Shown here piece by piece: positions 1 to 64,000 of a DNA stretch of 64,000 nucleotides. The notes under the pieces are model-generated. The model was given only the letters and a program-made list of their open reading frames with translations. It ran no database searches and had not been told where the DNA came from. Location: NCBI GenBank assembly GCA_945898215.1, contig CAMDHY010000002.1, positions 62,001-126,000 of the forward strand, in the 5' to 3' direction. The position numbers and the translations under genes are program-made. Each line of letters opens with the position of its first letter. Position 1 is the stretch's first letter. This stretch comes from Pseudoxanthobacter soli DSM 19599 (GTDB taxonomy: Bacteria > Pseudomonadota > Alphaproteobacteria > Rhizobiales > Segnochrobactraceae).

Positions 1-57
1 GTGCCGATCGGCACCAAGGTGCTGGTGCTGCCGCACATCGCCGAGAAGGCGACCTGA
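1..57 (+). CDS. 3' end of an unidentified gene
   Basis: Only the last 18 codons are inside the window, ending in TGA at 55-57. The visible tail contains PIGTKVLVLPH and then a short charged end. That is too little to name a family. A beta-strand-like tail of this kind is compatible with a small C-terminal OB-like or SAF-like domain, but this is a guess. The GC-rich gap that follows (58-145) leads to the ribosome binding site of the next gene. Confidence 0.5.
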   Translation: MPIGTKVLVLPHIAEKAT

Positions 58-145
58 GGCGGCGCGCGCGGAGCGGGAACCCGCGCGGGAAACGGGAACG
101 AGGGCCGTCGCCGCCGCGCGACGTCTTCAACGGAGGGGCTGCCGC

Positions 146-688
146 GTGTCGACCATCAATCTCCTCGCGTCGGCGAGGCACCTCGGCGGTGCCCTGGCGC
201 TGGGCTTCGCGCTGCTCGCCGCCGGCTGCTCCGGCGGTTCGTTCGACGCCGGCAGTACCAACCTCACGCCCGTCGCCACCGACGCGCCGGCGATGGCCGG
301 TCTCGGGATGGCGCCGGGCAGCGAGGAGGATTTCATGGTCAACGTCGGCCGTCGCGTCTTCTTCGCCGCCGGTTCCGACGTCATCGACCAGACCGCCATC
401 GTCACCCTCGACAAGCAGGCCGTCTGGCTCAACCAATATCCGTCCTGGCGGGCGCGCGTGCAGGGCTTCGCCGACGACACCGGCACGCCGGAGGCGCAGA
501 TGGCGCTGTCGCTGCGCCGCGCCGAGGCGGTGAAGGCGTTCCTGGTCTCGCGCGGCGTCGCCGCCGACCGGCTGCGCGCCAAGGGTTACGGCCGCGACCG
601 CCTCGTCCGCGACTGCCCGGAGATCGAGTGCAAGTCGCAGAACCGGCGCGTCATCACCAATCTCGACGACGACGACCTCGCCACCTGA
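146..688 (+). CDS. OmpA-family (Pal-like) outer-membrane lipoprotein
   Basis: A 180-residue protein, probably anchored by lipid to the outer membrane and bound to peptidoglycan. The N-terminus has a hydrophobic stretch ending in a lipobox (LLAAGC, Cys about residue 28), so signal peptidase II processing is expected. Residues about 65-175 form an OmpA C-terminal domain: VFFAAGSDVI, then the RVQGFADDTGT strand, the LSLRRAEAVKAFL helix and the NRRV end that contacts diaminopimelate in this family. The start is the GTG at 146, with GGAGG at 132-136. Length is close to that of Pal, but no tolB lies upstream in the visible part, so it may be a Pal paralog rather than Pal of the Tol system. Confidence 0.85.
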   Translation: MSTINLLASARHLGGALALGFALLAAGCSGGSFDAGSTNLTPVATDAPAMAGLGMAPGSEEDFMVNVGRRVFFAAGSDVIDQTAIVTLDKQAVWLNQYPSWRARVQGFADDTGTPEAQMALSLRRAEAVKAFLVSRGVAADRLRAKGYGRDRLVRDCPEIECKSQNRRVITNLDDDDLAT

Positions 689-869
689 CGATCCGGCGAC
701 GGGGCGACCCTGCTCGCGAAGGCGATTGTGCCCCGGTGGGTCGGGCGTCCCCGACAGCCGCGGTGATCGGCAAGGGGCGCGAATGCCCCTGTCGATGGCT
801 GGGCACGCCGCGGCCGGCTCGCTATTGTCTGCGCGGCGGACGCACCGCCTTAGTTCGTGGGGGTTTCCG

Positions 870-1763
870 ATGCCGTTCCGCCCGTCGACCGTCCGCCTGA
901 CGCTCGCCCCGCTCGCCGTCGCAGCCGCCCTCGCGCTGTCGCTGCCGGGCGCCGCCGTCGCCGCCTGTCCGGACGACGCGACGGTCGCGGCCTTCGCGAA
1001 GGCCTATCTCGCCAAGCAGCCGGTCGAGGCGTTCGGCACGGGGCTCGACGCGGCCGATGCCGCCTGCGCCCGCAACAAGCTCGTTGCCGACCTCGAGAAG
1101 ACCCTCGGTCCGATCGTTGGCTACAAGGCCGGCCTCACCAACAAGGCCGTGCAGGAGCGCTTCGGCGCCACGGCGCCCGTGCTCGGCGTGCTCCTGCAGG
1201 ACATGATACTCGGCGCCGGCGCGCAGATCTCGCCGAATTTCGGCATCAAGCCGGTCTACGAGGCCGACATGGTGCTCGTCGTCGCCGACGAGGGCATCAA
1301 CGCCGCCGGCACGCCGGAGGAGGCGATCCAGCACATCGCCGGCGTCCAGCCGTTCATCGAGCTCGCCGACCTGATGCTCGCCGACCCGAAGCAGATCACC
1401 GCCTCGGTGCTGGCGGCCTCCAATGTCGGCGCCCGCCTCGGCGTGCTCGGCGAGATCGCGCCGATCGACACATCGCCGGCCGGCGTCGCGGCGCTCGCCA
1501 ACGCCGAAGTCGTGCTGACCGACGGTGACGGCAACGTGCTGTCCCAGTCGCCCGGCTCCGCCGTGCTCGGCAACCCGCTGAACGCCGTCATCTGGGTCGC
1601 CCAGGAACTCGCCGCCGAGGGCAAGGCGCTGAAGGCCGGCGACCTCGTCTCGGTCGGCTCGTTCTCGCCGCTGACGCCGCCGAAGCCCGGCCAGATCATC
1701 ACCGTCACCTACAAGGGTCTGCAGGGCGAGCCGTCGGCGAGCGTCGAGTTCAATCTCGACTGA
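870..1763 (+). CDS. Exported 2-keto-4-pentenoate hydratase-like protein
   Basis: A 297-residue protein of the MhpD / fumarylacetoacetate hydrolase fold. I place the start at ATG 870, because it is followed by a clean signal peptide (charged PFRPSTVR, hydrophobic core, AVA-AC cleavage region near residue 31). The mature part runs VGYKAGLTNKAVQERFG (about 85-100) and GIKPVYEADMVLVV, where the family has its acidic metal-ligand pair (here E-x-D rather than the usual E-x-E), followed by QPFIELADLML. Family members normally act in the cytosol in aromatic meta-cleavage pathways. Export to the periplasm and the lack of pathway neighbours make its substrate unknown. An in-frame start further upstream (726) would give an implausible N-terminus. 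Confidence 0.75.
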   Translation: MPFRPSTVRLTLAPLAVAAALALSLPGAAVAACPDDATVAAFAKAYLAKQPVEAFGTGLDAADAACARNKLVADLEKTLGPIVGYKAGLTNKAVQERFGATAPVLGVLLQDMILGAGAQISPNFGIKPVYEADMVLVVADEGINAAGTPEEAIQHIAGVQPFIELADLMLADPKQITASVLAASNVGARLGVLGEIAPIDTSPAGVAALANAEVVLTDGDGNVLSQSPGSAVLGNPLNAVIWVAQELAAEGKALKAGDLVSVGSFSPLTPPKPGQIITVTYKGLQGEPSASVEFNLD

Positions 1764-1787
1764 GCCAGCCGAGGGCCGCCCTGCCGT

Positions 1788-2021
1788 TCAGGCGCGGTCG
1801 CGCAGCGCTTCCACGCCGTCGTGCGAGGCGCAGTGCGCGCAGCAAAACATCCGGCCGTCCTGCTCGACGCCATGGCCGATGATGCGGCAGTCGCAGTGCT
1901 CGCACCGCGGCGCCGCCATCTCGATGGCGCACTCGAAGGAATCGAAGGTCAGTCGCCGACCGCCGATCTCGATCCGGAAGGCCCTGTCGGTGTCGTTGCC
2001 GCACTGGTCGCACCGCGCCAT
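1788..2021 (-). CDS. Small conserved zinc-ribbon protein
   Basis: A 77-residue protein with three Cys-pair knuckles: CDQCG near residue 4, CEHCDC near residue 40 and CCAHC near residue 60. This Cys spacing suggests one or two bound zinc ions. It resembles small conserved proteins annotated only as hypothetical in actinobacteria and proteobacteria, with a characteristic FDSFECAIE segment and a RIIGHGVE segment. It converges on the hydratase-like gene, 24 bases from its stop. Function is unknown; a nucleic-acid or metal-handling role is only a possibility. Confidence 0.75.
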   Translation of the reverse strand: MARCDQCGNDTDRAFRIEIGGRRLTFDSFECAIEMAAPRCEHCDCRIIGHGVEQDGRMFCCAHCASHDGVEALRDRA

Positions 2022-2130
2022 CGCCGGACCTCTCTGTCGCCGCCCCGCCAGCCTCGCAGCGACAACCGGAGGCGCCCGCGAAGGTTCCCGCGGCTGTCAG
2101 TCAACCGCTCTGGCCGTCGGGCGAGACGGA

Positions 2131-2139
2131 TGCTATAGC
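2131..2139 (+). promoter_or_regulatory. Possible extended -10 promoter of icd
   Basis: TGCTATAGC combines an extended TGn with a TATAGC hexamer. It lies 87 bases before the icd start in the divergent gap with the zinc-ribbon gene. No good -35 is seen 17 bases upstream, so this is a weak call. Confidence 0.3.
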
Positions 2140-2225
2140 GCCCCCGCTTCACCGCCGTGACGGCCGTCCTCCCGGCCCCGGCGCCCTTCCGCCGAACCCC
2201 AGTACCGCACGCACGCGAGGACCTC

Positions 2226-3446
2226 ATGGCGAAGATCAAGGTGGCGAATCCGGTCGTCGAGCTCGACGGCGACGAGATGACCCGGATCATCTGGCAGTTC
2301 ATCAAGGACAAGCTGATCCACCCCTATCTCGACATCGACCTCCAGTATTTCGACCTCGGCGTCGAGCACCGCGACGCCACCAGCGACAAGGTGACGGTCG
2401 ACGCGGCCGAGGCGATCAAGAAGGTCGGCGTCGGCGTCAAGTGTGCCACCATCACGCCGGACGAGGACCGCGTGAAGGAGTTCGGCCTGAAGGACATGTG
2501 GCGGTCGCCGAACGGCACCATCCGCAACATTCTCGGCGGCGTGATCTTCCGCGAGCCGATCATCTGCAAGAACGTGCCGCGCCTAGTGCCGGGCTGGACG
2601 CAGCCGATCGTCGTCGGCCGCCACGCCTTCGGCGACCAGTACCGCGCCACCGACTTCAAGGTGCCCGGCAAGGGCAAGCTGACGATCTCCTTCGTCGGCG
2701 ACGACGGCACGAAGATCGAGAAGGACGTCTACACCTTCCCGGGTGCCGGCGTCGCCATGGCGATGTACAACCTCGACGAGTCCATCAAGGACTTCGCCCG
2801 CGCCTCGTTCAACTATGGTCTGAACCGCCGCTATCCGGTCTATCTCTCGACGAAGAACACCATCCTGAAGGTCTATGACGGCCGCTTCAAGGACATCTTC
2901 CAGGAGATCTACGAGGCCGAGTTCAAGACCGAGTTCGTTAAGCACGGCATCCACTACGAGCACCGGCTGATCGACGACATGGTCGCCTCGGCGCTGAAGT
3001 GGTCGGGCGGCTACGTCTGGGCCTGCAAGAACTACGACGGCGACGTGCAGTCCGACATCGTCGCCCAGGGCTTCGGCTCGCTCGGCCTGATGACCTCGGT
3101 GCTGATGACGCCGGACGGCAAGGTGGTCGAGTCCGAGGCCGCCCACGGCACGGTGACGCGCCACTATCGCCAGCACCAGCGCGGCGAGGAGACCTCGACC
3201 AACTCGATGGCCTCGATCTTCGCCTGGACGCGCGGCCTGATGCACCGCGCCAAGCTCGACGGCAACGCCGACCTGCAGCGCTTCGCCGAGACCCTCGAGG
3301 CGGTCTGCGTCGAGACGGTCGAGGCCGGCTACATGACGAAGGACCTCGCGCTCCTCGTCGGCGACACCCAGAGCTGGCTGTCGACCACCGGCTTCCTCGA
3401 GAAGATCGCCTCGAACCTCGAAGCGAAGATGGCGAGCTGGAAGTAA
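2226..3446 (+). CDS. icd: NADP-dependent isocitrate dehydrogenase
   Basis: A 406-residue homodimeric-type (eukaryote-like) isocitrate dehydrogenase of the TCA cycle, converting isocitrate to 2-oxoglutarate with NADP. It shows the family signature [20 protein letters not shown] (about 270-290), the [12 protein letters not shown] substrate segment (about 94-105) and the [11 protein letters not shown] segment of the nucleotide site. The start is ATG 2226, giving [21 protein letters not shown]; the frame is open further upstream, but that part has no homology. This type, rather than the monomeric or E. coli-like enzyme, is usual in Hyphomicrobiales. Confidence 0.96.
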
Positions 3447-3470
3447 GCAGCGGCCGTCGGCCACTTCTGG

Positions 3471-3624
3471 TCCCTCCCCTGCCAAGGGGAGGGACAGACC
3501 GCGAAGCGGTCAGGGTGGGGCCTGTAAGTCGCGGGCTCGACCTTTCGATCTTCGCGTTCTTGATTGACGGGCCCCACCCTGGCGACCTGCGGTCGCCTGT
3601 CCCTCCCCCTGGCAGGGGAGGGAC
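3471..3624. repeat. Dispersed GC-rich inverted-repeat element, copy 1
   Basis: Sits between the convergent icd and serB genes. The outer arms are CCCTCCCCTGCCAAGGGGAGGG at the left and CCCTCCCCCTGGCAGGGGAGGG at the right, each itself a hairpin. Inside these lie CAGGGTGGGGCC and its complement GGGCCCCACCCTG. The same modules recur near 55.4 kb and in part near 28.9 and 59.1 kb. The layout resembles BIME-like mosaics. It may also end transcription of both flanking genes. Confidence 0.8.
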
Positions 3625-3638
3625 GATGTCTCGACTGC

Positions 3639-4571
3639 CTACTGCCGATCTTCCACGAACTCCGCCCCCCGATACCCCTGGAAATATAGCAGCGCCGTCA
3701 GATCCCCGTGGTCGACGCGGGCCTCGGCCTCCGCCGCCACCGCGGGCTTCGCGCGATACGCGACGCCGAGGCCGGCGTCGCGGATCATCGCGAGGTCGTT
3801 GGCGCCGTCGCCCACCGCCAGCGTCTCCGACAGCGACAGCCCGAAGCGGGCGGCGAGCAGGTGCAGCCGGTCGCGCTTGGCGTCCTGGCCGAGGATGGGT
3901 TCGGCGACGCGGCCGGCGAGCCGGCCCGCCTCGATGATGAGCTCGTTGGCGTTGTGCTCGTCGAAGCCGAGGGCGGCGGCGACGCGCTCGGTGAAGACGG
4001 TGAAACCGCCCGACACGATCGCCGCGTAGCCACCGTTCGCCCGCATTGTTGCGGCGAGCGTCGCCGCGCCCGGTGTGGCGACGATGCGCTCGCGGAACAC
4101 CGTCTCGACGACGCCGGCGTCCAGTCCCGCGAGCAGCGCGACGCGCTCGCGCAGCGCCGGTTCGAAGGCGATCTCGCCGCGCATCGCCCGCTCGGTGATC
4201 GCAGCGATCCTCGGCTTCAGCCCCAGTTCGGCGGCGAGTTCGTCGATGCACTCCTGGCCGATCAGGGTCGAATCCATGTCGGCGACGAGAAGCCGCTTGC
4301 GGCGGCCGTCGACCCGCTGCACGAAGACGTCGATTGGACGGCCCCCGAGTGCGCCCCGCACGGCGTCCTCGAGGGCGTGGATCGCCACCCGCGCCGCCGC
4401 CCCGGCGCCGGACACCGCGCCCTCGGCCTCGAAGGCGAGGTCGGCAGCGACACCGGGTGCCAGCACCACAGCGGCCGCAGGTGCCGGCAGGGCGGCGGCG
4501 GCTGCGGCGATCGCGGCGTCGTCGACGGCGGGCGCGGCCGGGTTCGAGACGAGGGTGGCGACGAAGGTCAT
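3639..4571 (-). CDS. serB: Phosphoserine phosphatase
   Basis: A 310-residue HAD-family enzyme for the last step of serine synthesis. HAD motif I is DMDST (nucleophile Asp98, acid Asp100), followed by GQECIDELA. Motif II is SGGFTVF, the motif III lysine lies in the AKRDRLH region, and motif IV is GDGANDLAMI. The first 85 residues form the Ala-rich, ACT-like N-terminal domain common in alphaproteobacterial SerB. It is divergent from the GFA gene and miaA, a serB/miaA arrangement seen in many Hyphomicrobiales. Confidence 0.95.
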   Translation of the reverse strand: MTFVATLVSNPAAPAVDDAAIAAAAAALPAPAAAVVLAPGVAADLAFEAEGAVSGAGAAARVAIHALEDAVRGALGGRPIDVFVQRVDGRRKRLLVADMDSTLIGQECIDELAAELGLKPRIAAITERAMRGEIAFEPALRERVALLAGLDAGVVETVFRERIVATPGAATLAATMRANGGYAAIVSGGFTVFTERVAAALGFDEHNANELIIEAGRLAGRVAEPILGQDAKRDRLHLLAARFGLSLSETLAVGDGANDLAMIRDAGLGVAYRAKPAVAAEAEARVDHGDLTALLYFQGYRGAEFVEDRQ

Positions 4572-4610
4572 TCAGGCATTCCGGCGGCTGGGGTGGGGAG
4601 GAGGGACGGC

Positions 4611-5003
4611 ATGGAGCGCTTCACCGGCGGCTGCCTTTGCGGCCGCGTTCGACTGGTCGCCGCGGGGCTACCCTATCGGGTCGGCCTCTGCCACTGTCTC
4701 GACTGCCGCAAGCATCATGGTGCCCTCTTTCACGCCTCCGCGGTGTATCCCGCGGACGTGGTGAGCGTCGAGGGCGAGACGGCGGACTATGCCGGCCGCC
4801 ACTTCTGTCCCCGCTGCGGCTCGTCGGTCTTCGGCCGCAGTGGCGACGAGATCGAGGTCAACCTCGGGTGCCTCGATGCGCCGGACCAGTTGCGGCCGAC
4901 CTACGAGCTCTGGACGATCCGCCGCGAGGCGTGGCTGCCGCCGTTCCCCGTCGCCCGACACTACGAGCGCGACCGCGAGGGCACGGGGCGCTCCGAGCCG
5001 TAG
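4611..5003 (+). CDS. GFA-family (glutathione-dependent formaldehyde-activating-like) zinc protein
   Basis: A 130-residue member of the GFA/CENP-V family. The metal-site cysteines are visible as GGCLCG (Cys8, Cys10), LCHCLDC (Cys27, Cys29, Cys32) and FCPRCGSSVF in the C-terminal half, ending in a typical DYERDR-like tail. The start is ATG 4611 with GAGGAGGG just upstream. Most family members have no proven substrate; activity on S-hydroxymethylglutathione is documented only for a few. It lies in the gap between serB and miaA and reads toward miaA. Confidence 0.88.
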   Translation: MERFTGGCLCGRVRLVAAGLPYRVGLCHCLDCRKHHGALFHASAVYPADVVSVEGETADYAGRHFCPRCGSSVFGRSGDEIEVNLGCLDAPDQLRPTYELWTIRREAWLPPFPVARHYERDREGTGRSEP

Positions 5004-5050
5004 ACGGCTGGCCGGCGGCTGCTGCGAAAACGAGGGCGGCGATCACCATC

Positions 5051-6016
5051 ATGCAGGACATTCGGGGCCCTGGGATCGGCGGGGAGGGGCGCGCGCGGGC
5101 GGTGCTGGTCGCCGGGCCGACGGCGAGCGGCAAGTCGGCCCTGGCGCTCGCCATCGCCGAGCGCACCGGCGGCCTCGTCGTCAACGCCGACGCCATGCAG
5201 GTCTACCGCGAACTCAGCGTCCTCACCGCCCGGCCGCCGCCGCAGGAGGAGGCGCGCGCCGAGCACCGCCTCTATGGGCACGTGACGGGGGCGGAAGCCT
5301 ATTCCGTGGCCCGCTGGCTCGCCGACATGGCGCCGGTGCTGGCGGAAGCGGAGGCCGCGGGCCGTCCGGCGATCATCGTCGGCGGCACAGGGCTCTATTT
5401 CGAGGCGCTGACCCGCGGGCTCGCAATGGTCCCGGAGATCCCCGACGCGGTGCGCGAGAAGATCCGCCAGCAGGCGGCCTGTCTCGGCCCGGTCGGCCTG
5501 CACGCCCGCCTCGCCGCCCGCGATCCGGCGAGCGCGGCGCGCCTGCGCGACAGCGACCCGCAGCGACTGATGCGGGCCTTGGAAGTGTTCGAGGCGACTG
5601 GCCGGTCGCTCACCGAATGGCAGGCGGAGCCGCCACCGCCGCCGCTGCTGCCTGACCCGGCGGTGCGCGTCGTCATCGCCCCGGACCGCGCCTGGCTGCA
5701 TGGGCGCATCGCCGAACGTTTCGAAGCGATGCTGGCGGCCGGTGGGGTCGCGGAGGCCGCGGCGTTCGCCGCGCTCGGCCTCGACCCGACGCTGCCGGCG
5801 ATGCGGGCGATCGGCGTCGCCGCGCTCGCCGCCGCAGCCCGGGGCGAGGTCGCGTTGGAGGAGGCGGTCCGGCGGTCCGTCGTCGACACCCGGCGTTACG
5901 CCAAGCGGCAGGAAACCTGGTTCCGCAACCGCATGGGCGACTGGAGCCGGATCGAGCCGCGCAATATTGCGGAAGCCGCGGCGTCGATCTCGCAACATCC
6001 GCAAATCGCCCCTTGA
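5051..6016 (+). CDS. miaA: tRNA dimethylallyltransferase
   Basis: A 321-residue enzyme that transfers a dimethylallyl group to A37 of tRNAs reading UNN codons. It has the P-loop GPTASGKS (residues 22-29), the NADAMQVYREL substrate segment, the GGTGLYFEAL motif (about 115) and the C-terminal RRSVVDTRRYAKRQ.TWFR signature. I choose ATG 5051 because the P-loop sits at the usual distance from it. Its stop codon overlaps a candidate -35 for the ilv operon. Confidence 0.94.
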   Translation: MQDIRGPGIGGEGRARAVLVAGPTASGKSALALAIAERTGGLVVNADAMQVYRELSVLTARPPPQEEARAEHRLYGHVTGAEAYSVARWLADMAPVLAEAEAAGRPAIIVGGTGLYFEALTRGLAMVPEIPDAVREKIRQQAACLGPVGLHARLAARDPASAARLRDSDPQRLMRALEVFEATGRSLTEWQAEPPPPPLLPDPAVRVVIAPDRAWLHGRIAERFEAMLAAGGVAEAAAFAALGLDPTLPAMRAIGVAALAAAARGEVALEEAVRRSVVDTRRYAKRQETWFRNRMGDWSRIEPRNIAEAAASISQHPQIAP

Positions 6017-6041
6017 CCGCCCGCAGGGCCGCGTCTACGGT
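6013..6041 (+). promoter_or_regulatory. Probable promoter of the ilvL-ilvB-ilvN unit
   Basis: TTGACC (6013-6018), a 17-base spacer and TACGGT (6036-6041). The -35 overlaps the miaA stop codon. Transcription would start near 6048, leaving about 60 bases before the leader peptide, as expected for an attenuated operon. Confidence 0.55.
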
Positions 6042-6107
6042 TCGCCGCGAAATCGACGGCGACTTTGGCCTCCGGGCCCGACGAACCGTCCGAATACCGA
6101 GAGACCC

Positions 6108-6161
6108 ATGACCAGCCTGAAGCTTATCGTAATCGGGAGGCGCGCCGCCGGGATGGGTTGA
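6108..6161 (+). CDS. Branched-chain amino acid leader peptide (attenuator leader)
   Basis: A 17-codon frame, ATG to TGA, encoding a peptide with Leu-Lys-Leu-Ile-Val-Ile at residues 4-9. Codons include ctt and gta, which are uncommon in this GC-rich DNA. A run of regulatory Leu/Ile/Val codons, a stop shortly after, then a strong terminator just ahead of acetolactate synthase is the classic layout of ribosome-mediated attenuation. Such leaders for ilv operons are established in proteobacteria. The stop codon lies inside the loop of a small hairpin (GGATGG 6151-6156 with CCATCC 6162-6167) that may be part of the alternative folding. Confidence 0.72.
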   Translation: MTSLKLIVIGRRAAGMG

Positions 6162-6192
6162 CCATCCGGGTCTACGGTGGTGCGCACACGCG

Positions 6193-6216
6193 AGGCTCCT
6201 TCGGGGGCCTTTTTTG
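6193..6216 (+). terminator. Attenuator terminator before ilvB
   Basis: A seven-pair stem AGGCTCC/GGGGCCT closed by the very stable loop C(TTCG)G, followed at once by six T residues (6210-6215). It lies 32 bases after the leader-peptide stop and about 60 bases before the ilvB start, so it can end transcription before the structural genes. Confidence 0.85.
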
Positions 6217-6273
6217 TTGCCCGCGCGACAGGCGGGCGGAGACGGCGGGAACAGCCGAGCCGGAGTGAAGACG

Positions 6274-8040
<1,767 letters not shown>

Positions 8041-8050
8041 GGGCGATCCG

Positions 8051-8596
8051 ATGCTGATGAAGGTGGAAGAGAAGAAGAGCCCGATGCGCGCCCCCGATCC
8101 GAGCGAGAAGCACACTTTGTCCGTCGTCGTCGACAACGAGCCGGGCGTGCTTGCCCGCGTCATCGGGCTGTTCTCCGGCCGCGGCTACAACATCGACAGC
8201 CTGACGGTCTCCGAGACGCAGCACGACAAGCACGTCTCGCGCATCACCATCGTCACCACCGGTGCGCCGATGGTGATCGAGCAGATCAAGAGCCAGCTCG
8301 CCCGGCTGGTGCCGGTGCACCGGGTCGCCGACCTCACCGTCGGCGGCGCGGCGATCGAGCGCGAGCTCGCGCTCGTCAAGCTGATCGGCCGCGGCGAGGC
8401 GCGCGTCGAGGCGCTGCGGCTGGCACAGGCCTTCGCGGTGAAGACGGTGGACGCGACGCTCGAGTCGTTCGTCTTCGAGATCACCGGCCTGACCGACGAG
8501 ATCGACCGCTTCATCGACCTGATGGCGGCGCTCGGCAAGGTGGAGGTGTCGCGCACCGGCATCGCGGCCATCGCCCGCGGTGCCGAGGGGCTGTAG
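8051..8596 (+). CDS. ilvN: Acetolactate synthase, small regulatory subunit
   Basis: A protein of about 181 residues. An N-terminal ACT domain (HTLSVVVDNEPGVLARV, FSGRGYNIDSLTV) binds the feedback inhibitor valine in this family, and a second ACT-like domain covers residues 95-180. Three in-frame ATG codons are possible (8051, 8057, 8084); the ACT domain begins soon after the last. It starts 10 bases downstream of ilvB and stimulates that subunit. Confidence 0.93.
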   Translation: MLMKVEEKKSPMRAPDPSEKHTLSVVVDNEPGVLARVIGLFSGRGYNIDSLTVSETQHDKHVSRITIVTTGAPMVIEQIKSQLARLVPVHRVADLTVGGAAIERELALVKLIGRGEARVEALRLAQAFAVKTVDATLESFVFEITGLTDEIDRFIDLMAALGKVEVSRTGIAAIARGAEGL

Positions 8597-8619
8597 TCAC
8601 CGAAGATGCCGAAGACGCC

Positions 8620-8644
8620 GGCCCGCGCCACCCAGGCGCGGGCC
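8620..8644 (+). terminator. Stem-loop after ilvN
   Basis: A perfect ten-pair stem GGCCCGCGCC/GGCGCGGGCC with a five-base loop, 23 bases after the ilvN stop. There is no T-run, so it may be an RNA-stabilising 3' end or a weak terminator. A promoter-like element for ilvC starts four bases further on. Confidence 0.6.
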
Positions 8645-8647
8645 GCG

Positions 8648-8676
8648 TTGCTTCGTGGCGCGTGCCGGCTTAATAC
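8648..8676 (+). promoter_or_regulatory. Probable promoter of ilvC
   Basis: TTGCTT (8648-8653), exactly 17 bases, then TAATAC (8671-8676). It lies after the ilvN stem-loop and about 85 bases before the ilvC start. This suggests ilvC is transcribed separately from ilvBN and escapes the leader attenuator. Confidence 0.55.
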
Positions 8677-8686
8677 GCGCGCGTGA

Positions 8687-9781
<1,095 letters not shown>

Positions 9782-9796
9782 GCCGCCGATCGCCGC

Positions 9797-9825
9797 GGCC
9801 GGGGCGCCCCAGGGCAGCCCCGGCC
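9797..9825 (+). terminator. Stem-loop after ilvC
   Basis: Perfect nine-pair arms GGCCGGGGC and GCCCCGGCC separated by 11 bases, starting 15 bases after the ilvC stop. There is no T-run. It probably marks the 3' end of the ilvC transcript. Confidence 0.45.
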
Positions 9826-9925
9826 CGGCCGCGGATTGACCGCATCCGTCGCCGGCGGCGGCCGTCACACGAAATACATGGCGCGCGCCTATCCCACGCA
9901 GATGCAGTATGGGGGGACGTCTGCC

Positions 9926-11566
9926 ATGAATACGTCTACGGTTGCGGATCCGGCACAGACGGCCGACGCTGGCCACGGTAAGGACCACGGCCAGCACTCG
10001 CGATTCGATAGCCGGCCGAGCCCCATCACCATTGCCCTGTTCCTGATGCTGCTCGGCGGCGGCATCGTCTACATGGTCTACTCCGTCTATTCCGACGTGG
10101 CGGGGACTGGTGCCGGCTTCCCCGGCTATGTCGCCTTCCTGCTTCTCGGCCTGGCGTTGCTGATCGCGCTCGGCTTCGAGTTCGTCAACGGCTTCCACGA
10201 CACCGCCAACGCGGTCGCGACGGTCATCTACACGAACTCGCTGAACCCCAATGTTGCGGTGATGTGGTCGGGGCTGTGGAACTTCCTCGGCGTGCTGCTG
10301 TCGTCCGGCGCCGTCGCTTTCGGCATCGTCTCGCTGCTCCCGGTGGAGTTGATCCTGCAGGTCGGCAGCAAGGCCGGCTTCGCCATGGTGTTCGCGCTCC
10401 TGATCGCCGCGATCATCTGGAACCTTGGCACCTGGTATATCGGCTTGCCGGCCTCGAGCTCGCATACGCTGATCGGCTCGATCATCGGCGTCGGCCTCGC
10501 CAACGAATTGATGGCGACATCCGGCGCGGCGACGAGCGGCGTCGACTGGGACCAGGCCGCCAATGTGGGCAAGGCGCTGTTGATCTCGCCGGTTGTCGGC
10601 TTCGTCGCCGCGGGCCTGCTCCTGCTCGCCGCCAAGGTGCTGATCCGCAACAAGGCGCTCTACGAGGAGCCGCAGGGCAACAAGCCGCCGCCGCTGTGGA
10701 TCCGCAGCCTGCTGATCCTAACCTGCACCGGCGTCAGCTTCGCGCACGGCTCGAACGACGGCCAGAAGGGCATGGGTCTCATCATGCTGATCCTGATCGG
10801 CACCGTGCCGACCGCCTACGCCCTCGACCGCGCCGTTCCGGACTCCTATGTCCCGCAGTTCCAGCAGGCCACGCAGGCCGTGCAGACGGCGCTGCAGCCG
10901 CTCACCGCCGGTGTCGCGGTTCCGGCTGATCCGAAGGCCGAGGTGCAGCAGTACGTCGCCTCGCACATCCTTGTCCCCGAGACGGTCGTCGCCCTGTCGG
11001 CGATGATCACTTCGATCGAGCAGCAGATCGTCAGCTACGGCCAGCTGAACAAGCTGCCGGCCGATGCCAGCACCAACGTGCGTAACGAGATGTATCTCGC
11101 CTCCGAGACCATCCGCCTGATGCTGAAGGCGGGCAATCCTGCCTTCGACGCGACGCAACTCGCCGCGCTGAAGGCGTACCGCAGCAGCCTCGACGAGGCG
11201 ACGAAGTTCATCCCGCTGTGGGTGAAGATCGTTGTGGCGATCGCGCTCGGCCTCGGCACGATGGTCGGGTGGAAGCGGATCGTCGTCACCGTCGGCGAGA
11301 AGATCGGCAAGACCCACCTGACCTACGCCCAGGGTGCCTCGGCCGAGCTCGTGGCGATGGCAACGATCGGCGCGGCCGACGTCTACGGCCTGCCGGTCAG
11401 CACCACGCACGTGCTGTCCTCCGGCATCGCCGGCACCATGGCCGCGAACGGCTCCGGCCTGCGCTTCGCGACCGTCCGCAACATCGCGATGGCGTGGATT
11501 CTCACCCTTCCGGCCGCGATCATGCTCGCGGGCGGCCTCTACTGGCTGCTCTTGCAGGCCCTCTGA
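9926..11566 (+). CDS. Inorganic phosphate permease, Pit family
   Basis: An inner-membrane phosphate-metal symporter of about 546 residues. Both Pit repeats are visible: GFEFVNGFHDTANAVATVIYTNSL (about 95) with GLPASSSHTLIGSIIG (about 180), and the second half with FAHGSNDGQKGMG (about 275) and YGLPVSTTHVLSSGIAG (about 490). A poorly hydrophobic stretch of some 130 residues (about 300-435) separates the halves. I choose ATG 9926, preceded by GGGGGGA. No Pho-box-like repeat was recognised upstream. Confidence 0.9.
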   Translation: MNTSTVADPAQTADAGHGKDHGQHSRFDSRPSPITIALFLMLLGGGIVYMVYSVYSDVAGTGAGFPGYVAFLLLGLALLIALGFEFVNGFHDTANAVATVIYTNSLNPNVAVMWSGLWNFLGVLLSSGAVAFGIVSLLPVELILQVGSKAGFAMVFALLIAAIIWNLGTWYIGLPASSSHTLIGSIIGVGLANELMATSGAATSGVDWDQAANVGKALLISPVVGFVAAGLLLLAAKVLIRNKALYEEPQGNKPPPLWIRSLLILTCTGVSFAHGSNDGQKGMGLIMLILIGTVPTAYALDRAVPDSYVPQFQQATQAVQTALQPLTAGVAVPADPKAEVQQYVASHILVPETVVALSAMITSIEQQIVSYGQLNKLPADASTNVRNEMYLASETIRLMLKAGNPAFDATQLAALKAYRSSLDEATKFIPLWVKIVVAIALGLGTMVGWKRIVVTVGEKIGKTHLTYAQGASAELVAMATIGAADVYGLPVSTTHVLSSGIAGTMAANGSGLRFATVRNIAMAWILTLPAAIMLAGGLYWLLLQAL

Positions 11567-11603
11567 CCGGCCTTTCGCGGCAAAGGCGGCCGTCTCGCCG
11601 GCC

Positions 11604-12698
11604 TCAGCCGGCGGCGCCCTCGGCGGCGCCGCTGGTGTCGAGCGTCAGCGGGAAGGAGAGGCGGACGCGGGTGCCCCGGTCGACGGGATCGAAGACGATC
11701 TCGAGGCCGAGCTTGGCCGCCATCGCCGCGACGATGCGCCGGCCGAGGCCGGTCGAGCGCGGCGCGCCGTTCGAGTCGAAGCCGACGCCGTCGTCCTCGA
11801 CGACGAGGTCGCAGAGCCGGCTCTCGCGGCACCCGAAGCGCACCCGCACCGGGCCGCTGCCGTCGGGATAAGCGTATTTCTGGGCGTTCAGGATGAGCTC
11901 GGTGACGACGACGCCGAGCGCCACCGCCCGGTCCGGCTCGATCTCGATCGGCTCGGCCTCCACGGAGATCATCGCCGCCGAGCGCTCGGCATGGCCGGCA
12001 AGACGGATGTCGGAGACGAGCGAGCCGAGATACTGGTCGATGCCGACCGTGTGCACCTGGCCCGAGGCGTAGAGGCGGCGATGCACCTGCGCCACCGCGA
12101 TGACGCGGTTGCGCGCCTCGGAGAGCGCGTCCCGGATCTCCTGGTTGCTCGCGGCAGCGGACTGCAGTTGCAGCAGGGCTGCGATCAGCTGCAGGCTGTT
12201 GCCGACGCGGTGGTTGACCTCGTTCAGCAGCACCGCCCGCTCGCTGGCGAGGGCCTCGAAGCGGTCGCGCGAGGCGCGCAGTTCGGTTTCGGCGGCGTCA
12301 CGCTCGCGGCGGACGCGCACCGTCTCCAGCGCGCCGTCGATCGCGGCCTGCAAGAGTTCGAGGAACTCGCCCTGCACGTCCTTGACGACATAGTCGACGG
12401 CGCCCGCCTTCAGGGCGGCGACGGCGACGCGCCCCTCCTGGGTTCCGGTGACGTAGACGACCGGCGGCGGATCGGCCATGGCGCGCACGGCGGCGAGCGT
12501 CGCGAGCCCGTCGCGGCCGGGCATGTAGTGGTCGAGGGCGATGACGTCGACGTCGCCCGCCTCAATGCGGACGATGCCCGTGTCGCCGTCGGGGGCGGTC
12601 TCCACCTGGAACCCGCGCCGCTCCAGGTGCTTCTGCACCAGCCGCGCCAGGCCGGCGTCGTCGTCGATGTAGAGGACGCGCACCGCCCGATCGCCCAT
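11604..12698 (-). CDS. Receiver - HisKA_2 histidine kinase hybrid
   Basis: A 364-residue cytoplasmic protein with an N-terminal receiver domain (YIDDDAGLARLV acidic pocket, ALDHYMPGRDG phospho-acceptor Asp, Lys in DYVVKD), a short coiled linker, then a HisKA_2-type dimerisation helix (LLNEVNHRVGNSLQLIAALLQL) and an ATPase domain (ELILNAQKYAYPDG, EDDGVGFD, STGLGRRIVAAMAAKLGL). The ATG shares one base with the stop of the upstream response regulator, so translation is coupled. Domain order suggests it receives phosphate from the adjacent kinase and then signals through its own kinase module. Confidence 0.88.
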   Translation of the reverse strand: MGDRAVRVLYIDDDAGLARLVQKHLERRGFQVETAPDGDTGIVRIEAGDVDVIALDHYMPGRDGLATLAAVRAMADPPPVVYVTGTQEGRVAVAALKAGAVDYVVKDVQGEFLELLQAAIDGALETVRVRRERDAAETELRASRDRFEALASERAVLLNEVNHRVGNSLQLIAALLQLQSAAASNQEIRDALSEARNRVIAVAQVHRRLYASGQVHTVGIDQYLGSLVSDIRLAGHAERSAAMISVEAEPIEIEPDRAVALGVVVTELILNAQKYAYPDGSGPVRVRFGCRESRLCDLVVEDDGVGFDSNGAPRSTGLGRRIVAAMAAKLGLEIVFDPVDRGTRVRLSFPLTLDTSGAAEGAAG

Positions 12699-13135
12699 CA
12701 CTCCGCCTCGGGGACCTGGATCACCGCGAAGAACAGGCCGAGCTGCCGGATGGCGTTGGCGAAATTCTCGTAGTTGACCGGTTTCGTCACGTAGACGTTG
12801 CACCCGAGATCGTAGCAGCGCTGAATCTCGTGTTTGTCGTCGGTGGTGGTGAGGACAACCACCGGAATTCGCTTCAGGTGTTCGTTCTCCTTCACGCGCT
12901 TCAGGATGTCGATGCCGGTCATGTCCGGAAGGTTGAGGTCGAGCAGGATCAGGAGCGGCTTGCCGCGGTTGACGATCGCCGTGCCGTCGACGCCGAACAG
13001 GTAGTCGATCGCACCGGTACCGTCCCGGAACGGCACGATCTCGTTGTTGACGCCGGCACGGCGGATGTTCTTCTCGATGAGGCGCGCGTGGCCCTCGTCG
13101 TCTTCGATCATGACGATGGTGACGGGAACGGTCAT
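12698..13135 (-). CDS. Single-domain response regulator (Rcp1-like)
   Basis: A 145-residue stand-alone receiver with acidic pocket IEDDEGHARLI, phosphorylation Asp in LLDLNLPDMTG, the TTTDD switch segment and the conserved Lys in VTKPVNY. It resembles the Rcp1-type receivers that partner phytochrome-like kinases. It has a four-base ATGA overlap with the kinase before it and a one-base overlap with the hybrid after it. Confidence 0.9.
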   Translation of the reverse strand: MTVPVTIVMIEDDEGHARLIEKNIRRAGVNNEIVPFRDGTGAIDYLFGVDGTAIVNRGKPLLILLDLNLPDMTGIDILKRVKENEHLKRIPVVVLTTTDDKHEIQRCYDLGCNVYVTKPVNYENFANAIRQLGLFFAVIQVPEAE

Positions 13136-14637
13136 CCCGGTTCCTCCTGCAGGCGTTCGTGGGTCGGCGGCAGCCAGCGCCGCGGCAGGCGCACCGTGAA
13201 GGTCGTTCCCTTGTTCAAGTCTGATCGCACCGTGATGGCACCGCCGAGGCGCCGCACCAGCGTCTTGACGTGGGCGAGGCCGATGCCCTCGCCCGGCTGG
13301 TCCTGCGTACCGGCGCGCCGGAACAGCTCGAACACCCGCTCGAGATCGCGTGCGTCGATCCCCCGACCGTTGTCGGCGACCTCGTAGACGACCGAGCGTC
13401 CGTCGAACCGGCCGCTGATCTCGACACGGGCCGGCACGTCGCGGCGGCGGTACTTGATGGCATTGTCGATGAGGTTCGTGAAGACCTGCTCGAGCGCCAG
13501 CCGGTCGGTCTCGAGCGAGGGCAGGGAGCCGATCGAGAGGCTGGCGTCGATCTCCTGCAGGCGATGGGCTAAGGAGGCGCCGATCCCTTCGACGAGGGCC
13601 TTGGCGTCGATCACCTCCGGGCGGAACTCGCGCCGGCCCTCCCGCGACAGCCGCAGGATGGCGTTGATCAGCCGGTCCATCTTGTCGATCGACGACTTGA
13701 TGAAGCCGAGCGCCTCGGTGAAGTCGGCAGCGAGTTCGGTATCCGCACCGGCCTCGTCGCCGGCCTGGGCGCGCAGCCGCTCGAGCCGCACGAAGACGTC
13801 GTCGCGCAGCGCCTCGAGTTCGCTGGTGAAGCCCATGATGTTGACGAGCGGGGCGCGCAGGTCGTGGCTGACGATGTAGGCGAAGCGCTGGATCTCGAGG
13901 TTCGCCTCGCTGAGGTCGGCGGTGCGCTCGGCGACGCGGGCCTCGAGGTCGAAGTTGGCGGTCGCCAGCGCAGCATGGGCCTCTCCCAACTGTCGCGTGG
14001 CGCGGCTGACGAGGTAGAGCGCGAAGGCGGCGACCATGAGAATGATGAGGATGCCGGCCACCGTCACCACGATGAGCGCCAGGCTCGACAGCCTCGCGGC
14101 CTGCGATCGGTCCGAAAAGTCGCGGCGTTCGATCTCCCGCATCGCCTCGAAGCCGTCGGCGATTTCTTCCATCAACGCCTCGCCGCGGCCGCTGCGGACC
14201 AGCGCCAGCGCCGCCGCGGCATCGCCCGCCTGCACGAGTGCCACGGTCTCGGCGAGCTCGGTGAGCTTCGCATCGATCGTCGGAGTGAGGGCCTCCAGCC
14301 GCTGGAGCTGTTCGGGATCGTCGGCCAGCACCTCCCGCAGCCGCTGCGTCGCCGGTACCACCAAAGCAGCCGATGCCTGATACTGCTCAAGCATCCTTGG
14401 CTCGCCGGTGAGGAGATAGCCGCGCTGGAAGCTCTCCGTGCGGCGGACGCGAGCCTGCTGGGTGGTCAGGTCATACTGGACCTGGACGCTGGCGGCGGCG
14501 ACCGCCGCATCTTCCTGCGACTTGAAGACGAGCCAGGCGGATGTGGCTGCGATTGCCGTCAGCACCAGGAATCCGGCCAGCATGAGCAGCGGCTGACCGG
14601 TGTACCAGTGCGGCTTGTAGGTGATGGCGAGTGGCAA
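13132..14637 (-). CDS. CHASE3-domain membrane histidine kinase
   Basis: A 501-residue inner-membrane sensor kinase. TM1 is at about 16-36, followed by a periplasmic CHASE3-type domain containing the QARVRRTESFQRGYLLTGEP segment, then TM2 at about 190-212 and a coiled-coil. The HisKA domain carries YIVSHDLRAPLVNIMGF. The ATPase domain has NLIDNAIKYRR, VADNGRGID and GEGIGLAHVKTLV. It is first gene of a three-gene operon (kinase, receiver, receiver-kinase) and so the likely signal input. The ligand is unknown. Confidence 0.9.
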   Translation of the reverse strand: MPLAITYKPHWYTGQPLLMLAGFLVLTAIAATSAWLVFKSQEDAAVAAASVQVQYDLTTQQARVRRTESFQRGYLLTGEPRMLEQYQASAALVVPATQRLREVLADDPEQLQRLEALTPTIDAKLTELAETVALVQAGDAAAALALVRSGRGEALMEEIADGFEAMREIERRDFSDRSQAARLSSLALIVVTVAGILIILMVAAFALYLVSRATRQLGEAHAALATANFDLEARVAERTADLSEANLEIQRFAYIVSHDLRAPLVNIMGFTSELEALRDDVFVRLERLRAQAGDEAGADTELAADFTEALGFIKSSIDKMDRLINAILRLSREGRREFRPEVIDAKALVEGIGASLAHRLQEIDASLSIGSLPSLETDRLALEQVFTNLIDNAIKYRRRDVPARVEISGRFDGRSVVYEVADNGRGIDARDLERVFELFRRAGTQDQPGEGIGLAHVKTLVRRLGGAITVRSDLNKGTTFTVRLPRRWLPPTHERLQEEPG

Positions 14638-14845
14638 CAGGGGGGGTCCGTGACGAGAGGGGAAGCAAGCACGCCTACCCTCGCCGACGACCGGTCACCC
14701 GGCGCCCCGACACGGCGTCTCGTCCTCCCGATCGCAAACCCTCGCCGCAAGCAAAAGGTTCCCGCCCGGCGAAAGTTTTTCGACGCGCCGCGCGCCCTGT
14801 CGCCGCAGGGCGTTACCGCTACCCTTCCTTCCCCGCGGCCGCTTC

Positions 14846-15253
14846 TCAGGCGCTGCGGTCGAGGGCCTGGCGTGCCGCAGAGCGGTGGTCCTCGGTGATG
14901 TGCGCCCTGATGACGCCGAGCACGCCGAGCAGCACCGTCACGTCGTCGGTGAAACCGATGCCGGCGAGGAGATCGGGGACCATGTCGACCGGCATGACGA
15001 AATAGGCGATGGCGCCGAGCAACATCGCCCGCACCCGGAACGGCGTGCGCCGGTCGAGGGCGCAGTAGTAGGCCGCGACCAGTTCCTCGGCGAACGGCAC
15101 GTGGCTCGCGGCCCGCTTCATCGTCGTCCAGAAGCCACGGCGGACGCGCCGCTCGTTGGCATCGAAGCGCGCCTCGTGCGCGGAGCCGCCATAGGCAGTG
15201 TCGGCGTCGAAGTCGTCACCGGGATAGGTGGCGGAGGCGGACGGGCGGGGCAT
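14846..15253 (-). CDS. YkvA-family (DUF1232) protein
   Basis: A 135-residue protein with the DUF1232 core: a hydrophobic segment (MLLGAIAYFVMPVDMVPD) followed by GFTDDVTVLLGVLGVI, near residues 78-115. The family is widespread, probably membrane-associated, and of unknown function. The N-terminal 50 residues are charged and not conserved. The 208 bases between it and the CHASE3 kinase start hold no gene that I can see. Confidence 0.85.
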   Translation of the reverse strand: MPRPSASATYPGDDFDADTAYGGSAHEARFDANERRVRRGFWTTMKRAASHVPFAEELVAAYYCALDRRTPFRVRAMLLGAIAYFVMPVDMVPDLLAGIGFTDDVTVLLGVLGVIRAHITEDHRSAARQALDRSA

Positions 15254-15471
15254 CGCGGTTCTCTCTCCCTGGCCCGCACAGAACGCTGCGCGGCCGGCGT
15301 TGGTTCAGATCGCAGATGGTCCCGGCCGCCCTGTGGTGCAAGAGGCCCGCCCGGGCGGCACGCGGCGGCGCGAAAGCCGCGCCCCTCGTTGGCGCCGCCG
15401 CGAGCCGGGTGCTACGAGTTTCCGCGCCACCCAGTCGCCTGAGGCGTGGATGGCCACCAGCGAGGACGACG

Positions 15472-16047
15472 ATGAGCCGACGCGACCCCGCTTCGCCCGC
15501 CACCCCGCCGGCCGTCGCGGCGGACGATGGCGACGGCCGGATCGGCGTGCTGTTCGTCTGCCTCGGCAACATCTGCCGCTCGCCGCTGGCGGAGGGCGCG
15601 TTCCACCACGCCGTTGCCGCCCGAGGGCTCGGGCACCGCTTCCGGATCGATTCCGCCGGTATCTCCGACTTCCACGAGGGCGACCCGCCGGACCGCCGCG
15701 CCATCGCGGTCGCGGCGGCGCGCGGCCTCGACATCTCCGGCCAGCGCTCGCGGCCGGTGCGGCCCGGCGACTTCGTCGCCTTCGACTGGATCCTCGCGAT
15801 GGACGGGTCGAACCTCACCGCCCTCGATGCGGCGGCGCCCGACAACGCGACGGCCCACGTCGGTCTGCTGCTGGAGGTGGCGGAGGGGCGGGCGAAGGCG
15901 GTACCGGACCCCTACTACGACGGCCCGGCGGAGTTTTCGGCGGTGCTCGACACGGTGAGCCGCGCGGCGGAGCGGCTGCTCGACCGGCTGCTCGGCGAGC
16001 CTCAGGACGGGCGGGCGGCGCCGGCGCCGAAGCGGCGCTCGACGTAG
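15472..16047 (+). CDS. Low-molecular-weight protein tyrosine phosphatase
   Basis: A 191-residue cytoplasmic phosphatase. The P-loop is [14 protein letters not shown] (CX5R, Cys about residue 31), and the general-acid aspartate lies in DPYYDG near residue 147. I place the start at ATG 15472, just before the phosphatase domain, with GAGGA ahead. The frame is open upstream, but that part is not homologous. Its 3' end overlaps the convergent ispG gene by 46 bases, so the C-terminal Pro/Ala/Arg tail is encoded within the antisense of ispG. Confidence 0.88.
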
Positions 16048-17297
16048 GTCTCGACCATCGCCTTGAACTCGGCGGCGATGGTCGGCCCGCGCAGCGTCGC
16101 GGCCTTGGCGCCGTCGATGAACACCGGCGCCGTCGGCGTCTCGCCGGTGCCGGGCAGCGAGATGCCGATGTCGGCGTGCTTGGACTCGCCCGGTCCGTTG
16201 ACGATGCAGCCCATCACCGCGACCTTCATCGTCTCGACACCGGGATAGGTCTCCCGCCACACCGGCATCCGCTCGGTGAGGTGGGCCTCGATCTCCTTGG
16301 CGAGTTCCTGGAACACCGTCGAGGTCGTCCGCCCGCAGCCCGGGCAAGCGGAGACGACCGGCACGAAGGCGCGGAAGCCCATCGTCTGCAGCAGCTCCTG
16401 GGCGACCTTCACCTCGAGCGTGCGGTCGCCGCCTGGCTCGGGGGTCAGCGAGATGCGGATGGTGTCGCCGATGCCCTCCTGCAGGAGCACGCCGAGGGCG
16501 GCGGAGGAGGCGACGATGCCCTTCGAGCCCATGCCGGCCTCGGTGAGGCCGAGGTGGAGCGCGTAAGGCCCGCGGCGTGCGAGCTCGCGATAGACCGCGA
16601 TCAGTTCCTGCACCTGGCTGACCTTCGCCGACAGGATGATGCGGTTCGCCGGCAGCCCGATCTCCTCGGCGCGCTCGGCCGACAGGATCGCCGAGCGGAC
16701 GATCGCCTCGCGCAGCACCGCCGGGGCGGGCAGGGGCGCCGCGGCGGCGGCGTTCTCGTCCATCAGCAGGGTGAGGAGCTCCTGGTCGAGCGAGCCCCAG
16801 TTGACGCCGATGCGGACCGCCTTGTCGAGCTTCGCGGCGAGCTCGATGATCGACCCGAACTGGCGGTCACGCTTCTCGCGGAAGCCGACATTGCCCGGGT
16901 TGATGCGGTACTTGGCGAGCGCCTCGGCGCAGGCCGGGTAGTCGGCGAGGAGCTTGTGGCCGACATAGTGGAAGTCGCCGACGAGCGGCACCGGCAGCCC
17001 CATGTGGGCGAGCCGGTCGCGGATCACCGGCACGGCGGCGGCGGCCTCCGGCCGGTCGACGGTGATGCGGACGATCTCGGAGCCGGCGCGGGCGAGCGCG
17101 GCCACCTGCCGGACGGTCGCCTCGATGTCGGCGGTGTCGGTGTTGGTCATCGACTGCACGACGATCGGCGCGCCGCCGCCGACCATGACGCCGCCGACGT
17201 CGACGGCGACGCTCTCGCGTCGTGGTGCCGGGCCGGCCACAGTCGGGCGGGCCTCGGCGGATGCGGCGAAGTCTGCGACGGGCGTATGAGCGGTCAT
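16002..17297 (-). CDS. ispG: 4-hydroxy-3-methylbut-2-enyl diphosphate synthase
   Basis: A 431-residue [4Fe-4S] enzyme of the MEP isoprenoid pathway (also called GcpE). The TIM-barrel half starts with [21 protein letters not shown]. The cluster cysteines are in [10 protein letters not shown] and [17 protein letters not shown] near the C-terminus. Length fits proteobacterial IspG. It is followed by an overlapping convergent phosphatase gene. Confidence 0.96.
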
Positions 17298-17364
17298 CGG
17301 CCTCGGTCCGGCGTCCCTCCCGAAGGCGTGCCAGAGGGGCCGGGCGGCGTCAACCCGGGTAGCG

Positions 17365-18276
17365 TCAACCGCGCTTGACGCGCGCGTTGACGAACAGCAG
17401 CCCCAGCACGACGAGGACGGCCGCCACCACCAGCGACCACGTCAGCGGCTCGCCGAGCAGCAGTACCCCGAAGGCGACGCCGAACAGCGGCGTCATCGAT
17501 GTCGCCGCCTGCAGCGGCCCGGCCGGATGGCGGCTGACGAGGCGGAACCAGAACACGAAGGTGACGAAGGCGACCCAGACCGTCTGGTAGGCCATCCAGC
17601 CGATCGCCTCGAGCGACACCGGCAGGACGATCTCCTCGCCGAGCAGCGCCGCCGCCGTCCACGCCATCGCGGCGGAGACGACGAGCTGGTAGAGGATCAC
17701 CTTCTCGGGCGGGGCGGTGCGCAGGCGGGTGCCGCGGATCATCAGCGTCGTCGCCCCCCACAGGGCGCCGCCGGCGAGGCAGAACAGGTCGCCGACGATG
17801 CTCGCGCCGCTCGCCCCCGGCACCGGAACGCCGAGCGCCACCGCGACGCCGGTGAACGACAGCGCCAGCCCCAGCCACTGCACGCGCCGGAGCCGCTCGC
17901 CCGGCAGCAGCCAGACGGCGCCGAGCGCGACGAAGAAGGGCGCGGTGTAGAGGAAGACGACGGAGCGGCTCGCCGCCGTCCACGACAGCCCGAGATCGAT
18001 CAGCAGGAACTCGGCGCCGAACAGGAGCCCGATGCCGAGGCCGTAGAGGATCGTGCCGTCCGGCCGGAACACCGGCACGCCGCGCGCGAAGGCGTAGGCG
18101 AGCATCAGAAGCGCGCCGCCGGAGGAGCGGATCGCCATCTGCGTCATCGGCGGGATCTCCGCCATCGCGAGCTTGATGCCGGCCTGCTGCAGCCCCCAGC
18201 TGGCGCACAGCATCACGAGCAGCGCGATCACCGACGCGTCGAAGCTGCGGGCGGGCCGCAGGGCGGAGGTGGGCAT
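17365..18276 (-). CDS. EamA-family (DMT) transporter
   Basis: A 303-residue inner-membrane protein with about ten predicted TM segments in two EamA repeats. The second repeat opens near residue 155 and includes [18 protein letters not shown] conserved [21 protein letters not shown] motif lies near the C-terminus. The family exports amino acids, metabolites and drugs, so the substrate cannot be told. It lies 67 bases upstream of ispG on the same strand and may be cotranscribed with it. Confidence 0.9.
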
Positions 18277-18349
18277 GGGTGATCCGGGCGGGAGAAGGCG
18301 GGGAGGGGAGACGGCGGGCGCCGCGGCGCGTCGGTCGGCCGGTGGTGCC

Positions 18350-18934
18350 TCAGTCGGGGTGCGGGGCCTCGGGTGCGTCGGCGCAGTGGCGGCAGACGCC
18401 GAGGATCTCGAGTGCCGCCGACCGCGGCCGGAAACCGGCCGGCGCGCAGGTGCGCTCGAGATCGATGCCGACCTCGTCGGCCGCCACCTCGCCGACCTGG
18501 CCGCAGCGGTCGCAGATGAGGAAGACGAGCGGGCGGGCGGCGTCGTGGTGGCCGGCGCAGGCGACGAAGGCGTTCAGCCGCTCGATGCGGTGGGCGAGGC
18601 CGTTCTCCGTGAGGAAGGACAGGGCGCGATAGACGGTGATCGGCGCCGGCCGCGGTCCTTCGGCGGCGAGGTGTTCGATGAGGTCGTAGGCGCCGACCGG
18701 GGCGTGGCTGCGGGCGAGCGCCTCCAGCACGCGGCGCCGGCCGGGCGACAGCGTCAGTCCGAGCGCCCGGCAGGTCGCCTCGGCCCGCGCCAGCGTGTCG
18801 GCGGCGCAGGCGTGGTGGTCGTGGCCGGCGGGCGGAAACATCGTCGCCACCGCATCTTCCGCGGCGTGGTCGCGCCCGCTGCTGTGGTCTTGGGTGTGGG
18901 GCCGGGGCGCCCCGGCCTGTCGTTCGCGCATCAT
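18350..18934 (-). CDS. Fur-family regulator, probably Zur (zinc uptake regulator)
   Basis: Up to 194 residues. The winged helix is about 55-115 (LTLSPGRRRVLEALARSHAPVGAYDLIEHL, TVYRALSFLTENGLAHRIE). The dimerisation domain has the two structural-zinc CXXC pairs, CDRCG and CRHC. A His/Cys-rich patch (HDHHAC) precedes the DNA-binding domain. Lack of a separate His-rich regulatory loop, the extended N-terminus and the C-terminal CRHCAD favour Zur over Fur or Irr. The start is uncertain; ATG at 18841 (minus strand) would begin at MFPPAGHDHH. A zinc-transporter operon is not adjacent. Confidence 0.8.
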   Translation of the reverse strand: MMRERQAGAPRPHTQDHSSGRDHAAEDAVATMFPPAGHDHHACAADTLARAEATCRALGLTLSPGRRRVLEALARSHAPVGAYDLIEHLAAEGPRPAPITVYRALSFLTENGLAHRIERLNAFVACAGHHDAARPLVFLICDRCGQVGEVAADEVGIDLERTCAPAGFRPRSAALEILGVCRHCADAPEAPHPD

Positions 18935-18971
18935 GCAGATAGGATAGCACGGCCGCAGACGTCGCGTCGCT

Positions 18972-19005
18972 GCAGCGCAGCAGCTTCTGGCTCGCAGCGC
19001 AGCAG
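18972..19005. repeat. Direct repeat in the zur/bdhA intergenic region
   Basis: Two identical 12-base units, GCAGCGCAGCAG at 18972-18983 and 18994-19005, have a 22-base period (about two helical turns). They lie in the only gap between the divergent Fur-family gene and bdhA, so they could be a regulator site for either gene. No regulator can be assigned from sequence. Confidence 0.5.
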
Positions 19006-19045
19006 ACGTTTACGATTGCCGATCGGCAAACCGCGGAGGGACGAG

Positions 19046-19828
19046 ATGTTGAAGGGCAAGAACGCCGTCGTCACGGGATCGACGTCCGGCATCGGGCTGG
19101 CGATCGCCCGTGCCTATGCGTCGAAGGGCATGAACGTGACGATCAACGGTTTCGGCGACGCCGCCGCGATCGAAGCGGAGCGGGCGAAGATCACCGCCGA
19201 CTTCGGTGTGCAGGCCGCCTATTCCGGCGCCGACATGTCCAAGGCCGCCGAGATCGCCCAGATGATCGCGGACGCCGAGAAGCGCTTCGGATCGGTCGAC
19301 GTGCTCGTCAACAACGCCGGCATCCAGTTCGTCTCGCCGGTGGAGGAGTTCCCGCTGGAGAAGTGGGACCAGATCATCGCCATCAATCTCTCGGCCGCCT
19401 TCCACGCCATCCGGGCGGCGGTGCCGGGCATGAAGGCGCGCAAGTGGGGGCGCATCATCAACACCGCCTCGGCGCACGCTCTCGTCGCCTCGCCGTTCAA
19501 GTCCGCCTACGTCGCCGCCAAGCACGGCATCGCCGGCCTCACCAAGACCGTCGCGCTCGAGACCGCGCAGTTCGGCATCACCGTCAACGCGATCTGCCCC
19601 GGCTACGTCTGGACGCCCCTCGTCGAGAAGCAGATCCCCGAGACGATGAAGGCCCGCGGCCTCACCGAGGAGCAGGTCAAGAAGGACGTGCTGCTCGCCG
19701 CGCAGCCGACGAAGGAGTTCGTCACCGTCGAGCAGGTGGCCGCCTTCGCCTGCTTCCTCGCCACCGACGAGGCCGCCTCGATCACCGGCGCCATCCTGCC
19801 CATCGACGGCGGCTGGACGGCCGAGTAA
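19046..19828 (+). CDS. bdhA: 3-hydroxybutyrate dehydrogenase (SDR)
   Basis: A 260-residue short-chain dehydrogenase converting 3-hydroxybutyrate to acetoacetate during polyhydroxybutyrate turnover. Cofactor motif GSTSGIGLAIA (about 10), NNAG (about 89), catalytic Ser in INTASAHALVASPFKSAY, and Tyr/Lys in YVAAKHGIAG are present. The ending TGAILPIDGGWTAE is typical of this enzyme. The start is ATG 19046 with GGAGGGA ahead. The two phasins near 33 kb are consistent with PHB metabolism in this organism. Confidence 0.92.
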   Translation: MLKGKNAVVTGSTSGIGLAIARAYASKGMNVTINGFGDAAAIEAERAKITADFGVQAAYSGADMSKAAEIAQMIADAEKRFGSVDVLVNNAGIQFVSPVEEFPLEKWDQIIAINLSAAFHAIRAAVPGMKARKWGRIINTASAHALVASPFKSAYVAAKHGIAGLTKTVALETAQFGITVNAICPGYVWTPLVEKQIPETMKARGLTEEQVKKDVLLAAQPTKEFVTVEQVAAFACFLATDEAASITGAILPIDGGWTAE

Positions 19829-19857
19829 GACCTGTCTCCAGAGCCTTCCCGACGACG

Positions 19858-19882
19858 GAACGGCGCCCCTTGGGCGCCGTTC
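19858..19882 (+). terminator. Stem-loop after bdhA
   Basis: A perfect 11-pair stem GAACGGCGCCC/GGGCGCCGTTC with a three-base loop, 29 bases after the bdhA stop. No T-run follows (GCATATCT), so it is a strong hairpin but only a probable terminator. Confidence 0.6.
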
Positions 19883-19922
19883 GCATATCTCTCCGCCGCC
19901 CCGCACCCCGGATCTCGCTTCC

Positions 19923-20924
19923 ATGACCGACACCCGCTTCGACGTGCTCTGCATCGGCAACGCCATCTTCGACGTGCTCGCCTCCGTCGAGGAGGACTTC
20001 CTCGTCGCCGAAGGCCTGACGAAGGGCTCGATGCGGCTCGTCGATGCGGAGGAATCGCTTCGCCTCTACGGCAGGATCGGCGCGGCGGTGCGCATTCCCG
20101 GCGGCTGCGCCGGCAACACCGCCTCCGGCGTCGGCTCGCTCGGCGGCCGCGCCGCCTTCGTCGGCAAGGTGGCGGCCGACGAGCTCGGCGACGCCTACGG
20201 CCACGACATGCGCGGCGCCGGTATCCACTTCGCCACGCCGGCGCTGAAGAACGGCGCCCCGACGGCGCGCTCGATCATCCTGATCACGCCGGACGGCGAG
20301 CGCACCATGAACACCTATCTCGGCGCCTGCCAGGAACTCGGGCCCTCCGACGTCGATTCGGCCACCGTCGAGGCGGCGGCGATCACCTATCTCGAGGGCT
20401 ATCTGTGGGACCCGCCGGCGGCCAAGGAGGCGTTCCGGCGCGCCTCCGACGTCGCCCACGCGGCCGGCCGCCGCGTCGCCATCACCCTGTCGGATTCCTT
20501 CTGCGTCGACCGCTGGCGGCCGGAGTTCCTGTCACTGCTGCGCACCGGCACCGTCGACACGCTGTTCGCCAACGAGCACGAGCTGAAGGCGCTTTACGAA
20601 ACCGCCGACCTCGACACCGCGATGGCGGCGGTGCGCGAGGACGCCGGGCTCGCGATCGTCACGCTCGGCGCTGCCGGCTCGATGGCGGTCACCCGCGACG
20701 AGACCCACCACGTCCGCGCCCATCCGGTCGACAAGGTCGTCGACCTCACCGGCGCCGGCGACCTGTTCGCCTCGGGCTTCCTCACCGGCCTCGCCCGCGG
20801 CCTGCCCCTGCCGGACTGCGCCCGCCTCGGCGGCATCGCCGCGGCGGAGTGCATCGGCCACGTCGGCCCGCGCCCGCAGGCGAAGCTCGCCGACCTCGCC
20901 CGCCAGGACGGCTTCGAGATCTGA
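19923..20924 (+). CDS. PfkB-family sugar/nucleoside kinase (adenosine kinase-like)
   Basis: A 333-residue ribokinase-fold kinase. The N-terminus FDVLCIGNAIFDVLA, GGCAGNTASGVGSLGGRAAFVGKV (about 60-83), LTPDGERTMNTYLGA-like segment and the C-terminal DLTGAGDLFASGFLTGLARG with the catalytic Asp match the alphaproteobacterial group usually annotated as adenosine kinase. Substrate has not been proven for most of this group. It stands alone behind the bdhA stem-loop. Confidence 0.85.
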   Translation: MTDTRFDVLCIGNAIFDVLASVEEDFLVAEGLTKGSMRLVDAEESLRLYGRIGAAVRIPGGCAGNTASGVGSLGGRAAFVGKVAADELGDAYGHDMRGAGIHFATPALKNGAPTARSIILITPDGERTMNTYLGACQELGPSDVDSATVEAAAITYLEGYLWDPPAAKEAFRRASDVAHAAGRRVAITLSDSFCVDRWRPEFLSLLRTGTVDTLFANEHELKALYETADLDTAMAAVREDAGLAIVTLGAAGSMAVTRDETHHVRAHPVDKVVDLTGAGDLFASGFLTGLARGLPLPDCARLGGIAAAECIGHVGPRPQAKLADLARQDGFEI

Positions 20925-21016
20925 ACGCGCGCCCGGGATCACGGGGGCTGAAGACGCCGGTGGAGCGCGCGGCGCGCTGCCGCTAGGCTGGTCTTCGGCG
21001 GCGCGCGGGAGGCGCC

Positions 21017-21796
21017 GTGGGGGACGCAATCCCGATGCTGATCGAGCCTCGGACGTGGCGGGAGCTCTTCGAAGCCGTCCTGCAGATCAACGCCGCGAAG
21101 AGCGGCGGCGACTTCGCCGCCTCGGTGGTCGCCGGCATGCGGCGCCTGATCGCGGCCGACGTCACCGTGTTCCAGGTCTTCGACCGGGTCCGCGGCCGGA
21201 TCATCACCGAGGCCGACCCGCCCGATCCGTTCACCGCCGAAGAGGTCGCCTACTACACGGCCCACTCCGAGGAGTTTCCGCTCGTCGCCTACTACGGCCG
21301 GACCAACGACCCGCAGGCGCGGCGCGTCTCGGACGTCGTCGATCTCGCCGCCTGGACGCAGTCCGCCTACTACCGCAGCTGCCTCGCCCGCCAGGACCTG
21401 CGCTACGGCCTCGCCCTGCCGATCGCCATCGACGCTGCGACGATCGTGGCGCTCTCCTTCAACCGGCGCGACACCGATTTCACCCTGCACGACTGTGAAC
21501 TCCTCGACGCCTTCGCCCCCCACGTCCGCCTCGCCTTCGAGCGCCAAGACAACCCGTGGGGCGACAGGCGCCAGGAGGACGCAGAGCGCCGCCTGCAGGG
21601 TCTCGGCCTCACCCCGCGCGAGAGCGAGGTGCTGTTCTGGATGACCGAGGGCAAGCAGAACCGCGAGATCGCCGCGATCCTTGGCCTGCGGCTCGGCACC
21701 GTGCAGGACCACGTCGCCGCCGTGCTGGCGAAGCTCGGCCAGGAGAACCGCCACGCCGGCACGGTCTTCGCGATCGGCGTCCTCAAGGCGCGCTGA
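21017..21796 (+). CDS. LuxR-type transcriptional regulator
   Basis: A 259-residue protein with an N-terminal sensor region of about 175 residues (GAF-like, VTVFQVFDRV... and SFNRRDTDFTLHDCELLDAFAPHV) and a C-terminal LuxR HTH (LTPRESEVLFWMTEGKQNREIAAILGLRLGTVQDHVAAVLAKLG, about 197-240). The HTH has the usual LTPRE start. It starts at GTG 21017 (GGGAGG five bases ahead) or ATG 21035. It is not a typical acyl-homoserine-lactone receptor, as the autoinducer motif is not visible. Neighbours suggest possible control of the ureohydrolase that follows on the same strand. Confidence 0.85.
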   Translation: MGDAIPMLIEPRTWRELFEAVLQINAAKSGGDFAASVVAGMRRLIAADVTVFQVFDRVRGRIITEADPPDPFTAEEVAYYTAHSEEFPLVAYYGRTNDPQARRVSDVVDLAAWTQSAYYRSCLARQDLRYGLALPIAIDAATIVALSFNRRDTDFTLHDCELLDAFAPHVRLAFERQDNPWGDRRQEDAERRLQGLGLTPRESEVLFWMTEGKQNREIAAILGLRLGTVQDHVAAVLAKLGQENRHAGTVFAIGVLKAR

Positions 21797-21920
21797 ACAC
21801 CCCCATGCGTGGGGATAGGCAGCGTCCGGCTTCGGTGTTAGGCGGCTGGCCGGGGGGAGCGGGCGCCGAGAGCCGAGAAGCGCGGGCCACTTCCACGTCT
21901 GCCGGGGAGCGCGTGCCACC

Positions 21921-22931
21921 ATGAGCTTCAGTCCGGATGCCGAGCAGGCGATGAACCTGCTCGAGGGCTACTTCTACTGGAACGGCTTTCCGAAGCTGCT
22001 GGGCTGTCCCATCGAGACGGACTTCGGCAAGGCCGACATCGCGCTGGTCGGTCTGCCGCTCGCCGTCAACCCGATCGAACGGACGCAGTACCTCGCCCCG
22101 CGCGCCGTCCGTCACCGCTCCCAGGCCTATCATCGCGGCCACCGCGAATTCGGCATCAACCCGTTCGAAATCGCCCGGATCTACGACTTCGGCGACGTGC
22201 CGATCGCCACGCCGACCATCGCCGACCGGGCCGTCCTCGACATCGAGGCCTTCTATGCGCGGATGGATGCCGCTGGGGCGATCCCGTTCACGGTGGGCGG
22301 TGACCACGCCTGCACCCTGCCGGTGCTGCGCGCCATCGCGGGTGCGAAGTCCCGGCGGAAGGCGCCTGTCGGACTGATCCATTTCGATTCGCACACCGAC
22401 AGCTACGGCGATTCCGCCGGCGTCCACTGCCATCCGGGCAACGGTTTCCGGATCGCGCTCGAAGAAGGCCTGATCGAGCCTGGGCGAACGGTGCACGTTG
22501 GCCTCAACGGGCCGATGGTCCATCCGCAGATGGACGACTTCTCGCGAACGGCTGGCTATCGCATGCTGTCGCTGCAGGAGATCGAGACGATCGGCGTCGC
22601 GGCGGCGCTGGCCGAGATTCGCAAGGTGATCGGCGACGGTCCGGTGTTCGTGACGATCGACCTCGACGTGCTGTCGCTCTCCGACGCGCCGGCGGTGGCC
22701 GATCCAGAGGCGGGCGGCCTCACCATCCGCGAGATGCTCCACCTCCTGCGCGGCTTCCGCGGCATGGATGTCATCGGTGGCGACGTCGTCTGCTTCGTGC
22801 CCCACCTCGATCCGTCGCAGGTCACCGCCCTCCACATCAGCGCCATGATGCACGACGTCGTGACGATCATGGCGGAGGGCGTCGCCCGGAAGCGCGCGGC
22901 GGGCGGCGGCGATGGCGCGGCCCGGGCCTGA
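21921..22931 (+). CDS. Ureohydrolase (arginase/agmatinase superfamily), atypical
   Basis: A 336-residue binuclear metallohydrolase. All six metal ligands are visible: GGDHAC (about 128), HFDSHTDSY (Asp, His, Asp, about 152-158) and TIDLDVLSLSDAP (two Asp, about 247-249). In arginases and agmatinases the last motif continues as DPAFAPG; here the Asp-Pro is lost and the loop differs. The family hydrolyses guanidino compounds to urea plus an amine. Substrate is unclear: agmatine, guanidinobutyrate or another guanidino acid are options. It overlaps the next membrane-protein gene by 20 bases, so the two are probably cotranscribed. Confidence 0.85.
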   Translation: MSFSPDAEQAMNLLEGYFYWNGFPKLLGCPIETDFGKADIALVGLPLAVNPIERTQYLAPRAVRHRSQAYHRGHREFGINPFEIARIYDFGDVPIATPTIADRAVLDIEAFYARMDAAGAIPFTVGGDHACTLPVLRAIAGAKSRRKAPVGLIHFDSHTDSYGDSAGVHCHPGNGFRIALEEGLIEPGRTVHVGLNGPMVHPQMDDFSRTAGYRMLSLQEIETIGVAAALAEIRKVIGDGPVFVTIDLDVLSLSDAPAVADPEAGGLTIREMLHLLRGFRGMDVIGGDVVCFVPHLDPSQVTALHISAMMHDVVTIMAEGVARKRAAGGGDGAARA

Positions 22932-23415
22932 GCATCCGACGCAGGCTCGCCTCGGCCGGGTTCGACTCGGCCTCGTCCTGCTCGCCGCGGCGGTCGTGCT
23001 GCCGGTGGCGGCGCTACTGTTCCCATTGGTCGGCCTGCCGTCCGCCGCGTCCAACCTCGCCGTCAGCCTGCTCGTCGCCGGGGCGCCGGAAATCCTCTGC
23101 CTCGTCGCCGTCGCGCTGCTCGGCCGCGCCGGCTTCGACGCCCTCGGCGGCCGCACCGTCCCGCGCTCGGCGGCGTCGGTGCGGGAGGAGAAGGTGCGCT
23201 ACTACGGCGCCCTCCTGTATTGCGGCCTGAACACGCTGCCGATCGCCCTCTACGCCTACGTGCCAGCCGTGATGCCCGGCGGCACCGCCAAACTCGTCAT
23301 CCTCGCCGTCACCGACCTCGGCTTCGTCCTCTCGGTGCTTCTGGCCGGCGGCCAGTTCTGGGAGAAGTTCCGCCGCCTGTTCGTCTTCGAGCCGGACTGG
23401 CCTGCGGGTTCCTGA
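22912..23415 (+). CDS. Small four-helix membrane protein
   Basis: A 167-residue protein with four hydrophobic segments (about 16-37, 45-68, 95-115 and 122-142). It ends in a conserved-looking GGQFWEKFRRLFVFEPDW. I recognise this ending from small conserved membrane proteins of unknown role often called transporter-suffix-like. The start overlaps the last 20 bases of the ureohydrolase gene, which suggests a functional link. No enzymatic motif is visible. Confidence 0.75.
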   Translation: MARPGPEHPTQARLGRVRLGLVLLAAAVVLPVAALLFPLVGLPSAASNLAVSLLVAGAPEILCLVAVALLGRAGFDALGGRTVPRSAASVREEKVRYYGALLYCGLNTLPIALYAYVPAVMPGGTAKLVILAVTDLGFVLSVLLAGGQFWEKFRRLFVFEPDWPAGS

Positions 23416-23437
23416 CGACCTTCCCCGCCGGGGGCCG

Positions 23438-25012
23438 CTACTGCGGTGCGGCGTGGTCGGCCGCGAGGTGGGCGCGCAGCGGGTCGCCCCAGACGGGCGA
23501 CGACAGGTCGCGCAGCATCACGTGCAGGTGGTTCGCCCACGGCACCCGCACCGAGCTCACCGAATACTGCGGGGTCTGCAGGAGCTCGATCAGCAGCGGC
23601 CCGAGCCGGATCGAGGAGAAGTGCTGCGAGCCCGGATCGGCGAGGTCGCCGCCCGCCCAGGTGGCGACGACGGAGCCCGCGCTGAGGGCCGCCTCGAGGC
23701 GGTTGCGATAGCTCGCGGCGACAGTGGGGTGGAGCGTGACGATCAGCTCCTCGTAGAGCGACGCGAGGGCGCGGCGCGCCGCCGGCGGCAGCTCGTCGGC
23801 CAGCGCCCGGACGTGCGGGCCGGCGGCAATCTCCTCGGTCGGCGGGTCGACGGCCAGCGCCGCCAGCATTTCCGCCGTCGGGGTCTGGTTGAGCAGCGGC
23901 GGCCGCTGCTGATAGCCGGCCGGGGTCCGATGGGCTGCCACCCGCTGTGCCTCCGGCATGGCCCGCCAGAACGCCTTGGCGGCCGTCGTGATGCCGAGCC
24001 CGAGGCTCTGGCCCTGCTGCCAGGCGAGGGGGTCGTCGGGGCCGCCCGCGCCGGTCGGCGGCGGCACGATGATCGGATAGGCGCCGATGAACAGCGGCGT
24101 GCCGTGGATCTCCCAATGGTCGCCGACGCGAAGGAAGGTGAGGTTGACGCTGAGGTGGTGGCCTTCCAGGCGCAGCGACCACGTCGTCTCCGCGCCCGGC
24201 CGGCCGGGATCGCCGAACACGGAGACCGCGTAGTCCTCGAACTGGTTCCAGCGCGCGGCGAGGCCGGGCGGCGGCCACACCCAGTTCTCTTCTCCCGGGT
24301 TCATGCCGCCGATCGAGACCGCGTCCGCCACCGCCTTCGGAAGCTCGACGCCGGCGGCGGCCAGCAGGTCGAGCAGGGCGGCGAGCGACGGGGCTGCGGT
24401 AGCGGCGGGCAGCGTCCCCAGGGCGGTGCGGATCGCCGTCGGGCTCGCCGCCTCCTCGAGGGTGCCGATGAGGAGCTGGCGGTTGCGGACGGCGGTGATC
24501 GTGCCGTAGCCCTGCGAGCCGAGGGCGATGGCGAGCAGCCGCTCGAAGGCGGCGCGCTGCTCGAACGTCAGCCCGCCGATGGGCAGCCCCCAGCCCGGCA
24601 CGCACCAGGCGAGCACGGCGCAGAAGGCGGGCGTCCGGCTGGCATCGCGGCTGGACGTGCGCTCCGAACCGTCGAGCGGGAACATCATCGCACGGCGCTG
24701 GCCCTCGTCGAGGCTGTCCCGGAAGTCGAGAAAAGCCGCGGCGGCGTCGTCAGCGGCGAGATCGATCGCGAATTGCCGCTGCTCGGGCAGCGGCGCACGC
24801 GTGCCCCCCAAATGATCGGCGCGGAACGAGAGGGAAGAGGGCTGCGATCCCGCCGGCGGGTGGTCGTCGTGGGCGGCTGCGAAGGGCGCCGCCAGGGCAA
24901 GAGAGAGAGAGCCGCGACGCCGAGTCTCGCGCCGACTGCGCGGCGGGTCCGCCCCCGGCGGCGTGCATCGATACCCATCGGATCCCCCGCTCCGGTGTTC
25001 TTTGTCCGCCAT
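23438..25012 (-). CDS. DUF3500-domain protein, probably exported
   Basis: Up to 524 residues. The body matches DUF3500, with GSQGYGTITAVRNRQLLIGTL-type and WSLRLEGHHLSVNLTFLRVGDH segments and GTPLFIGAYPIIVPP. The family is uncharacterised and usually exported. The first 50 residues are poor in homology. An Arg-rich patch followed by SLSLALAAPFAAAHD could be the real signal peptide, so the true start may lie inside. Convergent with the membrane-protein gene (22 bases apart). Confidence 0.75.
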   Translation of the reverse strand: MADKEHRSGGSDGYRCTPPGADPPRSRRETRRRGSLSLALAAPFAAAHDDHPPAGSQPSSLSFRADHLGGTRAPLPEQRQFAIDLAADDAAAAFLDFRDSLDEGQRRAMMFPLDGSERTSSRDASRTPAFCAVLAWCVPGWGLPIGGLTFEQRAAFERLLAIALGSQGYGTITAVRNRQLLIGTLEEAASPTAIRTALGTLPAATAAPSLAALLDLLAAAGVELPKAVADAVSIGGMNPGEENWVWPPPGLAARWNQFEDYAVSVFGDPGRPGAETTWSLRLEGHHLSVNLTFLRVGDHWEIHGTPLFIGAYPIIVPPPTGAGGPDDPLAWQQGQSLGLGITTAAKAFWRAMPEAQRVAAHRTPAGYQQRPPLLNQTPTAEMLAALAVDPPTEEIAAGPHVRALADELPPAARRALASLYEELIVTLHPTVAASYRNRLEAALSAGSVVATWAGGDLADPGSQHFSSIRLGPLLIELLQTPQYSVSSVRVPWANHLHVMLRDLSSPVWGDPLRAHLAADHAAPQ

Positions 25013-25212
25013 CTTGACGCAGTCGGGTGCGCGAAGCCAGCGAGCTGCGGTTGGCGTCCCCCCAGCGTTCCGCTGGCGAAACGCTCGGTTGCACCGACGC
25101 CGCTTCTGCAGACAGGGATGCCGGGCTAGCGTCCCGAGCCTCCCGCCCGGCGGATCGCCCTCCGTCCTGCGTACAGGCCGCAGGCATGCGCGATCGACCG
25201 GCGGGGTCCCCG

Positions 25213-26451
25213 ATGTCAGAGTTCGCCTACAGGCACCTGTTCCGGGCGGGCTTGCCGCCGATCCCGCCGCCGGCGCCGGCGAAACCGCGCATCCTGATGA
25301 ACTCCGGCCACAACGCGCCGGAACTGATTCCCTGCGAAAAACTCGCCGCCGCCGCCGAGCGCGTCATCCGTCGGGAAGGCACGGCCCTCGCCCGCTACTT
25401 CAGCGGCCCGCGGGCGCTCGGCCACGAGGGCCTGCGCCGGGTGCTCGCCGACATGATGCGCAAGACCCGCGGCATCGACGTCGGCATCGAGCGCATCCTC
25501 GTCACCTCCGGTTCCGGCCAGGCGATCGACCTCGTCGACTGGCTGTTTCTCACCCCCGGCGACGTCGTGCTCGTCGAGGAATTCACCTACCACGGCGCCA
25601 TCACCCGCATGCGCCGCGAGGGGGCAGAGCTCGTGCCGGTCGCCATGGACGAGGAGGGCATCCGCGTCGACGCGCTGGAGCGGCAGCTCGAGCAACTCGC
25701 GGCCCGGGGCGTGAAGCCGAAGTTCCTCTACACCATCCCGACCGTCCAGAACCCCACGGGCACCGTGCTTTCGCTCGCGCGCCGCCGGGCGCTCGTCGAC
25801 CTCGCCCGGCGGCACGCCCTGCCGATCGTCGAGGACGACTGCTATTCCGACGTCTTCTGGGGCGGCGAGGCGCCGCCGGCGCTCTACGCGCTCGCCCCCG
25901 ATCAGGTGATCTACATCTCGACGCTGTCGAAGACGTTCGCGCCGGCGGTGCGCCTCGGCTACGTCGTCGCCGATCCCGACGTGCTGCAGCAGATCGTCCA
26001 GATGAAGCGCGACGGCGGCACCGGGCTCCTCGACCAGATGATCGTCGCCGAGTACTTCGCCGAACACCACGACGACCACCTCGCCGAGATCCGCGCGCGC
26101 CTCCATCACAAGATGAAGGTCACGGCCGAAACCGTCCGCAAGGAATTCGGCGTCAGCGCCGAGTTCACCGAGCCCGACGGCGGCATCTATCTCTGGGTGA
26201 AGCTGCCCGAGGCGGTCGACGGCCGCTCCTTCGCGGCGGCGGCGGCCAGGGAGGGCATCCTCTACAACATCGGCCAGGAGTGGGCGGCCGACGCCGAGCA
26301 GGGCCGCAACCGCATCCGCCTCTGCTTCGCGCTCACCACCGAGGACGAGATCCGCGAGGGCGTCGCGCGCATCGCCCAGCTCTGCTTCGAGGCGAACGGC
26401 GTGCCCGCTTTCCGCGACAACGTCGCCCGTGAACGACCACCGGCCGCCTGA
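25213..26451 (+). CDS. PLP-dependent aminotransferase, class I (2-aminoadipate/MocR-type)
   Basis: A 412-residue fold-type I aminotransferase. Key features are SGSGQAIDLVDWLFLTPGD (PLP phosphate region), YTIPTVQNPTGT (about 180), EDDCYSDVFW (Asp that contacts the pyridine nitrogen) and the Schiff-base lysine in STLSKTFAPAVRLGYV (about 240). It lacks the GntR HTH of MocR regulators, so it is an enzyme. Start ATG 25213 gives MSEFAYRHLFR; the frame extends upstream without homology. Substrate is unknown; related enzymes act on 2-aminoadipate, aromatic or branched-chain amino acids. Confidence 0.88.
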   Translation: MSEFAYRHLFRAGLPPIPPPAPAKPRILMNSGHNAPELIPCEKLAAAAERVIRREGTALARYFSGPRALGHEGLRRVLADMMRKTRGIDVGIERILVTSGSGQAIDLVDWLFLTPGDVVLVEEFTYHGAITRMRREGAELVPVAMDEEGIRVDALERQLEQLAARGVKPKFLYTIPTVQNPTGTVLSLARRRALVDLARRHALPIVEDDCYSDVFWGGEAPPALYALAPDQVIYISTLSKTFAPAVRLGYVVADPDVLQQIVQMKRDGGTGLLDQMIVAEYFAEHHDDHLAEIRARLHHKMKVTAETVRKEFGVSAEFTEPDGGIYLWVKLPEAVDGRSFAAAAAREGILYNIGQEWAADAEQGRNRIRLCFALTTEDEIREGVARIAQLCFEANGVPAFRDNVARERPPAA

Positions 26452-26461
26452 CCGGACGCCG

Positions 26462-26887
26462 CTACCCCGCCGGCGCCTTCGCCGGCAGGCCGAAGCGCTT
26501 GCGGATGCGCGCCTCGAGCTGGTCGCGCACCAGCCGGTAGGACTGTAGGATCTGCTCGCGCGAGCCGGTGGCGAGCGTCGGATCGGCGGTCGGCCAGTAC
26601 TCCACCTCGAGCGCCTGGGTGCGCGTGAGATCCAGCACGCGATGGTGCGCCTCCGGGGCGAGCGTGATGGCGAGGTCGAAGTTGGTATCCTCGAGGTCTT
26701 CCAGCGTCTTCGCCCGGTGAGAGCCGATGTCGAGGCCGATCTCCGCCATCACCGCGGCGGTGAACGGGTCGAGGTCGCCGGGCCGGACGCCGGCCGAGCG
26801 CACGTACATCGAGCGCGGGAACAGGTGGCGGGTGATCGCGGCCGCCATCGGCGAGCGCACGACGTTCTGGCCGCAGACGAACAGCAC
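26462..26887 (-). CDS. LMW phosphatase / arsenate reductase-like protein of the hisD cluster
   Basis: A 141-residue protein with CX5R in VCGQNVVRSPMAAA, the region SAGVRPGDLDPF and a PTADPT segment where the acid Asp normally lies. The only conventional start is GTG 26887, which puts the active Cys at residue 5 and trims the first strand. An upstream non-canonical start may be used, since the frame is open back to near the UPF0262 stop. In Hyphomicrobiales this gene follows UPF0262 and usually precedes infA; infA is not here. Confidence 0.8.
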   Translation of the reverse strand: MLFVCGQNVVRSPMAAAITRHLFPRSMYVRSAGVRPGDLDPFTAAVMAEIGLDIGSHRAKTLEDLEDTNFDLAITLAPEAHHRVLDLTRTQALEVEYWPTADPTLATGSREQILQSYRLVRDQLEARIRKRFGLPAKAPAG

Positions 26888-26942
26888 CGCTCCCGGCCGC
26901 GCCGGCGGGGGAGCCGTCTCGGGCGCGTCGCCGACCAGCCTC

Positions 26943-27428
26943 TCAGCCCTTCCACTGCAGCGCGCAGATCAGCGTGAATAGCCGCCGCGCGGTGTCGTGG
27001 TCGACGTTGACCTTGCCGTCGAGGCGCTCGCGCAGCACCCGCGAGCCCTCGTCGTGGACGCCGCGCCGACCCATGTCGATCGCCTCGATCTGGCTCGGCG
27101 TCGCCGTGCGGATCGCCTGGTAGTAGCTCTCGCAGATCAGGAAGTAGTCCTTGACGATCTTGCGCAGCGGATTGAGCGACAGGATGTGGGCGGCCACCGG
27201 CGCGCCGGCCGCGTCGGTGATCTCCAGCATCAGCTTCTTGTCGAGGAGGCCGATCGACAGCTTGTAGGGCCCGCCGGCGTGGCCGGCGGGGCGGAAGTCG
27301 GCGTCCTCGACGAGGTCCCAGATCGCCGCGATGCGCTCATGCTCGACGTCGGGCGTCGAGCGCGCGATCGAGGCCTCGTCGAGGACGACGGCGGTCAGGC
27401 GGTAGCGGGGATCGCGGGCCTCGGGCAT
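26943..27428 (-). CDS. UPF0262 family protein
   Basis: A 161-residue conserved protein of unknown function, found almost only in Alphaproteobacteria. Recognisable segments are [41 protein letters not shown] and [20 protein letters not shown]. It lies 13 bases downstream of hisD in the conserved cluster DUF2948-hisD-UPF0262-phosphatase, probably one transcript. Confidence 0.92.
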
Positions 27429-27441
27429 GGCCGGCAGACTG

Positions 27442-28734
27442 TCACAGGTTGACGCGGATCGCCACGGAGCGCGCGTGGGCTTCCAGCCCCTCGGCGCGGG
27501 CGAGCGCGATCGCCGCCGGGGCGAGCGCCCTGAGCCCCTCGCCCTCGCAGCGCAGGATCGAGGTGCGCTTCATGAAGTCGAGCACGCCGAGCCCCGAGGA
27601 GAACCGCGCCGAGCGCGCCGTCGGCAGCACGTGGTTGGAGCCGCCGACATAGTCGCCGATCACCTCCGGCGTCTGCCGGCCGAGGAAGATCGCCCCGGCA
27701 TTGCGGACCCGCGCGCACAGCGGCTCCGGGTCGGCGACGGCGAGTTCGAGGTGCTCCGGCGCGATGCGGTCGGACAGCGCCACCGCCTCCTCGAGCGTGC
27801 GAAGCAGGATCACGGCGCCGAAGTCACGCCAGCTCTGGGACGCGACGGTGGTGCGCGGCAGCAGCTTCAGCTGGCGCTCCACCGCCGCCTCGACCGCCTC
27901 GGCGAGCGCGGCATCGTCGGTCATCAGGATCGACTGCGCCGCCGTGTCGTGCTCGGCCTGGGCGAGCAGGTCGGCGGCGATCCAGTCGGGGTCGTTCTCC
28001 CCGTCGGCGATGACGAGCACCTCGGACGGGCCGGCGATCATGTCGATGCCGACGGTGCCGAAGACGCGCCGCTTGGCGGCCGCCACGAAGGCGTTGCCGG
28101 GGCCGACGATCTTCGCCACTGGCCGGATCGTCTCGGTGCCGTAGGCGAGCGCCGCCACCGCCTGGGCGCCGCCGACGCGGTAGACTTCGTCGACGCCGGC
28201 GAGCCGGGCGGCGGCGAGCACCAGCGGGTTGATCACCCCGTCCGGCGCCGGCACCACCATGACGAGGCGGTCGACGCCGGCGACCTTCGCCGGCACGGCG
28301 TTCATCAGCACCGAGCTCGGATAGCTCGCGGTACCGCCCGGCACGTAGAGGCCGACCGCCTCGATCGCCGTCCAGCGGTGGCCGAGCTCGATGCCGAGGG
28401 CGTCGGTGTAGCGGTCGTCGGCCGGCTTCTGGCGGCGGTGGTGCGCCTCGATGCGGTCACGGGCGAGGGTCAGCGCCGCCATCGTCTCGGCGTCGACTTG
28501 GCCTGCGGCGGCGTCGAGCTCGGCGTCGGTGACGGCGATGCCCAGCGTCCCGAGGTCGACGCGGTCGAAGCGCTGCGACAGCGCGATCAGCGCCTTGTCG
28601 CCGTCCCGCCGCACCGCCGCGATGATCTCGGCGGCGGCGGCGTCGACCTCCTCCGACACCTCCCGCTTGGTGGCGAGGAAGGCCGAGAAGCGGGCTTCGA
28701 AATCGGGCTCGGCGGTCGACAGGCGGATCGCCAC
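27442..28734 (-). CDS. hisD: Histidinol dehydrogenase
   Basis: A 430-residue zinc enzyme that oxidises histidinol to histidine in two NAD-dependent steps. Visible are [25 protein letters not shown] (about 120), [39 protein letters not shown] and the zinc/substrate region [18 protein letters not shown] near the C-terminus. I place the start at GTG 28734 with GGAG seven bases ahead; this gives the normal HisD length. It is second gene of the conserved alphaproteobacterial cluster. Confidence 0.96.
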
Positions 28735-28887
28735 GGGCGGGCTCCAGGATGCTGGTCGGGACACGGCCGGCACACCCTAAGGGCGGCCGCGCCGTCTCCT
28801 TAGTCGGTTTCGGCGTGCGGGTGAATGCGGTCCGGCGCCCCGGCGGCAGCCGCTCGGGGCAACGCCCTAACCCCATCCTCGACCTGA

Positions 28888-28938
28888 ACCCTCCCCCCTC
28901 GCGGGGGAGGTGGCCGGCGAAGCCGGCCGGAGGGGGGG
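28888..28938. repeat. Dispersed inverted-repeat element, short copy
   Basis: CCCTCCCCCCTCGCGGGGGAGG followed by GGCCGGCGAAGCCGGCC and a G-run. This is half of the BIME-like mosaic seen at 3.5 and 55.4 kb (a hairpin of CCCTCCCC type joined to a GCCGGC-NAAG hairpin). It separates hisD from the DUF2948 gene, so cotranscription across this gap may be reduced. Confidence 0.65.
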
Positions 28939-29021
28939 GAGCCGCGAGTCCGGGCCAGGGAGAGGCCGCCGCCAAGCCAGCGTAGGGCGGGCCACCCGGC
29001 CCCGACGCCCGCCGCCCAGCC

Positions 29022-29489
29022 TCAGCCGGCCTCGTGAGCCGGCTTGGCGCGGGCCTCCCAGGCGGCACCGAGATCGGCGAGGCGGCCCTCGATGCACTCG
29101 ACCTCCAGGCGCACGCCGCCGCCACCGGCGAAGGTCAGCACGACCGCGCCCGACGGCGCCTGCGCCGGATCGGCGGCGGGCTCGAAGGTGACGGCGAGCA
29201 GCGACAGCACCGCGTCTGGCACCTCGCGGCGGATGCGGCAAGTCTTGGCCGAGAGCACCCGGTCGAACTGCAGGGCGGCGCGCCGTCGCTCGCCGGTGCC
29301 GCGGTCGCCGCGCGGATCGGCCGCTTCCCAGGCGTAGCGGTTCATGACGAGGGCGAAGCGGCGCTCCGTCGGCGACCACAGGAGGTCGCCGACGCGCACG
29401 ACCGCGTCCTGCACGTGCGCCGAGACGACCGCGAGGTCGTCGGCATCGAGCGCGGCGAGCTTGGTGACGGCGAGCTTGGCCTCGGGCAT
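29022..29489 (-). CDS. DUF2948 family protein
   Basis: A 155-residue alphaproteobacterial protein of unknown function. It has the LAALDADDLAVVSAHVQDAVVRVGDLLW opening, the RRFALVMNRYAWE segment and a C-terminal VECIEGRLADLGAAW. I choose ATG 29489 because homologs start close to this point; an alternative GTG at 29543 adds 18 Pro/Gly-rich residues. In many Hyphomicrobiales murA precedes it; here murA is about 12 kb away. Confidence 0.88.
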   Translation of the reverse strand: MPEAKLAVTKLAALDADDLAVVSAHVQDAVVRVGDLLWSPTERRFALVMNRYAWEAADPRGDRGTGERRRAALQFDRVLSAKTCRIRREVPDAVLSLLAVTFEPAADPAQAPSGAVVLTFAGGGGVRLEVECIEGRLADLGAAWEARAKPAHEAG

Positions 29490-29800
29490 GGGGACGATCG
29501 TTCCGGGAGGGGCGGCGATACCGGCGGCACCGAGGGGGTCCACCGGCCCGCCCTACCTAGTGTCTCGAGGGGGCCGCTGCAATGTTCCGGCGCCGAGGCT
29601 CGAAGCGGAGGGGCGAGTGGTGGGGCTTGGAGGATGCGATGCCGGCCGCCGCTTCCCGCCGCTTCCCCCCGGTCGTACTTGCCAAACCGCGGGTTGCTTT
29701 CCTCGCCGCGGCACGACGACTAGCATCGACGCATAGGGGACGGGCTGCTGAAGTTGGGGCTGCTCCTCTGTACTCGAGGTCAGATGGGGCATTGGCCATC

Positions 29801-30892
29801 ATGCCAAAATTGCTTGCCTGGGCGTTCGCCGCCTCACTGATCGTCTCCCCTTTTGCCGCGACAGCAGCGGAATTGCCAGACTACCTCTGGTCCACGAGGA
29901 GCTCGCAGCAACCACCGTCGACAAAGGACCTTGCGACGCGGGATGTGCTGCAGCTCAACACGACGATGTTCTCGCTCTACAAGAGCGCCAGCAGGATCTT
30001 CCACCGCAACATTCTCGACCGTCACCCTGTCGTTCTCGCCCTCTTCACGGGAGGCGGGGGGCGCATGATCCTCTACAGGCCTGGAGAGGAGCCCAGGGAG
30101 GCGCCGCCTGTTCCGGTCGCCTATCAGGTCCAGAAGTCGCTCGGACACAGCACGATGGCGATCTCCGCGGTCGTCCTGCCCTTCGTCGACCGTCCGGAGG
30201 ACCGGAGCTGGGTGGCGCCCTTGCGCGCCTATCTGACGGAGATGCAGAGCGCCCTCGATGGCATCGACGTGGCGGACATGCCGAAGGAATGGCGCAAGAA
30301 CTCCCGGACCATCCTCGAAAACAACATCGCGTTCCTGCAGGGCAGCCTGGCGGCGGGGGAAATCCGCTTCGATGCCGTGCAAGCCTTTGCCAAGGCGCAG
30401 GCGCCGCACCTGCGGAACGCCATCGCCTGGGCCGCCCAGACCCAAGTGAAACACTGGATGCAGGTTCTGGATGGCTGGCAGCGGGAGCTCGGCGGCAGCT
30501 TCGACGACGCCTTCGCCGCCAGCAACACGATCTACGTCACGCGCCAGAACAATATCCTCTTTTCGGTCCTCGCCCAGTATTTTGGTGCCGAGGCAATCAA
30601 CGATCGCCTGATCCTCATCGAGACGACATCCTTCACCACGACACCGGAAGAATTGCAGGCGGCGCTGGTCCGCATTGTCGCGGATCGCGCGATCGGCGGT
30701 CTTTTCTTCGGTCACGACCGCCTGATGGATTTCGAGTTGATGGGCGGTGACGCTCGCCGCGCCATCGCCGCCGAGATGAGCCTGCGCGGCCGCGAGGCGA
30801 TCCTGCCCCCTGAGGTTCCGTTCGGGTCCAGGCAGTGGCCCACTCTGATTTCCGGCGAGCCCGGGCCGGCATCGCTCCACGATCTCCGTTGA
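29801..30892 (+). CDS. Unrecognised exported protein
   Basis: A 363-residue protein with a clear signal peptide (MPKLLAWAFAASLIVSPFAATAA, cleavage before ELPDY). The mature part is largely helical, with no metal or catalytic motif I know. It contains LFTGGGGRMILYRPGEEP and LIETTSFTTTPEELQAAL. Codon use is a little less GC-biased than in neighbours (several caa, aat and tt-ending codons), which may hint at acquisition. The start is ATG 29801; the frame is open further upstream but unlike protein. It lies 91 bases before the next unknown membrane protein on the same strand. Confidence 0.7.
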   Translation: MPKLLAWAFAASLIVSPFAATAAELPDYLWSTRSSQQPPSTKDLATRDVLQLNTTMFSLYKSASRIFHRNILDRHPVVLALFTGGGGRMILYRPGEEPREAPPVPVAYQVQKSLGHSTMAISAVVLPFVDRPEDRSWVAPLRAYLTEMQSALDGIDVADMPKEWRKNSRTILENNIAFLQGSLAAGEIRFDAVQAFAKAQAPHLRNAIAWAAQTQVKHWMQVLDGWQRELGGSFDDAFAASNTIYVTRQNNILFSVLAQYFGAEAINDRLILIETTSFTTTPEELQAALVRIVADRAIGGLFFGHDRLMDFELMGGDARRAIAAEMSLRGREAILPPEVPFGSRQWPTLISGEPGPASLHDLR

Positions 30893-30983
30893 CCGTCGAG
30901 GCTCTGTGTCACGCTCCGAAACTGGGGTCTCGCGCGGTAGGGTCGCGAGCTACTCGCGGGAGTTGCCGGACGGGAGCGTCGCG

Positions 30984-31988
30984 ATGGGTCTCGCCTTCGT
31001 CTTCCAGGCTCTGGCGGCGACCTTGTTCGCCGTTGCCGCAGTGGCGGGTTTGGCGGCCTTGCTGCTGTGGTCTCCGTTCGCCGCCTTGTTTGGCCTGGTC
31101 TTCGCCGCCTTGCCCGCCGTCTTCGGTCTGTGCGCGTTCGTGGTGCTCCGCCGGTTCACGCCCGTCAGGGGTTGGATGGCGGTCCTCTGCGGCTTCCTGC
31201 TCGGCGCCGTTCCCGCCTTCGTCGTCGGCTTCTCCCCAGCTGCCGGCTTCGCATCCGCCAACGGCGTAGAGACCGTGATCAACGGTCGCTACACGCTGTG
31301 GGGCTGGTTCGGTCTTGTGAAGTCGGTCGTCCTCATCGGTGGCTTCGGGGCCATCGGTGGGCTGGTCTTCTGGCTGGTGATGCGGGCTGGCCCAGTGCTT
31401 CGCGGGCGGAGAGCGGAGACCTCGCTGGCGAGCGGGCTCGGGCGGTCGAGCATCTGGCTCGCTGCAGCGATCGTCGTGGTCGCCACGATGGCGTCCCTGC
31501 CCCTGATCGCCAAGGACCGCAGCTGCCACAACACCGGCCGCGACGAAGAGATCGTGGTGACGCCGCGCTTCTCTGCGGTCCTGGCCATCGGCCCCGACGA
31601 CTGGCAGGATTTGGAAGGCGTCCTGCGGGCGTTCGCGGCGGCGGAGGGTTGGTCGCTGCGTTCGCAGTTCGACCCGCGCGGGACGCCGTTGGGGCAGTTT
31701 CACGCGACGCTGTGTACCGAGCCCGGCACGATGATCATGTTTATGAAAGACTTTTTGCCACCGGACGTCGCATCGCGGCTTCCTGGCGGGCACAATCTCA
31801 GGGTCACGGTCTATCAGCCGCGGAGCTTGGAGGGCTGGCAGGATCCAACGGCCGATCTGATGGGCCGGTTGGCGCAACGGTGGCCCGGACGACTAAGCTT
31901 CCTGGGGGAACGCGGACTGCCGGCGCCGCCTCCCGACTGGTTGCTTCCCCTATTGCCGCCGAACTGGGCCGCAGAAGCTGGTTCGTGA
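30984..31988 (+). CDS. Unrecognised membrane protein
   Basis: A 334-residue protein with about five TM segments in the first 185 residues (about 5-27, 31-52, 62-82, 110-135 and 155-175), then a soluble C-terminal domain of about 150 residues with one Cys pair (Cys near the RSCHNTG segment and Cys in ATLCTEPGT). I prefer ATG 30984 with GGGAG seven bases ahead; a GTG at 30906 would add 26 hydrophilic residues. No family recognised. Together with the secreted protein before it, it may be a small accessory unit. Confidence 0.65.
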   Translation: MGLAFVFQALAATLFAVAAVAGLAALLLWSPFAALFGLVFAALPAVFGLCAFVVLRRFTPVRGWMAVLCGFLLGAVPAFVVGFSPAAGFASANGVETVINGRYTLWGWFGLVKSVVLIGGFGAIGGLVFWLVMRAGPVLRGRRAETSLASGLGRSSIWLAAAIVVVATMASLPLIAKDRSCHNTGRDEEIVVTPRFSAVLAIGPDDWQDLEGVLRAFAAAEGWSLRSQFDPRGTPLGQFHATLCTEPGTMIMFMKDFLPPDVASRLPGGHNLRVTVYQPRSLEGWQDPTADLMGRLAQRWPGRLSFLGERGLPAPPPDWLLPLLPPNWAAEAGS

Positions 31989-32065
31989 ATCCGGGCGAAA
32001 CGCCCTGCCCGCTGAGGTTGGTCGGGGCAGGAACGCCTTCGGATTCGGTTCGCCATCTAGGAGAA

Positions 32066-32142
32066 TGGTACGGCTGCCTGGTCTCGAACCAGGGACCTTC
32101 GGATCCACAATCCGACGCTCTAACCAACTGAGCTACAGCCGC
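32066..32142 (-). tRNA. tRNA-His (anticodon GTG)
   Basis: A 77-base gene read on the minus strand, CCA encoded. The anticodon stem TCGGA/TCCGA encloses a loop with GTG. T-arm CCTGG-TTCGAGA-CCAGG and D-arm GCTC...GAGC are intact. The acceptor stem is GCGGCTG/CAGCCGT, giving G1.U72 and discriminator A73. The usual bacterial tRNA-His has an extra G at -1 pairing with C73; here neither is present. This is the known derived form of one alphaproteobacterial clade, read by a matching divergent HisRS. Confidence 0.97.
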
Positions 32143-32333
32143 CCGTATGCCGGGCCGGGTGCTTCCGCGCCCGCCGACGAGCGCCGTCATAGGACCAACG
32201 GCGGGGCATTTCAAGCGCGGCGGGTCGGCGGATGCCGGTCGTCGCCGCATCGCCAACCGAGCGGCGCGGCATCGACGGCGCTGGCGGCTGGCTGCGACGC
32301 CAGAGGCCCTGCGTCGGCGCCCGATACGCCAAA

Positions 32334-32353
32334 CGGCCGCCCGGAGGCGGCCG
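32334..32353 (-). terminator. Probable terminator of the first phasin gene
   Basis: Read on the minus strand: stem CGGCCGCC/GGCGGCCG with a four-base loop, then TTTGGC. It lies 64 bases beyond the phasin stop. The T-run is only three bases long, so the call is moderate. Confidence 0.45.
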
Positions 32354-32417
32354 CGATGGCGTCGTTCGTCCAATCTTCCGGCGGCGGCCTGCGGGCCGCC
32401 GACCGTTCGATCGAGCC

Positions 32418-32936
32418 TCAGGCGACCTTCTGCAGGTCGCTGCTCGCCTTCTGGAAGTCCTTGCCGGCCTTCTGGAAGGCGTCCTTCATCGGCGCGCTGC
32501 TCTCGGCGGCGAGCTTGGAGGCGAGCTCCTGGAACTCCTTCGCCTGGGCGGTCATCGCCTCGAAGGCCTTGCGGGTGAAGGCGGTCTGCAGCTCGATCGC
32601 CTCGGACAGCGACTTCACTGCGAGCAGGTCGCGGGCGAAGGCGAAGGTGGCGTCGGAGTTCGCCTTGACGGTGTCGATCGCCTTCATGTTGAGGGTGACG
32701 ACGCCCTTGCGGGTCGTCTCGTAGGTGTCCTCGAGAACGTCGGTCGCCTCTTCGGCGGCGGACTTCATCTTCTCGTAGGCGTCCTTGGCCTGCGCGACGC
32801 TCTTCTCGGCCATCTCGCGAACCGCCGCCGGCACTTCGACATTCGGCATCGACGGCATCGTCGGCATGGCGAACGGCTCGGCGGAGAGGGTCTCAGTGGC
32901 CTTCCTGGCGGCGGGCTTGGCAGGCTTGTCGGTCAT
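32418..32936 (-). CDS. Phasin-family protein (PHB granule coat)
   Basis: A 172-residue helical protein with an Ala/Lys/Gln-rich amphipathic phasin domain from about 40 to 150 (VPAAVREMAEKSVAQAKDAYEKM, then ELQTAFTRKAFEAMTAQAKEFQELASKLAAES). The first 35 residues are a Pro/Met-rich extension. Phasins coat polyhydroxybutyrate granules. RBS is GAAGGAA eight bases before ATG. A -10 of TATAAT flanked by two TGCA-type palindromes lies about 150 bases upstream. Confidence 0.92.
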   Translation of the reverse strand: MTDKPAKPAARKATETLSAEPFAMPTMPSMPNVEVPAAVREMAEKSVAQAKDAYEKMKSAAEEATDVLEDTYETTRKGVVTLNMKAIDTVKANSDATFAFARDLLAVKSLSEAIELQTAFTRKAFEAMTAQAKEFQELASKLAAESSAPMKDAFQKAGKDFQKASSDLQKVA

Positions 32937-33078
32937 CGGTCGGGTTCCTTCTCGAGATCGGCGCCGTCGCGAGGGACATGGGGGTCCGTACCGACGACAT
33001 GAGACACGCCGGTTCGCCGCTGGCGGGCCGGGTCACGGCCTCAGCCGGCCGTTATCCACAAGATAGGACAGACTATCT

Positions 33079-33106
33079 CGCAATGCAACATTATATTGCA
33101 CTGCAC
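33079..33106 (-). promoter_or_regulatory. Phasin promoter with two TGCA-palindrome operators
   Basis: In this AT-rich patch, CGCAATGCAA (33079-33088) and TTGCACTGCAC (33096-33106) are two copies of a TTGCA-N-TGCAA-type palindrome, centred 18 bases apart. Between them, on the minus strand, is a perfect TATAAT (33095-33090). PhaR repressors of PHB genes bind TGCA-rich sites in several bacteria, so PhaR control of this phasin is a reasonable inference. The rest of the 330-base gap (32937-33266) shows no gene. Confidence 0.6.
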
Positions 33107-33266
33107 AATAATTTCTGGGCACCGGCGGGCTGGGGGCCGGCCGGTGGTGGCGCACACCGCCCGGCGATTGCCGCCGGATCGCGCAGCCGGGCCGGGCCAG
33201 ACGGGCCGGGCCGGAGGGGCACCGCTGCCGGCCGGCGACCGCGGTCGCCGGCGGAGCGGCGGTCCT

Positions 33267-33674
33267 TCAGCGGCGGTCGGGGTTGGCGGCCTTCATCGCC
33301 TGGGCGGTGATGTCGCCGGCGGCCTTGGCGGTCGCCTCGCCGACGTGGCGGGCCTGTTCGGCCATCACCGCCATGCGCTCCTGCAGGTACTTCGCCTGCA
33401 GTTCCATCGCCTCCTGCACGCTCGTCGACTGCACCAGCCGCTGGGCGAGGCGGAAGGCGGCGGCGATGTTGTCCTCGGCGGCGGAGAGGACCTGCTCGTT
33501 GAAGTCGACAGCGCCGTCCTTGGCCTTCTTCGTCTGGGTGTCGACGGTCGTCACCGTCTTCTGGGCCGAGGCCATGAAGTCCTCGAAGGCCTTGCGGGCC
33601 TGGTCGACGGTGGTCTCGGCATAGCGCCGCATCTCCGGCGGAATCTCGAACTGCCCGGTCTTGTCGGTCGGCAT
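33267..33674 (-). CDS. Second phasin-family protein
   Basis: A 135-residue helical protein with the phasin core: IPPEMRRYAETTVDQARKAFEDFMASAQKT (about 10-40) and ALQAKYLQERMAV-like segment near residue 95. It is shorter than its neighbour and lacks the Pro/Met-rich N-terminus. ATG 33674 lies in the gap with the divergent PdhS-like kinase gene (33675-33906). That gap holds an extended -10 (TGGTAATAT on the minus strand, near 33835) that may serve this gene. Confidence 0.9.
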   Translation of the reverse strand: MPTDKTGQFEIPPEMRRYAETTVDQARKAFEDFMASAQKTVTTVDTQTKKAKDGAVDFNEQVLSAAEDNIAAAFRLAQRLVQSTSVQEAMELQAKYLQERMAVMAEQARHVGEATAKAAGDITAQAMKAANPDRR

Positions 33675-33906
33675 GGCGATCGCTCCCTTGTCCCTCGTTG
33701 CGGGACCCGCAGGAGGGCCCCGCGAGCCCCACCGCCGGCGAGTGTCGCACGAACCGCCGCCCGGCGTTAACCACCGATCGAACCGCCGGCCCGCCGCCGG
33801 GCCGCGGCGATGGACCGGGGCGGATGCCATTGATATTACCATTCCCTTGACGATCGGCGGTCGGCGGCCTTTCGAACGGGGGTCGAGCGGGGGGAGTTGC
33901 GGGACC

Positions 33907-36900
33907 GTGCCGATCCTCGGTGTCGATCGTGATCGCTACCTGACCTTGACCGGCGTCGCCGGCATCGGGCGGCATCTGCTGTCGCACCGCGCCGTGCTCG
34001 TCGTCGACCGTGCCGGCACCGAACTCGTCTGGTTCAATCCCGTCGCCGCCCGCGCCCTCGGCATCGCCGGCCTCGACGACCCGCAGCCGCGCCGGGAGGC
34101 GCTCGCCTCCGCCCTGCTGTCGGCACTCCGTCGGCGCATCGCTGGCGGCTACTACCCGCGCGGCGGCCTCGAGCGCCTGCGTATCGAGGTCGATCTCGCC
34201 AGCCGCCCTCTCACCTGTCGCCTCGAGCCGGTGCGTCTGCCGGGCGGCGAGGCGGCGCTGCTCGTCGACGTCGTGGAGCCGCTCGGCGACAGCCCCGGTG
34301 ATCCGGCCGCGGCGGCCTGCCGGCTGGTTGCCGGCGACGGCTTCGCGGCGGTGATCGAGCGTGGCGGCGCCGTGCGCGCCTCCGCCGGTTCGGGCGAGGC
34401 GGCGGGCGCCTTCGGCGGCGTCGCCGGCGCGCTGCGGGCGGCGGGCCAGCACCTGCCCGGCAGCCCGCGCGCACTCTCGCTCGCCGACGCCGCGACGCTG
34501 CTCGTCGTTCCCGCCCCCGAACCGTCCGACCGTCACGGCGCGCCCGGTCACGACCGCACCGCCGCGGCGCGGCGCGGCGAGGTCGCGGTCGGCGCACCCG
34601 GGCGATCGATGCCGCGGTGGGATGAGGCCCCGCCAGAGCTTCCACGCGCACAGCAGCCGTCCGCGCCACCGCGCGCTCCCGACTTCGATCTCGTGCCGGT
34701 GGAGGCCCCAACGGCCGCGCCCATCGCCGCCGCACCGCCTCCGGCGACCACGGCGCCGGTGCCGCCGACCGTCACGGCACCGCCGGTGCCGCCTCCGGCA
34801 GCCGCGCCTCCGACGGCGGCCGCACCGCCGGAACCGCTGACGCCGCCGGAGCCGGCTTTCCCACCGATGCCGCCGCCGCCGTCCGGCCGCCGCAGGACGC
34901 GGCGGTTCTCGTGGCAGATGGACGCCGCCGACCGCTTCACCTTCGTCTCGCCGGAACTCGTCGAGGAGGTCGGCGTCCGGGCGGGCGACGTCGTCGGCCA
35001 GACCTGGCGGCAGGTCGCCGACCGCCTCGGCTTCGACCGCGAGCGGCGGATCGACAAGGCGTTGGCGAGCCGCGCCGCCTGGAGCGGGCAATGGGTAGTA
35101 TGGCCGGCCGATGACGGCTGGGCGGTGCCTATCGACTTCGCCGCCATCGCCACCACCGACGAGGCGGGCCGCTTTGGCGGCTTCCGCGGCTTCGGCCTCG
35201 TCCGCGCCGCCGAGGCGAAGGCGCCGCCGGATGCCGTCACCGCGCCGTCCGTCGAGCCCGACACGGCCGATGCACCACACACGGTCGAGGGTCCCGAGCC
35301 GGCTGCCCCGATCACCGTCGTGGCGGCGCCGTCCGCCAGCCCGCCGCCGGCCGCGCCCTCCGAACCGGCGCCGCTCCCCGCTCCGCCGCGGCCGGCGGAG
35401 ATGGTCATGCCCTCGTCGCCGCCGGTCCCGTCGCCGGAGCCGGTGGCGGTGCCGGCGCCGCCGCCGCCGCCGCCGGAGCACGAGGCCCGGCCGCCGCCGT
35501 CGCCGCCACCGGCCGCCGTCAGCGGTCCTCCGCCGGTGTCGGACGGCGGTCTCGATCCGGCGCCCCGGCAGAGCGACCGTGGCGGCGCGGACCGCCTCAG
35601 CCGGCCGGAGCAGGAGGCGCTGCATCTCATCGCCGCCGCCCTCGGCGCCCGCATCGAGGGCGACGACCGGCCGTCGCCGGCCGCCGAGGAGTGGGACGCC
35701 GCCGAGTTCGACGAAGAGCCGTGGCCGGGCCGTCGTCCGGTCCCCGCCGGCAACGCGCCGATGCCGCCGCCCGTCGCGCCGCTGCGGCCGTCGCTCGGGC
35801 CACCGGCGGCGGCCGAGGACACCGACCTCATCGACCGCATGCCGGTCGGCGTGCTGATCTGCCGGGACGGCGACGTCGTCCACGCCAACCCGGCGGCGCT
35901 GTCGCTGCTCGGTCACGCCGATGCCGCCGCGCTGTCGGCCGCCGGCGGGCTTGGTGCGGTGTTCGCGGCGCCGACGCCCGAGGCGCCGGTGGAACGGCGC
36001 GTCGCGGTGGAGCGGGCGGACGGCACCCGCCTGCCCGTCACCGCCCGGCTGCAACGCGTGCCGTGGCGCGGCGCCCGCGCCCTGATGGTGGTGCTGTCGC
36101 CGGAGCCCGCCGGTGCCGAGACCCGGCCGGCCGAGACGGGGCCGGCCGCCGCGTCGCCGTCCGCCGGCGACCCGCCGCGGGGCGCCGTCGTGGCGGCGTT
36201 CGCCGAAGCGGTGCTGCTGGTCGACCGGCGCGGGCTCGTGACGACCGCCAATCCGGCCGCGGCCGCCCTGCTCGGCCGCCCGGTCGAGGAGATCGAGGGC
36301 GCGCTCGTCACCCACCTCGTCGCGCTCGACAGCCGGCTGCCGGTCGGCGCGGTGCTGGCCGATCTCTTTTCCGATCCGGCCGGAGCGGCGGCCCCGATCG
36401 AGTGCGAGTTCGTGGTGCTGCACCCGGAGCGAGGTCAGGTGCCGGTGGCGGCGGGCTTCGGCCGCCTCGCCGGCTCGCCGCCGCCGGGCTTGTGCATCGT
36501 GCTGCGCGACCTCACCCGCTTCCGCGAGACCGAGGCGGCCCTGACGCTCGCCACCCGCGAGGCGGAGCGGGCGAGCGCCCACAAGTCGGAGGTTCTGGCG
36601 CGCGTCAGCCACGAGATTCGCACGCCGCTGAACGCCATCATCGGCTTCGCCGAGGTGATGCTCGAGGAGAAGTTCGGGCCGCTCGGCAACGAGCGCTACC
36701 GCGAGTACCTGCGCGACGTGCGCGCCTCCGGCGCCCACATCATGAGCCTCGTCAACGACCTGCTCGACCTCGCCAAGATCGAGGCCGGCCGCGCCGACCT
36801 CGCGCCGGAGGCGGTGTCGCTGAACGAGGTGGTGCAGTCGTCGATCGCCTTGATCCAACCGCGTGCCAGCGCGGAGCGGGTGTTCGTGCGCTCGACGCTC

Positions 36901-37269
36901 GCCGCCGGCCTGCCCGACGTGCTCGCCGACCGCCGCGCCCTGCGCCAGATCCTGCTCAACCTCCTGTCGAATGCGGTGAAGTTCAACGCCGCCGGCGGCC
37001 AGGTGATCGTCTCGACCCGCCGCGACGAGGGCGGTGGTGTGTCGCTGCGCGTGCGCGACACCGGCATCGGCATGTCCGGCGAGGAGATCGCGCTCGCTCT
37101 CGAGCCGTTCCGCCAGGTGAACGGCGACCGCGAGGGCACCGGGCTCGGCCTGCCGCTGACCAAGGCGCTGGTCGAGGCCAATTCCGCGACCTTCTCGATC
37201 CAGTCGGCCCCGGGCCGGGGGACCCTCGTCGAGGTGCTGTTCCCGGCCGCGCGCGTGCTCGCCGCCTGA
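33907..37269 (+). CDS. pdhS: PdhS-family cell-cycle histidine kinase with long Pro/Ala linkers
   Basis: About 1120 residues, cytoplasmic. The N-terminal domain (1-170) is followed by a Pro/Ala-rich linker (about 210-325), a PAS-like domain (RFSWQMDAADRFTFVSPEL, about 333-440), a second Pro-rich linker (about 440-560), and PAS domains from about 640 (DRMPVGVLICRDGDVVHANPAAL) and 755 (AVLLVDRRGLVTTANPAAAALLG). The C-terminal kinase has His902 in ARVSHEIRTPLNAIIGFAEV, then NLLSNAVKFN, VRDTGIGMS and GTGLGLPLTKALVEAN. This C-terminus matches PdhS, the DivJ/PleC-like kinase controlling DivK in Brucella and relatives. GTG 33907 is my start; the first domain begins soon after it. Confidence 0.85.
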   Translation: MPILGVDRDRYLTLTGVAGIGRHLLSHRAVLVVDRAGTELVWFNPVAARALGIAGLDDPQPRREALASALLSALRRRIAGGYYPRGGLERLRIEVDLASRPLTCRLEPVRLPGGEAALLVDVVEPLGDSPGDPAAAACRLVAGDGFAAVIERGGAVRASAGSGEAAGAFGGVAGALRAAGQHLPGSPRALSLADAATLLVVPAPEPSDRHGAPGHDRTAAARRGEVAVGAPGRSMPRWDEAPPELPRAQQPSAPPRAPDFDLVPVEAPTAAPIAAAPPPATTAPVPPTVTAPPVPPPAAAPPTAAAPPEPLTPPEPAFPPMPPPPSGRRRTRRFSWQMDAADRFTFVSPELVEEVGVRAGDVVGQTWRQVADRLGFDRERRIDKALASRAAWSGQWVVWPADDGWAVPIDFAAIATTDEAGRFGGFRGFGLVRAAEAKAPPDAVTAPSVEPDTADAPHTVEGPEPAAPITVVAAPSASPPPAAPSEPAPLPAPPRPAEMVMPSSPPVPSPEPVAVPAPPPPPPEHEARPPPSPPPAAVSGPPPVSDGGLDPAPRQSDRGGADRLSRPEQEALHLIAAALGARIEGDDRPSPAAEEWDAAEFDEEPWPGRRPVPAGNAPMPPPVAPLRPSLGPPAAAEDTDLIDRMPVGVLICRDGDVVHANPAALSLLGHADAAALSAAGGLGAVFAAPTPEAPVERRVAVERADGTRLPVTARLQRVPWRGARALMVVLSPEPAGAETRPAETGPAAASPSAGDPPRGAVVAAFAEAVLLVDRRGLVTTANPAAAALLGRPVEEIEGALVTHLVALDSRLPVGAVLADLFSDPAGAAAPIECEFVVLHPERGQVPVAAGFGRLAGSPPPGLCIVLRDLTRFRETEAALTLATREAERASAHKSEVLARVSHEIRTPLNAIIGFAEVMLEEKFGPLGNERYREYLRDVRASGAHIMSLVNDLLDLAKIEAGRADLAPEAVSLNEVVQSSIALIQPRASAERVFVRSTLAAGLPDVLADRRALRQILLNLLSNAVKFNAAGGQVIVSTRRDEGGGVSLRVRDTGIGMSGEEIALALEPFRQVNGDREGTGLGLPLTKALVEANSATFSIQSAPGRGTLVEVLFPAARVLAA

Positions 37270-37295
37270 CGGCAGGCGCTGCACCGGATACTGAT

Positions 37296-37312
37296 AATAG
37301 AAGCATTCCAAA
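37296..37312. promoter_or_regulatory. Candidate Irr/ICE box before the iron permease
   Basis: AATAGAAGCATTCCAAA matches the iron-control element consensus TTTAGAA-N3-TTCTAAA at 11 of its 14 defined positions. It lies 100 bases before an iron(III) ABC permease gene, a typical Irr target in Hyphomicrobiales. The surrounding 30 bases are AT-rich, against the GC-rich background. Confidence 0.6.
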
Positions 37313-37411
37313 GTGTTGCCGGTTTTTGCCGGAGTTGACAGGCGGGCCGGGCGGTCGCTAACGACCGCTGAGGGTCGGCCGCCCCCGGGGTGGCGGCCGG
37401 CAGGACCGTCC

Positions 37412-39151
37412 ATGACCGTTTCGTTCCGCACCGTCGAAGACCCGGCGAGGCCGCCGTCGGCGCCGCTCGGCGGGATCGACGCCGTGGCCGGCGGCACGAC
37501 GCCCGCCCCCGTGCCGAAGCGGACCGGTCACGATGCCGGCATCGTCGCCCTGGTGATGGTGCTGGCGGCGCTTGCCGTGGCGCCGCTCCTGGCGCTCGCG
37601 GGCATCGCGGCGACGCCGGCGGAGGGCGTGTGGCGCCATCTCGCCACCACCGTGCTGCCGGGCGCCGTGGCGACGACGCTCCTCCTGATGCTCGGCGTCG
37701 GGCTCGTCACCGTCGTCGTCGGTGTCGGCACCGCCTGGCTGACGGCGGCCTTCAGCTTTCCCGGGCGGCGGCTGTTCACGTGGGCGCTGCTTTTGCCGCT
37801 GGCGGTGCCGACCTACATCGTCGCCTACGCCGCCGTCGAGGTGATGGACTTCACCGGCCCGCTGCAGACGGCGGTCCGCGCGGTGACCGGCGCCGCCACC
37901 CGGCGCGACTACTGGTTCCCGCAGGTGCGCACCCTGCCCGGTGCCATCGTGGTGATGGGGCTGGTGCTCTACCCCTACGTCTATCTATCCGCCCGCGCTG
38001 CCTTCCTGCTGCAGTCGGCCACCGCCATCGACGTGGCGCGGACGCTTGGCGCCGGGCCGGCACGGGTGTTCTTCCGCGTCGCGCTGCCGCTCGCCCGCCC
38101 GGCGATCGTCGTCGGGGTCAGCCTGGCCCTGATGGAGTGCCTGAACGACATCGGCGCGGTACAGTTCTTCGGCGTGCGCACCCTGACGGTGTCGATCTAC
38201 GACACCTGGCTCAACCGCGGCAGCCTGGCCGGTGCCGCCCAGATCGCCTGCGCCATGCTCGTCGTCGTGCTCGCGCTGGTGCTGACCGAGCGCGGGGCGC
38301 GTCGCGGCCGCCGTTTTGCGGCCGCCTCGACCCGCCACGTGCCGCTGGTGCCGGTGCCGCTGACGGGCTTGCGCGGTACGCTCGCGGCCTTTGCCTGCGC
38401 CGTGCCGGTGCTGCTCGGCTTCGTGGCGCCGGCGGGCGTGCTGCTCTCCTCGGCGCTGCGGCGGACGGAGCAGCTCGCCGATCCGGGTCTGCACGCCGCC
38501 GCCTGGAACAGCCTGTCGTTCGCGCTGATCGCCGCCGCAGTCACGGTGGCGGCCGGCACGGCGATCGCCTATGCGGTGCGCCTGCAGCCGCGCAAGCTCG
38601 TGAAGGCGGCGGCGGCGGTCGCATCCGTCGGCTACGCTGTGCCGGGAACGGTGCTCGCCGTCGGCATCTTCGTGCCGCTCGCCGCCCTCGACAACGCCGT
38701 CGACGGCATGATGCGCCAGCTCTTCGGCCTGTCGACGGGGCTGCTGCTCGCCGGCTCCGGGGCCGGCCTCATCTACGCCTACGCGGCGCGCTTCATGGCG
38801 ATGTCGGTGGGCTCGGTGGAAGCGGGGATGGCGAAGCTGTCGCCCCATCTCGACATGGCGGCCCGTACCCTCGGCCGCGGCGCGCTCGGCACGCTGCGGC
38901 GGGTGCTGCTGCCGCTGATGCGCCCGGCGCTCACCACCGCGGCGCTGCTCGTCTTCGTCGACGCCATGAAGGAACTGCCGGCGACGATCCTCCTGAAGCC
39001 CTTCAATTTCGAGACGCTGGCGACCCTCGTCTACGCCGCCGCCTCGCGCGAGCACTTCGAGGAGAGCGCTGTGGCGGCGCTCGCCATCGTGCTGGTCGGG
39101 CTGCTGCCGGTGGTGCTGCTGGCGCGCACCACCGCGGCAGTGCGGCGCTGA
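37412..39151 (+). CDS. fbpB: Iron(III) ABC transporter permease, fused two-domain type
   Basis: A 579-residue inner-membrane protein of about 12 TM segments in two homologous halves. Each half carries an EAA loop, RTLGAGPARVFFRVALPLARPAI (about 210) and RTLGRGALGTLRRVLLPLMRPAL (about 490). This is the FbpB/SfuB type that moves ferric iron delivered by a periplasmic binding protein. The binding protein and ATPase genes are not adjacent and must be elsewhere. ATG 37412 is chosen. A candidate ICE box lies in the gap upstream. Confidence 0.9.
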   Translation: MTVSFRTVEDPARPPSAPLGGIDAVAGGTTPAPVPKRTGHDAGIVALVMVLAALAVAPLLALAGIAATPAEGVWRHLATTVLPGAVATTLLLMLGVGLVTVVVGVGTAWLTAAFSFPGRRLFTWALLLPLAVPTYIVAYAAVEVMDFTGPLQTAVRAVTGAATRRDYWFPQVRTLPGAIVVMGLVLYPYVYLSARAAFLLQSATAIDVARTLGAGPARVFFRVALPLARPAIVVGVSLALMECLNDIGAVQFFGVRTLTVSIYDTWLNRGSLAGAAQIACAMLVVVLALVLTERGARRGRRFAAASTRHVPLVPVPLTGLRGTLAAFACAVPVLLGFVAPAGVLLSSALRRTEQLADPGLHAAAWNSLSFALIAAAVTVAAGTAIAYAVRLQPRKLVKAAAAVASVGYAVPGTVLAVGIFVPLAALDNAVDGMMRQLFGLSTGLLLAGSGAGLIYAYAARFMAMSVGSVEAGMAKLSPHLDMAARTLGRGALGTLRRVLLPLMRPALTTAALLVFVDAMKELPATILLKPFNFETLATLVYAAASREHFEESAVAALAIVLVGLLPVVLLARTTAAVRR

Positions 39152-39246
39152 TCGCCCCTCGGCACTGAGCCTCGGGAACCGTCCGCCGCCGACGGCGTTT
39201 CCACCCGTCGCCCTGCTGCCCGTCCGTCCTTCCGGGAAACGTCCGA

Positions 39247-39828
39247 ATGCCCTCATCGAGCTTGCGCTTCCGACTGCGGGAGCGCACCGCCTCGCGCCAT
39301 GCGGCGGTCGACGAGGCCGTCGGCGCCTTCAAGACCCAGTCGGACTATCGGCGCTATCTCGCCGGCCTCCACGCCTTCCGGGCGCCCTTCGAGGCGGCGA
39401 TAGCCGCCGGGCCGCTGCCCGCCGATGCCGACGACTGGGAATTCGCGCCCCTCGTGCCGCTGATCGAGGCGGACATGGCCGATCTCGGACTGCCGGTCCC
39501 GGCGGGCCCGGCGGTTCTCGGGCAGGTTCCGCCCGTCGCCACCCTGGAGGAGGTGGCGGGGCGGCTCTACGTCCTGGAGGGATCGGCGCTCGGCGCCCGT
39601 GTCCTCGTGGTGGAGACCCGCGCCCTCGGGCTCGACGAGCGCTACGGCGCCCGCCACCTCGTCGCCCAGAGCCGCGGCGGCGCGGCCTTCGGGACGTTCG
39701 CCGCGTGGCTGGACCGGGCCGCGCTCGACGAGGATGCGGTCGTCACGGCGGCGGTCTCCACGTTCGTCGCCGCCGAGCGCGCCTTCGCCGCCCCCGCTGC
39801 AATCGGACACGCCGATGCGCTGGTCTGA
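39247..39828 (+). CDS. bphO: Biliverdin-producing heme oxygenase
   Basis: A 193-residue heme oxygenase. Proximal His18 is in RERTASRHAAVDEAVG. The distal helix has LEEVAGRLYVLEGSALGARVL (about 100-120). It is the short bacteriophytochrome-associated (BphO) type. It splits heme to biliverdin, iron and CO. Its last 14 bases overlap the start of the bacteriophytochrome gene, the normal arrangement for chromophore supply. Here the photoreceptor is broken, so the enzyme may now serve only iron release from heme. Confidence 0.9.
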   Translation: MPSSSLRFRLRERTASRHAAVDEAVGAFKTQSDYRRYLAGLHAFRAPFEAAIAAGPLPADADDWEFAPLVPLIEADMADLGLPVPAGPAVLGQVPPVATLEEVAGRLYVLEGSALGARVLVVETRALGLDERYGARHLVAQSRGGAAFGTFAAWLDRAALDEDAVVTAAVSTFVAAERAFAAPAAIGHADALV

Positions 39829-40255
39829 AGCGCGTCCCGGGGAGCCGGTCGACCTCGGCAACTGCGATCGCGAGCCGATCCACACGCCCGGCAGCATCCA
39901 GCCCCATGGCTGCCTGATCGCGTGCGACGCCGAAGCGGCGCTGGTCCGGCGCCACTCCGCCAACGCGGCGGCGATGCTCGGTCACGTCGGGCCGCTCGCC
40001 GAGGAGACGCTCGACGGCGTCGCCGGCGCGGAGGCCGCGTCGCCGAAGGCCGGGTGTTCGCTACCCACGCGCTGTCGCGGGTGCTGCCGGACGCGGAGGC
40101 CTACGCCGACCGCACCACCGGCGTGCTGGCGGTGCCGCTGTCGCAGACGCCGCGCGACTACCTGTTCTTCTTCCGCAAGGAACTGGTTCGCACGCTGGAA
40201 TGGGCCGGCAATCCCGGCAAGTCCTACGCGACCGGCCCGCTCGGCGACCGACTGA
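39815..40255 (+). pseudogene. bphP: Bacteriophytochrome 5' remnant (PAS fragment)
   Basis: From ATG 39815 the frame encodes the bacteriophytochrome N-terminus: the biliverdin-attachment Cys17 in GNCDREPIHTPGSIQPHG, followed by PAS sequence as far as about residue 75 (ending GAEAA at 40039). It then runs into non-homologous Arg/Cys/Pro-rich sequence and stops at 40255. The rest of PAS, the whole GAF domain and the first half of PHY are absent from the window. At about 40039 homology resumes in another frame within PHY. So this is a deletion of about 350 codons that also shifted the frame. Confidence 0.8.
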
Positions 40256-41433
40256 CACCGCGCAAGAGCTTCGCCATCTGGAAAGAAACGGTGCGCATGC
40301 AGTCGCAGCCGTGGACCGATCTCGACCGCGAGATCGGCGAGGCGGCGCGCTCGATGCTGGCGGAGGTGGTGCTGCGCCACAACGAACTGATGGCCGACGA
40401 GCGCGAGAAGGCGGACGTGCGCCAGCGCATGCTCAACGAGGAGCTCAACCACCGCGTCAAGAACATCCTCGCGGTGATCAAGTCTGTGGTCGGCCACCCC
40501 GTCGAGGCGGGCCGCAGCCTCGAACGCTATGTCGAGGCGCTGGAGGGCCGCATCCAGGCGCTCGCCGTGGCCCACGACCAGGTGGTACGCGGCGACGGCG
40601 GCGGGCTGTTCTCCGACCTCCTCGAGGCCGAACTCTCGCCCTACCGCAGCGCCGGCCCGACGATCATCCTCGACGGGCCGCCGGTGTGGCTCGATGCGCG
40701 CGCCTTCTCGGTGCTGGCGCTGGTGCTGCACGAGCTCTCGACCAACGCGGCGAAGTACGGCGCGCTGTCGGTGCCCGGCGGCCGCCTGGACGTGACCTGG
40801 CGACGCGACGACCAGAACGGCTGCGTGGTGGCCTGGCGCGAGCAGGGCGGGCCGCACGTTCCGCCGCCGTCGCGCGAGGGCTTCGGTTCGGCCCTGATCG
40901 AGCGATCGATCCCGTACGATCTCGGTGGCGAGAGCAGCGTCTGCTATAGGCCCGAGGGGGTCGAGGCGCGCATCCGGGTGCCGGCCCGGCACCTCTCGGA
41001 CGCCGGCCAGCTCGCCGACGTGTCGAAGCCACGGGCCGCCGCCGCCGCCTTGGGTGCCCGGCCCGTTCTCGACGGCTCGATCCGCGTGCTCCTGGTCGAG
41101 GACCAGTTGCTGATCGCCATGGATGTCGAGCAGATGCTGGCGGCGGCGGGCCTGACGCAGGTGACCACCGCCGCCTCCGTCCCGGAGGCGCTGCGCCGCA
41201 TCGCCGCCGCGGCGCCGGACGTCGCCGTCCTCGACGTCAATCTCGGCGTCGCCACCTCGATCCCGGTGGCGGAGGACCTGCAGCGCCGCGGCATCCCCTT
41301 CGTCTTCGCCACCGGCTACGGCGATTCGACGATGATCCCCTCAGCCTTCGCCGGCGTGCCGGTGGTCCGCAAGCCCTATGGCGGCCCGGCCCTGACGGCG
41401 GCGATCGCGAAGGTGCTGGGCGGCTGGGGGTAG
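39922..41433 (+). pseudogene. bphP: Bacteriophytochrome 3' part: PHY end, HWE kinase and receiver
   Basis: This frame becomes protein-like at 40039 (AEGRVFATHALSRVLPDAEAYADRTTGVLAV). It continues through the end of the PHY domain (RELVRTLEWAGNPGK, LTPRKSFAIWKE), a HWE histidine kinase (ELNHRVKNILAVIKSVVG, HELSTNAAKYGALS) and a C-terminal receiver (VEDQLLIAMD, VLDVNLGV, KPYGG). Kinase and receiver are undamaged. It has no sensible start of its own; ATG 40297, GTG 40051 or other internal starts might produce a light-blind kinase. Before 40039 the frame is only Arg-rich shadow. It may be a pseudogene or a reused kinase. Confidence 0.75.
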
Positions 41434-41545
41434 GGCGCGGGTGCCTTGCGGTGGATGATCGGCGGCGTCCCTTGCGCCGCCCGGCCCGCCGCGCTACCCC
41501 GGGCGTTCGCGGACGGCCGGGGCGGCCTTGGGCGGCGGGAGCTTC

Positions 41546-42835
41546 ATGGACAGGATCAGGATCGTCGGCGGACACCGGCTGAACGGCACCATTCCGATCT
41601 CCGGCGCGAAGAACGCGGCGCTGCCGCTGATGATCGCGAGCCTCCTCACCGACGAGACGCTGACGCTCGAGAACGTGCCGCGCCTGCGGGACGTGCAGCA
41701 GCTGTTCCACATCCTGTCGAATCACGGCGTCGACCACTCGATCGAGGGCAAGCGCAACGGCCAGGACGGCATGACCGGCCAGACCGTGCACCTCTCGGCC
41801 CGCGCCATCGTCGACACCACCGCCCCCTACGAGCTCGTCTCGACGATGCGGGCGAGCTTCTGGGTGATCGGGCCGCTGCTGGCGCGGATGGGCGAGGCGC
41901 GGGTGTCGCTGCCGGGCGGCTGCGCCATCGGCACGCGGCCGGTGGACTTCTTCATCGCGGGCCTGAAGCAGCTCGGCGCCGAGATCGACATCGACGCCGG
42001 CTACGTCGTGGCGCGCGCCCGCAAGGGCCTGCAGGGCGGCCGCGTCGTGCTGCCGAAGGTGTCTGTCGGCGCCACCCACACGCTGCTGATGGCGGCGACG
42101 CTTGCCCGCGGCGAGACGGTGATCGAGAACGCCGCGCGCGAGCCGGAGATCGTCGACCTCGCCCGGTGCCTGATGCTGATGGGCGCGCGCATCGACGGCG
42201 CCGGCACCCCGACGATCCGGGTCGAGGGCGTGTCGCGCCTCGGCGGTGCCCGCCACCGCGTCCTGCCGGACCGCATCGAGACCGGCACCTATGCGATGGC
42301 GGTGGCGACGGTCGGCGGCGACGTGCTGCTCGAAGGCGCCAGCGCCGACCTGATCGAGGCGCCGCTGGCGCTGCTGTCGGATGCCGGCGTCGGCGTCGAG
42401 CGGACGAACGCCGGGGTGCGGATCACCCGCAACGGCCACGGGCTCGCCCCCGTCGACGTGACGACGGCGCCGTTCCCGGGCTTCCCGACCGACCTGCAGG
42501 CGCAGCTGATGGCGATGACGACGCGCGCCGACGGCGTCTCGCACATCACCGAGACGATCTTCGAGAACCGCTTCATGCACGTGCAGGAACTCGCCCGGCT
42601 CGGCGCCCGCATCAGCCTCGACGGCCAGCGGGCGACGATCGAGGGCGGCACGAAGCTGAAGGGGGCGCCGGTGATGGCGACCGACCTGCGCGCCTCCGTC
42701 TCGCTGGTGATCGCCGGGCTGGCAGCCGAAGGGGAGACGACGATCAACCGCGTCTACCACCTCGACCGCGGCTTCGAGCGGCTGGAAGACAAGCTCGGCC
42801 GTTGCGGCGCCGAGATCGAGCGCATCTCGGGCTGA
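41546..42835 (+). CDS. murA: UDP-N-acetylglucosamine 1-carboxyvinyltransferase
   Basis: A 429-residue first-committed-step enzyme of peptidoglycan synthesis. It has [23 protein letters not shown] at the start, the catalytic Cys in [13 protein letters not shown] (about 125), [32 protein letters not shown], and a typical C-terminal [19 protein letters not shown]. Start ATG 41546 (MDRIRIVGG) is preferred to an in-frame one 18 bases earlier. In related genomes murA precedes DUF2948 and hisD; here it stands next to crcB instead. Confidence 0.96.
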
Positions 42836-42865
42836 GGGCCCGCGGGCGCGCCGGGAGGGCGGCCG

Positions 42866-43261
42866 ATGCTGATGACCACGATGTGGGTGGCGGTCGGCGG
42901 GGCGCTCGGCAGCGTCGCCCGCTTCTGGCTGGCGATTGCCGTGGCGGAGCGCCTCGAGGAGATCTTTCCGTGGGGCACGCTGACGGTGAACGTCATCGGC
43001 TCGTTCATCATCGGCTTCACGGCGGTGCTGACCGGGCCGGACGGGCGGCTCTATGTGCCGGCGGACGCGCGCATCTTCGTCATCGCCGGCTTCTGCGGCG
43101 GCTTCACGACGTTCTCGACCTTCAGCCTGCAGACGCTGACGCTCTTGCGCGACGGCGACGTGACGCGCGCCGGGCTGAACATCGTCGTCTCGGTGGCGGC
43201 CTGCCTGCTGTCGGTGTGGCTCGGCGCGGTGGCGGCCGGATTGATCAACCAGAGCCGCTGA
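42866..43261 (+). CDS. crcB: Fluoride exporter CrcB/Fluc
   Basis: A 131-residue inner-membrane fluoride channel subunit with four TM segments and all family hallmarks: GALGSVARFW, GTLTVNVIGSFIIGF and GFCGGFTTFSTFSLQT (the Phe-box and sodium region). It begins 30 bases after murA. The gap is too short for a fluoride riboswitch and none is seen. The DUF190 gene follows after 25 bases. Confidence 0.95.
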   Translation: MLMTTMWVAVGGALGSVARFWLAIAVAERLEEIFPWGTLTVNVIGSFIIGFTAVLTGPDGRLYVPADARIFVIAGFCGGFTTFSTFSLQTLTLLRDGDVTRAGLNIVVSVAACLLSVWLGAVAAGLINQSR

Positions 43262-43286
43262 GCAACGCGGCGGGGGAGGGCCTCAG

Positions 43287-43625
43287 ATGGACACGCCCGG
43301 CAACGACGCCGTTCGCCTCACCGTCTACATGGGCGAGGCGCAGCGCCACGACGGTCGGCCGGCCTTCGAGGTGCTCGTCAAGGCGGCGCGCGACCAGGGG
43401 CTCGCCGGCGCCACCGTGCTGCGCGGGGCGATGAGCTACGGTCACAACGGCCTGCACATGTCCAACGTGCTGGCGCTGTCGCGCGACCTGCCGATCATGG
43501 TCGTGCTCGTCGACGCGGCCGACCGCATCGAGCGCTTCCTGCCGACGGTGGACGCGCTGCTCGACAACGGCCTCGTCACCACCGAGCCGGTGTCGGTCCG
43601 CCGCTACGGGCCCCGCGGCGCCTGA
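43287..43625 (+). CDS. DUF190 family protein
   Basis: A 112-residue, PII-like-fold protein with LTVYMGEAQRHDGRPAFEVLVKAARDQGLAGATVLRGAMSYG and the VLVDAADRIERFLPTVDALL segment. The family is often next to crcB, suggesting a role in fluoride resistance, but its action is unknown. It is 25 bases downstream of crcB. Confidence 0.93.
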   Translation: MDTPGNDAVRLTVYMGEAQRHDGRPAFEVLVKAARDQGLAGATVLRGAMSYGHNGLHMSNVLALSRDLPIMVVLVDAADRIERFLPTVDALLDNGLVTTEPVSVRRYGPRGA

Positions 43626-43638
43626 TAAGCGGCTGGCG

Positions 43639-44649
43639 TCAGGCCGGCGTCCCGCGCAGCGCGTCGAGGCCGCGCAGCACCCGCTCCGGCGTGATCGGCA
43701 TCTCGTCGACGCGCACGCCGCATGCATCGAAGATGGCGTTGGCGATCGCCGGGATCGGCGAGTTCGCCGTCATCTCGCCGATGCCCTTGGCGCCGTAGGG
43801 ACCGTTCTTCGCCGGCCGCTCGATGATCGCCGAGCGCATCTCGGCGAGGTCTCCGGGCCCCGGCATCAGGTAGCCGGCGAAGTCGGTCGGCCCGTGCGAG
43901 CGGTCCGGGTAGTAGGGCTCGGTGGTCTCGTAGAGGGCGTGGCTGATGCCCATCCAGGCGCCGCCGACGATCTGCTGGTGGGCCATCGCCGGGTTCATGG
44001 CGCGGCCGATCTCGTAGACGTTGGTGAGCTTGAGCACGAAGACCTCGCCGGTCTCGTCGTCGACCTCGACCTCGGCGACGGTGCAGGCGTGGGCCTGGGC
44101 GGAGTCCGGGTCCATCCTGCCGGTCTCGGGATCGACGTCGCTCTTCGGCTTCATGTAGATGCCGCGGCCGGAGATGGTGCGGCCGTGCTTGAAGTGGGCG
44201 GCGAGGGCGAGCTCGACCAGGCCGATGCCCTTCTCCGGCGAGCCGACGACGTGGATGCGGCCTTCGCCGTCGCTGGTGAGGTCGTCGGGATCGACCTCGA
44301 GCTCGTCGGCGGCGACCTGCATCATCACCTCGCGCGCCTCCTTCGCCGCCATGATGACGGCGTTGCCGACGCGGTGGGTGGCGCGGCTCGCGAACGTGCC
44401 CATGCAGTGCGGGCCGGTGTCGGTGTCGGCGGTGTCGACCATGACGTTGCCGTAGGGCACGCCGAGGGTCTCGGCGGCGATCTGCGCCATGATGGTCTTG
44501 AGGCCCTGGCCGAGATCGACGCTCGACAGCGAGATGACGAAGCTGCCGGTGGTGGTGGCGTGGATCAGCGCTTGGGACGGGTCGCCGCCAAGGTTCATGC
44601 CGGTCGGGTAGTTGACCGAGGCCATGCCCCGGCCTCTGAGCCTAGCCAT
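43639..44649 (-). CDS. Molybdenum hydroxylase, MoCo subunit C-terminal half (separate polypeptide)
   Basis: A 336-residue second half of the molybdopterin-binding chain of the xanthine dehydrogenase family. It starts MARLRGRGMASVNY, contains ISLSSVDLGQGLKTIMAQIAAETLGVPY (MoCo domain 2), and carries the catalytic glutamate Glu292 in GAKGIGEMTANSP. In most relatives this is fused to the preceding half. Here a separate ATG, with GGGAGA six bases ahead, overlaps the upstream stop by eight bases. Sizes match the 50/37 kDa split in nicotinate dehydrogenase (NdhL/NdhM). Last gene of the operon. Confidence 0.85.
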   Translation of the reverse strand: MARLRGRGMASVNYPTGMNLGGDPSQALIHATTTGSFVISLSSVDLGQGLKTIMAQIAAETLGVPYGNVMVDTADTDTGPHCMGTFASRATHRVGNAVIMAAKEAREVMMQVAADELEVDPDDLTSDGEGRIHVVGSPEKGIGLVELALAAHFKHGRTISGRGIYMKPKSDVDPETGRMDPDSAQAHACTVAEVEVDDETGEVFVLKLTNVYEIGRAMNPAMAHQQIVGGAWMGISHALYETTEPYYPDRSHGPTDFAGYLMPGPGDLAEMRSAIIERPAKNGPYGAKGIGEMTANSPIPAIANAIFDACGVRVDEMPITPERVLRGLDALRGTPA

Positions 44650-46018
44650 GGGCGGTCTCCCGGGTGAGCGACGACATCTGGGTGAAGCGATCGGGCAGGG
44701 TGCGGCCGGAAATCCGCGCCGCCTCCTGCACGACCTCGACGAGGGCGGCGCCCTCGACGATCTTGCGGTGGGCCTTCATGTCGCCGTCGCGGTAGGCGTT
44801 GATCAGGCGGAACTCGAACGGGTCGATGCCGAGCATCCGCGCCAGCCGGTCCATCTGCACCTCGAGGTCGAAGTCGCCGATCGTCACGCCAAAGCCGCGC
44901 ATCGCCGAGGACGGCGTGCGGTTGGTGTAGACGCAGTGCGCATCGACGTGGACGTTCGGGATCGCGTAGGGGCCCGGCATGTGGGCGGCGGCCTTGGTGG
45001 TGCCGTAGGGGCTGTGGCGCGAATAGGCGCCGGCATCGACGTAGAGCGTCACCTTGCGGGCGACGATGCGGCCGTCGGCCATGACGCCGTCCTTGATGAT
45101 GATGCGCTCGGCCGCGCGGGGGGAGGAGACCTGCATCTCCTCGTGGCGGCTGTAGGCGTACTTCACTGGCTTGCCGGTCAGCATGGCGGCGAGCGTCGCG
45201 ATCGGCTCGACGATGACGTCGACCTTGCCGCCGAAGCCGCCGCCCACCGTGCCGCCGACGAGGCGGAGCTTGCCGAACGGCAGGCCGAGGATGAGCGCCA
45301 TGTTGTCGAGGGTGAAGAACAGCGCCTGGGTGTTCGAATAGACCGTGAAGCGGCCGGAGCCCTCGGGCTTGACGATGCAGCCGGTGGTCTCGGTCGGGGC
45401 GTGCTCGATCGGCGCCGACTGGTAGCGGTGCTCGACGACGTGGTCGGCGGTCGAAAACGCCTCCTCGACGTCGCCGAAGCGGATGCGCCGGCAGTGGTGG
45501 CCCTCGTAGACGAAATAGTTCTTGCCGTGCGGCTTGATCGCCGGCGTCTCCGGCTTCACCGCCTCCTCGACGTCGAAGACGGCCGGCAGGTCCTCGTACT
45601 CCACCACCACCTTCGACGCGCCTTCCTCGGCGGCGGCGAGCGTCTCGGCCAGCACGGCGCAGATCTGCTCGCCGAGGAAGAGGACGCGGTCCTCCGGCAG
45701 CACGGGCTCATCGTTCGGCTCGACGCCGATGAGGCGCAGGATCGTGTACCAGTTGTGCGGCACGTCCTTGTGGGTCAGCACGCGGACGACGCCCGGCACC
45801 GCCAGCGCATCGCGGGCGTCGATGTGTTTGATCAGGGCATGGTGGCGGGTCGAGCGCACCATCTTCAGGTGCAGCATCCCTGGAAACGAGACGTCCTCGT
45901 AGAACTGCGTGCGGCCGGTGACGTGGCCGCGCGCGTCCGAGCGCTCGACGGTGGTGCCGACCACCTTCAGCGGCTCGCCGCGCTCGTCGGCGAAGAAGTG
46001 GGTGAGGATCTCTTCCAT
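44642..46018 (-). CDS. Molybdenum hydroxylase, MoCo subunit N-terminal half
   Basis: A 458-residue first half of the large subunit: the a/b hammerhead domain (VGTTVERSDARGHVTGRTQFYEDV, about 18-130), then MoCo domain 1 with GGTVGGGFGGKVDVIVEPIATLAAMLTGKPV (about 245) and TPSSAMRGFGVTIGDFDLE (about 370). It ends in its own short tail at TAG, inside the start region of the C-terminal half. ATG 46018 is chosen; the longer frame upstream overlaps the iron-sulfur subunit. The substrate cannot be told; oxidation of an N-heterocycle or aldehyde is expected. Confidence 0.85.
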   Translation of the reverse strand: MEEILTHFFADERGEPLKVVGTTVERSDARGHVTGRTQFYEDVSFPGMLHLKMVRSTRHHALIKHIDARDALAVPGVVRVLTHKDVPHNWYTILRLIGVEPNDEPVLPEDRVLFLGEQICAVLAETLAAAEEGASKVVVEYEDLPAVFDVEEAVKPETPAIKPHGKNYFVYEGHHCRRIRFGDVEEAFSTADHVVEHRYQSAPIEHAPTETTGCIVKPEGSGRFTVYSNTQALFFTLDNMALILGLPFGKLRLVGGTVGGGFGGKVDVIVEPIATLAAMLTGKPVKYAYSRHEEMQVSSPRAAERIIIKDGVMADGRIVARKVTLYVDAGAYSRHSPYGTTKAAAHMPGPYAIPNVHVDAHCVYTNRTPSSAMRGFGVTIGDFDLEVQMDRLARMLGIDPFEFRLINAYRDGDMKAHRKIVEGAALVEVVQEAARISGRTLPDRFTQMSSLTRETAHG

Positions 46019-46029
46019 CTCGATGCTCC

Positions 46030-46527
46030 TCAGGCCGCCCGGGACGGGCGGGCGGCGCGCAGATCGGCGGCCGCCTCGAGGATCGCGTCGATGATCGCCG
46101 CGTAGCCGGTGCAGCGGCAGACGTTGCCGGAGATGGCGACGATCACGTCTTCGCGACAGGGGCTCGGGTTGCGCGCGAGCAGCGCCTTCGCGGCCATGAT
46201 CATGCCGGCGGTGCAGAAGCCGCACTGGGTGGCGAAGCCGTCGATGAAGGCCTGCTGCAGCGGGTGCAGTTCGTCCGGTCCGGTGGCGACGCCCTCGAGC
46301 GTCTCGACGCGGGCGCCGTCGAGGGGCTCGACGAGGCAGAGGCAGCTCATCACCGGCTCGCCGTCGAGGATGACCGTGCAGGCGCCGCAGGAGCCGGTCT
46401 CGCAGCCCTTGCGGGTGGCGGTGAGGCCGAGCGCCTCGCGCAGCGCGGCGAGCAGCGTCGTGCCGGGCTGCACCAGGAAATCGCGGTGGCTGCCGTTCAC
46501 CTCGAGCGAGACGATGCTCGGTCGCAT
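46030..46527 (-). CDS. Molybdenum hydroxylase, 2x[2Fe-2S] small subunit
   Basis: A 165-residue iron-sulfur subunit. The plant-ferredoxin-type cluster is at KGCETGSCGACTVILDGEPVMSC (about 40-62). The second cluster uses QCGFCTAGM (about 100) and GNVCRCTGY (about 134). It passes electrons from the MoCo centre to the FAD subunit. It lies 11 bases upstream of the large-subunit first half. Confidence 0.95.
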   Translation of the reverse strand: MRPSIVSLEVNGSHRDFLVQPGTTLLAALREALGLTATRKGCETGSCGACTVILDGEPVMSCLCLVEPLDGARVETLEGVATGPDELHPLQQAFIDGFATQCGFCTAGMIMAAKALLARNPSPCREDVIVAISGNVCRCTGYAAIIDAILEAAADLRAARPSRAA

Positions 46528-46621
46528 GGGGTGTCCCTCCCAGGACTGTCGGCGTTCGCGCCGTCGTCGTCGTTGCGGGCTTCGTCGTCGCGATCGCCCG
46601 GCCGGGCGGTCGCCGTCTCGA

Positions 46622-47434
46622 TCACGCGCCGATCAGCGCCCGGCGGACGTGCACCGGCAGCACGCGGGCGCGGTACCAGGCGGAGGCGTATTCGTCGTCG
46701 AACGGCTCGGCGTCGGCGAGCGCCGCCCGGCCGGCGGCCTCAGCGGTCGCATGGTCGAGCGCGCGGCCGATCAGGGCGGCCTCGGTGGCGGGCGAGCACT
46801 TCGGACGGCGCGTCGCCCCGGAAAGGGCCACACGGGCGCTCGCGACGACGCCGCCGTCCTCGACGACCACGGCGGCCACCGTGACGATCGAGGCCGAGTC
46901 GAGGGCGCGCCGCGCCGCCTTGCGGAAGCGCCAGGTGCCTGCGGCGGGCAGGCGGAAGGCGAGCGACGTCAGGATGTGGCCACGCGGCAGGCTGTCGGCG
47001 GCGAGGCTCTCCGCCGCGACGATCTCCTCGCCGTCGGGGCCGGCGACGGTGCCGGTGGCGCCCAGCGCGATCAGGGCGCAGGCGACGTCGCCGTACGGCT
47101 CCTCGACGAAGAAGTTGCCGCCCACCGTGGCGGTCGAGCGCAGCGTCGGCGAGCCGACGGCGGCGAGCGCCGCGTGCAGGAAGGCGAGCCGCGGCTCCCG
47201 CTCCAGGGCGGCGAGCGGGGTGAGGGCCCCGAGGGTGACGACCTCGCCGTCGACGCCGACGCCCGTCAGCCCGTCCTTCAGGCGGCGCAGGCTGACGGCG
47301 ACGGTGGTGGGCGTGCCGCGGTTGAGGGTCGGCACGGTCGTGGTGCCGCCGCCGATGAGCAGCGCGTTCGGATCGGTGGACAGGACGGTGATAGCGTCGG
47401 ACAGCGTCTCCGGCACGCGGACGGCCGTGAGCAT
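46622..47434 (-). CDS. Molybdenum hydroxylase, FAD subunit
   Basis: A 270-residue medium subunit of the xanthine dehydrogenase family. It has the FAD motif LLIGGGTTTVPTLNRG (about 25) and LRSTATVGGNFFVEEPYGD (about 98-116). It is the first gene of the operon FAD - FeS - MoCo-N - MoCo-C. RBS GGGAGGGAAG precedes ATG. Its promoter region contains a GntR-type palindrome over the -10. Confidence 0.93.
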   Translation of the reverse strand: MLTAVRVPETLSDAITVLSTDPNALLIGGGTTTVPTLNRGTPTTVAVSLRRLKDGLTGVGVDGEVVTLGALTPLAALEREPRLAFLHAALAAVGSPTLRSTATVGGNFFVEEPYGDVACALIALGATGTVAGPDGEEIVAAESLAADSLPRGHILTSLAFRLPAAGTWRFRKAARRALDSASIVTVAAVVVEDGGVVASARVALSGATRRPKCSPATEAALIGRALDHATAEAAGRAALADAEPFDDEYASAWYRARVLPVHVRRALIGA

Positions 47435-47493
47435 CGGTGCTTCCCTCCCATCCCCGCGCGCTTCGTGGCGGCGGGTGATCTTTTAGGAGTTCG

Positions 47494-47523
47494 ATTATCG
47501 ATAATAGTGAGCCTGATTGTCAA
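47494..47523 (-). promoter_or_regulatory. Hydroxylase promoter with overlapping GntR-type palindrome
   Basis: On the minus strand, TTGACA (47523-47518), an 18-base spacer and GATAAT (47499-47494) form a strong promoter for the hydroxylase operon. The perfect 12-base palindrome ATTATCGATAAT (47494-47505) covers the -10. ATTGTCAAT (47516-47524) covers the -35. The adjacent divergent GntR gene is the obvious candidate repressor. Confidence 0.7.
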
Positions 47524-47552
47524 TGCGGACGGGCCCACGCTAGGGTTCGCCC

Positions 47553-48281
47553 GTGGAAGCGATCGACGACACAACGGGATTCGCGAAGGCGGGCAAGCGG
47601 CGCGAGGGGTGGCGGGCGGCGGCCGCATCGACGTCGTCCGCGCCGCTGCGCCACGTCATCAAGCACGCCCTCCTCACCGGCATCCTCGCCGGGCGCTACG
47701 CGCCGGGCCAGCGGCTGCTGGAACTGCGCATCGCCGCCGAGTTCGAGACCAGCCAGGGCCCGGTGCGCGAGGCCTTCCGCGAGCTCGAGGCGACCGGGCT
47801 CGTCGTCAACAATCCGCGCCGCGGCACCTACGTCGCTGCCGACGTGGCCGAGCGCATCCGCGAGATCTACGTGGTGCGCGGTTCGCTCGAGGAGGCGGCG
47901 ACGCGGCTCGCGACGCGGCGCCGGGGCGGCGACGTCGCCGACCTGCAGGGCCACGTCGACGCCATGGTGGCTGCGGCGAGGCTCGGCGACCTCGATCGCC
48001 TCGCCGCCGAGAGCGTCGCCTTCCACCGCGCCGTCATGGTTTCGTCCGGCAACGCGCTGCTGCTCGCGATCTGGTCCTCGCTCGCCATCGAGACGCGCAC
48101 GGCGATCACGCTGATGACCGACGGCCTCGATGTGCTGGAGGCGGCGAGCAGCCACCAGCCGATCGTCGACGCGATGGCATGCGGCGACGCCGAGGAGGCG
48201 GCCCGCCTCGCGCGCGTCCACCAGGACTTCTTCGAGACGCTGCCGGTGCCGCTCGGCGACCTCTCGACGGCGGCGGAGTAG
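47553..48281 (+). CDS. GntR-family regulator (FadR/FCD subfamily)
   Basis: A 242-residue regulator. The winged HTH (ALLTGILAGRYAPGQRLLELRIAAEF, GPVREAFRELEATGLVVNNPRRGTYV) covers about 30-100. An all-helical FCD ligand domain (about 105-225) carries the expected acidic/His metal residues, including ESVAFHRAVM and ARVHQDFF. The start is GTG 47553. It is divergent from the hydroxylase operon; the palindrome between them is a likely site. A sugar acid or carboxylate ligand is typical of FCD proteins. Stop overlaps the start of the helicase gene. Confidence 0.9.
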   Translation: MEAIDDTTGFAKAGKRREGWRAAAASTSSAPLRHVIKHALLTGILAGRYAPGQRLLELRIAAEFETSQGPVREAFRELEATGLVVNNPRRGTYVAADVAERIREIYVVRGSLEEAATRLATRRRGGDVADLQGHVDAMVAAARLGDLDRLAAESVAFHRAVMVSSGNALLLAIWSSLAIETRTAITLMTDGLDVLEAASSHQPIVDAMACGDAEEAARLARVHQDFFETLPVPLGDLSTAAE

Positions 48282-49570
48282 TGGCGTCCGCCGGCAGCGA
48301 GGTCTCGTCCGACGCGGCGGACCGGGCGCTCGACTTGATCGAAGGCGGCGCACCGCTGGTGCTGGTTCATGGCGGTGCCGGCACGGGCAAGACGACCTTC
48401 CTGCAGACGCTGCGCAAGCAGGAGGGCCGCCGCCAGGTGTTCGTCGCGCCGACCGGCGTGGCGGCGCTGCACGTCGGTGGCCAGACCATCCATTCCTTCT
48501 TCGGCCTGCCGCCGCGGCTCCTCAATCGAGACGAGATCAAGCCGCGGCCGTTCGCCCGTCGCCTGATGCGCAAGCTCGAGCGCCTCGTCGTCGACGAGGT
48601 GTCGATGGCGCGCGCCGACCTCGTCGACGCGATGGACCTGTCGCTCCGCATCGCCCGCAATCGCGATGAGCCGTTCGGTGGCGTGCAGGTGGTGCTGGTC
48701 GGCGACTTCCTGCAGCTCGCGCCGGTGGTGCCGATGGCTGAGCAGGAGATCCTCGCCGGCCTCGGCTACGAGGGCGCCTACGCCTTCCACGCCCGCGTGC
48801 TCGCCGGCGCACCGGTCGCCGGCGTCGGTTTCACCACCGTGCACCGCCAGAGCGACCCGACCTTCGTCGGCTGGCTCGACGACCTCCGCCGCGGGCGCGA
48901 CGTCGAGCGGGCGGTGGCGGCGCTCAACGAGGCCTGCGTCCGGCCGCACCGGGAGGGGCGCGCGCCGGTGCTGCTCGCCGGCACCAACGCCCGCGTCGAC
49001 GCCTACAACGCCGAAGGCATGGCGCGGCTGGCCGCGCGGGAGGTCGGCTTCGCCGGGACGAGTGCCGGCGAGTTCGGCCTCGCCGGCGACCGCCTGCCGG
49101 TGCCGGAGCGCCTCATGCTGAAGGTCGGCGCCCGCGTCATGGCGGTGCGCAACGACGCCGCCCGCCGCTTCGTCAACGGATCGACCGGCACCATCGTCGG
49201 GCTGAACGACGACTGCGCGCGGGTGCGCTTCGACAGCGGCATCGAGATGGAGATCGAGCCCTACACATGGGAGCGCATCCGCTACGAGGCCGACGAGACC
49301 GGCGACCGCATCACCGCCAAGGTGGTCGGCAGCTACACCCAGCTGCCGCTGGTGCCGGCGTGGGCGGTGACGATCCACAAGGCGCAGGGCCTGACGCTCG
49401 AGGACGTCCGCATCGATCTCGGCTGGGCCTTCGCGCCCGGCCAGGCCTATGTGGCGCTGTCACGGGCGCGCTCGCTCGCCGGCCTGTCGCTGGTGCAGCC
49501 GCTGCGACCGCGCGACATCCGCGTCGACCCGCGCGTCGTCGCCTTCGTCGAGGCGCTGGAGCGGGCTTAG
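48281..49570 (+). CDS. PIF1-like superfamily 1 DNA helicase
   Basis: A 429-residue helicase with Walker A GGAGTGKTTF (about 31), VFVAPTGVAALHVGGQTIHSFFG (motif Ia), Walker B RLVVDEVSMARADL (about 105), VVLVGDFLQLAPV (motif III) and the C-terminal VTIHKAQGLTLEDV and AYVALSRARSLAGL. GTG 48281 shares its G with the stop codon of the GntR gene, so they are translationally coupled. A helicase behind a catabolic regulator is an odd pairing; probably chance or a small operon. Confidence 0.88.
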   Translation: MASAGSEVSSDAADRALDLIEGGAPLVLVHGGAGTGKTTFLQTLRKQEGRRQVFVAPTGVAALHVGGQTIHSFFGLPPRLLNRDEIKPRPFARRLMRKLERLVVDEVSMARADLVDAMDLSLRIARNRDEPFGGVQVVLVGDFLQLAPVVPMAEQEILAGLGYEGAYAFHARVLAGAPVAGVGFTTVHRQSDPTFVGWLDDLRRGRDVERAVAALNEACVRPHREGRAPVLLAGTNARVDAYNAEGMARLAAREVGFAGTSAGEFGLAGDRLPVPERLMLKVGARVMAVRNDAARRFVNGSTGTIVGLNDDCARVRFDSGIEMEIEPYTWERIRYEADETGDRITAKVVGSYTQLPLVPAWAVTIHKAQGLTLEDVRIDLGWAFAPGQAYVALSRARSLAGLSLVQPLRPRDIRVDPRVVAFVEALERA

Positions 49571-49802
49571 CCGACTACATCGGCGGATGGGCGGGCTGTC
49601 CGACATCTTTCCTTTCGCACTGCAGCAGAACGCGGGGCCAGTCCAAAGAATTGGCCGAAAGAGCCGGCCCGTGCGTGCGCGCTTGTATTGCCGTCACGGG
49701 CGCGTTTAACTGCATTCCATAGTCGTCGTGCGGCGAGCCTGCGGGGAAGATTCGTGTCGCTCGGGAACTGCAAGTCGTCGTGGTGGCGGGAAAGAACCGA
49801 AG

Positions 49803-49897
49803 ACGGCGTCCCGCCGTAGAACGCGAGACGGACCGAAGACGACAGCCCGAAGCCGCCGGAAGGGCGGCAGAGCAAGCGACGACCGCCGGAAAGGCGG
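49803..49897 (+). promoter_or_regulatory. Series of hairpins in the TRAP operon leader
   Basis: Three short hairpins follow each other: ACGGCG/CGCCGT (49803-49817), GCCGCC/GGCGGC with loop GGAAG (49852-49868) and CCGCC/GGCGG with loop GGAAA (49883-49897). The last two are almost copies. They lie in the 391-base gap (49571-49961) between the helicase gene and dctP-like gene, in purine-rich DNA without a credible protein frame. Function is unknown; a structured leader or small RNA is possible. Confidence 0.4.
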
Positions 49898-49961
49898 CGA
49901 ACCAAGCACTGGGGTCAGCCGAAAGTGGCGGCCCGGCAAGAAACCTCAGGGGAGGATCATC

Positions 49962-51128
49962 ATGACAGACGACACCACCACGCCTGCCGCCACCCCCAAA
50001 TCCGCCGCCGAGGCCCCGAAGCCCGGCATCGGGCGGCGCAAGTTCCTCGCCGGCGCGGCCGTCGCCGGCGCCGGCGCGGTGGCGATGCCCGCCGTCGCCC
50101 GCGCCCAGACGACGACCTGGCGCTTCCAGTCGACCTGGCCGGCGCGCGACATCTTCCACGAGTTCGCCTCCGACTACGTGAAGATGGTCAACGAGATGTC
50201 CGGCGGCCGGCTGACGCTCGAGCTGCTGCCCGCCGGCGCCGTCGTCGGCGCCCTGCAGATGCAGGACGCGGTGCTCGCCGGCGCGCTCGACGGCGGCCAC
50301 GGCGTCACCGCCTACTGGTACGGCAAGCACAAGGCCTACTCGCTGTTCGGCACGCCGCCGGCCTTCGGCTGGGACGGCAACCAGTTCCTGTCGTGGTTCT
50401 ACCACGGCGGCGGCGAGGCGCTCTACAAGGAGCTCGTCAACGACATCCTCAACCTGCCGCTCACCGGCTTCCTCACCGGCCCGATGCCGACGCAGCCGCT
50501 CGGCTGGTTCAAGGAGGAGGTGACGAGCGCCGAGCAGCTGCAGAACCTCAAATATCGCACCGTCGGCCTGTCGGCGGACCTCTTCAACGACATGGGGGCG
50601 GCCGTCACCATCGTCGGCGGCCCGGACATCGTGCCCTCGATGGACCGCGGCCTGCTCGACGCGGCCGAGTTCAACAACCCCTCGTCCGACCGGCAGCTCG
50701 GCTTCGCCGACGTTTCGAAGAACTACATGCTGCAGTCCTATCACCAGGACAGCGAATGCTTCGAGGTGATCTTCAACAAGCAGAAGTATGAGGCGCTGGC
50801 GCCGGACCTGCAGGCGATCCTGCGCTACGGCGCCTACGCCGCCTCGTCCGACATGTACTGGAAGGCGATGTCGCGCTATCCGCAGGACCTCGCCAAGCTG
50901 AAGGAAGCGGGCGTCTCGGTGAAGCGCACGCCGCAGAGCGTGCTCGACGCCCAGCTCGCCTCTTGGGACCGCGTCATCGCCAACGCCAGCGGCAACGAGC
51001 AGACCGGCCAGTTCTTCACCAAGGTGATCGACAGCCAGAAGGCCTACGTGAAGCAGCTCGGCTCCTATTTCTTCGACGCCTCGGCGCCGAAGGAGCCGGC
51101 CTACAAGCACTTCTTCGGCCAGGGCTGA
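49962..51128 (+). CDS. TRAP transporter solute-binding protein (DctP family)
   Basis: A 388-residue periplasmic receptor exported by Tat: RR at residues 25-26 in GRRKFLAGAAVAG with cleavage after AVARAQ. The mature part opens with TTWRFQSTWPARDIFHEFASD and has GGRLTLELLPAGAVV, AYWYGKHKAYSLFG and the AAEFNNPSSDRQLGF segment, as in dimeric receptors for 2-oxo or hydroxy acids. ATG 49962 has GGGGAGG ahead. It is followed by the small and large permeases. A monocarboxylate or related ligand is likely, not proven. Confidence 0.92.
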   Translation: MTDDTTTPAATPKSAAEAPKPGIGRRKFLAGAAVAGAGAVAMPAVARAQTTTWRFQSTWPARDIFHEFASDYVKMVNEMSGGRLTLELLPAGAVVGALQMQDAVLAGALDGGHGVTAYWYGKHKAYSLFGTPPAFGWDGNQFLSWFYHGGGEALYKELVNDILNLPLTGFLTGPMPTQPLGWFKEEVTSAEQLQNLKYRTVGLSADLFNDMGAAVTIVGGPDIVPSMDRGLLDAAEFNNPSSDRQLGFADVSKNYMLQSYHQDSECFEVIFNKQKYEALAPDLQAILRYGAYAASSDMYWKAMSRYPQDLAKLKEAGVSVKRTPQSVLDAQLASWDRVIANASGNEQTGQFFTKVIDSQKAYVKQLGSYFFDASAPKEPAYKHFFGQG

Positions 51129-51233
51129 CGTGTCCGGGCGGGGCCGCCGGTCGCGACCCCGTCACTCCCCTCTCCCCGAACGCATCGGGTCGCGGCGTCG
51201 ACGGACGCCGCGACCGTCCCCCGCGACCGACGG

Positions 51234-51809
51234 ATGAGCCGCATGCAGCGCTTCCTGTTGCTGATCGACGGGATCTCCACTTTCGCCGGCAAGCTCTTCG
51301 CCTGGTGCGTGGTGATCCTCACCGCCGTCGTCACCTACGAGGTGGTGATGCGCTACGTCTTCCGGAAGCCGTCGGGCTGGGCCTACGACGTCAGCTACAT
51401 GCTCTACGGGGCGCTGTTCCTGATGGCCGGCGCCTATGCCCTGTCGCGCAACGCCCACGTGCGGGCCGACTTCATCTACCGCCATCTGAAGCCGCGCACG
51501 CAGGCCTCGCTCGACCTCGTGATGTATGTCGTCGCGTTTTTCCCCGGCGTGCTGGCGCTCAACTACGCCGGCTTCAACTTCGCCAGGCTCGCCTACATGA
51601 TGAACGAGCACTCGGCGTTCAGCCCGAACGGGCCGCCGGTCTATCCCTTCAAGATGCTGCTGCCGATCGCCGGCTTCCTGCTCCTCCTGCAGGGCATCGC
51701 CGAGGTGATCCGCTGCATCATCTGCATCCGCACCGGGCAATGGCCCGAACGCCTGCACGACGTCGAAGAGCTCGAGAAGCAGCTCATCGAACAGCGCAGC
51801 CAGTCGTGA
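51234..51809 (+). CDS. TRAP transporter small permease (DctQ family)
   Basis: A 191-residue membrane protein with four TM segments. It has the family signature EVVMRYVFRKPSGWAYDVSYMLYGALFLMAGAYALSRNAHVRAD near residues 36-80. The charged C-terminal tail is long and coiled-coil-like. It pairs with the large permease 36 bases downstream. Confidence 0.93.
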   Translation: MSRMQRFLLLIDGISTFAGKLFAWCVVILTAVVTYEVVMRYVFRKPSGWAYDVSYMLYGALFLMAGAYALSRNAHVRADFIYRHLKPRTQASLDLVMYVVAFFPGVLALNYAGFNFARLAYMMNEHSAFSPNGPPVYPFKMLLPIAGFLLLLQGIAEVIRCIICIRTGQWPERLHDVEELEKQLIEQRSQS

Positions 51810-51844
51810 TCCGTCCCGCCCATCGGTCGACCTGAGGAGTTCCC

Positions 51845-53167
51845 ATGTCCGATCCCATGGTCGGGATGATGATGCTGGCGGTGTTCATCATCAGCATCAT
51901 GATCGGCTTTCCGATCGCCTTCACCGTCATCGCCCTCGGTGTCGGCTTCGGCTACTACGCGATCGGCGACGCCATCTTCGCGCTGTTCGTGCAGCGCACC
52001 TACGGCGTGATGTCGAGCGACGTCCTGATCGCCGTGCCGCTGTTCCTGTTCATGGGCTACATCATCGAGCGGGCCAACGTGCTCGACCGGCTGTTCGCCA
52101 GCCTGCAGATCTCGATGCGCAACGTGCCCGGCTCGCTCGGCGTCGCGACGCTCGCCACCTGCACGCTGTTCGCCACCGCCACCGGCATCGTCGGTGCCGT
52201 CGTCACGCTGATGGGGCTGCTCGCCTTCCCGCAGATGATGAAGGCCGGCTACGACAAGCGGCTCGCGGCCGGCATCATCTGCGCCGGCGGCACGCTCGGC
52301 ATCCTCATCCCACCCTCGGTGATGCTGATCCTCTACGGCGCGATGGCGGGGGAATCGATCGTCCGCCTCTACGCAGCGGCCCTGTTCCCCGGCTTGCTCC
52401 TCGCCGGCCTCTACATCGTCTTCGTCGTCGGGCTCGCCATGGTGAAGCCGAGCATGGCGCCGCCACCGAAGGAAGCCGGCACCCACATCCCGTTCGCCGT
52501 CGTGACGCGCGAACTCGCCATTTCGTTCGTGCCGCTCGCGGCGCTGATCCTGTGCGTGCTCGGCGCCATCCTGTTCGGCCTCGCGACGCCGCACGAGGCC
52601 GCCGGCATCGGTGCGCTCGGGGCGATCCTGCTCGGCCTCCTCTACGGCGGGCTCACCTGGAAGGGCTTCGTCGAGTCCGTCTACCTGACGGCGCGGGCGA
52701 GCGCGATGGTCGGCTGGCTGTTCATCGGCTCGTGGATCTTCGCCTCCGTCTTCGCGCTGCTCGGCGGCGAGAAGGTCATCGTCGAGTTCATGCAGGCGCT
52801 CAACCTGTCGCCGCTCGGCTTCCTCATCCTGACGCAGTTCCTGATCTTCCTGCTCGGCTGGCCGCTCGAGTGGACCGAGATCATCGTCATCTTCGTGCCG
52901 ATCTTCCTGCCGCTGCTCGCCATCTACGACATCGATCCGATCATGTTCGGCGTCCTCGTCGCCCTCAACATCCAGACGAGCTTCCTCACACCACCGATGG
53001 CGATGTCGGCCTATTACCTGAAGGGCATCCAGCCGAAATCGGTGGAGCTGTGGGAGATCTTCCAGGGCATGATCCCGTTCCTGTTCCTGGTGATCGTCTC
53101 GATGGTGATGTTCTATACCTTCCCGCAGATCGGGCTGTGGCTGCCACAGGCGATCTACGGCCGGTGA
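51845..53167 (+). CDS. TRAP transporter large permease (DctM family)
   Basis: A 440-residue membrane protein with about 12 TM segments. Features are GFPIAFTVIALGVGFGYYAIGD, VPLFLFMGYIIERANVLDRLF, GGTLGILIPPSVMLILYGAMAGESI (about 150) and the final NIQTSFLTPPMAMSAYYLKG. It forms the sodium-driven pump with the small permease and the receptor. Third gene of the TRAP operon. Confidence 0.95.
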   Translation: MSDPMVGMMMLAVFIISIMIGFPIAFTVIALGVGFGYYAIGDAIFALFVQRTYGVMSSDVLIAVPLFLFMGYIIERANVLDRLFASLQISMRNVPGSLGVATLATCTLFATATGIVGAVVTLMGLLAFPQMMKAGYDKRLAAGIICAGGTLGILIPPSVMLILYGAMAGESIVRLYAAALFPGLLLAGLYIVFVVGLAMVKPSMAPPPKEAGTHIPFAVVTRELAISFVPLAALILCVLGAILFGLATPHEAAGIGALGAILLGLLYGGLTWKGFVESVYLTARASAMVGWLFIGSWIFASVFALLGGEKVIVEFMQALNLSPLGFLILTQFLIFLLGWPLEWTEIIVIFVPIFLPLLAIYDIDPIMFGVLVALNIQTSFLTPPMAMSAYYLKGIQPKSVELWEIFQGMIPFLFLVIVSMVMFYTFPQIGLWLPQAIYGR

Positions 53168-53279
53168 GAGACGCCGCGTGCGGGCGGGCGGGGCGGTGGT
53201 GCACGCGGGCGGCCGGGTCTGCTAAGACGGCCGCGGCGGCCGTCGCAAGCCCGCGGCGGCGCCGGCGCGGGAGTTCGCC

Positions 53280-54209
53280 ATGTCGAGTGTCGGTTCGGAC
53301 GGGATCATCCGCGGCGTGATCGCGCCCAACCTCACCCCGTTCGAGGACGATCTCGCCGTCGCGCCCGACCTCTATGTGGCGCACGCGAAGCACCTGCTCG
53401 CCAACGGCTGCGCCGGCCTCGCGCCGTTCGGTACCACCGGCGAGGCGCTGTCGGTCGGCATCGACGAGCGCAAGCGCCTGCTCGAGGCGCTGGTCGAGGC
53501 CGGCGTCGATCCGACGCGGCTGATCCCGGGCACCGGGCTCTGTTCGTTTCCCGACACGGCCGAACTCACCCGCCACGCCGTCGACCTCGGCTGTGCCGGT
53601 GCGATGACGCTGCCGCCGTTCTACTTCAAGGGGGTGAGCGACGAGGGCCTGTTCGCCTACTTCGAGAAGCTCATCGAGGTGGTCGACCGGCCGGCGCTGC
53701 GCATCTACCTCTACCACATCCCGCCGGTGTCGCAGACGCCGCTGTCGCTCGACCTCGTCGGCCGCCTCGCCGAGGCGTTCCCCGAGACGATCGTCGGCCT
53801 GAAGGACTCCTCCGGCGACGCCGACAACACCCGCGCCCTGCTCGCCCGCTTCCCGAAGCTCGCGATCTATCCGGGCTCCGAGATCGGCCTCGACACGATG
53901 CTGGCGCTCGGCGCCCCCGGCTGCATCACGGCGACGGCGAACCTCAACGCCCCGGCGGTCGCCAAGGTGGTGGCCAGGCACGGCGACGGTGGCGGTGCCG
54001 CGCGGCAGGCGACGGTCGATGCCTTCCGCAAGACCGTGCAGCCCTATGCGCCGATCCCGGCGATGAAGGCGGTGCTGGCCGAGACCACCGGTGACCGCCG
54101 CTGGCGCAACGTCCGCCCGCCGCTGATGCCGGCGCCGGTCGAGAAGGGCCGCGAGCTGCTGCGCACGCTCGAGGAGAGCTTCGGCTTCGCCGTGAGGGCG
54201 CTGGTGTAG
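53280..54209 (+). CDS. DHDPS-family aldolase/lyase
   Basis: A 309-residue class I aldolase-fold enzyme. It has the 2-oxo-acid binding motif PFGTTGEALSV (about 44-54), Tyr in RIYLYHIPPVSQTPLSL (about 145), and Schiff-base Lys in VGLKDSSGDADNTRA (about 175). It is not lysine-pathway DapA, judging by context and divergence. Beside a TRAP transporter and an LDH2 dehydrogenase it probably cleaves or dehydrates a 2-keto acid. Enzymes of this family include hydroxypyrroline carboxylate deaminase and ketodeoxyglucarate dehydratase. Confidence 0.88.
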   Translation: MSSVGSDGIIRGVIAPNLTPFEDDLAVAPDLYVAHAKHLLANGCAGLAPFGTTGEALSVGIDERKRLLEALVEAGVDPTRLIPGTGLCSFPDTAELTRHAVDLGCAGAMTLPPFYFKGVSDEGLFAYFEKLIEVVDRPALRIYLYHIPPVSQTPLSLDLVGRLAEAFPETIVGLKDSSGDADNTRALLARFPKLAIYPGSEIGLDTMLALGAPGCITATANLNAPAVAKVVARHGDGGGAARQATVDAFRKTVQPYAPIPAMKAVLAETTGDRRWRNVRPPLMPAPVEKGRELLRTLEESFGFAVRALV

Positions 54210-54263
54210 GGGTTTGCGTCCCTCAGGGGCGATGAACGCTGCCTAGGCGAGGGGAGGGGAGCG

Positions 54264-55316
54264 ATGACCGAGCGCTACCGGGCGGCAGACCTCGTCGCCT
54301 TCGCCGAGCGGCTTCTCTCGGGCGCCGGGCTGCCGTCGGAACCAGCGGCCGCGGTGGCGGCCGGGCTCGTCGAGGCCGACCTGCTCGGCCACACCACCCA
54401 CGGCCTCGCTCTGCTCGGCCCCTATCTTGGCGCGCTGGCCGCCGGCACGATGGAGCGGGAGGGGCGGCCCGCCGTCGTCTCCGAGGCGCCGGCCGCGGCC
54501 GTCTGGGACGGGCGGCGGCTGCCGGGCGTGTGGACGACCGGCCTCGCCGTCGAGGCGGCGACCGCCAAGGCGGCGACGCAGGGCGTCGGCGCCGTCGTCG
54601 TGCGCCGCAGCCACCACATCGCCTGCCTCGCCGCCTTCCTCGAGAAGCCCGCGCGGGACGGTTACGCGGTGATCGTGCTGTCGTCGGACCCGGCGGTCGC
54701 CACCGTCGCCCCGCACGGCGGCATTTCGCCGGTGATGACGCCGAACCCGCTCGCCGTCGCCCTGCCGGCCACGGCTGGCCCGATCCTCATCGACGTCTCC
54801 ACCTCGATCACCACCAACGGCCTCGTCGCCCGCACCGCGCGGGAGGGCGGACGCCTGCCCGGCGCCTGGCTCATCGACGCCGACGGCCGGGCGAGCGACG
54901 ATCCGGCGGTGGCGAGCGCCGGCGGCGCGCTCCTGCCGGTCGGCGGCCTCGACCACGGCCACAAGGGGTTTGCGCTGTCCTTGATGGTGGAGGCGCTGAC
55001 CCAGGGCCTCGGCGGCTACGGCCGCGCCGAAAGGCCGACGGACTGGGGCGCCGCGGTGACGGTCATCGCCTTCGCCCCGGCGCTGTTCGCGGGGCTCGCG
55101 CCGTTCCTCGCGCAAGTCGACTGGCTCACTGAGGCCTGCCACGCCGCGACGCCGCGGGATCCGGGAGTGCCGGTCAGGATGCCGGGCGAATCGGCGCTGG
55201 CGCGCAAGGCGCGGGCGCTCAGCGAGGGGGTGGCGTTGCACCCCGAGGTGGCAGTGCAGATGGCGACGCTGGCGGAGACGCATGGGGTGGCGGGGGTGGA
55301 GGTGATCAGGGGATAA
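54264..55316 (+). CDS. LDH2-family (malate/ureidoglycolate-type) oxidoreductase
   Basis: A 350-residue NAD(P)-dependent enzyme of the LDH2/MDH2 family. It has DLLGHTTHGLALLGPYLGAL (about 35-55), RRSHHIACLAAFLEKPAR where the catalytic His lies (about 115), TPNPLAVALPA, and GHKGFALSLMVEALTQGLGGYG (about 235). The family covers malate, ureidoglycolate, sulfolactate and 1-pyrroline-2-carboxylate reductases. It follows the aldolase-family gene after 54 bases and probably shares its pathway. Confidence 0.88.
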   Translation: MTERYRAADLVAFAERLLSGAGLPSEPAAAVAAGLVEADLLGHTTHGLALLGPYLGALAAGTMEREGRPAVVSEAPAAAVWDGRRLPGVWTTGLAVEAATAKAATQGVGAVVVRRSHHIACLAAFLEKPARDGYAVIVLSSDPAVATVAPHGGISPVMTPNPLAVALPATAGPILIDVSTSITTNGLVARTAREGGRLPGAWLIDADGRASDDPAVASAGGALLPVGGLDHGHKGFALSLMVEALTQGLGGYGRAERPTDWGAAVTVIAFAPALFAGLAPFLAQVDWLTEACHAATPRDPGVPVRMPGESALARKARALSEGVALHPEVAVQMATLAETHGVAGVEVIRG

Positions 55317-55356
55317 GCGCGGCCCTTGGGGCGCGGCGTTTCAACGCCCGCGAGGC

Positions 55357-55540
55357 GTCCCTCCCCTGCCAGGGGGAGGGACAGAGCGCCGGAGGCGCTC
55401 AGGGTGGGGCCCGTCAATCCGCAGTGTGACGGCAAGGGTGGTCTACCGGATTGACGAGCCCCCACCTGCCGGCTTCGCCGGCTGTCCTCCCCGCTGGCAG
55501 GGGGAGGACACGTCGCGCAAGCCCCTGGCAGGGGAGGGAC
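55357..55540. repeat. Dispersed GC-rich inverted-repeat element, long copy
   Basis: Same modules as the copy at 3.5 kb: CCCTCCCCTGCCAGGGGGAGGG, then CAGGGTGGGGCCCGTCAAT, and on the right ATTGACGAGCCCCCACCTG, GCCGGCTTCGCCGGC and two CTGGCAGGGGGAGG-type blocks. The arms form one long imperfect inverted repeat of about 180 bases, between the convergent LDH2 gene and cobB. The final CCCCTGGCAGGGGAGGG is repeated within the element. Confidence 0.8.
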
Positions 55541-55562
55541 GCGCTGCGGCAAGGTCGTGCGC

Positions 55563-56933
55563 TTACCCCCGATCGATCAGGTGGAAGAACGAGCCCGTCA
55601 CCGTGCCACGCCTCCCCCCGCTGCCATCCGCGACGACCGCTCCGTTCGCGTCGGTCACCGCAAACAGCGGTGCGTCCCCACCCGCCTCCGTCACGCTCGC
55701 ATAATGGAACTCGTGGCCGCGGAAGGCGTCGCCGACGGCACCAAGCAGGCAGCCGTCCGTGAGGACGGCGCGGCGGTAGCCGAGGTGGAGGCGGCGCTTG
55801 GCGAAGCTCGTGGCGTGGCCGAGGAGGCCCGCCATGGCGTGGCGGACGCCGCCGGCGTCCTCGATCCCTTCGCCCAGCACCATGTGGCCGCCGCACTCGC
55901 CGTGCACCGGCTTCGCGGCCGCGAACGCCCGCAGGCCGTCGAGGAAGCGGCCGTTGCTAGCGAGGCGGCCGGCGTGCAACTCCGGGTAGCCGCCGGGGAG
56001 CCAGCAGACGTCGGCGCCCGCATCCGGCGCCTCGTCGGCGAGTGGCGAGAACGGCACGATCTCCGCCCCGGCGGCCTTCCAGCCAGCGAGCAGATGCGGA
56101 TAGACGAACGAGAACGCCACGTCGCGGGCGAGCGCGATGCGCTGCCCCGGCGGCGGCAGCGCGACGGCATCTTCGCGTCGACCACCGTCGGGCGCAGCAT
56201 CGGTCTGTCCCTTCGCCCATAGCGGCTGCGCCGCCGCGAGGATGGCATCGAGGTCGCAGTTCGCCGCGACGAAATCGCCGAGCTCGGTGACGAAGGCGTC
56301 GAGGCGTGTGTGTTCCTCCGCCTGGACGAGGCCGAGGTGGCGCTCCGGGACGGTGAGGCCGTCGGTGCGCGGCAGGGCGCCGAGCACCGGCAGCCCCGCC
56401 GCGGCGACACCGCGGGAAGCGAGCGCCGTGTGGCGGGGGCTGGCGACCCGGTTGAGCACCACGCCGGCCACCGTCACGTCCGGCCGGAACGTCGCGAACC
56501 CCTTCGCCACCGCGCCGGCGGTCTGCGACTGGCCGGAGACGTCGAGCACCAGCAAAACCGGCAGGCCGAGACGGGCGGCGAGGTCGGCGGTGGAACCGTC
56601 GCCGCAGGCCCCGGCCGAGGCGACGCCGTCGAAGAGCCCCATCAGGCCCTCGACGACCAGCACGTCGGCGCCGTCGGCCTGGGTGGCGGCGAGCGCGTCG
56701 AGCAGGCCGGCGCGCATCGACCAGGTGTCGAGGTTGACCCCCGGCCGGCCGGTGGCGGCGGCGTGGAAGGCGGTGTCGATGTAGTCCGGGCCGGCTTTCG
56801 CCGCGGCGACAGTCAGCCCGCGCCGGCGGAGTGCGGCGATCAGGCCGAGGGTGAGCGAGGTCTTGCCGGAGCCGGAGCGGGGGGCGGCGACGACGAGGCC
56901 GCGGGGTCGTGCGAGGCTGCCGGTGCCGTTCAC
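55563..56933 (-). CDS. cobB: Cobyrinic/hydrogenobyrinic acid a,c-diamide synthase
   Basis: A 456-residue ATP- and glutamine-dependent amidase of cobalamin synthesis. The N-terminal P-loop is VAAPRSGSGKTSLTLGL (about 13-29), with KAGPDYIDTAFH and VEGLMGLFDG. The C-terminal class I amidotransferase domain has WLPGGYPELHAG, Cys347 in HGECGGHMVLG, and final His near GHEFHYASV. It starts at GTG 56933, which overlaps the cobA stop in a GTGA. Confidence 0.94.
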   Translation of the reverse strand: MNGTGSLARPRGLVVAAPRSGSGKTSLTLGLIAALRRRGLTVAAAKAGPDYIDTAFHAAATGRPGVNLDTWSMRAGLLDALAATQADGADVLVVEGLMGLFDGVASAGACGDGSTADLAARLGLPVLLVLDVSGQSQTAGAVAKGFATFRPDVTVAGVVLNRVASPRHTALASRGVAAAGLPVLGALPRTDGLTVPERHLGLVQAEEHTRLDAFVTELGDFVAANCDLDAILAAAQPLWAKGQTDAAPDGGRREDAVALPPPGQRIALARDVAFSFVYPHLLAGWKAAGAEIVPFSPLADEAPDAGADVCWLPGGYPELHAGRLASNGRFLDGLRAFAAAKPVHGECGGHMVLGEGIEDAGGVRHAMAGLLGHATSFAKRRLHLGYRRAVLTDGCLLGAVGDAFRGHEFHYASVTEAGGDAPLFAVTDANGAVVADGSGGRRGTVTGSFFHLIDRG

Positions 56934-57781
56934 TGCATCGCCTCGATCAGCCGGGCGGTGCCGATGAGCCGGGCGCGGACGGCGACGATCTCCCCGATCG
57001 CCACGATCGCCGGCGGGTCGATGCCGGCGGCGGCCGCGTCCGCGGCGATGCGGGACAGCGTCGAGACGACGACCGCCTCGCGGCCGGTGGTGGCGGAGGC
57101 GACGACGGCAGCAGAGGTGCCGGGCGGCAGGCCGCCGGCGATCAGAGCGGCGGTTATGCAGCCAAGGCTCGCCATCGCCATGTAGAGGACGATCGGCTGG
57201 CCGGTGGCGGCGAGCGCCGCCCAGTCGAGCCCGCCTTCGCCGGTGCCGGCGTGGCCGGTGGCGAGAATCACGGCTTGGTTGACCTCGCGCAGCGTCGCCG
57301 GGATGCCGGCGCTCGCGAGGCCGGCGAGGCCGGAGGTCAGACCCGGCACGACGCGGAAGCGCACGCCTTCGAGCGACAGCGCCAGCACCTCCTCGCCGCC
57401 GCGGCCGAAGACGAACGGGTCGCCGCCCTTGAGCCGGACGACGCGCTTGCCGGCGCGGGCGTGGCCGATCAGCCGGAGCGTGATGTCGGCCTGCTTCGCC
57501 GACGGCTTGCCGCCACGCTTGCCGGCATATTCGAGCACCGCCGAATGCGGGGCGAGCGCCAGGATGCGGTCGTCGACCAGGGCGTCGTGGACGATCACCT
57601 CGGCCTGGGAGAGGGCGGCGACGGCGGCGAGCGTCAGCATGGCGGGGTCGCCGGGGCCGGCGCCGACCAGCGCCACCTCGCCGGGCACGAGCGGCGGCAC
57701 GTCGTCGAGGAAGCCGGCAACGAGGCCGGCGATCCGCTCCGCATGCTCCCTGCCGCTCACCCGCTCGCGCTCCTGGTCCAT
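56930..57781 (-). CDS. cobA: Uroporphyrinogen-III C-methyltransferase (SUMT)
   Basis: A 283-residue SAM enzyme making precorrin-2, the entry point of cobalamin (and siroheme) synthesis. It has VALVGAGPGDPAMLTLAAVAAL (about 36-57), YAGKRGGKPSAKQADI, RLKGGDPFVFGRGGEE (about 112) and VPGLTSGLAGLASAGIPATLR. ATG 57781 fits the usual start; the frame upstream overlaps the divergent cbiD gene. It is coupled to cobB by a four-base overlap. Confidence 0.94.
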   Translation of the reverse strand: MDQERERVSGREHAERIAGLVAGFLDDVPPLVPGEVALVGAGPGDPAMLTLAAVAALSQAEVIVHDALVDDRILALAPHSAVLEYAGKRGGKPSAKQADITLRLIGHARAGKRVVRLKGGDPFVFGRGGEEVLALSLEGVRFRVVPGLTSGLAGLASAGIPATLREVNQAVILATGHAGTGEGGLDWAALAATGQPIVLYMAMASLGCITAALIAGGLPPGTSAAVVASATTGREAVVVSTLSRIAADAAAAGIDPPAIVAIGEIVAVRARLIGTARLIEAMQ

Positions 57782-57863
57782 CGGCCGGCCCCAGGCCGGC
57801 GCGGCCGGGATGACGCCCGTCCGCCGTCGTCCTATAGACGGTGGGAAGCGTCGAGTGGAAGGC

Positions 57864-59045
57864 ATGGGTGCAGCGGAAGCCGACGAAAGACCGGATGGCC
57901 AAAGGCCCGGTGACGATACCGGCGACGCGGCGGAGGAGGCGGCGGCCGATCTCGGCCGGCCGCTGCGCCGTGGCTGGACGACGGGCGCCTGCGCCACCGC
58001 CGCCGCCAAGGCCGCCTACACCGCGCTGCTGACCGGCGCCTTTCCCGACCCGGTGACGGTGACGCTGCCGGCCGGTGCGACGCCGGCCTTCGCGCTGGCC
58101 ACCACCCGGCTCGAGGGCGACATGGCGATGGCCGCCGTCGTCAAGGACGCCGGCGACGACCCGGACGTGACGCACGGGGCGCTGATCGTCGCGACCGTCA
58201 GCCGCGGCGCTGCCGGTACGGGCGTCGTCTTTCGCGCCGGCCCGGGCGTCGGCACGGTGACGCTGCCGGGCCTGCCGCTCGATCCCGGCGAGCCCGCGAT
58301 CAACCCGGTGCCGCGCCAGATGATCGCCGCCGCCATCGCCGAGGTGGCGGCCGCCCACGGCGGCGCCGGCGACGTCGTGGTGGAGATCTCGGTGCCGGAC
58401 GGGGCGGCGATCGCTGAGCGCACGTGGAACCCGCGGCTCGGCATCCTCGGCGGCATCTCCATTCTCGGCACCACCGGCATCGTCGTGCCCTATTCCTGCG
58501 CCGCCTGGATCCACGCCATCCACCGCGGCATCGACGTCGCCCGCGCCGCCCATCTCGGCCACCTCGCCGGGGCGACCGGCTCGACGTCCGAGGCGGCTGC
58601 GCGGGCGCTGCACGGCCTGCCGGAGCTCGCACTCATCGACATGGGCGACTTCGTCGGGGGGATGCTGAAATATCTGCGCACCCATCCGGTCTCGCGCGTC
58701 ACCATCGCCGGCGGCGTCGCCAAGATGTCGAAGCTCGCCCAGGGGATGCTCGACCTGCACTCGAAGCGCGGCACCGTGGACTTCGGCTTTCTGGCCTCGA
58801 CGGCGGAAGCCTGCGGCGTGCGGCCGGAGGGGGTGGCGGCGATCCGCGCGGCGAACACGGCGCTCGAGGCGTTCACGCTCGCCGGCGAGGATGCGGTGGC
58901 ACTCGGCGACCGGGTGGCGAAGCTCGCCCGCGCCACCGCCGCCGACTTGGTGCGCGGCGCCGGCATCGACGTCGAGGTGGTGGTGTTCGACCGCGGGGGA
59001 AAACTGGTGGGACGCGCGCCCTTCGAGGGGCGGCATCTGGGGTGA
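57864..59045 (+). CDS. cbiD: Cobalt-precorrin-5B C1-methyltransferase
   Basis: A 393-residue CbiD-family enzyme. It has RRGWTTGACATAAAKAAY (about 35-52), GGISILGTTGIVVPYSCAAW (about 205), GSTSEAAARALHGL and GGVAKMSKLAQGMLDLHSKRG. ATG 57864 gives a 33-residue acidic extension before the conserved part. It is divergent from cobA with 82 bases between. I see no B12 riboswitch in this gap. CbiD occurs in many Hyphomicrobiales alongside otherwise aerobic-type cob genes. Confidence 0.92.
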   Translation: MGAAEADERPDGQRPGDDTGDAAEEAAADLGRPLRRGWTTGACATAAAKAAYTALLTGAFPDPVTVTLPAGATPAFALATTRLEGDMAMAAVVKDAGDDPDVTHGALIVATVSRGAAGTGVVFRAGPGVGTVTLPGLPLDPGEPAINPVPRQMIAAAIAEVAAAHGGAGDVVVEISVPDGAAIAERTWNPRLGILGGISILGTTGIVVPYSCAAWIHAIHRGIDVARAAHLGHLAGATGSTSEAAARALHGLPELALIDMGDFVGGMLKYLRTHPVSRVTIAGGVAKMSKLAQGMLDLHSKRGTVDFGFLASTAEACGVRPEGVAAIRAANTALEAFTLAGEDAVALGDRVAKLARATAADLVRGAGIDVEVVVFDRGGKLVGRAPFEGRHLG

Positions 59046-59050
59046 GGCGC

Positions 59051-59272
59051 ATACTCCCTTGGAGGGGGAGGGTCGCCGACCGCAGGTCGCCGCGGTGGGG
59101 TGGCGCTCACCCCTCCGTCGTCATCCCGGACAAGCGAGGCGCAGCCGAGCGCCGATCCGGGACCCAGCGCAAGAGTCCGCGCCGCAGGCGCGGCTTAAGC
59201 GTCGCGCTACGCGCGACAATTCTTCCGCTGGGCCCCGGCTCGCTTCGCGTTGCTTCGCGTCCGGGGTGACGC
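59051..59272. repeat. Composite inverted-repeat region
   Basis: The 59051-59100 part has CCCTTGGAGGGGGAGGG and GACCGCAGGTC hairpins like other copies. Then comes a larger palindrome: TCATCCCGGACAAGCGAGGCG near 59131 pairs imperfectly with CGGCTCGC...CCGGGGTGACG near 59245-59271, with GCCGCAGGCGC and GCGTCGCGCTACGCGCGA hairpins inside. This second type is common in alphaproteobacterial intergenic DNA. It fills the gap between convergent cbiD and the SDR gene. Confidence 0.7.
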
Positions 59273-59307
59273 CGCGGAGGTGGAAAGCGACGGAGGTTGC
59301 CCCGCCC

Positions 59308-60063
59308 TCACGTCCGCATCAGCACGCCGCCATCGACCGCGAGTTCCACCCCCGTGATGAACGACGCCGCGTCGGAGAGCAGGAACAGCGCCGCGTTCGC
59401 CATGTCGTCCGCCGTACCGATGCGGCCGATCGGGACATAGTCGGCGACCGCCGTGCGGATCTCCTCGGAATCCCAGCGCGCCTGCAGCGGCGTCAGGGCC
59501 GGGCCGGGGAGGATGGCGTTGGAGCGGATGCCATCGCGGGCACACTGCATGGCGATCGACTTCGACAGCGCGCAGACGCCGGCCTTCGAGGCCTGGTAGG
59601 CCTCCTGGGGCTTCAGGTCGCCGCGCAGCCACTGGATCGTCGAGAAGTGCACCATCGCGCCGCCGCCGGTCTTCTTCATCAGCGGCACAGCGAAGCGCGA
59701 CGTCAGCAGCATCGTCTTGAGGTTGATGTCCATCACCTCGTCCCAGACGGACAAGTCGATGTCGAGGAAGCCCTTGTCGCGGCCGAACCAGAGCACGCCG
59801 GCGACGTTGGCGAGATAGTCGAGCCGGCCGGTGCGGGCGGCGGTGTCCGCCATCGTCTTCTCGACGAAGGCGGCGTCGCGCAGGTCGCCCTGCACGAAGA
59901 CGAGGCGGTCACCGAAGCCCGACAGGCTCTCGGGCGCCGGCTTGATGTCGATCGCGGTGACGGCGGCGCCGGCCTTCAGGAGGTCGCGGGCGATCGCCTC
60001 GCCCATGCCGCCGCCGGCCCCGGTGACGACCGCCGTGCGGCCGGAAAAGTCGAAGCGGAGCAT
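59308..60063 (-). CDS. SDR-family oxidoreductase
   Basis: A 251-residue NAD(P)-dependent short-chain dehydrogenase. It has TGAGGGMGEAIARDLL (about 15), VQGDLRD, catalytic Ser in HFSTIQWLRGD (about 137) and YQASK (about 154-158), ending ITGVELAVDGG. It differs from BdhA at the substrate loops. It is divergent from an aldehyde dehydrogenase; an operator-like inverted repeat between them suggests joint control. Confidence 0.88.
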   Translation of the reverse strand: MLRFDFSGRTAVVTGAGGGMGEAIARDLLKAGAAVTAIDIKPAPESLSGFGDRLVFVQGDLRDAAFVEKTMADTAARTGRLDYLANVAGVLWFGRDKGFLDIDLSVWDEVMDINLKTMLLTSRFAVPLMKKTGGGAMVHFSTIQWLRGDLKPQEAYQASKAGVCALSKSIAMQCARDGIRSNAILPGPALTPLQARWDSEEIRTAVADYVPIGRIGTADDMANAALFLLSDAASFITGVELAVDGGVLMRT

Positions 60064-60200
60064 GGCAGCCTTCCCCGAGAGTGAGCGAGCGGTGGGCTCG
60101 CGATGACGTGCGGTGGCAAACTGGCCAGAGCCCGGTCGACCGCCGATCCGGCGAAAATCGTTGCCACGCGCTCCGGACCCGATCAAGCGAAATCGCAAAG

Positions 60201-60219
60201 ATTTTCCAAAACAGAAAAT
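60201..60219. promoter_or_regulatory. Operator copy 1 (ATTTTCC-N5-AGAAAAT)
   Basis: An inverted repeat ATTTTCC AAAAC AGAAAAT in a gap between divergent SDR and aldehyde dehydrogenase genes. It differs at one arm base from a second copy at 63479-63497. The sites flank an XRE-cupin regulator gene, which is the best candidate to bind them. Confidence 0.65.
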
Positions 60220-60282
60220 CGTGCTAACGGTCGGCCTCCGGCGCGCCGCCCGGCGCGTCCGCCGCCGCCCGGAGCCTGCCCC

Positions 60283-61692
60283 ATGTCCGTAACCGCCGTC
60301 GCGCCGCACGCCTTCGAGGTGATCTCGCCGGTCGACGATCAGACCTACGTCACCCGCCCCTACGCCACCGCAACCGCGGTGGAGGCGGCGATGGCCGCCG
60401 CGGAAGCGGCGCAGAAGACGTGGCGCCGCACGCCGCTCGACCAGCGCGTCGCCGTCGTCAAGGCGTGGCTCGTCGAGATGGAGAAGCGCAGCGGCGACCT
60501 CGCCGACACGCTGTCGCGCTCGATGGGGCGGCCGCGGTGGCAGGCCGACGAGATGCCGCGCCTGAAGCTCGTCGGCGAGATCGCCATGCGGGAGGCGGCC
60601 GAGGTGCTGGCAGACGCGGCCTACCCGACCGACCCCGGCATCCGCCGCTACGTGCGCCGCGAGCCGCTCGGCGTGACGCTGTCGATCTGCGCCTGGAATT
60701 ATCCCACCGCGATGATGTCGATGCTCGTCACCGAGCCGCTCATCGCCGGCAACGTCGTCATCCTCAAGCACTCGCCGCAGACGCCGCTCACCGCCGAGAT
60801 CGCAGCAGAAGCCTTCGCCGCCGCCGGCGGGCCGGCCGGCGTCTTCCAGGCGCTGCACCTCTCGCACCCGGCGGCCGAGGCGCTGATCGGCTCGAACCGG
60901 CTCGGCGCCGTGCGTTTCATCGGCTCGGTCGGCGGCGGCCGGCGCGTCCATGCGGCGGCGGCCGGCACCCACACCCACGTCCACCTCGAGCTCGGCGGCA
61001 AGGACCCGGCCTATCTCCGCCCCGACGCCGATCTCGCGGACGCCATCCCGCTCCTGACCGAAGGCTGCTTCTCCAACGCCGGCCAGTCGTGCTGCTCGGT
61101 CGAGCGCATCTATGTCCACGAGGCGATCGCTGCCCGCTTCATCGAGGCGTTCACGGCGGACGCGGCGAACTGGACCCTCGGCCATCCGCTCGACGGCAAG
61201 CCGATGATCGGCCCGGTGGTGCGGGCGGTCGCCGCCGAGCAGATCAACGCCCGCGTCGCCCAGGCGATCGCGATGGGGGCCAAGCGCACCCATGCGGCGA
61301 ACCGCTTCGGCGCCGCCGAGCTCGGCCGCGCCTATGTCGAGCCGGAGGTGCTGGCCTCCTGCACCGCCGACATGCCGATCATGCGCGACGAGCTGTTCGG
61401 CCCCGTTGCCTGCATCCAGACGGTTTCGTCGGACGAAGAGGCGGTCGCGCTGATGAACGACAGCGAATACGGCCTGACGGCGAGCGTCTGGTCGGCCGAC
61501 ATCGCGGAGGCCGAGGCGATCGCGAGCGAACTCGAGGCCGGCACGGTGTTCGTCAATCGCTGCGACCACGCCGACCTCTATCTGCCGTGGGGCGGGGTGA
61601 AGTCCTCCGGCCTCGGCCGGGCGAACGCGAGGACGGGGGTGCTGGAGGCGACGCAGGCGAAGTCCTTCCACGTTCGCCGCCGCCTCGGCTGA
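60283..61692 (+). CDS. NAD(P)-dependent aldehyde dehydrogenase
   Basis: A 469-residue enzyme. It has CAWNYPTAMMSMLVTEPLIAGNVVILKHSPQTP (cofactor region, about 143-175), VRFIGSVGGGRRVHAAAA (about 208), general base Glu in HLELGGKDPAYL, catalytic Cys in GQSCCSVERIYVHEA (about 270) and the C-terminal ELFGPVACIQTV. It starts at ATG 60283. Substrate is unknown; together with the SDR and the formylglutamate-type amidase it may belong to breakdown of an amino-acid-derived compound. Confidence 0.9.
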   Translation: MSVTAVAPHAFEVISPVDDQTYVTRPYATATAVEAAMAAAEAAQKTWRRTPLDQRVAVVKAWLVEMEKRSGDLADTLSRSMGRPRWQADEMPRLKLVGEIAMREAAEVLADAAYPTDPGIRRYVRREPLGVTLSICAWNYPTAMMSMLVTEPLIAGNVVILKHSPQTPLTAEIAAEAFAAAGGPAGVFQALHLSHPAAEALIGSNRLGAVRFIGSVGGGRRVHAAAAGTHTHVHLELGGKDPAYLRPDADLADAIPLLTEGCFSNAGQSCCSVERIYVHEAIAARFIEAFTADAANWTLGHPLDGKPMIGPVVRAVAAEQINARVAQAIAMGAKRTHAANRFGAAELGRAYVEPEVLASCTADMPIMRDELFGPVACIQTVSSDEEAVALMNDSEYGLTASVWSADIAEAEAIASELEAGTVFVNRCDHADLYLPWGGVKSSGLGRANARTGVLEATQAKSFHVRRRLG

Positions 61693-61723
61693 GGCGGGGC
61701 GCCGGATTCGAGGGGACACCGCC

Positions 61724-62515
61724 ATGCTCGCCGCCGCGCCCGCCTTCACGCTGCCGGACGCGGCGACGCTCGCCGCCCTCGCGGCCGCCGGCGTCGAGGA
61801 GATCGCCGCCGCCCGGCCGGGGCCGCTGGCGCTGCTCTGCGAGCACGGCGGCAATGCCGTGCCGGCGCCGTGGGGCGACCTCGGGCTGCCGGCGGCGCTC
61901 TTCGCCTCCCACTTCGGCTACGACCCGGGGGCGGCGGCGCTGACGCGGGCGCTCGCCGCTCGGCTCGGCGCGCCGGCGGCGATCGGGCGCTGGTCGCGGC
62001 TGTTCGTCGATCTCAACCGCCAGGTACAGGCGTGGGAATGCGTGCGGCCGGACTGCTCGGGCATCCCGGTGCCGGGCAATCTCGACGTGACGCCGGACGA
62101 TCTCGCGGCGCGGCTGGCGGTGGCGCGGGCGCCCTTCGACGCGGCCGCGGACCGGGCACTCGCGGGGCGGGCGGTGGTGCTCTCGATGCACACCTGTACG
62201 CCCGTCTACCATGCCCACCGGCGTCCCTGGCCGGTCGGCGTGCTCTGGCGCGAGCGCGCCGTGCTCGCCGCGCCTCTCATCGACGCGCTGGCGGCGCAAG
62301 GCTACGATCCGGTGGGGGACAACGAGCCCTACGACTGGCGCGAGGCGGAGGGCTACACCCTGCAGGACACCCGCACCGGCGGCCGGGTCGCCCTCTATCT
62401 CGAGGTCCGGAACGACCTGCTGGCGACGGAGGCCGACGTCGCAGCGCACGCCGATCGCATCGGCGCGGCGCTGCAGACGGCGCTGGCGGACTGGGAGGCG
62501 CGCCGTGCGGGGTGA
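61724..62515 (+). CDS. N-formylglutamate amidohydrolase-family protein
   Basis: A 263-residue zinc hydrolase of the HutG / N-formylglutamate deformylase family. It shows the metal-binding CEHGGNAVP (about 38-46), SRLFVDLNRQV (about 90), SMHTCTPVY with a metal His (about 148-156) and YLEVRNDLL near the end. Family members remove formyl or acyl groups from amino-acid nitrogen. It lies 31 bases after the aldehyde dehydrogenase, probably in the same operon; hut genes are not nearby. Confidence 0.88.
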   Translation: MLAAAPAFTLPDAATLAALAAAGVEEIAAARPGPLALLCEHGGNAVPAPWGDLGLPAALFASHFGYDPGAAALTRALAARLGAPAAIGRWSRLFVDLNRQVQAWECVRPDCSGIPVPGNLDVTPDDLAARLAVARAPFDAAADRALAGRAVVLSMHTCTPVYHAHRRPWPVGVLWRERAVLAAPLIDALAAQGYDPVGDNEPYDWREAEGYTLQDTRTGGRVALYLEVRNDLLATEADVAAHADRIGAALQTALADWEARRAG

Positions 62516-62590
62516 TGTCATTTCGGGGTTATTCCCGGCCTCGTGCCGGGAACCCATACGCTCGCCTCGCACGCGCCGTTCGACGCCAGT

Positions 62591-62768
62591 CACCCCCTTC
62601 TCCCGCAGGGCGGGAGAAGGTGCCCGAAGGGCGGATGAGGGCCGCGCCGCGGGGCGGCGCGGAAGCCACGGGCAAGAGCGGCGCGCGGGGCACCGGCGCG
62701 CTCCGCACGCCGGCCCTCATCCGGCGCTGCGCGCCACCTTCTCCCCGCCTTCCGCCGGGAGAAGGGAA
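62591..62768. repeat. Inverted-repeat element with long spaced arms
   Basis: CACCCCCTTCTCCCGCAGGGCGGGAGAAGG...CGGATGAGGGC at the left and GCCCTCATCCGGCGC...CCACCTTCTCCCCGCC...GGGAGAAGGG at the right. The arms are complementary over about 45 bases, separated by about 70 bases. Each arm also folds on itself (TTCTCCCGC/GCGGGAGAA). It fills the 300-base gap between the amidohydrolase and regulator genes, where no protein gene is seen. Confidence 0.75.
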
Positions 62769-62815
62769 GCGTCGTCCGCCGCCCCGTGCCGCTTCTCCAC
62801 CCCCGGCCGCCGTCC

Positions 62816-63415
62816 ATGACCCGCGTCTCCGTCCACGAGATCGCGGCGCAGATCCGCGACTACCGCAAGAAGCAGGGGCTGACGCTGCAGGACATCTCGG
62901 AGATGTCCGGCCTCTCCGTCTCGACGCTGTCGAAGATCGAGAACGGCAAGACGCGGCTGACGCTCGACACCGCCCTCGTCCTCGCCGGCATACTGAAGGT
63001 GCCGGTGACCGGCTTCCTCGCCGAGGACGTGGTGCGGCCGACGGCGCGGCGCTCGATCACGCGGGCGGGCGAGGGCGTCGTCCACGACGTCAACGGCCTG
63101 CGCTTCGAGGTGCTGTGCGCCGACTTCAAGGAGAAGCGCAACTTCTTCTGGCGCGTCACCGTCTCAGCCCGCTCTCTCGACGAGGGCGGCGGCTGGCGCA
63201 GCCATCCGGGCGAGGAATTCCTGTCGGTGATCTCCGGCACCCTCGAACTCCACACCGAGCATTACGAGACGGTGCGGCTCGGAGCGGGCGACTCGATCCT
63301 CTTCGACGCCACCATGCGCCATGCCTATGTCGCCGCCGGCGAGGGCGACGCCGTGCTCTTGATGTCGAACACCATCCCGCTCGACACCAGCGAAGAGGGG
63401 GGCGAGGCGGTGTAG
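62816..63415 (+). CDS. XRE-family regulator with cupin sensor domain
   Basis: A 199-residue repressor/activator. The XRE HTH is at about 8-63 (LTLQDISEMSGLSVSTLSKIENGKTRLTLDTALVLAGIL). The cupin domain is at about 115-190 (HPGEEFLSVISGTLELHTEHYETVRLGAGDSILFDATMRHAYV), with conserved glycine turns and a His in MRHAYV. The family senses small metabolites of the pathway it controls. ATG 62816 is chosen over a start ten codons earlier. Near-identical inverted repeats flank the surrounding catabolic genes. Confidence 0.92.
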   Translation: MTRVSVHEIAAQIRDYRKKQGLTLQDISEMSGLSVSTLSKIENGKTRLTLDTALVLAGILKVPVTGFLAEDVVRPTARRSITRAGEGVVHDVNGLRFEVLCADFKEKRNFFWRVTVSARSLDEGGGWRSHPGEEFLSVISGTLELHTEHYETVRLGAGDSILFDATMRHAYVAAGEGDAVLLMSNTIPLDTSEEGGEAV

Positions 63416-63478
63416 GTGGCGCGGCGTGGTCGCGAGCGCGCTGTCGCCGACCCTTTGCGGGCGCAAGGTTTCGCAGCA

Positions 63479-63530
63479 ATTTTCCATTTCGGAAAATCCG
63501 CTTGCCTCCTTCCGCCGGCGATCCTACCAT
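63479..63530 (+). promoter_or_regulatory. Operator copy 2 and promoter of the ABC transporter genes
   Basis: ATTTTCC ATTTC GGAAAAT (63479-63497) is a perfect seven-base inverted repeat. Four bases later comes TTGCCT (63502-63507), a 17-base spacer and TACCAT (63525-63530), a reasonable promoter for the downstream ABC gene. Position just upstream of -35 would suit an activator as well as a repressor. Confidence 0.65.
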
Positions 63531-63593
63531 CGCTGATGCCGTGGCGGAGGGGCCGGACGGCGGGCGACGAGACCGAACGGGGAGGTGAGCCGG

Positions 63594-64000
63594 GTGCTGT
63601 CGGTCGAGCAGGTGAGCAAGCGGTTCGGCGGCGTGCAGGCGCTGCAGGACGTCACGCTCGTCTGCCGCCCGGGCGAGATTGTCGGGCTGATCGGCCCGAA
63701 CGGCGCCGGTAAGTCCTCGCTCGTCAACGTCGTCACCGGCCTGATCGCCCCCGACGGCGGCCAGGTGCGGCTCGGCGACCGCGAGCTCGCCGGCCGCGGG
63801 CCGGAGTTCGCCGCCCAGTCCGGCGTCGCCCGCACCTTCCAGAACCTGCGGCTGTTCAAGCAGTTGTCCGTCCGCCAGAACGTTGAGGTGGCGCTCACCT
63901 CCGGCCATCGCCACCGCCCCGACCGCGTCGCCGGGCTGACGGTCGACGCGCTGCTCGCCCAGCAGGGCCTGTCGGACCTCGCCGAGGCGCCGGCCGGCGT
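63594..64000 (+). CDS. Branched-chain-type ABC transporter ATPase (LivG-like), 5' part
   Basis: The first 135 residues of an ABC ATPase cut by the window end. It has SVEQVSKRFGGVQALQDVTL, Walker A GPNGAGKSSL (about 39-48), and the Q-loop ARTFQNLRLFKQLSVRQNV typical of LivG in the hydrophobic amino acid (HAAT) family. I choose GTG 63594 (GGGGAGG eight bases ahead); GTG 63585 is the alternative. It likely starts an uptake operon for the substrate handled by the neighbouring enzymes. Confidence 0.85.
   Translation, partial: MLSVEQVSKRFGGVQALQDVTLVCRPGEIVGLIGPNGAGKSSLVNVVTGLIAPDGGQVRLGDRELAGRGPEFAAQSGVARTFQNLRLFKQLSVRQNVEVALTSGHRHRPDRVAGLTVDALLAQQGLSDLAEAPAG

Follow-up and report, generated by a model that had tools for sequence, protein, structure and literature searches.

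A probable young pseudogene of an Agp2-type bacteriophytochrome beside an intact heme oxygenase gene in Pseudoxanthobacter soli

Agp2-type bacteriophytochromes are bathy phytochromes, in which Pfr is the dark state. Their output part, as characterised in Agp2 and in other type 2 phytochromes from rhizobia, is an HWE kinase with a C-terminal receiver behind it (PMC11021371, PMC8117939). Light-blind phytochromes are also known in kind, an example being RpBphP4 (EMBO J 2007, cited in PMC6879726). The bphP gene of Pseudoxanthobacter soli DSM 19599 is related to the first group and, as described below, has probably joined the ranks of the light-blind by the loss of its chromophore core.

The window, i.e., the whole stretch of DNA analysed, comprises 64,000 nt (assembly GCA_945898215.1, contig CAMDHY010000002.1, positions 62,001-126,000 of the forward strand) and belongs to a draft genome of 224 contigs that is 97.2% complete. 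The bphP gene (39815-41433) was translated in all frames and subjected to a Pfam profile search. For comparison, 80 named relatives were fetched and the 79 with a full gene were used, the eightieth being cut at a contig end. The analysis covers one genome of the species, and the nearest proteins, those of Methylopila turkensis and Amorphus coralli, are just 65-68% identical across the kinase part; the range for this part among full-length alphaproteobacterial homologues is 54-68%. The gene contains the following features:

39815..40039, plus strand: first bphP remnant, with the N-terminus, the bilin Cys motif NCDREPIH and the first part of the PAS domain (PF08446 positions 1-57 of 107; alignment to 79 relatives)
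40037..40039, plus strand: deletion junction, uncertain by a few bases, at which 943-949 nt of PAS, GAF and early PHY are absent and the frame is lost (alignments; junction DNA unique in the genome)
40039..40383, plus strand: second bphP remnant, the C-terminal two thirds of the PHY domain with the tongue motif PRKSF retained (PF00360 positions 68-182 of 183; closest solved chains 8rjm/6g1z, E ~3e-51)
40253..40255, plus strand: TGA stop of the PAS reading frame, reached after 71 out-of-frame codons and giving a product of 146 aa
40441..40680, plus strand: phospho-acceptor region of an HWE histidine kinase, NHRVKN, followed by the catalytic part (PF07536; motif residues conserved)
41086..41400, plus strand: receiver domain with the phospho-acceptor Asp in VAVLDVN retained (PF00072; alignment)

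The protein in the frame of the ATG at 39815 begins with MRWSEARPGEPVDLGNCDREPIHTPGSIQPHG, a bacteriophytochrome N-terminus in which the bilin-binding Cys (CDREPIH) is present as in Agp2-type bacteriophytochromes. The PAS domain ends after about 75 codons. The PHY tongue motif PRxSF, present as PRKSF, lies in the frame of the kinase, which is open from 39829 to 41433 and in which both the HWE kinase and the C-terminal receiver were found above the Pfam cut-offs. As the PAS frame stops at 40253-40255, no single uninterrupted frame runs through the gene. A complete PAS-GAF-PHY core is absent: the Pfam search returned positions 1-57 of 107 for PAS_2, no GAF, and positions 68-182 of 183 for PHY. 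The first-pass annotation of this DNA had described the start of PAS as joined out of frame to late PHY, with an intact kinase and receiver behind it, and both points are borne out by the Pfam matches, the conserved motif residues and the comparison with relatives. It had also suggested aligning the region to related BphP sequences, and this placed an internal deletion at 40037-40039 relative to all 79 full-length genes, the sequence entering PHY at Pfam position 67-68.

The size of the deletion is smaller than the about 350 residues first estimated. In the alignment with the 79 relatives, position 40039 is both the end of the last PAS column and the start of the first PHY column, and 312-317 residues are missing, most often 315. 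The DNA between the same two codons measures 942-948 nt in ten relatives, whereas in P. soli these codons overlap by one base; the loss thus amounts to 943-949 nt (~946) and is of the form 3n+1. The deletion edges share only a few bases in the relatives, so the exact junction cannot be assigned. All 79 relatives have an open, full-length bphP with the same domain order (PAS-GAF-PHY, HWE kinase, receiver), and a short form was not found among them. The short form is therefore derived.

The best solved matches of the PHY remainder are 8rjm, 6g1z and 6g1y (E ~3e-51), which we take to be structures of Agp2 (AtBphP2) of Agrobacterium. The P. soli gene resembles Agp2 in this PHY remainder, in its HWE kinase and in its C-terminal receiver, but unlike Agp2 it is missing the remainder of PAS, the entire GAF domain and the beginning of PHY, its frame is broken, and its product would have no phytochrome-type bilin binding or response. 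Since the chromophore core is gone, bathy character cannot be assigned to it. Two adjacent reaction-centre genes of the pufL/pufM type (contig C11, positions 60282-61947; E 1e-106 and 2e-99) indicate that P. soli is probably an anoxygenic phototroph, and the likeness to RpBphP4 is that of a phototroph's phytochrome that no longer senses light. The two cases differ in that RpBphP4 is reportedly a full-length protein altered at the chromophore site, whereas in P. soli the core is deleted and the frame lost. As there is no GAF domain, no bilin pocket and no other PHY domain in the genome, light sensing by the bphP product is lost. Earlier, two outcomes had been proposed for the locus, loss of light sensing or a regulator made from an internal start. 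By anatomy, the first holds for the bphP protein; the second is possible and is not favoured over a recent null allele, for reasons given below.

An intact bphP might still exist in the organism if the 946-nt gap had arisen in assembly, from a chimeric join or a mixture of strains. The draft state of the genome speaks for such an artefact, which would also explain at once why an intact heme oxygenase gene lies beside a dead bphP. In general, however, assemblers produce a false join of this kind only where there is a repeat or a chimeric read, and a search of the junction DNA against the genome revealed no repeat: the junction DNA occurs once, and elsewhere just short matches of 79-86% identity are found, so that there is no repeat to collapse. 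Also against an artefact is the scarcity of shared bases at the two deletion edges in the relatives. Furthermore, none of the other contigs carries the lost segment. A 311-aa Methylopila segment spanning the lost core matched nothing in the P. soli genome, in a search run without a positive control, and only one PHY domain was detected there. A second copy or a displaced core was rejected on these grounds: there are GAF matches on other contigs, and none of them matched the lost segment. Misassembly of bphP therefore seems unlikely to us, judging from the DNA around the junction.

The possibility that the sequence of the window is generally faulty was considered because of a suspected second frameshift, which proved to be a natural split. 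The large subunit of a molybdenum hydroxylase (43639-46225, minus strand) is encoded in two overlapping frames of 527 and 336 aa. In a second genome (G017; 73% identity), the C-terminal part likewise stands as a short frame of its own (400 aa), while a third genome (G015) has one long frame. The split thus looks natural rather than erroneous, and this, the only other split gene checked in the window, argues against generally poor sequence and hence against an artefact at bphP.

Upstream of bphP, three features are relevant:

37298..37310, plus strand: putative Irr/iron-type palindrome-like site TAGAAgcaTTCcA, located before the ABC permease gene (sole match in 64 kb)
37412..39151, plus strand: two-domain ABC transporter permease (Pfam BPD_transp_1 in two stretches; NCBIfam matches all below cut-off)
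39247..39828, plus strand: bphO, an intact heme oxygenase of 193 aa whose last 14 nt overlap the start of bphP (phmmer match to pa-HO of Pseudomonas, 1sk7, E=1.5e-13)

As the first reading had it, the heme oxygenase is intact, immediately adjacent to bphP and one gene downstream of the iron-type site. Two comparisons tie it to bphP. In 47 of the 79 relatives, the gene just upstream of bphP encodes a homologue of this heme oxygenase. Among 60 related genomes, excluding that of P. soli itself, 13 have both a match to the phytochrome PHY region and a homologue of this heme oxygenase, one has a phytochrome only, none an oxygenase only, and 46 neither. Because the oxygenase always occurs with a phytochrome in these genomes (13/13), the P. 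soli protein is, on this comparative evidence, the dedicated BphO of an ancestral bphO-bphP operon. The idea that it is an iron-scavenging enzyme independent of bphP was rejected, given that no oxygenase without a phytochrome was seen in the 60 genomes. A second role for bphO is nevertheless left possible by the iron-type site upstream, which may control it; TAGAAgcaTTCcA is the only such site in the window, where 0.01 would be expected, the pattern having been chosen after the site was seen. Like the BphO heme oxygenases linked to bphP, the P. soli protein is encoded directly upstream, with overlap, and is related to Pseudomonas pa-HO. Unlike them, it has a broken phytochrome partner, and a search of the genome revealed no second phytochrome. 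The real anomaly is that bphO is intact while bphP is not, which points to a recent loss. Of 26 nearly invariant positions, the protein has changed at two (A to T and W to F), a number equalled or exceeded by only two of 47 relatives; these two departures could be a faint hint of early relaxation.

Both profile libraries missed this gene: despite the PDB match to pa-HO, the P. soli bphO was scored at E 0.001 by Pfam and at E 1 by NCBIfam. In Methylopila turkensis, which has the nearest phytochrome relative, the heme oxygenase is located about 370 kb from this bphP (positions 781994 and 409436 of contig C1); the operon has therefore been broken up in that lineage.

The remnants of bphP are well preserved. 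None of the three parts (PAS remnant, PHY remainder and kinase-receiver) breaks more positions at conserved columns than ordinary relatives do. The third-position GC content, 0.905 for the PAS part and 0.929 for the kinase part, is still typical of a coding gene and resembles that of neighbouring genes. The likelihood tree of bphP was a quick version in which the P. soli gene was placed without support, and no claim about rates is based on it. Two marks of a pseudogene, a disrupted frame and the loss of the defining domain, are found, whereas decay of the rest is not, although decay is not strictly required of a young pseudogene. The undecayed remnants fit a recent deletion and, judged by their sequence, fit a retained function of the kinase-receiver part equally well.

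This brings up the alternative that the deletion freed the kinase and receiver. Ribosomes that stop at 40255 might re-initiate at a nearby ATG, yielding a light-independent regulator of 378 aa, composed of a helical spine, an HWE kinase and a receiver, that would have been kept by selection:

40297..40299, plus strand: ATG that may serve as an internal start for a kinase-receiver of 378 aa, 41 nt past the PAS-frame stop (best anti-SD energy of the in-frame starts, -8.5)

The anti-SD energy of this ATG is better than those of bphO (-4.3) and bphP (-3.2) and denotes a fair ribosome-binding site. However, the ATG region and the GGAAAG upstream of it lie in codons that are conserved in the relatives, so they are not evidence of adaptation, and other internal positions score equally well or better, down to -10.5. 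In an AlphaFold model of the product (mean pLDDT 82.5, pTM 0.55), a long helix (8-66) is followed by an entire ATPase domain and the receiver, and the 378-aa chain is, going by the model, plausible as a protein. All catalytic motifs are kept without excess changes at conserved sites, but a recent deletion would leave the sequence just as free of decay, and no relative has a short form. We regard a freed and selected kinase-receiver as a doubtful alternative. Further-reaching and rather improbable is the scheme in which this single deletion created an always-on or differently gated kinase-receiver, translated in the order bphO, PAS peptide and re-initiated 378-aa protein, with the biliverdin being put to another use.

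Programmed frameshifting, by which both halves would be fused into one short protein, could be imagined because the two frames overlap from 40039 to 40255. Between 39901 and 40255, however, no slippery heptamer of the tested kind was found, and the fused product would have neither a bilin pocket nor the first third of PHY. We rejected this explanation, which is highly improbable.

The P. soli bphP is, in our judgement, probably an early-stage, recently inactivated pseudogene of an Agp2-type bacteriophytochrome, and as such ordinary in kind. A single internal deletion of about 946 nt would have removed the end of PAS, the whole of GAF and the first third of PHY, and would have shifted the frame. 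From the normal start, only a peptide of 146 residues would now be made, one half of which is out of frame and which has the bilin Cys but no bilin pocket, while bphO presumably still makes biliverdin for a client that is gone. The kinase and the receiver would be intact by descent, as the break is recent, and they are probably not made, or made weakly. The anatomy of the gene, the absence of the core, the ancestral operon and the lack of decay are shown, whereas the reality of the deletion in the organism, its recent date and the lack of any useful product from the locus are inferred. Its recency rests on the absence of decay and on the orphan bphO, as seen in a single genome that has no close relative, and selection acting on just the kinase-receiver would account for these facts as well.

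Provided that the deletion is real, the single phytochrome of a probable anoxygenic phototroph has only just been lost, and the dedicated biliverdin enzyme has so far stayed whole. Photoreceptor loss would then be caught here in a natural snapshot, and the succession of decay, with the sensor going first and the chromophore enzyme later, could be traced in sister strains. The locus would also offer a test, already set up by nature, of whether the kinase of a phytochrome has a role once the light-sensing part is gone.

The two other genomes of the family were searched and showed no reaction centre, no phytochrome and no bphO. An empty-site comparison in the same-family genomes was attempted at murA, which is present there, but the neighbouring genes differ and neither phytochrome nor bphO occurs, so the comparison is uninformative on the deletion.

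Directly before the iron-type site, a plus-strand gene (33661-37269) encodes a multi-PAS histidine kinase of 1202 aa, which is similar to PdhS, a cell-division kinase (NCBIfam 4e-157, below the curated cut-off).
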